Assembly: GCA_025352825.1 (NCBI GenBank)
Contig: JANXSG010000143.1
Coordinates: 1 to 33,750 of the forward strand
Length of the DNA stretch: 33,750 nucleotides
From: Chthonomonadaceae bacterium
Lineage (GTDB): Bacteria; Armatimonadota; Chthonomonadetes; Chthonomonadales; Chthonomonadaceae
Direction: 5' to 3'
Within the stretch, counting starts at the first letter, position 1; each line of letters opens with the position of its first letter. Below the pieces are notes generated by a model. It searched no databases. It saw nothing but the letters and a program-made list of their open reading frames with translations, and had not been told where the DNA came from. The position numbers and the translations under genes were made by a program. Shown one piece after another: positions 1 to 33,750 of the stretch.

Positions 1-160
1 GGAGGGTGGGTCAAAAGTCTCTTTCGGACTGTAAATGGGCTAAAAGTCGCTATTTTTCAATGGCAGATCAGCGTCAAAAAAATCTTCGTCGCTTGTATGG
101 GCATTGTAGAGCGATTTATTTTCAATCGAAAATTTCAGAAAGGCTTTTGACCCGCCCTCC
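1..160. repeat. Short element with terminal inverted repeats (MITE-like)
   Basis: The first 18 bases and the reverse complement of 143-160 are nearly identical (ggagggNgggtcaaaagN). The similarity extends more weakly to about 25 bp. The inside is AT-rich and I see no convincing gene in it. The size and terminal inverted repeats fit a miniature inverted-repeat element, but the left end coincides with the window edge, so the true boundary and any target duplication cannot be seen. Confidence 0.5.
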
Positions 161-190
161 AGGGGGGTTAGGCAAAATCTGTACTCGCCT

Positions 191-211
191 GACTTTTGCA
201 ATTATCTCATA
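191..211 (+). repeat. Dispersed 21-bp repeat, single copy
   Basis: This stretch (gacttttgcaattatctcat, then a) recurs inverted at 20951-20971 with one mismatch and again as gcttttgcaattacctcatt at 21509-21528. There the two copies bound a 578-bp repeat structure. This looks like an orphan end of the same element lying just before the first gene. The preceding ggggggttagg at about 162-172 resembles half of the palindrome at 33269-33338. Confidence 0.5.
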
Positions 212-232
212 TTGAACGAAAGAATAAGTAAT

Positions 233-841
233 ATGTCGTATGGATTAAATGCTATAAACGAAACAATTGACGCTTCGAAAGAGGCTAAATTAGCAGCGCA
301 GAAGCTTACACGTAAACGTGCTAGAATGCAGATACTTGTGGTTATCGTGTGTGCAGGAGTTATAGTGGTTGGTTCACGATACTCCAAAATGCATCGAATA
401 AAACCGGGAACTGTACTTGAAGAGAACACCATCAAAGGGCACTGGTCGCTGCAGTCGGTTAATAAAGATCCCGTAGGTGAGAACGAACAGTCCGTGGTGG
501 TGGATCAACAGGTAGATTTTCATGGCGGCGAAGTGCACGGACAGACTCGGCTTCGCGCAGATACACCTGCAGGAACCACAAGCATGCCGCTGCCCGACGA
601 GACCGCTTCCGAAGTGAAGACCAGCGATGACGGCAGGCTTCTATTTGTGAAGTGGGATGGAACCTACACTATCAAAAATGGCAATATTATTGAGCTCCAT
701 ATCGGAAAAGCAAGTTATAATGCGGTTGTATCTCTAAACCCTCGAAACCACACCCTGGAACTGGATCATGATGCTATTCTCACTTTCCCTGGCAAAGCAG
801 TGTATCACACCGTCGGAACGGTTTCTATGGCGCCAAAATAG
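233..841 (+). CDS. Hypothetical single-pass membrane protein
   Basis: The 202-residue protein starts with a polar, charged N-terminus of about 32 residues rich in Lys/Arg. One hydrophobic segment follows (about residues 33-48, ILVVIVCAGVIVVG). The soluble remainder of about 150 residues, presumably outside the cytoplasm, is rich in beta-type patterns and ends TVGTVSMAPK. That tail has the feel of small beta-barrel or lipocalin-like stress domains (GHWSLQSV near its start), but I do not recognise a family. ATG 233 is preferred to an in-frame TTG at 212, because 212 lies in the tail of a dispersed repeat and a weak purine run (gaaagaa) precedes 233. No partner gene is evident: the next gene starts 181 bp downstream. 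Confidence 0.65.
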   Translation: MSYGLNAINETIDASKEAKLAAQKLTRKRARMQILVVIVCAGVIVVGSRYSKMHRIKPGTVLEENTIKGHWSLQSVNKDPVGENEQSVVVDQQVDFHGGEVHGQTRLRADTPAGTTSMPLPDETASEVKTSDDGRLLFVKWDGTYTIKNGNIIELHIGKASYNAVVSLNPRNHTLELDHDAILTFPGKAVYHTVGTVSMAPK

Positions 842-972
842 TAGTTTATGAAGGCATTTAGGCGTTGGTGAAATCAGATCATTAGGACTTGTGCATCAAA
901 CTCTTTTGTGCAATTTTTATCATGAGGTATGGAGAGCTACTGGGAAACATCCGAAAATACAAAAGCTTATCT

Positions 973-1026
973 ATGAGTAAAGGAGTGGGTCATGCTTCGC
1001 ATGTCCTGATTTCAATTGCAATATGA
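973..1026 (+). CDS. Possible 17-codon upstream ORF coupled to the kinase gene
   Basis: An ATG at 973 opens a 17-codon frame (MSKGVGHASHVLISIAI). Its TGA at 1024-1026 overlaps the kinase ATG at 1023 as ATGA. A second, 5-codon frame (MLRMS, 992-1009) sits behind a good Shine-Dalgarno sequence (aaaggag, 979-985), whereas the kinase ATG has none of its own. Either could couple translation into the kinase gene. No homology supports a function for the peptides. Confidence 0.25.
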   Translation: MSKGVGHASHVLISIAI

Positions 1027-2312
1027 GCGATCTAAATTTCGCGAATAATGAGACCGATCTCATCACAATTTTGATAGTGGAACAGGATGCCCAACTACTT
1101 TCGATGTTGGAAGTGCTTTTTTCCGCGGGTGGGTATGAGGTATTCTGTGCTGAAAACGGCCGCGCAGCTCTCGAGCAGGCAGAAAAATTTCGATACCCCC
1201 TGGTGATCACAGCACTCGATCTGCCTGATATTGAAGCGGTAGAGATGCTGGTGGGCCTTACCGAGATTGATCCATTTATCGAATGCATTCTGCTGGCCCA
1301 GATATCACAGCTTTCACGTGTTATTGAAGCTAGTGAAGTTGGAAACGTCTACAATCACTTCTGGAAACCACTTCAGGACATGGGTGAACTAGTAAGAACC
1401 GTTGCTCGCGCTCTAGAACGCCGTGAGCTGCGCCTCAATAACGCCCACCTTCTCACCGAACTGCGTGATTCAAGAGAGGAAGAACGCAAACTGTTTCGCC
1501 ACTTGGAGCAGCTAGACAAGGCTTCGGGATTAGGGCAGTTAACACAGAACCTGAACGGAAATATCGAAATTCCTCTCGAACGCCTGCTCTCTTATGGGCA
1601 CTATATGAAGGCAAGGCTGGAGCGCAATGAATCCGATCCTGTTTCTGCAGAACAGATGAATCGGGCGCTTGAATATCTGGCTGAGATGGAAAAAAGTGTG
1701 CAGAACGGATATGAAGTTCTTCAGCACATCATAAACTATGCGGCAAACCAGGACGACGGCCCTAGCACGATCAAGATAGAAGACGTATTGAACGAGTCGA
1801 TCGATCTGGTACGCCCTCTGCTGGATTCGAAATCGATTTCAGTATCGATTGAGCTGGCGACCGGAACTCCTGATGTGATTTTAAACCGCACCAGATTGCG
1901 CCAGATATTAGTTGGAATCTTACTAAATGCGCAGCAAGCTCTCGAAGATAGAGAGGGCAATATTTCTATTTCGACCGGTATAAAAGAGAAGGCCGCAAAA
2001 CAAGAGAAGTTTGCTCTCATTTGCATAAAAGATAATGGATGCGGTATATCTGAAGAGGTACTAAGCCACGTGTTCGACCCATTTTTTTCAACCCGCCGAC
2101 GCGAAGACAATCTAGGTATTGGGCTGACTATAGCCCGCAGAATCCTGCATGACTGGGATGGCGATATTGAAATTGATAGCAGTGGATCGAATGGAACCCA
2201 GGTTACAATCGTGCTTCCGGTGCGCACAACTGATGAGCTCTGGCCAAAATGTGAAAGCAGTTTCCACGGCTCATCACAGTCCTTAATCGAGCCCGATAAG
2301 TTCGCTGCCTAA
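1023..2312 (+). CDS. Receiver-histidine kinase hybrid, apparently lacking phospho-acceptor residues
   Basis: The 429-residue cytoplasmic protein has no membrane segment. Residues 15-130 read as a receiver domain: acidic pocket VEQD (19-22), conserved Lys in FWKP (115) and the LPD turn (67-69). In my alignment the phospho-Asp position is Ala64 (ITALDLPD), and the usual T/S after strand 4 is also missing. A coiled linker (130-165) leads to a dimerisation helix, GQLTQNLNGNIEIPL (171-185). This matches the usual GQL..G.AHEINNPL H-box except that the His is Gly179. The HATPase domain looks complete: N-box LLNAQQAL (300-307), DNGCGI (337-342), FDPFF (351-355) and LGIGLTIARR (364-373). It could be a pseudokinase or regulatory ATPase. 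The family call is firm; the loss of His and Asp is inferred from eye alignment. Confidence 0.85.
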   Translation: MSDLNFANNETDLITILIVEQDAQLLSMLEVLFSAGGYEVFCAENGRAALEQAEKFRYPLVITALDLPDIEAVEMLVGLTEIDPFIECILLAQISQLSRVIEASEVGNVYNHFWKPLQDMGELVRTVARALERRELRLNNAHLLTELRDSREEERKLFRHLEQLDKASGLGQLTQNLNGNIEIPLERLLSYGHYMKARLERNESDPVSAEQMNRALEYLAEMEKSVQNGYEVLQHIINYAANQDDGPSTIKIEDVLNESIDLVRPLLDSKSISVSIELATGTPDVILNRTRLRQILVGILLNAQQALEDREGNISISTGIKEKAAKQEKFALICIKDNGCGISEEVLSHVFDPFFSTRRREDNLGIGLTIARRILHDWDGDIEIDSSGSNGTQVTIVLPVRTTDELWPKCESSFHGSSQSLIEPDKFAA

Positions 2313-2371
2313 CAGTGGATGAGATTCTTATTCTTTTACTGCCTTATCAAACACATCAAATCAAAATATAA

Positions 2372-2400
2372 TTGCATTTTCCCATTGTCTGTGATACAAT
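2372..2400 (+). promoter_or_regulatory. Sigma-70-type promoter of tRNA-Ser
   Basis: A TTGCAT -35 box (2372-2377), a 17-bp spacer and a TACAAT -10 box (2395-2400) end 12 bp before the tRNA. The tRNA-Val gene of this window has exactly the same two hexamers and spacer. Confidence 0.75.
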
Positions 2401-2412
2401 GATGCCTGTCGT

Positions 2413-2504
2413 GGAGAGATGGCTGAGTGGTCTAAAGCACCTGCCTGCTAAGTAGGAGTAGTCCGTAAGGGTTACCTCGGGTTCGAATCCCGATCTCTCC
2501 GCCA
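2413..2504 (+). tRNA. tRNA-Ser (GCT)
   Basis: The acceptor stem GGAGAGA (2413-2419) pairs with TCTCTCC (2494-2500), followed by discriminator G and an encoded CCA (2502-2504). The anticodon arm is CCTGC / CTGCTAA / GTAGG (2440-2456), giving anticodon GCT at 2447-2449, which reads AGC/AGU. The T loop gttcgaatc is canonical, and the long variable arm between the anticodon and T arms is expected for a class II serine tRNA. Confidence 0.97.
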
Positions 2505-2553
2505 TTTCTGATTCACCTATTCACCCTGCGAACTTAGCTCGCGAGGATGCCAA

Positions 2554-3627
2554 ATGCGCTTCTCCAAAACACTTAAGCAATCGATGATTTACGGACTGGC
2601 AGGGTTAACTTTTTTGACTCTGCCATTACCATTTGCAAAAGCCAGCTCAGGTTCCAAATACTGTGCTGAGCGTTTGCAGCATCACTGCGACCGTCATCTG
2701 TCTTACGAAATGCTTAAATCGGATGCTGCTGCTTCTGCTGGGAAGGTGGTGGAGCTCCGAGGGCGCGTTGGCGGCATGGCGGGCACCTCCGAAAGCTTCA
2801 CAGTGCTGCTGAATTTACGGGATTCAAAGTCGAACGATTCCGTGAATCTTGATATCCCTTTGAACGAAGTGGCCGTGGTTAATGAGACCTACGCGGTGGA
2901 GATACGTGTGCTGGCTCAGGTGACCGAAGGTGGCAGCGGGAATGTGGTGCCTCTCAAAGTGCTGGCAGTAGCCCGTGAGAGTGAAGTAGATACTCTCGAG
3001 AGGCGGGAAGAGCTGCGCGAACAGAGGCTGCATCCAAACCGAAGTTCAGAGATTACACGTGTATCTCGGAATTCATCTCCCTCCAGAGGCGGCTATTTTC
3101 GCTTACTGCCAGAGACTCCAGACGTTCAATCGCTTATTGCTTACTGTGAGTCTCAGCTGGGATTACGTGTCAAATCTCTTTTCCGGCCATATTTAGCCTT
3201 CATACTAGGCGCCAATCACCGCCTAGATTTGATGACGGCAGGGAAGATCACTTCTGGGTTGCTGTTCTTCTCGAATAAATATAATGTGGATCCTCGGCTG
3301 GCAGTCTCCATGATTATTGCCGAATCCAACTTCGATCCGAACTCACACTCCCACAGTGGGGCGATGGGTCTTGGCCAACTGATGCCCGGCACCGCAAAGT
3401 CCCTTGGAGTGAGTAACGCCTTCGATCCGATTCAAAATTTGGATGGGTCGATCAACTATCTTCGCAGCCGCCTGAACACTTTTGGTGATGTCTCTCTAGC
3501 CATGGCCGCATATAATGCCGGCGCCGGCGCAGTGAAGAAATATGGCGGCATACCTCCATACCGCGAAACTCAAGCATATGTCCGACGGGTAGTCTCCCTC
3601 TATCAGCAGCTCTGCCAAAACGATTAG
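2554..3627 (+). CDS. Secreted lytic transglycosylase, SLT/LysM-type family 1 domain
   Basis: The 357-residue protein starts with a signal peptide (charged MRFSKTLKQS, hydrophobic core to about 28, FAKA cleavage site). Residues 35-145 form an OB/beta-like N-terminal region with three cysteines, followed by a Ser/Arg-rich linker (150-180). The C-terminal goose-type lysozyme fold covers about 232-350. The catalytic Glu is E257 in AESNFDP, followed by GAMGLGQLMPGTA (269-281), the NLDGSINYL block (295-303) and AYNAGAGAV (319-327). These are the classic SLT motifs, so the enzyme should cleave peptidoglycan between MurNAc and GlcNAc with 1,6-anhydro formation. It stands alone between the tRNA and a repeat region. 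Confidence 0.92.
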   Translation: MRFSKTLKQSMIYGLAGLTFLTLPLPFAKASSGSKYCAERLQHHCDRHLSYEMLKSDAAASAGKVVELRGRVGGMAGTSESFTVLLNLRDSKSNDSVNLDIPLNEVAVVNETYAVEIRVLAQVTEGGSGNVVPLKVLAVARESEVDTLERREELREQRLHPNRSSEITRVSRNSSPSRGGYFRLLPETPDVQSLIAYCESQLGLRVKSLFRPYLAFILGANHRLDLMTAGKITSGLLFFSNKYNVDPRLAVSMIIAESNFDPNSHSHSGAMGLGQLMPGTAKSLGVSNAFDPIQNLDGSINYLRSRLNTFGDVSLAMAAYNAGAGAVKKYGGIPPYRETQAYVRRVVSLYQQLCQND

Positions 3628-3671
3628 TAACTTTCCCTTATGCTGGCACATCCAGAACCTGAAATTATTTA

Positions 3672-3728
3672 CCTCACCCCCTGCCCCTCTCCCAAGTAGC
3701 TTTGTTCCTCGCATGGGAGAGGGGGTGA
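3672..3728. repeat. Palindromic intergenic repeat (G/C-rich family, copy a)
   Basis: The arms cctcaccccctgcccctctc and gggagagggggtga enclose a loop. The sequence belongs to the same palindrome family as the copies near 21000, 21442, 24513, 24652, 31671 and 31844, but has a different loop. It lies 45 bp after the transglycosylase stop and may also act as a transcription terminator. Confidence 0.7.
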
Positions 3729-3840
3729 ATCAATCGGAAATCTTAGCACATGCAGAGAGCTTCAAGCGACCGGAGATGGGCTTCTCAAATCCAGCGGGGG
3801 TTTTTAGTCGACATGAAAGTCATCTGATATTCAATTACTT

Positions 3841-3889
3841 CCGGGAGTTGAAAACTCCCGGCATCAAAAAACAGGCGTCTTTCAGACGC
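3841..3889. repeat. Two adjacent perfect hairpins
   Basis: ccgggagtt-gaa-aactcccgg (3841-3861) forms a perfect 9-bp stem. gcgtct-ttc-agacgc (3875-3889) forms a perfect 6-bp stem. They lie in a non-coding stretch (3729-4110) that otherwise shows no gene. An open frame crosses it, but its translation looks like noise. The hairpins may be part of a compound intergenic repeat. Confidence 0.6.
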
Positions 3890-4118
3890 AATTCCCTCCC
3901 ACAGGGCGGTTGGCCGCTGGCCTCCCAGACGGGTACTTCAGTGCCCAGCGCTAATGGGAGAAGGTCTTAGAAGTACTTTCACAGCCCCTTCAACCTTAGC
4001 GACTCAATAGTTGAGCGTATTCTGAACGCATGTAAACATGCAATGTATTGCGGCATCACGTTTGCTGTCTAGAACATTTCGGGTGTACAATAATGAGAGA
4101 AATTCGGAAGAGGAAATT

Positions 4119-4205
4119 ATTACTACTTTCACAATCAATCTTCAGGACGAAACTGTGATTCGTTTAAAGGAATTAGCGAATAAAGCCGGTGCAGCGCTGG
4201 AATGA
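4119..4205 (+). pseudogene. Remnant of a ribbon-helix-helix antitoxin
   Basis: Frame 4119-4205 translates to I-TTFTINLQDETVIRLKELANKAG-AALE and stop. This is the shape of the first two-thirds of a VapB/CopG-like DNA-binding antitoxin: a TTFTINL strand, then a helix rich in ELA. There is no ATG: the first codon is ATT, behind a purine-rich aagagga. The frame ends after 28 codons, whereas the family usually has 70-90 residues. I infer a decayed antitoxin whose toxin is gone. An ATT-initiated short peptide is the alternative. Confidence 0.45.
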
Positions 4206-4259
4206 TATATCAATTTATCAACGTGTATTTCAAACCTACAAGGTAAAAGGAACTTAAAT

Positions 4260-4484
4260 TTGCGGCAGCTCAAAATAATCATTGAGAAACATACCGATGG
4301 ATATGTGGCGTATCCTCTCGGCATACAGGGAGTTGTTGTGGGTGAAGGTGATACCTATGAAGCCGCACTAGAAAATGTTAAATCAGCTCTTGCCTTCCAT
4401 ATTGAAACATTTGGGAAGCAGGTACTAGAATCAGAGCCGGTAGTTCTTGAAGCCTTTATCGCGGAGGCCGGAGTAGCTGCCTGA
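4260..4484 (+). CDS. hicB: HicB-family antitoxin
   Basis: The 74-residue protein starts with TTG at 4260 behind aaaagga (about 4245-4251). It has the HicB partial RNase H-like fold: an N-terminal strand KIIIEKHTDGYVAYPLGI, a turn, VVVGEGDTYEAALENVKSALAFHIE (about 24-49), and a short tail ending VAEAGVAA-like. It overlaps the downstream hicA by one base (TGATG), so translation is coupled and the antitoxin is made first. In known modules HicB binds and blocks the HicA RNase and represses the operon. The first line VAYPLGIQG replaces the more usual AYCPDLPG. Confidence 0.85.
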   Translation: MRQLKIIIEKHTDGYVAYPLGIQGVVVGEGDTYEAALENVKSALAFHIETFGKQVLESEPVVLEAFIAEAGVAA

Positions 4485-4723
4485 TGTCCAAGTTTCCGGT
4501 CGATGCATCACTAGCTCGTGTCCTCAAAGCTCTTGGGCAGCTCGGATTTGATACGGTTCGGGAGGGTAACCACATCGCACTTACGAGACAGAATGTAGAT
4601 GGTACTTTGACTCCATTGACACTTCCGAATCATGCAAAACTGAAGGGTTCAACATTGAGGACAGTTCTAACTCAGGCTGGGATCCCGCGTGATGTATATC
4701 TAGAAATATATGAAACTATGTAA
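4484..4723 (+). CDS. hicA: HicA-family toxin (mRNA interferase)
   Basis: The 79-residue protein follows the double-stranded-RNA-binding-like HicA pattern: helix VLKALGQLGFDTVRE, the catalytic-type His at H30 in REGNHIALTRQ, then PLTLPNHAKLKGSTLRTVLTQAGI, the usual C-terminal helix. It should be an RNase active on mRNA, neutralised by the adjacent HicB. It looks full-length. This is the only toxin of the window that pairs with a recognised antitoxin and has no visible damage. Confidence 0.85.
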   Translation: MSKFPVDASLARVLKALGQLGFDTVREGNHIALTRQNVDGTLTPLTLPNHAKLKGSTLRTVLTQAGIPRDVYLEIYETM

Positions 4724-4800
4724 TTTGAGTTACTTTTGATTTTGCTTCAAGTGACTACTTCAGATGCCGAAGAGGTTCCGGAAGGAACAATCTTGTCGAG

Positions 4801-4825
4801 TGTCGAATAGCGATCTGAGACGGGC
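4801..4825 (+). repeat. Direct repeat, copy 1 (partner at 7104)
   Basis: Bases 4801-4825 match 7104-7128 with one difference (tgtcgaatagcgatctgag, then a/g, cgggc). Each copy is open as a tiny frame, MSNSDLRRA(E/D), starting GTG at 4800 or ATG at 7103 and stopping within 12 codons. The copies bracket the MNT/PIN-like segment. Confidence 0.7.
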
Positions 4826-4856
4826 TGAATGTTAGAAGCGCTCAAGAATTCGGAGA

Positions 4857-5153
4857 TTGATCATTAAACCATCTGTTAAACTAAAAGATAATCGGGAACG
4901 GATATTAGAGATTGCTGGACAGCATGGTGCACGCAACGTAAGAGTATTTGGATCTATCGCACGTGGAGAAGATACTGAGAAGAGTGACTTGGATTTGCTG
5001 GTGGACCTGGACGACAACCGCCCTTTGAGCGACCTTGGAGAGTTCGTGGAAGATGTTCGTGAAGCTCTAGGATGTAATATACAAGCTGTTACTTCGGACA
5101 GCTTAAATCGATTGCTCAGAAAGCGCATTCTGAACGAGGCAATACCGCTTTGA
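4857..5153 (+). CDS. MNT-type minimal nucleotidyltransferase antitoxin (MntA-like)
   Basis: The protein has about 96-98 residues. The pol-beta-type nucleotidyltransferase motif is plain: GARNVRVFGSIARGEDTEKS, then DLDLLVD, that is GSxxRG with an SDxDL metal-binding pair. Such MNT proteins inactivate a HEPN RNase partner by AMPylation (MntA/HepT) and are encoded just upstream of it. TTG at 4857 is the conventional start. However, the Shine-Dalgarno sequence cggag (4851-4855) is too close to it and sits seven bases before ATT 4863, which would give the family-typical I/M-KPS beginning, so ATT initiation or a mutated ATG is possible. The HEPN partner is only a stub (see 5150). Confidence 0.85.
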   Translation: MIIKPSVKLKDNRERILEIAGQHGARNVRVFGSIARGEDTEKSDLDLLVDLDDNRPLSDLGEFVEDVREALGCNIQAVTSDSLNRLLRKRILNEAIPL

Positions 5154-5185
5154 AAGACGACTAAGTATATTTAGTCCACACTTAG
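5150..5185 (+). pseudogene. Stub of a HEPN (HepT-like) toxin gene
   Basis: TTG at 5150 overlaps the MNT stop codon (TTGA). It reads M-K-D-D, then TAA at 5162, then in the same frame V-Y-L-V-H-T and TAG at 5183. DUF86-type HepT toxins commonly begin MKDDxxYLxHI directly after an MNT gene, so the match in position and sequence is good. Nothing recognisable remains beyond 5185. The toxin has therefore been lost by nonsense mutation and deletion, leaving the antitoxin. Confidence 0.6.
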
Positions 5186-5188
5186 GAT

Positions 5189-5216
5189 TTGCTTACTCTT
5201 TTGAATCGTGTATAAT
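5189..5216 (+). promoter_or_regulatory. Predicted promoter for the gene at 5296
   Basis: TTGCTT (5189-5194), a 16-bp spacer and a perfect TATAAT (5211-5216). It lies in the scar of the HEPN gene, 80 bp before a strong ribosome binding site (gaggtga, 5285-5291) and ATG 5296. Confidence 0.6.
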
Positions 5217-5295
5217 CTTTTTCCGGATTTAAATAGTTAAGTTTAGTAGTACAAGTGAACTTGAAGAATTTGGGATTTTAAATTGAGGTGATTTA

Positions 5296-6121
5296 ATGAG
5301 TGACAAACAGGCAATACAGATATTCAATATTATATTCGAACCTCAAACTGAATTTGCAACACTCTCAGAAGTCAAAATCTATTGCTGATCAGCTACAGCG
5401 CACGCTTAATTCTGTCGTCCGTAATCTTACAAATGAGCCGGATGCAGTTGTTACGACAGAAATCACAGGTGCTGAAATAGGCAGTTTGCATTTGGCTATG
5501 CGTCCCTCTATCGCTGCTTCCCTTTTAGCCGATACAGATAGTGTGTGTGATACCCTGATAAGAGATATCAATGAAGTCTGGCACCAGCGTTTTCGTTCCG
5601 GAATGACGCCGAGCTTGCTTCAACAATATAGAACATTGGTCAATACTTTGAAGGCGTCCAACGTGCGAATAAAGTTCGAGCATGGATCAGAAAACGTTGT
5701 GATTGATGATCTATTCCGAAAACGGTTTAAATCCGCTACTTAAGAGAGGATTGCTGGAAGTGTAGAGATCGTAGGTCGGATTGAAGCTATCAATATCCAT
5801 TCAACGCCTCATGAGATCAAGCTTTTTCCGACACAACCAGGTGCAGAACCGATCCCATGCCGCTTCGAGGCGACTTTACTAGGTTCAATCACTGATGAAA
5901 TTAAACGAAAATCGTTGGTTCGCGTTACTGGAATGGACTACTATGCGCCCGTAGGTCTGTATCCAATTCGTATGACTCTAACTCGCGCACCACAGGCACT
6001 CATCTTCAATCCAGAAAATCTGCGCTCATTTATGCGAAATATCAATCTCGTTCCTCATGGTATGTTCGCCTCGGAGTATCTTACAGCGAACAGGAGGGCA
6101 GCGGGACTTGAAGGAGATTAA
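5296..6121 (+). pseudogene. Broken partner gene of a PIN-like protein
   Basis: ATG 5296, behind gaggtga, reads MSDKQAIQIFNIIFEPQ and stops at 5386. From about 5330 the convincing reading moves to another frame (starting formally at GTG 5300). That frame runs to TAA 5741-5743 and then continues in the same frame without a break to TAA 6119-6121. Joined, it would be about 270 residues. The N-terminal half is helical (SIADQLQRTLNSVV). The C-terminal half is beta-rich (VEIVGRIEAINIHS, FEATLLG, LVRVTGMDYYAPVGLYPIR), resembling a small barrel. One frameshift and one nonsense codon make it a pseudogene unless recoded. The reading frame overlaps the start of the PIN-like ORF, so the two once formed an operon. 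Exact family not recognised. Confidence 0.6.
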
Positions 6122-6521
6122 GACCTATTATTGGGATGCCAATTGCCATATAGCTCTTCTTAATTCCGAACCTACCACCGATGCAGTCTATCTTTCCGCT
6201 TTAGAATGTATGTATGGTGATATGATTGATGGCGAGCCGAGATATCGTTTAGCTACACTGATATTCTGTCTTGAAGTAGCTTTGGATTGGCAAATGATCC
6301 CTCCTGGTATTTGGCAATCTGTAAATGCAGAAATGGCAGAGCCGGGAATCGGCACATTATTAGTACAGCTTCGAATGGTAAATGCATTTCGTAATCAGTG
6401 GGTAACTCACGAGGGAAATGATCTTCGCGATCCTGAAATTGCACCAGAAGCCCTCAGTAAATGGACGCGATGCTTATCACTAATGTACTTACATGCAGCT
6501 AGTGCAGAGTCAACGATATGA
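6108..6521 (+). CDS. PIN-like N-terminus joined to a different C-terminal domain
   Basis: The proposed start is TTG 6108, nine bases after a strong aggaggg (6092-6098), giving 137 residues. The beginning, KTYYWDANCHIALLNSE, fits the first strand and acidic residue of PIN-domain RNases. RYRLATLIFCLEVAL (about 45-60) fits the next conserved block with its Glu. After residue 60 the PIN pattern ends and a helical segment follows, with VNAFRNQWVTHEGNDLRDPE (about 90-110). Its FRNxxVxHE motif recalls HEPN-like tails of other defence proteins. A functional PIN needs further acidic residues that I do not see. It may be a fusion made by recombination, probably an inactive toxin. Confidence 0.5.
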   Translation: MKEIKTYYWDANCHIALLNSEPTTDAVYLSALECMYGDMIDGEPRYRLATLIFCLEVALDWQMIPPGIWQSVNAEMAEPGIGTLLVQLRMVNAFRNQWVTHEGNDLRDPEIAPEALSKWTRCLSLMYLHAASAESTI

Positions 6522-7017
6522 TGAAGAAAAATTCCTAGGTGATATGAATGGATCACTTGAACGGATTCAAGTCAGAACGCGAATTAGCCTTTTGTCTTGT
6601 CTATATAGGTCGGCCCGTGCCCATTACATCGAAGCAGCACAGTTTATCAGAGTAGATACTCCTTTATACAAACGTCTGAGAGAGATGAGCAAAGAATATG
6701 TAGAGCTATCTCCTTTGCAATCGACGTATGAATATTTTGCATCATATTATAGATATGCACATGACCATGGTGGACAAATGGAACTGCCTTTTAATAAGGG
6801 TACTAGGGAAGAAAATTTGGAAAATCGGTGGGTTCAATGGTTTAAGAGAGAAGTAGATTCTGTTACTTTGGATGGTGCGATAACTTGCGGCATTCTCAGT
6901 GCAGTTGCATTTCCATATGATGTAAATACAAATGGCTTGAGCAGCTTTATATGTACTATGCTGAAGGATCGGTACGATGATGCTATATGCCAGATTCCAC
7001 CTCCATGGCGAAATTAG
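6493..7017 (+). CDS. Hypothetical protein
   Basis: The frame has 174 codons from ATG 6493, overlapping the previous ORF by 29 bp in another frame. ATG 6544 is an alternative start; neither has a clear ribosome binding site. The sequence is compositionally protein-like (SLERIQVRTRISLLSCLYRSA, YKRLREMSKEYVEL, ENRWVQWFKREVDSV), mostly helical, soluble and without motifs I recognise. It could be the shifted continuation of the preceding ORF. It is AT-rich like the rest of the 4.1-7.1 kb segment, which suggests common acquisition. Confidence 0.45.
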   Translation: MQLVQSQRYDEEKFLGDMNGSLERIQVRTRISLLSCLYRSARAHYIEAAQFIRVDTPLYKRLREMSKEYVELSPLQSTYEYFASYYRYAHDHGGQMELPFNKGTREENLENRWVQWFKREVDSVTLDGAITCGILSAVAFPYDVNTNGLSSFICTMLKDRYDDAICQIPPPWRN

Positions 7018-7103
7018 TTTATTACAATCTATATCTATTGTCGATAAATCTGTTTATACGTTTAATCATTATTCTATAAATTTGAAGGAAGAAATTGATT
7101 GCA

Positions 7104-7128
7104 TGTCGAATAGCGATCTGAGGCGGGC
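7104..7128 (+). repeat. Direct repeat, copy 2 (partner at 4801)
   Basis: Twenty-four of 25 bases match 4801-4825. With an ATG at 7103 it reads MSNSDLRRAD and stops (TGA). It lies about 80 bp before the oxidoreductase start. Confidence 0.7.
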
Positions 7129-7209
7129 AGACTGATATCGCAGAAATGACAGCTATTGAAAATCGATCTGTGGCGCCAACACTCCAACCAGAATATGAGG
7201 ACCACTTAT

Positions 7210-8247
7210 ATGGCAAAGAAGAAGATAGGTGTCGCTATTATTGGCAGTGGCAGCATCGCCACACATCGCCACGCACCAGAGTATGCCGTCAATCCCAATG
7301 TAGAAATAGTTGCATTCGTAGATAGATTTCCGGAACGCGCCGAGAAGCTCGCCAAGAAGTATGGCGCAAAATCGTTTTCGAAATACGAAGATGTTCTCGC
7401 TCTCAAGGGTGTTGAGGCCGTCAGCGTGTGTACTCCCAACGCGTTTCACGCACCCATAAGTATTGCAGCACTCAAAGCGGGGAAACATACGCTGTGCGAG
7501 AAGCCCATGGCCACCTCCGATAAAGAAGCCAAGGATATGATCGCCGCATCCGAAAAAGCCGGCAAATACCTGATGATCGGGCACAACCAGCGCCTCATGT
7601 CTGCCCATGTCAAAGCGAAGCAGTTGATTCAGGATGGCGTCATTGGGAAGGTGATCACTTTTCGCACCTCTTTTCAGCATCCCGGGCCGGAGGGATGGAG
7701 CATCGAAGGGCCTACAGGCTGGTTCTTCGATAAGAAGCAGGCCTTCGTCGGATCTATGGGCGATTTGGGCGTGCACAAAGCCGATCTTATTCGGTGGCTG
7801 ATCGGGGAAGAGTTCGTGGAGGCTGCCTCCATGGTTGAGCATCTGGACAAGCCGATGGGCGATGTCGACGACAACGCAGTGTGTATTCTCCGCTCTGCCA
7901 GCGGCGCCATCGGAACACTCGTCGCTTCCTGGACTCACTACTCTAGCGAAGACAATACCACTATTATCTACGGCAACAAAGGAATACTAAAACTAGGCAC
8001 TGATTCTAGGTTCGGCGTAGTAGTCGAGCTTGCTAGTGGCGAGAAACAGTTCTACGAAGTGGGTAAAATGCAGTCCAATGATGAAGGCGGCCAGAGTGAT
8101 TCCGGCGTCATCAATCTCTTTATCAGTTCGATATTGAATAATACACCACCTGAAATCAGCGGTGAAGAGGGGCGTCGAGCGCTAGCCGTCATTTTGGCGT
8201 GCCTTAAATCTTCTCAAACAAAACAGTTTGCAAAAGTCGAAATATAG
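7210..8247 (+). CDS. Gfo/Idh/MocA-family NAD(P)-dependent oxidoreductase
   Basis: The 345-residue protein is typical in length. The N-terminal Rossmann fold carries KKIGVAIIGSGSIA (nucleotide loop, 4-17) and VAFVDRFPERAEKLAKKYG (34-52). The family signature CEKPMA lies at 96-101, with the catalytic-type Lys in EKP. The second domain has GDLGVHKADLIRWL, where D185 and H189 occupy the usual substrate/acid positions. Members oxidise or reduce sugars and inositols; the substrate cannot be told. ATG 7210 is chosen because gagga ends eight bases upstream and MAKKKIGV begins directly at the fold. Upstream in-frame codons from 7156 look non-coding. It stands alone and converges on the DUF5131 gene. 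Confidence 0.92.
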   Translation: MAKKKIGVAIIGSGSIATHRHAPEYAVNPNVEIVAFVDRFPERAEKLAKKYGAKSFSKYEDVLALKGVEAVSVCTPNAFHAPISIAALKAGKHTLCEKPMATSDKEAKDMIAASEKAGKYLMIGHNQRLMSAHVKAKQLIQDGVIGKVITFRTSFQHPGPEGWSIEGPTGWFFDKKQAFVGSMGDLGVHKADLIRWLIGEEFVEAASMVEHLDKPMGDVDDNAVCILRSASGAIGTLVASWTHYSSEDNTTIIYGNKGILKLGTDSRFGVVVELASGEKQFYEVGKMQSNDEGGQSDSGVINLFISSILNNTPPEISGEEGRRALAVILACLKSSQTKQFAKVEI

Positions 8248-8332
8248 CGGGAATTTATTCCAGTCGGCGCAGCTATATCCGAATTAAACATTCGATCATT
8301 GATTAAGCACCAATCGCCTTCTAAATCCTCAC

Positions 8333-8374
8333 TTCCCATATCTTCTTTCGAAACTGCAGGAGAAGGTGTGGGAA
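8333..8374. terminator. Hairpin between convergent genes
   Basis: ttcccatatcttct (8333-8346) pairs with agaaggtgtgggaa (8361-8374) over 14 positions with two wobble pairs. It sits between the convergent ends at 8247 and 8414. It could be a bidirectional terminator or a worn copy of the intergenic palindrome (cctcac precedes it). There is no clear T-tract. Confidence 0.45.
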
Positions 8375-8413
8375 ATGACGGATGCAATTTGCTTCTTTAG
8401 TGGACTTTCACAA

Positions 8414-9139
8414 CTATCTCTGACAAGTATAAGATATCGGCATCTCGTCATAAGTCCTGCCCTTCAATTCTCGTCCGGTCAAATCTTTACGTTTACCCCC
8501 CCACTGTTTGAAAAAGAATGGAACATGCGCCAGTATGCATTGCTGGTGTATATTTTCCACCCAAATGCCTTCCATCGTTCTTGAACCTGGCCCTGATTCT
8601 CCACCTACAATGACCCAGTGAATTCCCTTTAGAGGAAGAGATAAAATTGGACCAATCAATGGTTCTATCGATAAAAATCGAACGGATGCCGGAACATATT
8701 GTAAGTCAGTAATTCGATTTATAACTTCCGAATTTTCCACACTGACACCCATCCAGATATTATCAGACCATGGCAATTTATCGGATAATTCTAATAGACG
8801 TTCACTACGTTTGGTAAGTATCTGGAAGGTATGGCGAGGGCAACTTTTCATAGTTTCAAATACATTATTGATGAATTCGAATGGTACGTCTGGATGAAAA
8901 AGATCACTCATAGAATTTACGAACACCAGTCTTGGAGCTTTCCATGAGAGAGGCGCATCCAGCAGATCTTCATGCAATGTAACTTTGAAGCCATCTCTAT
9001 AACGCGCTACCTTCATGGCTTCAAGGCGCTTCGCCATTCTTTCAGCGTAACAGTTTTTACATCCCTGACTTACCTTTGTGCATCCGGTAACTGGATTCCA
9101 TGTAGTTTGAGTCCATTCAATATGAGACTGAGTAACCAT
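8414..9139 (-). CDS. DUF5131 (phage Gp37/Gp68-like) three-Cys-motif protein
   Basis: The start is ATG 9139-9137: aaaggagg lies seven bases upstream and the ATG overlaps the TcmP stop (TAATG). The product has 241 residues. The opening IEWTQTTWNPVTGC, then KVSQGCKNCYAERMAKRL, gives the hallmark cysteines C20, C27 and C30 (Cx6Cx2C). Later conserved blocks are VFVNSMSDLFHPDVP, FQILTKRSERL, WMGVSVEN, FLSIEPLIGP, WVIVGGESGPGSR and FFFKQWGGK. All fit the Gp37/Gp68 family, thought to be related to radical-SAM barrels with an iron-sulfur cluster. Biochemical activity is not established as far as I know. The translational coupling with TcmP marks a two-gene unit. Confidence 0.92.
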   Translation of the reverse strand: MVTQSHIEWTQTTWNPVTGCTKVSQGCKNCYAERMAKRLEAMKVARYRDGFKVTLHEDLLDAPLSWKAPRLVFVNSMSDLFHPDVPFEFINNVFETMKSCPRHTFQILTKRSERLLELSDKLPWSDNIWMGVSVENSEVINRITDLQYVPASVRFLSIEPLIGPILSLPLKGIHWVIVGGESGPGSRTMEGIWVENIHQQCILAHVPFFFKQWGGKRKDLTGRELKGRTYDEMPISYTCQR

Positions 9140-10038
9140 TATGTTCCTCCTTTCCATTTATTTGGTTTGTTCGTTAATAACCAATGTGCAATTTTGACTC
9201 CATTTTTATTGCCTGAAGCAAAGCAGAGAAGATACATTGGTGAATTGTTAGAATTGTTCTGAGTCAGTGGTTTAGGAGCGACTCCATCCTCATCAAATAT
9301 AGAGCGTAGACGTTCTACAAAGTATGTAGCAAGTTCAGAATAGTTGGCAGATTTGATTGGAGAACTCTCCTCACCGAATAAATTATGTGAAGAATTCGGT
9401 TTATAGAATTTTTCTTTCCACTCTTCATTTCCCAAGAAGATCGTGAGTCGTCTTTGCCAATCATCAGGAGGTAAGCTAGTCTGAGTCATCAGTCTATTCA
9501 CGCCCATCCCAATGGGAACCAATAACCATAGATCAATTGCTTTAGTATTTGCAATGGCTTCCAGTAGTTTCCATTCAACTTGCATTCCAAATGGATCAAT
9601 GAATACAACTGCACGATTACTGCTCCAATTTGTTTTTTCAATCCATTTTTTTAAATAATCATTAGCATCGGCTTGGACTATTTCAATTCTATTTGCTTTA
9701 TCTGGATATTTCAGTTTGAGTCTTTCCAATTCTCTCGCTTTGGTCAGACTTCTTTCAATAAAGAGAAATTTATTGAAGGATGGATTGATAGATAAAGCAA
9801 TATCAGCACTTCCATCCAAGAAATCAGCAAATTTTAATTCTTCAGAATCGAATAAGGAATCCATTGAAACTCCACATGATTTCAACGGGATTGTGCCTGT
9901 TCCAGCGAATGTGTCAACGAATGTGGTAATCGCCCAAGGTCGATTTTTGAATATCTGCATGTATGTTTCAAGATATCCATGTAACCTGGAAAGCTTATCC
10001 TCAGTCCAATTTCCACCAAATGATTGTTGGGGCATCAC
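9139..10038 (-). CDS. tcmP: Three-Cys-motif partner protein TcmP
   Basis: The 299-residue protein (GTG 10038 or the next codon, ATG 10035) begins QQSFGGNWTEDKLSRLHGYLETY, the usual TcmP opening. A class I methyltransferase-like core follows: VDTFAGTGT (41-49) as the glycine loop, FLFIERS (91-97) with the acidic residue after strand 2, QADANDYL, then FIDPFGMQVEW (146-156) in the place of the catalytic DPPY/DPPF motif. It could modify a nucleic acid or a small molecule; the target is unknown. It is always described as the partner of a DUF5131 three-Cys protein, and here that gene follows with a one-base overlap. The region is AT-richer than the flanking oxidoreductase, consistent with transfer. 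Confidence 0.9.
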   Translation of the reverse strand: MMPQQSFGGNWTEDKLSRLHGYLETYMQIFKNRPWAITTFVDTFAGTGTIPLKSCGVSMDSLFDSEELKFADFLDGSADIALSINPSFNKFLFIERSLTKARELERLKLKYPDKANRIEIVQADANDYLKKWIEKTNWSSNRAVVFIDPFGMQVEWKLLEAIANTKAIDLWLLVPIGMGVNRLMTQTSLPPDDWQRRLTIFLGNEEWKEKFYKPNSSHNLFGEESSPIKSANYSELATYFVERLRSIFDEDGVAPKPLTQNNSNNSPMYLLCFASGNKNGVKIAHWLLTNKPNKWKGGT

Positions 10039-10226
10039 GTGTTACTTTCAGAATGAATTGATAGTAGAATAGCATATATTCGTCTACTTATTCATCGGAA
10101 GTGATATTTCCATCAAATATTAAAATTTCTAAATAGAATCAATTTGATTCGAATAATAGTGAATACTTCGTATGGCTAACAAGCTACCCAAAGGATACGA
10201 GGCAATCTGAAGTTTGCTGAACGCAA

Positions 10227-12239
10227 TTAGAACGGTCGTGGCCAGCTTAGCGCCAGATCTGCTGTTCTAGTTTCCCAGGCAATTAGTTTCGTGTAAAGAT
10301 CATTGCGAACGCTCGCCAAGGCAGAGACATTCACCAGGTTTGTGTTTTCATCATGATCATTAAGAATATCGTAAAACTCTGCTGGTCTATTCGCTGTGGG
10401 GGTCCAAACAATCAGTTTATAGTGCAAAGTTCGAATTATTCTATATTTTTTCACATCTATAAGTTTAGGGTCATCAAAATTGAACTCGGAAATTGCATAT
10501 TCTATGTTCTGGTTTTCCCCTCTTATCGACGGCGTGATGTCGTTCCCCACCCACGCAGCGGGCGGAGTAATCCCCACCAGTGAAAGTATCGTTGGCGGTA
10601 TATCCAGACTCGAAATTGGTATTGGGCAGGCCGTGTGACTATCGGTAAGCATAGGTGCGTAGATAGTTATAGGGACACGAATAGACCCTTCGAAAGGAAC
10701 CTGCTTATCTGTGTATCCTTTCACACCGCCCATTAAACCATTATCACTGATAAAAATAATGATCGTGTTATTAAACAGTCCATTGTCATTCAGCGCTTTC
10801 GCCACTCTGCCGAACTGTTCATCCATATGGCTAATTGCCTGGTAATAGAGATTCCAGTTCATCTTATTAACATTAATTATTGGTGGTCTTATCGCAGGAT
10901 TGAGTTTACCTTTGTAAAGATTCTGGAAACGAATTGGATTTGGTCCGTAAGAAGAATGCGGAGCTGTGAAGCCCAGCCAGAGCAGGAATGGTTTCTGCTT
11001 AGATTCATCACTATTTATAAAATTAACCGCATCATCGCCAAAAATATCCTGTGTGTATCCTGATGGTGGCAGTTTATTCTTAACGTTAGGGCCGACTGAA
11101 AGCGAAGTAGAGTTAAAGTACGCTGTATTACCGCCTGTCAGCCAAATTCTCGGTTCAGATATACCGTCTTGTACTGGATGGGTATCAAGATGCCATTTTC
11201 CTGTCAGGACGGTATTATATCCCGCATTTTGCAGTATCGCTGGCAAGTTTACTGTTATCTTCGTTTTATAAAATGGATATGCCTGTCCGTTGTTATTAAA
11301 AAACCCTGTCTGGTGAGGAGGCTGCCCTGTCCATAACGAGGATCTGCTCGGCAGACAGAGAGGGCAGTGAACTGTTGCATTTGGAAATGTAGTGCCCATT
11401 TGCGACAGCAGATCTAAATTCGGCGTAACGACAAACGGATCTCCTGCATAATGCAGACAGTCATATCTCAGATCGTCAGCTATTACGAACAGTATATTTG
11501 GCTTTTGTAATACCACTAGGTCAGCTTGATAGACAAGATCGCTCCAGCTGGCAGTGATGAGAGCCTCTGAATTCAATTTTGTGGATTTTGTATTTATGGT
11601 TAGGCTGGCATCTGTCTGCCCTGCTAGTATCTGCACAGTATAGACCACAGGTTTTGCAATATTCTCATCGCTGCTTGAGAGTGTAACTATCGCACCTCCT
11701 GTCGGGGCAGGACTGTTGAGATGCACGACAGCCTTAACACTACCTCCACCGACTACTTTTGTTGGAGTGAGAGTGAGTGTCATAGTTGGTTTAAGCAATA
11801 CAGATAGATCCACCTGGCTGGTGAGATCATTCCAGGTGGCCGTGATAAGTGCGTCCGTATTGGCGGCGGTTACCTGTGTGGTGATATCGAACTGAGCGTC
11901 CGTCTGCCCTTCAGAAATCTGTACTGAATTCACCGCTGGCGCAGCAACATTTATATTGCTGCTGGAGAGAGTAATGGTCGCCCCGCCTACCGGCGCAGGA
12001 GTGTTGAGATGGAGAGTTCCGGTAACCATTCCCCCGCCAATAACACTCAATGGCGATAGGGAAAGTGTAAAATCGGAATCACTTTCAATTAAATGAAGAG
12101 GTTGAAGGTAAGTGCATAGATTCAACTCGTTTTGTATTTTTATAATTTCTGAACCAGCACAACCGGACATGGCTGCAAGGATTGTGGTGAAGATAGACAA
12201 AAGTGTGAATATATTCAAATAACTTTTTTTAATCATCAT
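10227..12239 (-). CDS. Sulfatase lipoprotein with two N-terminal beta-sandwich repeats
   Basis: The 670-residue protein has a signal sequence ending in a lipobox-like AMSGC (Cys27). Two tandem repeats of about 90 residues follow (57-148 and 153-244), each with the pattern TLSLSP..VIGGG, LNTPAPVGGATITLSSS, QISEGQTDAQF and ALITATWNDL. They look like cell-surface Ig-like modules. The alkaline-phosphatase-fold sulfatase covers about 246-670. Metal ligands are D255/D256 in VIADDLRYD, and C295 in CLPSR is the Cys converted to formylglycine. Further family blocks are TGKWHLD and FISDNGLMGG. It should cleave sulfate esters, probably of polysaccharides, at the cell surface. The maturation enzyme is encoded 11 bp upstream. 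Confidence 0.92.
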   Translation of the reverse strand: MMIKKSYLNIFTLLSIFTTILAAMSGCAGSEIIKIQNELNLCTYLQPLHLIESDSDFTLSLSPLSVIGGGMVTGTLHLNTPAPVGGATITLSSSNINVAAPAVNSVQISEGQTDAQFDITTQVTAANTDALITATWNDLTSQVDLSVLLKPTMTLTLTPTKVVGGGSVKAVVHLNSPAPTGGAIVTLSSSDENIAKPVVYTVQILAGQTDASLTINTKSTKLNSEALITASWSDLVYQADLVVLQKPNILFVIADDLRYDCLHYAGDPFVVTPNLDLLSQMGTTFPNATVHCPLCLPSRSSLWTGQPPHQTGFFNNNGQAYPFYKTKITVNLPAILQNAGYNTVLTGKWHLDTHPVQDGISEPRIWLTGGNTAYFNSTSLSVGPNVKNKLPPSGYTQDIFGDDAVNFINSDESKQKPFLLWLGFTAPHSSYGPNPIRFQNLYKGKLNPAIRPPIINVNKMNWNLYYQAISHMDEQFGRVAKALNDNGLFNNTIIIFISDNGLMGGVKGYTDKQVPFEGSIRVPITIYAPMLTDSHTACPIPISSLDIPPTILSLVGITPPAAWVGNDITPSIRGENQNIEYAISEFNFDDPKLIDVKKYRIIRTLHYKLIVWTPTANRPAEFYDILNDHDENTNLVNVSALASVRNDLYTKLIAWETRTADLALSWPRPF

Positions 12240-12250
12240 TTCTAATCTTT

Positions 12251-13144
12251 CTACTTGTGAACAGTATTTTTCGGAAGCTCATAAACACATCGAAATCCTA
12301 GATTGTTTAAACCACTTTCAGCTTCGGCGCTGTTTCTTGATGCGACTCGATATCCCTGGCAGAAATTTTTGCAGCATAACCACGACCCACCTCTTACTAC
12401 ATGCAGCTTTCCATACGCTGGCCCTTTTGGAGATGTCAGCGGGCTATTTTTGTAGTAGTTTTCATCATACCAGTCCGAACACCATTGCCACACATTTCCA
12501 GTCATATCGTAGAGTCCGTATCGGTTAGGAGGAAATTTACCATTGGGGGATCTAGTTCGATATCCATCCGCCCCATTATTGTTCGTAGGAAAAACTCCCT
12601 GCCACCAGTTGCCGTTATACCGTCCATTCGGCAGCAGGGTATCTCCCCAGGCATACTCTTTTTGAACTAACCTGCCACGAGCAGCAAACTCCCACTCTGC
12701 TTCGGTAGGCAGTCTCTTCCCGGCCCATTTTGCATAGGCAGAAGCATCGTTCCAGGAGACCTGTGTTACAGGTTCTGATTCAACAGCTTTACTAGATGGA
12801 CCGTCCGGGTGTGTCCAATCCGCTCCATCTACTAAAATCCACCGACCCTCCTTAAGATCGAAAACTGCAGCATTTCCGATTTTCTCTGCATCTGTCAGAA
12901 ATTCTGTTTTCTTAACGAATTCTGCAAACTGTTTTACGGATACATCGTATTTATCTATATAAAAGCTATCCAGGTTCACTCTATGTACCGGAGATTCATA
13001 GGGAAACCCGTTGCTGCTTCCCATTAAAAAGGTGGCTTCATGCAGCTTAACCATAGAGGTTAGATCGGGAGCGGATGGCCTTGTACTTGTGATCTGTGAG
13101 ATATGAGTTACACAGACTAGATAGAAATAAAAAATAGTAATCAT
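12251..13144 (-). CDS. Formylglycine-generating enzyme family protein (FGE/SUMF1)
   Basis: The 297-residue protein has an N-terminal export signal (hydrophobic to about residue 20). The FGE-sulfatase domain runs from about 33: FLMGSSNGFPYESPVHRVNLDSF, VSWNDASAYAKWAGKRLPTEAEWEFAARG, NRYGLYDMTGNVWQWCSDWY and VVRGGSWLCCKNFCQGYRVASRN. Cys257 and Cys262 are spaced like the two copper-binding catalytic Cys of human FGE (C336/C341), so it is likely a true maturase rather than a cysteine-less relative. It converts the CxPSR Cys of sulfatases to formylglycine. The sulfatase follows directly, so enzyme and substrate are co-expressed. No clear Shine-Dalgarno sequence precedes ATG 13144. Confidence 0.9.
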   Translation of the reverse strand: MITIFYFYLVCVTHISQITSTRPSAPDLTSMVKLHEATFLMGSSNGFPYESPVHRVNLDSFYIDKYDVSVKQFAEFVKKTEFLTDAEKIGNAAVFDLKEGRWILVDGADWTHPDGPSSKAVESEPVTQVSWNDASAYAKWAGKRLPTEAEWEFAARGRLVQKEYAWGDTLLPNGRYNGNWWQGVFPTNNNGADGYRTRSPNGKFPPNRYGLYDMTGNVWQWCSDWYDENYYKNSPLTSPKGPAYGKLHVVRGGSWLCCKNFCQGYRVASRNSAEAESGLNNLGFRCVYELPKNTVHK

Positions 13145-13628
13145 AAATCTGTTGATTCAATACAGAAATTCTGGACAAAGTTGGAAATTTGCCAAGACGA
13201 TCTATACCATATAATCCAGTCCTAATGAGTGAAGTGTAAATGAAAATATTACTCTGGAGAGAATATCAGATTATCGTTTGAAATCTATGCGAACATCTGA
13301 CAAAAAGGCATAGAATTCAGACCTGAAAATGGAGATTGTACGTAGTGGGCTGACAAATCTACAGAATTGAAGATACCGTAGCGGATTCTGGACAGACCTC
13401 AGTACTACAACAACAGCGTCAGGCGACTGAAAGAATCAATGGCAGTAAAGATTACAGCAAGAACCATGCCAGTTTAGAGTTTTTGAAACATTTATTTTAT
13501 CTCATTAATTATATCTGCAACTACACTCCACATTCTACAAGCTTTTCAGTATTGATCTTTAATATTCTCAACAACCTTCGGTATCAAAGCTCAAAATCCA
13601 CCGATATCAGATATGGAGACATTGTTTG
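13145..13628. other. 484-bp gap without a recognisable gene
   Basis: This region lies upstream of the FGE gene and downstream of the molybdopterin oxidoreductase gene, and should hold the FGE promoter. Frames at about 13340-13680 on the plus strand are open in patches (for example DRPQYYNNSVRRL) but shift frame and show no family. They could be a mobile-element remnant. I see no strong hairpin or repeat shared with the rest of the window. Confidence 0.4.
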
Positions 13629-15899
13629 CTACGTTGCAGGATCACATTGCAGCTTCACGATTTCTACTTCGGCGTTGTAATCGGGGACGCGAGCGATGGG
13701 ATCGCTGGCGGAGTGGTGGAGCAAGACATTCCCTTCCGGCCAGTGGATCTGGAGGTTTCGGGGGCGAAGAGGAGCGATTTTAATACGGCATTTCAGTTCA
13801 CCGATATCATTTCGGAGCAGTACCGGATCACCTTCAGAAAGCGCCATCGACTTTGCATCTTCCGGTGATATGAATACGGCATCGCGATATGCCCCGGTGA
13901 GAGGATCGCGCTGTGCCTGAACCATACTGTTGAACTGTTTTCCACGTCGCGTGGAGACACGGAATTTCCCCTCACCAGGGGGCTTCAGGTCCGGCGGCGA
14001 TAAAGTTTTCACAAAGCGGGCTTTTCCATCGGGAGTCTCGAACTTATAGTTTTCGCACAGCCGCTGTCCACCCCATTGGAATTGATCGCCCTGCTTTTTC
14101 AGGTTCTGAATTCCATCGTAATGGGGATTCGCAAATGCGATCTCTTTTCTGATCTCATCAGCATGTTCAAAGTGGATATGATCTGCGCGGTCCGGATAGA
14201 CAGTCTCGGCGAGCTTCATCAGTATTTCCCACTCACTGCGCGCCTCCCCTATTCGACGGCCTCTAATCTCCGGACTGAAGATTACTCTGCGCTCTGTCGT
14301 CGTTTCGGTGCCGCCGCCCGGCTGTTCGTAGCGTGTGGCAGCGGGCAGAAGCAGCACCATCTCATTCGGTTCGGTAAGCATCTGTGAGGTCAGGACAATG
14401 TCCTGATGCACACGCATAGGAACAAGTTTTAGCGCTTCCTCCACATACTTCGGATCAGGCAGTGTTTCGAGGAAGTTTCCGCCAACACAGTATAGCAGAT
14501 CGAGCTCTTCACGATGCGCTGCATGGATCATATCCGCGGCAGTGAGACCTGGTGAATGTGGGGGTGTAAACTTCCACAGCTTGCCGAATTCCTCAGCGGA
14601 TTCCGGCGTGATTTTCGTATTATTTGGAAAGCTTGTTGCGTAGGCTCCCATCTCCGCGCTGCCTTGTACACCGCTATGACCGCGTATAGGCATTACTCCA
14701 CACTTCTCCCGCCCAATGAATCCACGCGCTAGAGCTAAATTGAGCATACTTCGGACATTGTCGACTCCGTGAACATGCTGAGTGATGCCCATACTCCAGA
14801 TGAAGACACCCGTTTTTGCCTGACCCACAATCGCGGCGAAATGCTCAATCTGTTCGCGTGATGCTCCGGATTCACTAACCAAGTTGTCCCAAGTTTCCGC
14901 CTCGACACTCGCCTTCACCTCATCAAAACCGATGGAATGGTTCTCAATAAACGAATGATCGTGCTTGCCGGCATGAAGCAATGCCTTCAACGCACCTGCA
15001 AAGAAAGCGCGGTCACCCCCGGTGTGCACTGGGAAAAACTCATCTGCGATCTTTGTGCCGAACAAGGCGCTCTCCATCGCAGAAGGAATCCAGTATCGCT
15101 CCAGCCCAGGTTCGCGCAGCGGGTTCACCACTATAATTTTTGCGCCAGCTTTTTTTGCGTAGTACATATATTTGGTGGTCACCGGCTGGTTATTGGGGAC
15201 ATCCGAGCCTATGAAAACCAGCAGATCGGAACCGATCCAATCGGAGTAGGAACAGGAGGAGCAGGAGATACCCAGCATCTCTTTGAGCGCATACGTGCTG
15301 GGGGAGTGGCAGATTCGCGCGGCGTTATCTATATTATTTGTGCCCAGGAAGCGAACCGCTTTCTGGGCTGCATAGTAGACTTCGTTGGTCAGTCCTCGAG
15401 CCGTGAGGTAGAAGGCCATTCGGTCTGGATCGCGGAGGGAACGAATCTTATCCGCGGCAATATTTAACGCCTCATTCCATTCGATTCGATGGAACCCCGC
15501 CTCTCCCTTTCTGCGCAGCATCGGATACGGTAGTCTTCCGAGATCACGAAGTTCCTTGCTCGTTATTTTCTTCAGGGATTCGACATCTTTCAGGAGTTCG
15601 ATATCGAAGGCGGGCATAGTGTTGAGGCGGAGCAGGTTGAGGCGTACAGTGCACAGGTGAGGTCCGGGCATTGTCCAGTCTTTGAGCCCAGATGTACCAA
15701 GCGCGCAGCCGTCGCAAACGCCTTGAGATAAAATACGCCAGGTGTAGGGAAGCTGGTCACGGTTCGCCCAGATGGTCTTGAGCATATCCAGATAGTGGTT
15801 AGGCTTTACCTGACCGATGCCGTTCGGCATAACACTGACCCAGCTTGCAGGGTCCCAGGCTGGACGTCTCTGTCGTGCGGAATTTTTGGACAAAGTCAA
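13629..15899 (-). CDS. FdhF/YdeP-family molybdopterin oxidoreductase
   Basis: The 756-residue protein is close to E. coli YdeP in length. The N-terminal [22 protein letters not shown] (Cys62, Cys65) is the reduced iron-sulfur motif of this branch. Typical formate-dehydrogenase-like blocks follow: [95 protein letters not shown] and, at the C-terminus, the MopB-binding barrel ([30 protein letters not shown]). It needs bis-MGD and is probably cytoplasmic; in E. coli YdeP is linked to acid resistance. The start is TTG 15899 or TTG 15893, the latter better spaced from aaagag. It follows galU by 31 bp on the same strand, so co-transcription is likely. No fdhD is visible nearby. Confidence 0.9.
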
Positions 15900-15930
15900 T
15901 CTCTTTCTGCGGGAAGGATGAATCCCGAAA

Positions 15931-16803
15931 CTAAAATTCTTTCAGGGTCTCTTCTGCGGCCTTCCGGGCAGATGCTCCAAATTCTGGATCCTTCAACGCT
16001 GCTTGAATAAATGCCGTGAAGAAGCTCTCGTAGTTTCCAATATCGCGGCGTGCTTCGCCTTTTTGGAGAGGAACAGCCCACAGCGGATTTCCCTGCCTGC
16101 ATAGCGCCGAAACGGAATCGGTGACGTTCAGTTCGCCGCGCACATCCCGGCCGGATTTATGCAGAAGATCGAATATCTTTGTGCTAAATGCATAACGTGC
16201 AGCAACTACGAGATTACTCGGCGCTGCTTCTCTGGCAGGCTTTTCGACAATATCAGCGACAGCAAAGGGTTCATCGGGATATTCGCTTAATTTGATTTCC
16301 TGTGACAGCACACCGTATCTGGAAACTTTCTCCCAGGATACTGCCTCACATATCACAGCAGCACCGCACTGCTTATCAGCAAATGTCTCAACCATTCTTC
16401 GCATCGGGCCGGAGGGATATGGCGATTCTATGATGCAGTCTCCAAAGGCGACCACGAACGGTTTGTCATTCACCCATTCTTCCGCATGCAGAATGGCATC
16501 GCCGAGTCCATGCTGTTCTTGTTGTATGATGTAATGGCAGGCTATCTTTTTATCATCGGTCGCTTCATCGAAATACTCATCCCCGAGGTAAGCACGAATC
16601 TGAGGTTTTCTATCGGAGACAATGATGAGCACTTCTCTAATATCGGCGCCGATCAACTCATCCAGGATATGAGCGATAACCGGTTTCCTGCCAATAGGCA
16701 GCATCTCTTTGGGAATAGCGTTCGAGAGCGGCCTCAGACGGGTTCCAAATCCGGCAGCGGGTATTACTGCACGAGTGATCTGATTACTATATGGATTCGA
16801 CAT
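15931..16803 (-). CDS. galU: UTP-glucose-1-phosphate uridylyltransferase
   Basis: The 290-residue protein matches the GalU family: nucleotide loop [27 protein letters not shown] (11-37), [49 protein letters not shown] (uracil/base contact), [11 protein letters not shown] (catalytic Asp in GD), YGVLS, VEKPA and [13 protein letters not shown]. It makes UDP-glucose from glucose-1-phosphate and UTP in the cytoplasm, for exopolysaccharide or cell-wall glycan synthesis. ATG 16803 lies 15 bp after gaagga, longer than usual, but no better start exists. It is divergent from the VapB-like gene at 16962 and upstream of the molybdopterin oxidoreductase gene. Confidence 0.93.
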
Positions 16804-16961
16804 GGTGGCGGGTAGATGTCCTTCTCGTATAAAGGTTGGGAAATCTAAAGCTCATTTATTCTCACTGCCATTTATTATAACATAATTGGCACTACCGAGA
16901 TGCTTAGTTCCGGAGTATAATATCAGGTTTAAAGTGACATCAAGATGAAGGAGAAATACTA

Positions 16962-17252
16962 ATGGTTACTATTATATTGGAACCAGTACTTGAACAGATT
17001 GTTTCCGAACATGCCCGGCAACAAGGCACCACTCCGGAAATATTGATACGAAATGATATTCGCCAAAAGTATCTGCCTGCTCAGATTTTAAAGCATTCCA
17101 TTGAAGGGCTGAATATGGCGGATTTTCTGAAAGATTATATCGGATGCATAAATAGCAGTAGTATTTACCCTGAAGGTTCACATCTCTCGGAAGACACAGG
17201 GAGTAATTTTACAGAATTAATGGTTATTAAACGTAAACAGGGGAAACTATAA
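16962..17252 (+). CDS. VapB-like antitoxin
   Basis: The 96-residue protein starts behind a strong aaggag (16948-16953). The start, MVTIILEPVLEQIVSEHARQ, then GTTPEILI, matches the short antitoxins that precede PIN toxins: a beta strand followed by the typical helix and GTTPE turn. The acidic C-terminal half would be the toxin-binding tail. Its stop overlaps the ATG of the next frame (TAATG, 17250-17254), a normal arrangement for vapBC. A TATAAT lies at 16916-16921, but I see no clear -35. The frame is intact although its toxin is not. Confidence 0.75.
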   Translation: MVTIILEPVLEQIVSEHARQQGTTPEILIRNDIRQKYLPAQILKHSIEGLNMADFLKDYIGCINSSSIYPEGSHLSEDTGSNFTELMVIKRKQGKL

Positions 17253-17625
17253 TGTTGACAGTCACATGACCACTTGTTGCGATTTTCGACCGAAACGATT
17301 CGCAACATTCTACCTGTGTTGGCATTCTTCGGTCTTTAGAACAAAGTCCCTTGATTACCACATGGCCGTGTTTCACTGAAGCATTCTATCTGCTTTCGAG
17401 CGTTGGGGTTCTCGTTCACAAGAAAATTTGTGGTCGATGCGCCGGGAAGGGCGCTTAATTTTACTTGACATCACCGCCACAGAAGCAGATTATATGGATG
17501 GTTTGATGGCCAAATACAAGAATGTTCCTATGGATTTAGCCGATGCTTCAAAAGTTGCAGTTGCGGATAAAAGGGGAATCCGACAAGTGTTTACCATCGA
17601 TGGCGACTTTTTCATCTATGTTTAA
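17252..17625 (+). pseudogene. PIN-domain (VapC-like) toxin, nonsense and frameshift
   Basis: ATG 17252 reads MLTVT, then TGA at 17267, then in the same frame PLVAIFDRNDSQHSTCVGIL and TTWPCFTEAFYLLSSVG. This is a textbook PIN N-terminal half: the stop stands where a DTGPLVAL-type gene has its Gly codon, and the conserved Glu is in FTEAF. Near 17405-17420 the reading moves to another frame, SQENLWSMRREGRLILLDIT, MAKYKNVPMDLADASKVAVA and FTIDGDFF, the second PIN half with its acidic residues. A one-base deletion or equivalent plus a nonsense codon (probably GGA to TGA) therefore destroy the toxin. About 124 codons in total, the normal PIN length. Confidence 0.85.
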
Positions 17626-17734
17626 TCCGATGGATCAGTTTTGAATCTCGTGCGATTATGAATCTCATATTATTCACATCTACTTGAACGCGAGAGAGTA
17701 AAATGACTGGAAATGTAGAAGATCTACGTGTGAT

Positions 17735-18373
17735 TTAATCTGCTTCTGCGACTCGAAGTAGAATCTGTCTCTCCTGCTCGGATTCGAGCGAAGTTCCAGG
17801 GAGTAGAAGAGTTTTCATTTCGGCAGAATGCTGGCTGCTCGCGCGCAGCAGGCTTGAGTTTGGTTCGATGGATGCAATAGCACTGCGGATGGCTGGTATA
17901 AAACCTATACCGCGCACATTCTCAAGTCTTTTCAGCATAGGAAGAGCTCTGCCATCACCAATCTGTCCCAGGGCATTGGCCAGCGCTTCCGCCTCCTCGC
18001 GCCACCCTGCTGGCTGTTGTGCCACACAGTTTTCTAATACGAACATGAGTGCAGGGACTGATGTGATATCCCGCGCGGCACCGAGTTCTTCTGCGGCCTC
18101 CACCACATATGGTGGATAGTTTCCAAAAAGGCGATTTACCCAAGGTGCAGCTTCTGGTGAGGCCTCCGCCACGGCTCGCTTCCCCTGCAGCTCCTGCCGA
18201 AACCAACTTTTTCCGGTTCTATGTATCCAGCCAGCCAACAGAGTGAGGCTCGATCCTGTAAGCAAAGCCGTGGCATCGCGCAGAGATACCACATTCGATA
18301 TGGCCAGCACAATCCCGGATACCAGAATAGCTACTCCCAGCCAAAATAGAATCATTACTTTTGTCGGCCCCAT
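17735..18373 (-). CDS. Membrane protein with HEAT-like repeats
   Basis: The 212-residue protein begins with two hydrophobic segments (about 7-29 and 34-51), likely a membrane hairpin. A soluble alpha-helical region (about 75-175) follows, with HEAT-like units such as EAAEELGAARDITSVPALMFVLENC and LANALGQIGDGRALPMLKRLE. The tail is less ordered. HEAT repeats usually mediate protein contacts; no enzymatic motif is seen. It lies 110 bp downstream of dapF on the same strand and may be co-transcribed, but function cannot be inferred from that. Confidence 0.75.
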   Translation of the reverse strand: MGPTKVMILFWLGVAILVSGIVLAISNVVSLRDATALLTGSSLTLLAGWIHRTGKSWFRQELQGKRAVAEASPEAAPWVNRLFGNYPPYVVEAAEELGAARDITSVPALMFVLENCVAQQPAGWREEAEALANALGQIGDGRALPMLKRLENVRGIGFIPAIRSAIASIEPNSSLLRASSQHSAEMKTLLLPGTSLESEQERQILLRVAEAD

Positions 18374-18483
18374 CGAATCACCTCAACTTTCAGATGCGGA
18401 TGGATTTGAATACCTTCATTTTTAACTTCGAGAACGGATTACAAATTCCTGCCTGGCGTGGATAGGCACACAATACAGGCACA

Positions 18484-19332
18484 TCATTCTGTGATGGTAT
18501 AGATACCTTCGTAAACATACTCTGCCGGCCCTGTCATCTCGATACCAAGATTACGATTCCACCTGATTTTAAGCTCACCGCCACGGCTGAACACACGCAC
18601 TTCAGCTTCTTGGGATGTGTCCCCCCGCAATATACTAGCTACTGCAACAGCACATGCCCCGGTTCCGCATCCCCAGGTCTCCCCGGCTCCACGTTCCCAG
18701 ATTCTCATCTGAATGTGATTTGATCCAGATAACACACACCACATGACGCTTGTACGATCTGGAAAGAGTGGATGATGTTCAATTTTGGGGCTTAGCCTAA
18801 AAAAATCTTCATCTTCTGGCAGCGAATCTCGGAAAATGATGGCGTGTGTGGTGCCTGTTGAGAGCGCAGTAATGTTAATGGTATTTTCGCCATCGATTTG
18901 AAGCGGATAGTTCAATGCATTCTCTCTCGTGATTCGCATCGGAATTCCAGCCGGATCAAGCCGAGGCTGCCCCATTCCGACGGTTACGAGTTTAGAAGAA
19001 GTCAGAATAGCAGCCGTTCGTACGCCTGCGAGAGTAGCTACTTTGAGTATGTTTGATTGGACGATTTTATGATCCACTGCGTACCGTGTGATGCATCGCA
19101 GGCCATTTCCACATACATCGGGAGTGCCGTCTGGATTGTACATGCGCATGGTGATATCTGCGATGTGGGAGTTATCGAGAATAATGAGGCCATCAGCTCC
19201 CACCCCAAGCCGGCGGTCACAAATCTCTAGTGCGAGGCCAGACCAGTCGTAATCAGCGTGAGTCCGCCCATCGATGACTACAAAATCGTTGCCCACTCCC
19301 TGCATTTTTGTAAAAGTTAGATGCTTTGGCAT
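18484..19332 (-). CDS. dapF: Diaminopimelate epimerase
   Basis: Starting at ATG 19332 the protein has 282 residues, normal for DapF. It begins TFTKMQGVGNDFVVIDGR. The two catalytic Cys are C74 in DVCGNGLRC and C222 in GETWGCGTGACAVAVA. It interconverts LL- and meso-diaminopimelate for lysine and peptidoglycan synthesis in the cytoplasm. An upstream ATG at 19362 directly abuts a TATAAT (19366-19361) that would be the -10 box, so it should not be translated. Oddly, the usual GNPHAV block reads GTTHAII and the usual RTN(V/I) block reads RTSVMW, replacing two Asn that normally contact substrate. The catalytic core is otherwise intact. Confidence 0.92.
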   Translation of the reverse strand: MPKHLTFTKMQGVGNDFVVIDGRTHADYDWSGLALEICDRRLGVGADGLIILDNSHIADITMRMYNPDGTPDVCGNGLRCITRYAVDHKIVQSNILKVATLAGVRTAAILTSSKLVTVGMGQPRLDPAGIPMRITRENALNYPLQIDGENTINITALSTGTTHAIIFRDSLPEDEDFFRLSPKIEHHPLFPDRTSVMWCVLSGSNHIQMRIWERGAGETWGCGTGACAVAVASILRGDTSQEAEVRVFSRGGELKIRWNRNLGIEMTGPAEYVYEGIYTITE

Positions 19333-19360
19333 TCTATCTATTCGCTCCCTTTGAACCCTC

Positions 19361-19366
19361 ATTATA
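19361..19366 (-). promoter_or_regulatory. Predicted -10 box for dapF
   Basis: On the minus strand TATAAT (19366-19361) stands about 28 bp before the chosen dapF start. No convincing -35 is visible at the expected distance. Its position argues for the downstream ATG as the dapF start. Confidence 0.4.
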
Positions 19367-19466
19367 CCCGAGCAGTGGAAGCTTCGATTAGCAGTTTTGG
19401 ATCACATCATTCTATTCAGGGTAAGTTTCATTTCGCTTGCAGTACTTCAATTTGAGCATGTTGGTC

Positions 19467-19495
19467 TTGCATTCTAGGATTCTGTCTGGTACAAT
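19467..19495 (+). promoter_or_regulatory. Sigma-70-type promoter of tRNA-Val
   Basis: TTGCAT (19467-19472), a 17-bp spacer and TACAAT (19490-19495), 13 bp before the tRNA. The hexamers and spacing are identical to those of the tRNA-Ser promoter at 2372. Confidence 0.75.
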
Positions 19496-19508
19496 AGAAA
19501 ACTCATAC

Positions 19509-19580
19509 GGGCGGTTAGCTCAGGGGTAGAGCGCTTCGTTGACACCGAAGAGGTCACTGGTTCAAATCCAGTACTGCCCA
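19509..19580 (+). tRNA. tRNA-Val (GAC)
   Basis: The acceptor GGGCGGT (19509-19515) pairs with ACTGCCC (19573-19579) with one G-U, followed by discriminator A; no CCA is encoded. The D arm has tagctcaggggtagagc. The anticodon arm CTTCG / TTGACAC / CGAAG gives anticodon GAC at 19541-19543, and the T loop is ggttcaaatcc. This reads GUC/GUU valine codons. Confidence 0.96.
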
Positions 19581-19592
19581 TATTTAATAACC

Positions 19593-19620
19593 AAAATGAG
19601 ATCATGTCCGATCTCGTTTT
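19593..19620 (+). terminator. Intrinsic terminator of tRNA-Val
   Basis: aaaatgagatc (19593-19603), a 6-base loop and gatctcgtttt (19610-19620) form an 11-bp stem with one wobble, and the 3' arm ends in TTTT. A second, longer hairpin follows at 19625-19665 (aaactgctctcagtt with aactgagggcagttt). Confidence 0.7.
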
Positions 19621-19624
19621 GCAC

Positions 19625-19665
19625 AAACTGCTCTCAGTTTAATTTTTTTGAACTGAGGGCAGTTT
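19625..19665. terminator. Second hairpin downstream of tRNA-Val
   Basis: Fifteen-base arms (19625-19639 and 19651-19665) pair with one wobble around a T-rich loop (taatttttttg). There is no T-run after it on either strand, so it may be a back-up terminator or a processing or repeat structure. Confidence 0.5.
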
Positions 19666-19913
19666 CGTGTTCATCACTGCGAGTAAGCGTTTACCAAGAC
19701 ATATGGTGTTATCTAGAAATATGACCATATTTACTAAAATTCAGACCGACCGAGTATACTACCGGTAGAAAGAGAATAATATGAAAACGGTTCAAATGAA
19801 TTACTTGGAAATCTGTAACTACTTCACAAACCCCTGTATACCTATATATAGGTGAGTCAGAATCTGGTTTTAAAACTGTGTAGAAAACAAGGGCAATATA
19901 GAGATTTTTTTCA

Positions 19914-20243
19914 ATGATGAACAATCGTTCTTTCAAGATGGAAACTATATTTCGCAATGGTTCTACTGCTACTTCGATTGATTCGGATTCTCTACCTGAC
20001 CCGCAGGTGCTGCCTAAACCAGCCAATCGTAAATTGACAACTGAATATAAGGTAGGCATATTACAAGAAGTAGAAGCCTATCATGACCGTGGTGCAATCG
20101 GTACACCTCTTCGCAGAGAAGGCCTCTACTCCTCATCACTCACTGCCTTCAGCGCCAAGAAAGAAGATTTCGACAGACACGTCTTGGCTGCAGTACAACA
20201 ACACAACGGCGATGAAGATTCTCTGCTTGAAAGCGCCGAATGA
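19914..20243 (+). pseudogene. Transposase fragment (IS3-type OrfA-like HTH) in a chimeric ORF
   Basis: The frame has 109 codons. Residues about 28-80 (DPQVLPKPANRKLTTEYKVG, ILQEVEAYHDRGAIGTPLRR and EGLYSSSL) match the helix-turn-helix start of IS3-type transposase OrfA proteins (KRRxFTxEYKLRIL...GALLRREGLYSSHL). After TAF the OrfA pattern stops, and an acidic, unrelated tail (FSAKKEDFDRHVLAAVQQHN) runs to a TGA that overlaps the next ATG (ATGA, 20240). No catalytic DDE part follows. It is best read as an insertion-sequence remnant joined to another sequence. Confidence 0.55.
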
Positions 20244-20419
20244 AGGTCCGTGATGTGATCAAGCGTCTAAACTCGGAAGGTTGGTACCTGGACCGGACGC
20301 GTGGAGATCATCGGCAGTTCAAATATCCCGACAAGGGCGGCCGCTTCACTTGTTCCAGGACACCCTAGTGACGAACTACTCCTGGCACGTTTAAATCGAT
20401 CTACACCCAAGCAGGTTAG
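20240..20419 (+). pseudogene. HicA-family toxin with two frameshifts
   Basis: ATG 20240 reads MKVRDVIKRLNSEGWYLDRT, then RGDHRQFKYPDKGGRFT, an excellent HicA start with the catalytic His in GDHRQ, and stops at 20366. The continuation lies in a second frame (VPGHPSDEL, about 20350-20376) and then a third (TPGTFKSIYTQAG and stop, ending 20419). Together these spell the standard HicA C-terminus (VPG.PSDEL..GTLKSILKQAG). Two indels therefore inactivate the toxin, while the hicB just downstream is intact. The order toxin-antitoxin is opposite to the hicB-hicA pair at 4260. Confidence 0.85.
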
Positions 20420-20430
20420 AAAGGCACCTC

Positions 20431-20655
20431 ATGAAAACGACTAAAGAGTACGCCGTCATCATTGAGAAAGCAGCTAACAACTATGCTGCTTATTGTCCTG
20501 ATGTCCCAGGTTGCATTGCGACTGGTAAGACAGTCGAAGAGGTACAGAAGAATTTTCAAGAGGCGCTTGAATTCGACTTTGAAGGGTTGAGAATAGATGG
20601 CGAAGCGATCCCTGAACCAACCACACTGGTTGGGCACGTCGCTGTCGCTGCATAA
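20431..20655 (+). CDS. hicB: HicB-family antitoxin, orphaned
   Basis: The 74-residue protein starts at ATG 20431, eight bases after gaaagg. It shows the canonical HicB fold: YAVIIEKAANNYAAYCPDVPGC, then IATGKTVEEVQKNFQEALEFDF, then a short tail ending VAVAA. It has no C-terminal DNA-binding domain. The cognate hicA upstream (20240-20419) is frameshifted, so this is an antitoxin without a functional neighbour. It could still act on HicA made from elsewhere, for example the 4484 gene, though the two HicB proteins differ clearly in sequence. Confidence 0.88.
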   Translation: MKTTKEYAVIIEKAANNYAAYCPDVPGCIATGKTVEEVQKNFQEALEFDFEGLRIDGEAIPEPTTLVGHVAVAA

Positions 20656-20950
20656 ATATATTTATTTACTTCTCCAGCAGCAGCGGTCCATTTTGTTCGC
20701 AAGGAGATCGGCAAACCAGTTTTGTTTACTAACCACCTTCTTCTTCCCCGAGCTTCCAGCTTCAGCAGCAGGCTACTAGATTTCGAGAAATTACCTCCTT
20801 TCATCTCAGCAGCAGCCAATTCCCTTCAACTATTACCGATGCACAAGGAGCTTTTGACAAGCCAACAGCATGGTAATTTCTACGATCCGATATCAATCCA
20901 ATATGCCTGAGTACAATCGTGAATTTGCATTGAGTATGAATATTTACTAT
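20656..20950. other. Non-coding stretch after hicB
   Basis: This stretch has no recognisable gene. Short frames cross it, but their translations look random, and the sequence contains several agcagcag-like runs. No clear hairpin is seen. Confidence 0.4.
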
Positions 20951-21528
20951 AATGAGATAATTGCAAAAGTCTCAACGTAGCTGAAAAACTCGTTGACGCC
21001 CTCACCCCCCGTTACCCTCTCCCAAAAACAGGAGAGGGGGTGACTACGGCATCGGTTTTTCAAAAGTATTTAAGGTTTTGGTAACTATTCTGCATGGCCA
21101 TTCGCCCCAATCGAATATTGTCATATTTCAAATGTGAATCGTTTAAGATGTAAGCTGCATGAACTCGAAGACAGGAAAAAATAGCCGTAAAAAAGCACAA
21201 AAGACTAGGTAGAATATCTAAGTACGATAAATCGGCATATAAATACATGCAGAAACTTTTTTTGCGCATTTTGTGCTTTTTTGCGGCTAGTTTATACTCG
21301 CTCAAATTGATCATTAATACCTATTACGATATTAATACTCGCGCAGTTGAATATAATCAGATTATGCTGAATAGTTACGTTTTTTGATTTAATATAAGTA
21401 TAAATCCCCCGAATTGGGAGACTGGAAACCAACGATTTAAAGTCACCCCCTCTCCTGTTTTTGGGAGAGGCGGTCGGGGGTGAGGGCTGGAATGTGCGTG
21501 TATATCCAGCTTTTGCAATTACCTCATT
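20951..21528. repeat. 578-bp structure of concentric inverted repeats
   Basis: Three nested inverted repeats share a centre near 21240. The outer ends (20951-20971 and 21509-21528) are about 20 bp and match the orphan copy at 191. The middle pair are the palindromes 20999-21043 and 21442-21486, in opposite orientation. The inner pair are tagccgtaaaaaagcacaaa (21182-21202) and its inverse (21269-21289, 20 of 21). No transposase gene lies inside; the one 84-codon minus-strand frame (21060-21314) has no recognised domain. It looks like a non-autonomous mobile element or an inverted duplication. Confidence 0.65.
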
Positions 21529-21544
21529 TGTTGGAGAATTTATT

Positions 21545-21691
21545 ATGCTGAGAAATTCTAGATAGTTTATTTGTGTTGTTTTACGGCTAATAATTTGTCT
21601 TGAAGTTCAATTAGTCTACAGCTTCGACGATTTGAAAGTGAAGTCACAACGTATTCGATTGTGGCGAATCGTCATGCTGAATAGTTACGTA
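21545..21691 (+). repeat. Third diverged copy of a 120-150 bp repeat
   Basis: This segment resembles the reverse complement of about 21078-21220: shared blocks are attctan.tagt, ttttacggcta, tcttnnagttca and tattcgattg.ggcgaat.g.catgc.gaatagttac. It also matches 21266-21381 more weakly. The 17-base end atgctgaatagttacgt is identical at 21364-21380 and 21674-21690. Two copies are therefore direct and one is inverted. Confidence 0.5.
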
Positions 21692-21712
21692 TTAAAATTT
21701 ATTAGTTTGCTC

Positions 21713-21807
21713 TTGATTTTTCTAGTGAATAGGCTATAATTTTTACATAACCCGCCCATTGCTGAGGCATGGGTTTCGAAACCGCCCCAGGCCGGTTTTG
21801 CTTTTTT
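21713..21807 (+). ncRNA. Candidate small RNA with own promoter and terminator
   Basis: TTGATT (21713-21718), a 16-bp spacer and TATAAT (21735-21740) would start transcription near 21747. The short transcript could fold as cccat..atggg (about 21755-21773) and then aaaccg..cggttt (21779-21798), followed by a T-run (21802-21807). A small palindrome, ggtttcgaaacc, overlaps the terminator stem and could form an alternative hairpin. It ends about 225 bp before the gene at 22034, so it could be a stand-alone RNA or an attenuated leader. The opposite strand also has a 60-codon frame. Confidence 0.35.
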
Positions 21808-22033
21808 ATAGTCCTCATTGTTCCTCATAAGATATCCCTTTGAATTTATGAGCTTACATAGACACATTTAACCTCTATAACGGCGCCCTCAAAAAAATAC
21901 TCTACTCAACGACTTCGAATTCAAATTCATCTTTCTCCCACTCCAACTGCAGTCAAAATTAATCATCGAATAAATCCTTTTTTACCAATTTAATGAGAAG
22001 GAAGATTTAGGCTGCACGCCGAACAAGGACAGC

Positions 22034-24562
22034 ATGATTATCAAAACTTCTATGTTCCTTTCTCTACTGTTTTTTATATTTTCAATAAATGCTGCGTCTT
22101 CTGTATTCGCTTCGGCAAAGAGCCTGCTGGCGCTGCACACAAGAGCATCGACATTCGAGCTGGATGACACTGGTTCGCTCATCGGTATCTATGCGGTGGG
22201 TGATGCGCAGAACTATCTGGCGACTGGTCAGCCCGCTCCACTGCTTTCACTCAGGATAAACGGTGTTTTCCACGCACCTGTCCGTGCAGAATGGAATGGC
22301 AGAGAGAAGAAGATCACCCTGCAGTACGCTCCTGCTAGGATTTCTGCAGTGATCAAGGTGATCTCAAAACCGACTCACATCATCTTCGAAGTCGTGGATA
22401 TACACTCAACATTACCAGTTGAACTGATACTATGGGGTCCCTACCCAACGACAATAAAAGAAATTATCGGCGAGACCGTTGGAGTGGTGCGCGACGATAG
22501 ATTTGCCATCGGGATACAGGCTCTCAATGCCAGAACGCTGGGAGGATTTCCAACCAATGAAAACGATATCGAGGCAGAGTGCTCGGATACAGACCTGGGG
22601 CACTACACGAACCTCGACCCCGAACTATTGAAGGAACAGGGCTATCGAGGTGACACCGCCCGGCGCACATCGTATGGAAGCGTACTGCAGGCATTTTGCA
22701 GAAATCGAGAACAAGAACACATCATCCCGAACTGGGGGCACGAGCAGTATCTGGTGAAACCGTTCGCAGATGGAGGCGTTATCGGCAGCAAGATCGCACT
22801 TTTTGCATGTCCGGCGAACAAAGCGCTCAAGACTATTGGTGCCATCGAGATCGCTGAGAATCTCCCTCATCCGATGCTGAACGGAGTCTGGGCGAAGGAA
22901 ACGATGGCTGCCACATCCGCCTATCTGATCGTCGACTTTAGTGAGGAGAATATCAGCAGGGCAATCGAAATGACTCTTCGGGCTGGCCTGAAGTATCTCT
23001 ACCACAGTTCGCCCTTTGAAACCTGGGGGCATTTCAAACTCAAAGCTTCCCTCTTTCCGCATGGATGGGACGGAATGCGTACCTGCGTGGAAAAAGCTAA
23101 AGCAGCTGGAATCGACATAGGGTTCCACACACTCTCAAACTTTATCACTCCGAACGATCCCTACGTCACTCCTAAGCCAGATACTCGCCTGGCTAGAATT
23201 GGGAACAGCACACTTACCGGCGCAATCGATGCCTCTTTGAAAGTGATTCCCATTGCCTCGCCTGCCTATTTCACCAAGCTAACAGCAATGAATACCATCG
23301 TCATAGGGGATGAACTGATAAAATATCACTCCGTGTCTGCCGATGTTCCGTATCGTCTGCTGGATTGTGAGCGGGGTGCCTGGGGAACGAAAGCGAGTTC
23401 TCACTCCTTCGGCGATATGGTGGGCAAACTGCTGGATCACGAATATGGCGTGTTTCTTTCCGATGCCAATCTCTCTCAGGAGATAGCCCGAAATATAGCC
23501 GACCTATTCAACCATACAGGGACACTGCAGCTCTCATTCGACGGTCTTGAGGGAAACTGGTCTAATGGCTATGGCCAGTATGGAAGAACCCTCTTCACCA
23601 AATCCTGGTTCGATTCACTCTCTGCTGAACTCCGCGGCCATGTTATTAACGATGCGAGCAACCCCGGCCACTTCAACTGGCATATCAACACGCGAATGAA
23701 CTGGGGCGAGCCCTGGTATGCTGGATTCCGTGAAAGCCAGACTCTCTATCGCTTCAAAAATCAAGTCTATTTCGAGCGCAACCTCATGCCGCACATGCTT
23801 GGGTGGTTCGCGCTGCGGCCGAATACATCACTGGAGGATGCGGAGTGGCTGCTGGCGCGCGCGGCAGGGTACGATGCCGGGTTCGCTCTCGCCACCAGCC
23901 TTGCGAGCACGGCGCAGCTTGCAGCAGATCCCGCTTCGGCGGAAGCTGCCCGCATTTTTGGATCCACCGGTGAGGTACTCGAAGCCGTTCGCCAGTGGGA
24001 GACGGCGCGGATGTCGGGGGCTTTTCCGGATTCTCTCAAGGCAGAACTGCGCGATAATCACCGTGAGTTCCACCTGCAGCCAAAGAGCAATAAAAGCTGG
24101 GATATCAGCGAGCTGCATACAGCACGATTAACCTTGAATAGCGATTCAGGACTTTCGGGTGAACTCGAATTGAAGATTCCAGAGTCGAAACAGTCTCTCT
24201 ACTGGACAATTCATTCGGATTCCAAGGAACCCATCGGGGATATCACCCTTGAGATCGATGGCGTGGTGATGGCGCAACTGAAGGAACAGTCCCTTCCTCC
24301 GGGAGGAAGCTTGCGATATCGAGGTGGAACAGAGGCCATGATATCCGACACAACTGGACATGAGATCGGGCTTATTCCCTGCTCAGAACCGACGGTGGCT
24401 GCATCATCAGTACTTCACAAATTGAAGGTGACATGTGGTGGTTCTGTTCACGGCAGTCTTAAAATAGAATGCTCCGCACTCGGGCTGCCCAGGCGGATTA
24501 CCAGCAGGCACGCCCTCACCCCCCGACCCCCTCTCCCAAAAACAGGAGAGGGGGAGAATTGA
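22034..24562 (+). CDS. Secreted glycoside hydrolase-like protein
   Basis: The 842-residue protein begins with a signal peptide (MIIKTSMFLSLLFFIFSINA). The N-terminal third is beta-rich (ELDDTGSLIGIYAVGDAQNYL, substrate-like sandwich). The centre (about 285-640) has TIM-barrel features: AYLIVDFSEENISRAIEMTLRAG, LKYLYHSSPFETWGHF, KAAGIDIGFHTLSNFI and LQLSFDGLEGNWSNGYGQYG. The C-terminal beta part starts near 700. The layout recalls large polysaccharide-degrading enzymes; the acidic residues in FDGLEGNW are candidate catalytic groups, but I cannot name a CAZy family. The last 15 or so residues (LTPRPPLPKTGEGEN) are encoded by the intergenic palindrome at 24513, so the original stop was probably lost. 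Confidence 0.75.
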   Translation: MIIKTSMFLSLLFFIFSINAASSVFASAKSLLALHTRASTFELDDTGSLIGIYAVGDAQNYLATGQPAPLLSLRINGVFHAPVRAEWNGREKKITLQYAPARISAVIKVISKPTHIIFEVVDIHSTLPVELILWGPYPTTIKEIIGETVGVVRDDRFAIGIQALNARTLGGFPTNENDIEAECSDTDLGHYTNLDPELLKEQGYRGDTARRTSYGSVLQAFCRNREQEHIIPNWGHEQYLVKPFADGGVIGSKIALFACPANKALKTIGAIEIAENLPHPMLNGVWAKETMAATSAYLIVDFSEENISRAIEMTLRAGLKYLYHSSPFETWGHFKLKASLFPHGWDGMRTCVEKAKAAGIDIGFHTLSNFITPNDPYVTPKPDTRLARIGNSTLTGAIDASLKVIPIASPAYFTKLTAMNTIVIGDELIKYHSVSADVPYRLLDCERGAWGTKASSHSFGDMVGKLLDHEYGVFLSDANLSQEIARNIADLFNHTGTLQLSFDGLEGNWSNGYGQYGRTLFTKSWFDSLSAELRGHVINDASNPGHFNWHINTRMNWGEPWYAGFRESQTLYRFKNQVYFERNLMPHMLGWFALRPNTSLEDAEWLLARAAGYDAGFALATSLASTAQLAADPASAEAARIFGSTGEVLEAVRQWETARMSGAFPDSLKAELRDNHREFHLQPKSNKSWDISELHTARLTLNSDSGLSGELELKIPESKQSLYWTIHSDSKEPIGDITLEIDGVVMAQLKEQSLPPGGSLRYRGGTEAMISDTTGHEIGLIPCSEPTVAASSVLHKLKVTCGGSVHGSLKIECSALGLPRRITSRHALTPRPPLPKTGEGEN

Positions 24563-24694
24563 GTATGGGTTTGACTGTATTATATTAGATTTTGATCTCA
24601 CCACAAGCCCGTCCGCTGATTGTATGTAATGTGAAGGCCAACTATTTTAAGCTCCCCCTCTCCTGTTTTTGGGAGAGGAGGTCGGGGGGTGAGG
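24513..24694. repeat. Facing pair of palindromic repeats (copies d and e)
   Basis: Copy d (24513-24557, ccctcaccccccgacccc...) and copy e (24652-24694, inverse orientation, ...gtcggggggtgaggg) face each other across about 94 bp. Each is itself a hairpin with a tcccaaaaacagga loop. The first copy overlaps the 3' end of the 842-codon gene. The pair lies between convergent genes. Confidence 0.85.
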
Positions 24695-24773
24695 GATCGA
24701 AGAGTGTTTCGAATACATCGAGAATTTTGCAAGATCTCTACTATTTTACACTTGATGCATGGTATGAAACTGC

Positions 24774-25685
24774 CTACGCAGCCGGCTGGCTGGACTGAAA
24801 ACGAGATTTAAGCAGAACTCGCTGAGCACGGAAAATATGCGAGATTAGCAGCTCCTGTTCCCAGCTCGCCATCGGCATAAACTCACAGGCAATCTGCACA
24901 TCCAGGCCGCCTCGTACCACAGTCCGCTGACGACTACATACCCGCGCCAGAAGTGCTGTTCCGCGAAAAGCCGGCAATCCCAGCCGAAAACGCAGCAGAG
25001 TGCCAGGCTCATATCGGGAGAGAAGCTCCTCCGCTTCATTGGCAGTGCATGGCCGGCCCATCTCCACACGCACTCCTCCACCAGAAAGATTAACTATCTG
25101 CCCCATGATAGGGTCGGGAGCAGGTGGTGCAGCTTCCGCATAGTCAAAAAGAGCATGGGCTGATAGAGGTACACGCACATGCTTTCTTCGCTGAATTCGT
25201 GCCATCCAAAACGGGCGCGCTAAACGAAGCTTCACCCTCCCAGGCCGCTCTGAATCCACTTCACTAGAAACCACCACGGTGTCGAGCTGATAGAGTGCGT
25301 GCTTTGTTGTAATCGTCAAATTGACTGCTGAGCCAGCTACAATTCCAAAATGACCTCCCGCCATTTTAATATTCTGAATCATCTCAGAATCCGGCTCCAT
25401 GTTAACCAGAAGATGCCGCTTCTCAATATGGTCAAGTTCCGCATGGAAGGTGGGAGTTTTTTCATTTGGATTTTGCTTTGAGATTGGGATTATCGTTCCA
25501 GCGGCCCCACTCTGCAATCTGTCATCTACTGGCAGCACATCCCCATCATGCGCAGCCTTGATTCGCTTCCACTCCGCATATTTTCTGCTATTCTGCCAGA
25601 GTCCAAAGCACGAAATCGCCGCGCCAGAAATTAGCACGAGCCATATGCAGAATACTATCGCCCTGTTTAAATCCATAGATTCCAT
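24774..25685 (-). CDS. Membrane-anchored PilZ-domain protein
   Basis: The 303-residue protein has one N-terminal transmembrane helix (about 9-29). Residues 78-160 form a YcgR-like N-terminal beta domain. The PilZ domain begins at QRRKHVRVP, where R167 and R171 form the RxxxR c-di-GMP motif. NLSGGG (199-204) completes the (D/N)xSxxG motif. Both binding motifs are present, so c-di-GMP binding is likely. Such proteins adjust motility, pili or exopolysaccharide output. It is the last of three minus-strand genes, 174 bp after the TPR gene, and may be on its own transcript. Confidence 0.88.
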   Translation of the reverse strand: MESMDLNRAIVFCIWLVLISGAAISCFGLWQNSRKYAEWKRIKAAHDGDVLPVDDRLQSGAAGTIIPISKQNPNEKTPTFHAELDHIEKRHLLVNMEPDSEMIQNIKMAGGHFGIVAGSAVNLTITTKHALYQLDTVVVSSEVDSERPGRVKLRLARPFWMARIQRRKHVRVPLSAHALFDYAEAAPPAPDPIMGQIVNLSGGGVRVEMGRPCTANEAEELLSRYEPGTLLRFRLGLPAFRGTALLARVCSRQRTVVRGGLDVQIACEFMPMASWEQELLISHIFRAQRVLLKSRFQSSQPAA

Positions 25686-25859
25686 CTCAGATACGTGCTC
25701 CCTCTGGCTGTGAATCCATATGCTGTCACTATCTTAGTGCTGATTACAGCATGTGCTTATCCACACATTCAGCATCAAGTGTGCCACAACTTTATCTTAG
25801 AGCAAAAACGAGTAAATTTCAGTAGCTCAACACAATGAAGCCCGGGAGGCTGACCTATA

Positions 25860-27836
25860 TCAGCGAACAACAGCACTCTCGGGCGCTTTAGGATTTTCGC
25901 GGCCAACCCTTATCTTATCCAGCCTCTCCCGTGCCAATGAAAGCGCACGAAAAGTATCAAGCTGTGCGCTTTTATAAGCTTCCTCTGTACTTGTAGTACC
26001 CTTAAGCAGGAATTCGTTGTATAGGCTGCCAGCCTGCAGAAGAAGCGCTGCACTCTGCTGGAAAGAAGCATTCGTAGCCTCCTGTGTGGGAGCGGGAAGA
26101 AGCCTATCTAGATAGGCTGAAGCCGCTTCTGCGCGATCCTTCAAAGCACTCATTGTTCGTTTTGTCGCTATCGCGGAGAGCTGACCGCCGACGTGCGCCT
26201 GATATATATTTTGAAGTTGATCTGTCATCTCTTTCAGACGTCCCCCCATGACTCGCATAATATCAAGATAGTCGTCTAGATAATTCTCACGATCATCTGC
26301 AGGCGTGAGATCATGAGCCAGCTTGATCTCTTCCAGACTGGGTGTGTACTGCTTGGAGTCTCCACCCGCTCTTCCGAGGTAAGCGCGGGCCAATCTGCGA
26401 TGTGGCAGAGGGCTCTTTGGTGCATTTTTTGCCGCTTTGAGATAGGCATTCACCGCCTCGGGAAACTGCTGAGATGCCAGAAATGCGTTTCCCAGGGCAA
26501 CCTGCGCATCTATATCGTTCGGATCGAGATCTGCAGCTTCTGTATAGGCTTTAAGCGCTCCCGCACTGTCTCCGCGCGCCAGAAGTGCATCTCCCTGCAT
26601 TCGTATCAGGCCGCTGTCTTTCGGAGCTAATTTCCTCGCTCTGCTCGATTCCCTCAATGCATCTTCCGGCATGTGCACATCTTGATACGCCTGTATGAGC
26701 AGACGGCGCAGACCAATATCTTTCGGCCGTTCATTGATAGCTCTGCGCAGAGATAGTATGCCATTAGCGAGATCACCAGACTGACGAAATCGTGCCGCCT
26801 CCGCTTCAAAGTCCATTTTTGCATCGCCTGGCGGAGGAGATATTTCGGGAAGATTGGTGGGCGGATTTTGTGAAGGAGAGGTGTCGGTAGTGAATCTTAC
26901 CGCTGATTCAGTAGGTTTCGTGGTATCAGCCTCACCAACAGTTTTAGCCTTTGCGGAAGGGACATGTGGTGAGGGAAGTTTTACTGGTCTAGGCGAATCA
27001 GCCCCTGTTTGAAGTTTCTCTTTATTAGATTTCGTCACTTTTTGAACTGGTTTCAGTTCGACAGGTACCTTGTTTTCAACAGACTTTATGCTTGTCTGAT
27101 CATCATTCGTTTCAGAAGTAATAGGTGTTTCAACCGAAACAGAATGCTCTTTTACAGCAGGTTTCACTTTATCGATAGGCGTCTCTTTAGGTTTCTTGAC
27201 TCTGTCCTTTAATTCCACAGTGGTAATAAGACTATCAGCAAGGTGGGAAGGCGCTCCGATTGCGGCTGTTATTTTATCGACTGCCAGATCAACGAGCTCG
27301 ATTTTTTTAAGCCTACGTTTTCCAATTCTGTTTGCAGTGGTGACCTCTTGTGCAGAAGATGTAATCCATGTTTCGGCGTTCTGATACTGCTCAAATCGAA
27401 CCGAGAGGCTGAGGTTATCTTTACCGTTCACTGCGCCAAAGCTAAGAATGTACTTCGCCCCAAAAACATTTGCCAGACGTTCGAGAGTCTCCTTCTGATA
27501 TGGCTCCACGAGATCCGCCATAGCGATAGAATGTTCCCTGAGCGCTGTTTTTACTACCGGCAAATGCGGGCTCAATACCATCAGGCGATAGTGCGTAGAT
27601 TGTGAGAGAGCCTCTTTGAGTGTGTCGGCCAGAAGCACATGCCACTCTTTTTGGGAAGGAGCCGGGATCTGTCCCTGATTCTGAACTATGAGCAGCAGTG
27701 GCTGATTTTCCTGGGAAGCAGTGGCGGAACTTCCTAGGTCGGCAGTCTGAGAATTTGCATTGCCTGCAAAACCAGAGAGCGACAATAACATGCCTACAGC
27801 AATCAGAGCGTTTTGAATTCTAGTATCTATTCGCAT
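25860..27836 (-). CDS. Exported TPR protein
   Basis: The 658-residue protein has a signal peptide to about residue 29 (LLSLSGFAGNANSQ). Residues 45-195 form a globular domain (LLLIVQNQGQIPAP, FGAKYILSFGAV), like periplasmic domains that assemble with partners. A low-complexity Lys/Pro/Thr-rich linker (about 210-340) follows. TPR units lie at about 345-500 (LANGILSLRRAINERPKD, AGALKAYTEAADLDPNDIDA, FPEAVNAYLKAAKNAPKSPLPHRRLARAYLGRAG), then a helical tail. TPRs suggest a scaffold role. It overlaps the upstream gene by 10 bp, so translation is coupled. Confidence 0.82.
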   Translation of the reverse strand: MRIDTRIQNALIAVGMLLSLSGFAGNANSQTADLGSSATASQENQPLLLIVQNQGQIPAPSQKEWHVLLADTLKEALSQSTHYRLMVLSPHLPVVKTALREHSIAMADLVEPYQKETLERLANVFGAKYILSFGAVNGKDNLSLSVRFEQYQNAETWITSSAQEVTTANRIGKRRLKKIELVDLAVDKITAAIGAPSHLADSLITTVELKDRVKKPKETPIDKVKPAVKEHSVSVETPITSETNDDQTSIKSVENKVPVELKPVQKVTKSNKEKLQTGADSPRPVKLPSPHVPSAKAKTVGEADTTKPTESAVRFTTDTSPSQNPPTNLPEISPPPGDAKMDFEAEAARFRQSGDLANGILSLRRAINERPKDIGLRRLLIQAYQDVHMPEDALRESSRARKLAPKDSGLIRMQGDALLARGDSAGALKAYTEAADLDPNDIDAQVALGNAFLASQQFPEAVNAYLKAAKNAPKSPLPHRRLARAYLGRAGGDSKQYTPSLEEIKLAHDLTPADDRENYLDDYLDIMRVMGGRLKEMTDQLQNIYQAHVGGQLSAIATKRTMSALKDRAEAASAYLDRLLPAPTQEATNASFQQSAALLLQAGSLYNEFLLKGTTSTEEAYKSAQLDTFRALSLARERLDKIRVGRENPKAPESAVVR

Positions 27837-29110
27837 AGTTTCATTCCTGTCTCGCTTGCTTTCAGCCCATTTCGTCCGGCGTCGGTAAGGCGTCCCTCTT
27901 TTTCGAGCTGACGGTAGGAATCTATAGCAGATTGATAGTAGGTGCGTGCTGACTGCTTTTTGCCGGATAGCTGATAACAGTAGGCTATTTTCTGGTTCAC
28001 ATCTGCGCTTCCATCTCCAGAGACAGCAAGAGCTTTTTTGTACGCATCGATCGCTTGTGGATATTTCTCCTGCATTTTCAACTGATTCCCCATCATCAAG
28101 AATGGCTGCGCTGAGGATACATTACTAGAATTAGTTCCCGAGGAGGGCTTAATGGGGGACGATATCTGAATGTTAGTACGCGAATTTGCATCATTAGGAT
28201 CGGGCTTGGGCTGTTTCGCCAGATCGGCTGGCGGTACAGTTATTGTGATCTTTCCATCTCGACTAGGCGTGATCTCGTCGGGAGGGTCTAGTGGAAGATA
28301 AACTCTATTGTTGGCTGTTCTAACACCCACTCGTGTGCCAGATTGATCTGTTTTTATCCCAGAAACTTTACCGCCAGGGGTGGGTACATACACTATCTTG
28401 GGTTGCGGCTGAATGGGTGGATATACGAAAATAGGCTGCTGGCCATAAGACCCTGGGGATGTCACAGGCACAGGATTGGCAGGTTGGAGTGGTAAAGCGT
28501 TGTTATCAAGTTTTTGTGCCACACGTTGTTCGGTACGATCTTTTCCAGGTGAAATAGGTTTATTTTCCGCAGTGCTACTTCGAAGCATATAACCCACTGC
28601 TGCACTGATCAGTACAAGCCCAAATGCACCCCCAGCAAGTAGAAGCGGTGCTGGCGTGAAAGAACGATTAGGGGCAGTATGATCTACAAATACTGCTCGC
28701 GGGGGAGCTTGCTGCTGTACGACTTGACTTCCAGAGCCCTTGAGCTGATCAAGTTTCAAACGATCTGCGACACTGCCTGGGTTCATGAGTACGATGGTCT
28801 CGTACTCCAAGATAGCCTTTTCCTTATCACCAATAGTATCGTATATCTGGCCCAGCATTGAGTGGGCAGCGGCGCTGTCCGGCTTAATCGCGATAGCTTC
28901 CTGGCAAAGTGCAATCACAGCCGAGAGTTCGCCTGATTTACGAAACCGATAGGCACGTTCCAGCAGTGCAGAAACTCGCTCGTCCTCCGGCAATGCACGA
29001 TCGTACTCCTCCTCACTTATTTTGTGAGGTATAACTTCAAACTTATGACCGCACTCCCGGCAAAAGTGACTGTCTGGAGTGTTTTTCGCTCCACATTCCG
29101 TACAATACAT
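27827..29110 (-). CDS. Zinc-ribbon and TPR membrane protein
   Basis: The 427-residue protein opens with a double-CxxC zinc ribbon (Cys3, Cys6, Cys17, Cys20: MYCTECGAKNTPDSHFCREC). TPR-like helices follow (45-125: RFRKSGELSAVIALCQEAIAIKPDSAAAHSMLGQIYDTIGDKEKAILEYE). One transmembrane helix lies near 155-175 (LLLAGGAFGLVLISAAVGYML). A long Pro/Gln-rich stretch then precedes a second TPR block (about 345-410). The ribbon and first TPRs would be cytoplasmic and the rest exported. It is the first gene of an apparent operon with the exported TPR protein (10-bp overlap). Confidence 0.85.
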   Translation of the reverse strand: MYCTECGAKNTPDSHFCRECGHKFEVIPHKISEEEYDRALPEDERVSALLERAYRFRKSGELSAVIALCQEAIAIKPDSAAAHSMLGQIYDTIGDKEKAILEYETIVLMNPGSVADRLKLDQLKGSGSQVVQQQAPPRAVFVDHTAPNRSFTPAPLLLAGGAFGLVLISAAVGYMLRSSTAENKPISPGKDRTEQRVAQKLDNNALPLQPANPVPVTSPGSYGQQPIFVYPPIQPQPKIVYVPTPGGKVSGIKTDQSGTRVGVRTANNRVYLPLDPPDEITPSRDGKITITVPPADLAKQPKPDPNDANSRTNIQISSPIKPSSGTNSSNVSSAQPFLMMGNQLKMQEKYPQAIDAYKKALAVSGDGSADVNQKIAYCYQLSGKKQSARTYYQSAIDSYRQLEKEGRLTDAGRNGLKASETGMKLCE

Positions 29111-29374
29111 AGTTCTTCCTCTTTATAACCCATCTTGCAAAATGTGATGATCAGAATTTCGGGTCACTGTTCTGAGTTTTTTAACTACTTTCAGATTTTT
29201 GAAATTACATCATATATATTTCATTATAAACGAACGCGTGTAGTTTTGCAAGTCCGCATTCATATCGAAAAGAAATTGAGTGGGTATTTACTGTAACAAA
29301 TACACGCTTGTCCAGTCCAAATAACTGTCTTGATGTTGAGTAACCACCACTTTTTCAGCCGGGGTAAGAGCACG

Positions 29375-31666
29375 ATGCAGATGAAGCAGATTTCTTTGGC
29401 GCTACTACTACTATTTTCACACGCTGAGATGACTTCTGCCGCAGTGCCTCCATTATCGAAGAATAAGTTGGTTCACACTCCTATCCATCCCGCCAAATCC
29501 ATAGCTTCTCGCACAACTACTAAATTACTGGCCGTAAACACTGATAAAACGACTCCGGCTAAGATCGAGTTCCTGCGAGATGTCGCACCTATACTGGATC
29601 GAAGCGGCTGCTCCGTGGCAGAGTGTCATGGTAAGTTTGGTGGCCGTGGTGGGCTGCAGCTATCCCTTCTCACTCTCAGCCCTGAAGATGACTACGATCC
29701 TCTGATTCACGGAGACCGTGGTAGGCGTGTGAATTTCGCAGCTCCTGAAAAGAGCCTGTTTTTATTGAAATCTACCGCTCAGATCGCCCACAAAGGCGGC
29801 CGTAGGTTTATAGTCGGTTCACTTGCCTACAATACTCTTCTTAATTGGGTTAAATCGGGAGCCCCTTTCGAACCCAACGATCCGCGCCTTGTTACTCTTA
29901 CCCTGCAGCCACCATTAGTCGCGCTGAAAAAAATCGGTCAGAAACAGCAGCTCCACACACTCGCAGTTTACACCGATGGCAGCAAGCGGGATGTCACCGC
30001 GCAAACAGTTTTCATGTCCACCAATGGTTCAATTCTTCAAGTGAGTCCTGCGGGAATGGTTACCGGTGGACGGTGGGGAGGCGGAGCGATCCTGGGTCGT
30101 TATCTGGGAACGATCGCAGCTTCATTTTTCACGCTGCCACAGACATTGAAAGGGGCATATCCACCGCTGCCATCCGGTAATCTGATAGATAAAATGGTCT
30201 TCGACAATCTGAAGAAGTTGAATGTAATACCCTCCGCTCCCAGTTCCGATACAGAATTTCTGCGCCGTGTGACCCTGGACACGCTGGGCAGGCTTCCCAC
30301 TCTGGAGGAGATAGCAGCCTACTCAAAAAATACCGATCCAAATAAACGAGCAAAAAAAATAGACAGCCTGCTGGACACTTCAGAGTTCACAGATTTTAGG
30401 GCACTTCATCTCGCGGATCTTCTTCGTGTGAATCCCCAGAAACTAGGCAATGCCGGCACTTTGGGCGAGCGCGGCGCCGAGCTTTTCTACGAATGGATTT
30501 GGAAAGGCGTCGCCTCCAATAAACCCTGGGATCAATTTGTTCGGGAGATCATCAGCGCACGCGGCAGTACTTATCACAACGGGCCGGCAAACTTCTACCG
30601 AATCGAGAATGGCGCGAATGACCGCATGGAGAACATCGGCCAGGCGTTTCTGGGAGTGCGAATGTCGTGCGCGCGATGCCACAAACATCCGTTTGATCGA
30701 TGGACTACCGATGATTACTGGAACTTCTCCGCTTTTACCGCAAAAGTGGGTATCATGGGCGGCCGAATCTATAATGAGAACGTAGTCACCTACTCTCCGC
30801 AAACAGGACTCGCAAATCAGTCTGTCAATGGCCGCAACAAAGGGAAATTAGCTCCTGCGACCTTCTTGGGGGAAAAATCACCTGCGCCCGATTCGCCTGA
30901 CCAACTCAATGCTCTCGCTGCCTGGATGACAGATTCGAAAAACACTTTCTTCTCCAGAGCAGCAGTAAACAGGATATGGTCGTACTATTTTGGAAAAGGT
31001 ATTATTAATCCCGTGGACGACATGCGTGCCACATCACCAGAGAGTGTCCCTGGGCTTCTCGATGCTCTGGCGCAGGAGTTCGTGAAAAGCAAGTACGATG
31101 TCAAGTCTTTGATTCGCGAGATTATGAACTCTCGAATCTATCAGCTCAGTTCGATTCCAAACGACTCCAATGTCAAAGATGATCAGTTTTTCTCGCGATT
31201 CACCCCCCGCCCCATGCCTGCGCAAGCGCTTTTAGATATGCTGAATCAGGCGACAGGAATTGAAGAACGTATAGGGTACTATCCGGAGAGATCGCGTGCA
31301 GTTCAGGCGGCATCACCTGTATCGAGTTATTTCCTGGATTCTTTCGGACAGTCTCATCGTGAGTTCCTGGCAGATATCGATCCGAAGCTGGAGCCAAACC
31401 TTGTTCAAACTCTGCATATGATCAATTCGCCCTATATCGAGAGCAAAGTTCGTGATGGACACAATACTACGGAACTGCTGAAACATACCAAGAGTCCCGA
31501 AGATGTAGTTCGGAATTTATATTTAAGAACTTTTTCGCGCGAGCCTTCGACAGCTGAAGTATCAAAATCCGCTGCCGTTATGGCAGGTGCTAAAGACTTA
31601 AACGAGGGAGCTCAAGATCTGCTCTGGGCGCTGGTAACTTCTCGCGAATTCTATTTCAATCATTAG
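29375..31666 (+). CDS. DUF1549/DUF1553 protein with cytochrome-type motifs
   Basis: The start is taken at ATG 29375, where a signal peptide begins (MQMKQISLALLLLFSHAEMTSAA). A TTG at 29330 is also in frame. The product has 763 residues. The N-terminal cytochrome-like part has C79-SVAE-C84-H85 (CX4CH, as in other DUF1549 proteins with GCNAGACHG). A Big2-type Ig-like module is at about 190-250 (LHTLAVYTDGSKRDVTAQTVF). DUF1549 follows from about 268 (IDKMVFDNLKKLNV), with a canonical CxxCH at C432/C435/H436. DUF1553 is at about 540-760 (FFSRAAVNRIWSYYFGKGII, SREFYFNH end). These proteins are common in Planctomycetes and relatives; the role is unproven, perhaps polysaccharide-linked electron transfer. 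The DUF1501 gene follows. Confidence 0.9.
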   Translation: MQMKQISLALLLLFSHAEMTSAAVPPLSKNKLVHTPIHPAKSIASRTTTKLLAVNTDKTTPAKIEFLRDVAPILDRSGCSVAECHGKFGGRGGLQLSLLTLSPEDDYDPLIHGDRGRRVNFAAPEKSLFLLKSTAQIAHKGGRRFIVGSLAYNTLLNWVKSGAPFEPNDPRLVTLTLQPPLVALKKIGQKQQLHTLAVYTDGSKRDVTAQTVFMSTNGSILQVSPAGMVTGGRWGGGAILGRYLGTIAASFFTLPQTLKGAYPPLPSGNLIDKMVFDNLKKLNVIPSAPSSDTEFLRRVTLDTLGRLPTLEEIAAYSKNTDPNKRAKKIDSLLDTSEFTDFRALHLADLLRVNPQKLGNAGTLGERGAELFYEWIWKGVASNKPWDQFVREIISARGSTYHNGPANFYRIENGANDRMENIGQAFLGVRMSCARCHKHPFDRWTTDDYWNFSAFTAKVGIMGGRIYNENVVTYSPQTGLANQSVNGRNKGKLAPATFLGEKSPAPDSPDQLNALAAWMTDSKNTFFSRAAVNRIWSYYFGKGIINPVDDMRATSPESVPGLLDALAQEFVKSKYDVKSLIREIMNSRIYQLSSIPNDSNVKDDQFFSRFTPRPMPAQALLDMLNQATGIEERIGYYPERSRAVQAASPVSSYFLDSFGQSHREFLADIDPKLEPNLVQTLHMINSPYIESKVRDGHNTTELLKHTKSPEDVVRNLYLRTFSREPSTAEVSKSAAVMAGAKDLNEGAQDLLWALVTSREFYFNH

Positions 31667-31670
31667 TTTG

Positions 31671-31888
31671 CCCTCATCCCCCGACCCCTACTCCCAAAAA
31701 CAGGAGAAGAGGAGCTAGATCGGTAGTTTGTAGAGTGCTACAAGTTTGTATAAATTGATAGTCTGATTCTCTACTCTCTTATTTTTAGGAGAGATCGATT
31801 GTTTGTAAAGAGTTATAAGTTTGTATAAATTGATAGTCTGATTCTCCCCCTCTCCTGTTTTTGGGAGAGGGGGCGGGGGGGTGAGGGC
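31671..31888. repeat. Facing pair of palindromic repeats (copies f and g)
   Basis: Copy f (31671-31714, ccctcatcccccgacccc...) and copy g (31844-31888, ...gggggtgaggg) are inverted relative to each other. Each can fold on itself, or f can pair with g. The pair fills the gap between the DUF1549 and DUF1501 genes. The gtgaggg end of copy g is the only plausible ribosome binding site for ATG 31892. Confidence 0.85.
31726..31846 (+). repeat. Tandem repeat, period 75 bp, two copies
   Basis: Bases 31726-31771 and 31801-31846 match at about 42 of 46 positions (both include agtttgtataaattgatag). Each is followed by a palindrome: a worn one (tactctcttatttttaggag) and copy g. This indicates a local duplication of one repeat arm. 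Confidence 0.75.
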
Positions 31889-31891
31889 AAA

Positions 31892-33214
31892 ATGGCACAT
31901 GAATGGCTGAGTGATTGTGAAAAATTCCACCGAAGAGATGTTCTGAGAGTAGGTGCACTGAGTTTTATGGGGCTCACACTCTCGAAATATTTTGCTCTCG
32001 CGGGCGAGGCGAAAAAAGCTTCTCCACTGACACAGACTACTGGAACTGCGGACTCTGTAATACTGATCTGGTTGGCAGGCGGGCCGAGTCATCTGGATAC
32101 GTGGGATCTAAAACCGGATGCACCTCTTGAAATCCGTGGAACCTTTAAACCAATTGAAACCAGCGCCAAGGGAATTCAGATTTCTGAGCATCTTCCTAAA
32201 GTCGCTAAGCAGATGGACAAGATTTGCCTGGTAAGAAGTATGACGAGTCCGGCTGCAGCCCACGAAATCGGCACGCACTACATGCTCACTGGTTTCCTGC
32301 CGCTGCCCGGGTTTGCTGTTCCCAGTTATGGCGCGGTAGCTGCGAAACTGCTTGGCCCACGAAGTGCACTGCCTCCGTATATTGCTATTCAGCAGCCCGG
32401 CAGTGAAATGGGTGCGGGTTTCCTGGGGGCGGCTCTGAATCCCTTCTGCCCCGGAGGTGATCCCAATTCGGGAAATTTCCAGGTGCGCGATCTGGAGATG
32501 TCTGGCGGAATGACAACGCAGAAGCTGGATCGCCGTAAAGCTCTTCGCGAAACGGTGGACAATGCCTTCCGCTTACAGGAAAGAGGCAGCGATACAGCAA
32601 GGGCAGTCGATTCGTTTTATAATCGAGCCTATACTCTGCTTTCTTCGACGGAAGCACGTGCCGCCTTCGATCTCTCAAAAGAGAAGGGTGAGCTTCGTGA
32701 TGCCTATGGCAGAAACACGTTCGGCCAGAGTCTTCTGCTTTCGCGGAGGCTAGTCGAGGCGGGGGTTCGTTTCACTACGGTCACGCTAGGAGGATGGGAT
32801 AACCACTCCAATATTTTCAATGCACTCGCGGGTGGTTCACTGCCGCAATTTGACCAATCTTTTTCTACATTCATCGCAGATATGGCACAGCACGGACTGC
32901 TTCAGCGAACTATGATTGTAGTGATGGGCGAGTTTGGCCGGTCTCCACTAATAAATAAAGATGGCGGCCGCGACCATCATCCTCGTGTTTTCTCTACACT
33001 GCTGGCGGGTGGAGGCATCAAGGGCGGAACTCTGGTCGGTTCGTCGGATGCTAGGGGTATGGAGCCAGCCTCTGATCCCGTTCGGCCGGAGGATCTCTCG
33101 GCAACGATCTACCAGGCGCTCGGCCTCGACTATACCCAGAGCATCTCATCGCCTGAAGGTGTTCGTATTGCTCTGTCGCGCGGAGGATCTCCAATCCGGA
33201 AGGCACTCGTGTAA
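31892..33214 (+). CDS. DUF1501 family exported protein
   Basis: The 440-residue protein begins with a twin-arginine-like signal (FHRRDVLRVGALSFMGLTLS). The family blocks are ADSVILIWLAGGPSHLDTWDLKPDAP, ISEHLPKVAKQMDKICLVRSMTS, HEIGTHYMLTGF, VTLGGWDNHSN, MIVVMGEFGRSPLIN and GRDHHPRVFSTLLAGGGIKGG. The fold is alkaline-phosphatase/sulfatase-like with likely metal-binding Asp/His (DNH, DHHPR). It lies 226 bp after the DUF1549/DUF1553 gene, the usual partner, and is probably co-transcribed. The Tat signal implies folding with a metal before export. Confidence 0.92.
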   Translation: MAHEWLSDCEKFHRRDVLRVGALSFMGLTLSKYFALAGEAKKASPLTQTTGTADSVILIWLAGGPSHLDTWDLKPDAPLEIRGTFKPIETSAKGIQISEHLPKVAKQMDKICLVRSMTSPAAAHEIGTHYMLTGFLPLPGFAVPSYGAVAAKLLGPRSALPPYIAIQQPGSEMGAGFLGAALNPFCPGGDPNSGNFQVRDLEMSGGMTTQKLDRRKALRETVDNAFRLQERGSDTARAVDSFYNRAYTLLSSTEARAAFDLSKEKGELRDAYGRNTFGQSLLLSRRLVEAGVRFTTVTLGGWDNHSNIFNALAGGSLPQFDQSFSTFIADMAQHGLLQRTMIVVMGEFGRSPLINKDGGRDHHPRVFSTLLAGGGIKGGTLVGSSDARGMEPASDPVRPEDLSATIYQALGLDYTQSISSPEGVRIALSRGGSPIRKALV

Positions 33215-33268
33215 GTTAAAATTAGAAGCGATAAGAGGTAGATGCATAAGTTCACAAGACGGCTTTTT

Positions 33269-33338
33269 ACCTAGCCCCCCTTCCCTAACACAAACAGCTT
33301 TCGTTTGTGTTTGCAGGGAAGGGGGCCGGGGGTTAGGT
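33269..33338. repeat. Palindrome of a second family
   Basis: acctagccccccttccctaa and its inverse (agggaagggggccgggggtt, then aggt) enclose acacaaacagctttcgtttgtgt, itself a hairpin. The sequence differs from the ggagaggg family. The half-site ggggggttagg at about 162 may be related. Confidence 0.7.
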
Positions 33339-33343
33339 AAAGC

Positions 33344-33750
33344 GTAAGCGTACAATAATATACACCTTATTTTTTATGCGATATATTGGGTAGAGTGGGA
33401 TGTGGGATTGATTTGCAGGTATTTATTAATCTGTGGGTTTTAACGGTGTGCTGCATCTAGCCTTGACAGTATCGGCCCATGGCAGCAGAAGTTCCAGAGC
33501 TTGTGGGTTCTTGCAGTTAATATTTGGGAGCTGTTCGAAGAGGTAGGTCAGGTAAGTGAACGGATTCAGGCCATTATCCTTGGCGGTCTCCACGATACTG
33601 TAGATGATGGCACTCGAACGTGCGCCCCGAGGAGTATTCGCAAACAGCCAGTTCTTTCGGCCGATCACAAACGGCTTAATCGAGCGCTCTGAACGGTTGT
33701 TATCCAGCTCCAGCCGTCCGTCTGAGAGGAAAACCGTGAGCTTAGGCCAC
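33344..33750 (-). mobile_element. IS66-family insertion sequence, end only
   Basis: The left boundary is placed at gtaagcg (33344-33350), the GTAA start typical of IS66 inverted repeats. It is followed by 75 bp of AT-rich terminus and then the transposase stop. The element continues past the window. The adjoining 8 bases (33336-33343) are the candidate target duplication. Confidence 0.6.
33426..33750 (-). CDS. IS66-family transposase (TnpC-like), C-terminal part
   Basis: The frame is open to the window edge and encodes the last 108 or so residues: WPKLTVFLSDGRLELDNNRS, ERSIKPFVIGRKNWLFANTP, RGARSSAIIYSIVETAKDNG and LNPFTYLTYLFEQLP. These are the classic IS66 transposase end, including the conserved DN..ER block with the last catalytic Glu. 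The Met-like codon at 33668 (GTG, Val) is internal, not the start. The reading frame looks intact here. The remainder of the gene and any IS66 accessory genes (tnpA, tnpB) would lie to the right. Confidence 0.9.
   Translation of the reverse strand, partial: WPKLTVFLSDGRLELDNNRSERSIKPFVIGRKNWLFANTPRGARSSAIIYSIVETAKDNGLNPFTYLTYLFEQLPNINCKNPQALELLLPWADTVKARCSTPLKPTD

Follow-up and report, generated by a model that had tools for sequence, protein, structure and literature searches.

A dispersed palindrome-pair unit in a Chthonomonadaceae genome and its association with DUF559 nuclease genes across bacteria

Short GC-rich palindromes abound in many bacterial genomes, and no driver is known for them; BoxC in E. 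coli and RIME in rhizobia are examples. The 33,750-nucleotide stretch analyzed here (hereafter the window; contig JANXSG010000143.1 of a Chthonomonadaceae bacterium) contains three facing pairs of a palindrome, and thus raises the questions of what the repeated unit is and which enzyme spreads it. An earlier note on this DNA had supposed that the pair is the unit and that a REP-associated Y1 transposase moves it. All three facing pairs were located where it had placed them, with spacers in agreement (gaps between the arms of about 400, 95, and 129 bp in pairs 1, 2, and 3), and its single variant at 3672, which has a different loop, was recovered with a tolerant pattern. The features of the window are as follows.

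20998..21042, + strand: left arm of pair 1, outer tag GCCCTCACCCCCC plus hairpin
21444..21488, - strand: right arm of pair 1, facing the left arm
24512..24556, + strand: left arm of pair 2, coding the last 16 codons of ORF 22034-24562 and running into its stop
24652..24695, - strand: right arm of pair 2; at ~184 bp, the entire unit has the length that is usual for this genome
31670..31714, + strand: left arm of pair 3, degraded, directly 3' of the stop of a DUF1549/DUF1553 gene
31844..31888, - strand: right arm of pair 3, 3 bp upstream of the ATG of a DUF1501 gene
3671..3722 (ends approximate), + strand: single variant palindrome with loop CAAGTAGCTTTGTTCCTCGCATG
20956..21523, no strand assigned: outer element around pair 1, 568 bp, with GATAATTGCAAAAGTC / GACTTTTGCAATTACC-like terminal inverted repeats (TIRs); the pair is nested in this TIR-bounded MITE

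The description as a 45-bp palindrome can be refined: each arm consists of a 24-28-bp hairpin, CCCCCTCTCCC-AAAAACA-GGAGAGGGGG, and a 14-15-nt tag, GCCCTCACCCCCCGA, which points outward in every pair. Arm complementarity within the three pairs is 85-98%, and DNA folding z-scores relative to shuffles range from -2.3 to -4.0 for four of the six arms. Pair 3 occupies the gap between the DUF1549/DUF1553 and DUF1501 genes, which are co-directional and give the organism a planctomycete-like character. An Rfam search of the window returned two tRNAs only.

In the 4.87-Mb genome, 184 strict matches to the palindrome were found versus none for a reversed control pattern, and the family is therefore far beyond chance. 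Approximately 100 of the 184 strict sites, about half of the palindromes of the genome, were fetched and then scanned with a tolerant pattern. Neighboring arms no more than 200 bp apart at these inspected sites were facing in 53 cases, ++ in 10, and -- in 9, and in no case back-to-back. The resulting unit, designated U, has the layout tag-hairpin-spacer-hairpin-tag, a length of 164-199 bp (median 180 bp, considering units between 160 and 215 bp), and spacers that are related to each other. The two arms inside one type-A unit are more alike than arms of different units (p = 8e-4), and loop types A (AAAAACA) and C (GAAGCTTC) are never combined in one unit. Furthermore, U is almost wholly intergenic, with an ORF coverage of 4% versus 72% for random segments. 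Considering that orientation and spacing are fixed, that arms match within a unit, that loop types are unmixed, and that ORFs are avoided, the pair is the repeated unit. This bears out the first supposition of the earlier note. At lone copies of U no target-site duplication is evident, the loop type of this genome is carried by none of 40 relatives examined, and the loci examined yielded no case of transposition whose polarity could be resolved.

The second supposition, which assigns the movement of U to a REP-associated Y1 transposase (RAYT/TIRYT), did not survive. It has in its favor that facing doublets and extragenic siting are features of REPINs (PMC3116915) and that the genome has two Y1 genes (C171 and C294). 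Against it, no convincing copy of the palindrome was found in the 3.3- to 8-kb neighborhood of either Y1 gene, and the tag of U is CCCTCAC/GTGAGGG, neither GTAG nor CGTC. We rejected the Y1 transposase as the partner of U because no convincing palindrome flanks either gene, and we regard this model as extremely unlikely.

Another candidate driver is suggested by the outer element of pair 1. A subset of units, window pair 1 included, lies inside GGTAATTGCAAAAGTC/GACTTTTGCAATTACC ends at a constant distance. Many pairs of the genome are enclosed by these outer TIRs, and the full elements measure around 130, 260, and 568 bp. Other elements share these ends without the palindrome, and a few of them (L119, L125, and L126) show, by eye, flanking duplications of 4-5 bp (ATACT, CTAAT, and CCTT). 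The pairs might thus be cargo of a DDE-type MITE with GGTAATTGCAAAAGTC repeats, moved by the transposase of that MITE, and this probably holds for the TIR-bounded subset, which looks like an ordinary MITE family that captured U. However, many units (those of loop type C and type-A units with short tags) have no such TIRs and have unrelated flanks, so the DDE MITE is not the general cause; nor would it explain the same palindromes at DUF559 genes of other phyla, described below. As an account of U as a whole, it is very unlikely.

A different partner is indicated by the genes that stand between such palindromes. Both true (full) DUF559 (PF04480) genes of this genome sit between palindromes of the U design. 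At C58, a U-design unit is directly repeated on either side of the DUF559 ORF (206 bp each, 1014-1219 and 1597-1802), giving the order U-gene-U, and the other gene (C22) is flanked by inward-tagged palindromes, one of which has the AAAAACA loop that is common in this genome. No palindromes accompany a third, weak match to DUF559 (C152), which falls within an open frame of 1524 aa. In DUF559, residues D44, E55, and H61 are invariant and E15 is nearly invariant. The DUF559 profile matches 3hrl, a solved endonuclease-like protein, at 4e-35, and 3r3p, which is labelled as a mobile intron protein and which we take to be I-Bth0305I, at 4e-4. DUF559 is a PD-(D/E)XK nuclease of the Vsr-like kind and has the homing enzyme I-Bth0305I as a relative. 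YcjD, the DUF559 protein of E. coli, is a recognized Vsr relative (PMC1189080). The DUF559 protein VsrA of Caulobacter reportedly acts with a DNA methylase and accounts for the SOS response seen when this partner methylase is absent (PMC12907096), which indicates both that members of the family can be active nucleases and that at least some of them have another role. In the open-access papers that name DUF559, represented mostly by titles and abstracts, no mention of a link to palindromes was found.

The association extends well beyond this genome. As a bracketing score, the 5' flank of each DUF559 gene was aligned with the reverse complement of its 3' flank. For a first set of 32 loci (30 from other genomes of a Planctomycetota set plus the two genes of this genome), 20 exceed 99% of random segments and 19 score above 35, the top value reached by any random control; in a further Planctomycetota set, 28 of 39 DUF559 loci score above this highest control value. 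Of 79 testable loci from about 20 phyla, 46 exceed all 844 controls. Leaving aside the further Planctomycetota set, a palindrome pair brackets 66 of 111 DUF559 genes from about 20 phyla; the loci were the best-scoring DUF559 genes rather than randomly drawn ones. Judged by this score, roughly 40% of DUF559 genes are not bracketed. Since flank scores depend on GC-rich hairpins, gene families were also used as controls. GIY-YIG genes, intended as a negative control, were themselves bracketed in 9 of 29 cases, by other palindromes, and were therefore replaced by cold-shock (CSD) genes from the same phylum as the Planctomycetota loci, none of which is bracketed (0/30). In the loci read by eye, the palindrome sequences vary, whereas the order hairpin-tag-gene-tag-hairpin, with the tags pointing to the gene, is constant. 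The association between palindromes and DUF559 is thus firm.

Many of these cassettes have direct repeats of U on both sides of the gene; the control for direct repeats is noisy (99th percentile 226), and we rely only on clear cases such as L031 and L151. Such U-gene-U repeats bear on the chief rival to an enzymatic role of DUF559. It is possible that the nuclease is a passenger: U would owe its spread to a different enzyme or to replication slippage, and its abundant copies would be landing sites into which the gene homes, or at which it recombines, in the manner of EDxHD homing enzymes. Besides the direct repeats, the relatedness of DUF559 to I-Bth0305I fits this scenario, as does the scarcity of the gene, with only two copies in this genome versus 184 strict copies of the palindrome. 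A pure passenger, however, would take whichever repeat abounds in its host genome, and this is not the pattern observed. Palindrome similarity correlates with DUF559 similarity (Mantel r 0.22 for 67 loci, above all 2000 permutations; r 0.18 for 96 loci, with a permutation maximum of 0.15), and DUF559 paralogues in one genome carry different palindromes. In 26 cases the protein most closely related to a DUF559 gene product belongs to a different genome, and here arm similarity to that relative is 0.28 versus 0.20 to the paralogue in the same genome (p = 0.004). A CCTAACCCCCT tag is common to loci from a cyanobacterium (L248), Bipolaricaulota (L190), and a planctomycete (L155). Palindrome sequence therefore tracks DUF559 relatedness and not the host genome. 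Palindrome and protein relatedness could both reflect vertical descent, to which the within-genome comparison is only a partial answer. This covariation argues against a pure passenger, yet it is no proof of catalysis, and we consider the passenger model unlikely.

Copy numbers point in the same direction. When 151 genomes of Planctomycetota were compared, 10 or more CCCTCACCC-type palindromes were found in 17 of the 68 genomes with DUF559 (presence being defined as E <= 1e-15) versus 4 of the 83 without it (p = 4e-4). Two of these four palindrome-rich genomes have a weaker DUF559 match, and the two that lack DUF559 are G109, which is 77% complete, and G116.

Taken together, we somewhat favor the view that U is a REPIN-like miniature non-autonomous mobile element whose partner is a DUF559 (Vsr/EDxHD-type PD-(D/E)XK) nuclease rather than a Y1 transposase. 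The enzymatic role of DUF559 on the palindromes is one that we infer. The nuclease would recognize hairpin and tag in trans, as a cruciform or a single-stranded hairpin, and would cut at the edge of the tag; U, or U together with the gene, may then be copied or rejoined elsewhere by host repair. The direct U-gene-U arrangement would be expected if the gene inserted together with U next to a U already in place, or if it homed into a lone U.

A further alternative is regulatory: the palindromes would terminate transcription at, or insulate, a nuclease gene that is costly, such as one in a Vsr/methylase pair, and would have spread for that reason. The GC-rich hairpins, the position of window pair 3 between two co-directional genes, and the cooperation of Caulobacter VsrA with a methylase (PMC12907096) are compatible with this. 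The hairpins, however, have no T-run as in intrinsic terminators, and about 180 paired copies, scattered over the genome and similar in their spacers, resemble a mobile unit, which makes regulation a most improbable explanation.

The proposed nuclease-driven element resembles REPIN/RAYT systems (Bertels and Rainey 2011, PMC3116915; Nunvar et al. 2010, PMC2817692) in its dispersed extragenic inverted palindrome doublets, in an enzyme gene bracketed by its own palindromes, and in the occurrence of several enzyme-palindrome pairs per genome that evolve together. It differs from them in its enzyme, a PD-(D/E)XK (Vsr-like) nuclease instead of a Y1/HUH transposase, in its tag (CCCTCAC and relatives instead of GTAG/CGTC), in its spacer of about 95 bp, and in its U-gene-U direct repeats. 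Like MITEs, U is a short non-autonomous intergenic unit with inverted ends, but these ends are hairpins with a tag and there is no clear target-site duplication. Homing enzymes are found inside introns or inteins and act by converting an allele that is empty. With the EDxHD homing endonucleases (I-Bth0305I), DUF559 shares a related catalytic domain (3r3p, E = 4e-4) and the conserved E, D, and H residues, whereas the DUF559 genes described here lie between dispersed palindromes. One DUF559 gene has been placed in the EDxHD family (PMC9403480).

Rhizobia and Azospirillum provide further cases. Osteras et al. are said to have described in 1995 the RIME of Rhizobium/Sinorhizobium as a ~110-bp unit of two palindromes. 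In S. meliloti, a unit of two palindromes, whose design may correspond to RIME1, stands in inverted copies on both sides of a DUF559 gene, and related RIME-like units of ~110 bp are dispersed in the species. The U copies of pSymB were tried as an empty-site test and rejected, because all strains of the species share them or IS elements interrupt them, and because flanks in sister species are too diverged. The Azospirillum strains examined have kept the DUF559 locus next to prfA, which is vertically inherited and not itself mobile. RAYTs are likewise described as vertically inherited and not mobile themselves.

Of 5426 E. coli genomes, 3362 have the DUF559 gene ycjD in the interval flanked by sapF and fabI, followed by palindromes of the kind that brackets DUF559 genes elsewhere. 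The palindrome beside ycjD, GGTCCCCTCGCCCCTCTGGGGAGAGGGTTAGGGTGAGGGG, occurs at a median of 16 places per E. coli genome, and this dispersed palindrome is probably BoxC, an identity suggested by copy number. BoxC of E. coli is 56 bp long and present in 32 copies (PMC2267715). The same kind of palindrome thus adjoins ycjD, but unlike U, the E. coli sites seen are mostly single hairpins. Presence or absence of ycjD was rejected as a clean empty site because eefRABCD stands in its place.

If DUF559 nucleases do drive palindromes, orphan repeats would gain an enzyme and DUF559 a biological role. Whether there is a second, independent, bacteria-wide REPIN-like system, in which DUF559 nucleases mobilize their own palindrome families, with BoxC/YcjD and the rhizobial RIME-like units as members and with GIY-YIG and others perhaps having parallel systems based on different palindromes, is in our judgment evenly balanced. 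If true, it would mean that REPIN-type elements arose more than once, by unrelated chemistry. Since ycjD and the repeats occur together in E. coli K-12, the claim is testable there.

Two minor observations concern single loci. Between pstB and pstA of E. coli, where no gene is involved, only some strains carry a BoxC-like palindrome; the forms with and without it differ by 92 bp bounded by the 8-bp repeat AACCGTGT, which fits either an insertion with duplication or a deletion between repeats. In the Chthonomonadaceae genome, several sites consist of one hairpin with a tag on either side, as would be expected if slippage removes the segment between two hairpins.

Inverted repeats bracket nine of the 29 testable small GIY-YIG nuclease genes in our sample, which comprised 30 loci (L276-L305), all from Planctomycetota. 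The palindromes around these genes belong to families other than those of the DUF559 genes (TCATGCTGAAC.., CTGAGCTTGTCGAAG and ATTCCCGCG..CGCGGGAAT), and GIY-YIG nucleases with palindromes of their own may represent a second nuclease-palindrome pairing. At the E. coli pstB-pstA locus (L273), a BoxC-like palindrome is polymorphic between strains, and its junction bears an 8-bp repeat.

Within the palindrome-pair units of ~450 bp, an additional internal inverted repeat, GCCGCAAAAAAGCACAAAA / TTTTGTGCTTTTTTGCGGC, is kept from copy to copy:
window 21173-21298, internal inverted repeat
locus L007, 1700-1815, internal inverted repeat
The spacer of the third pair (window 31717-31846) contains a tandem duplication with a period of 75 bp (55 nt at 89% identity).

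The ends GGTAATTGCAAAAGTC, shared with the outer element of the first pair, define a MITE superfamily with members at L119, L123, L125 and L126 and in the window:
20956-21523, outer element of the first pair
191-206, superfamily site
29194, superfamily site
Their interiors are of several, mutually unrelated kinds, and duplications of 4-5 bp flank a few copies. Elsewhere in the window, two direct repeats of 54 nt each (4781-4834 and 7084-7137; 78% identity) have GTCGAATAGCGATCTGAG in common.
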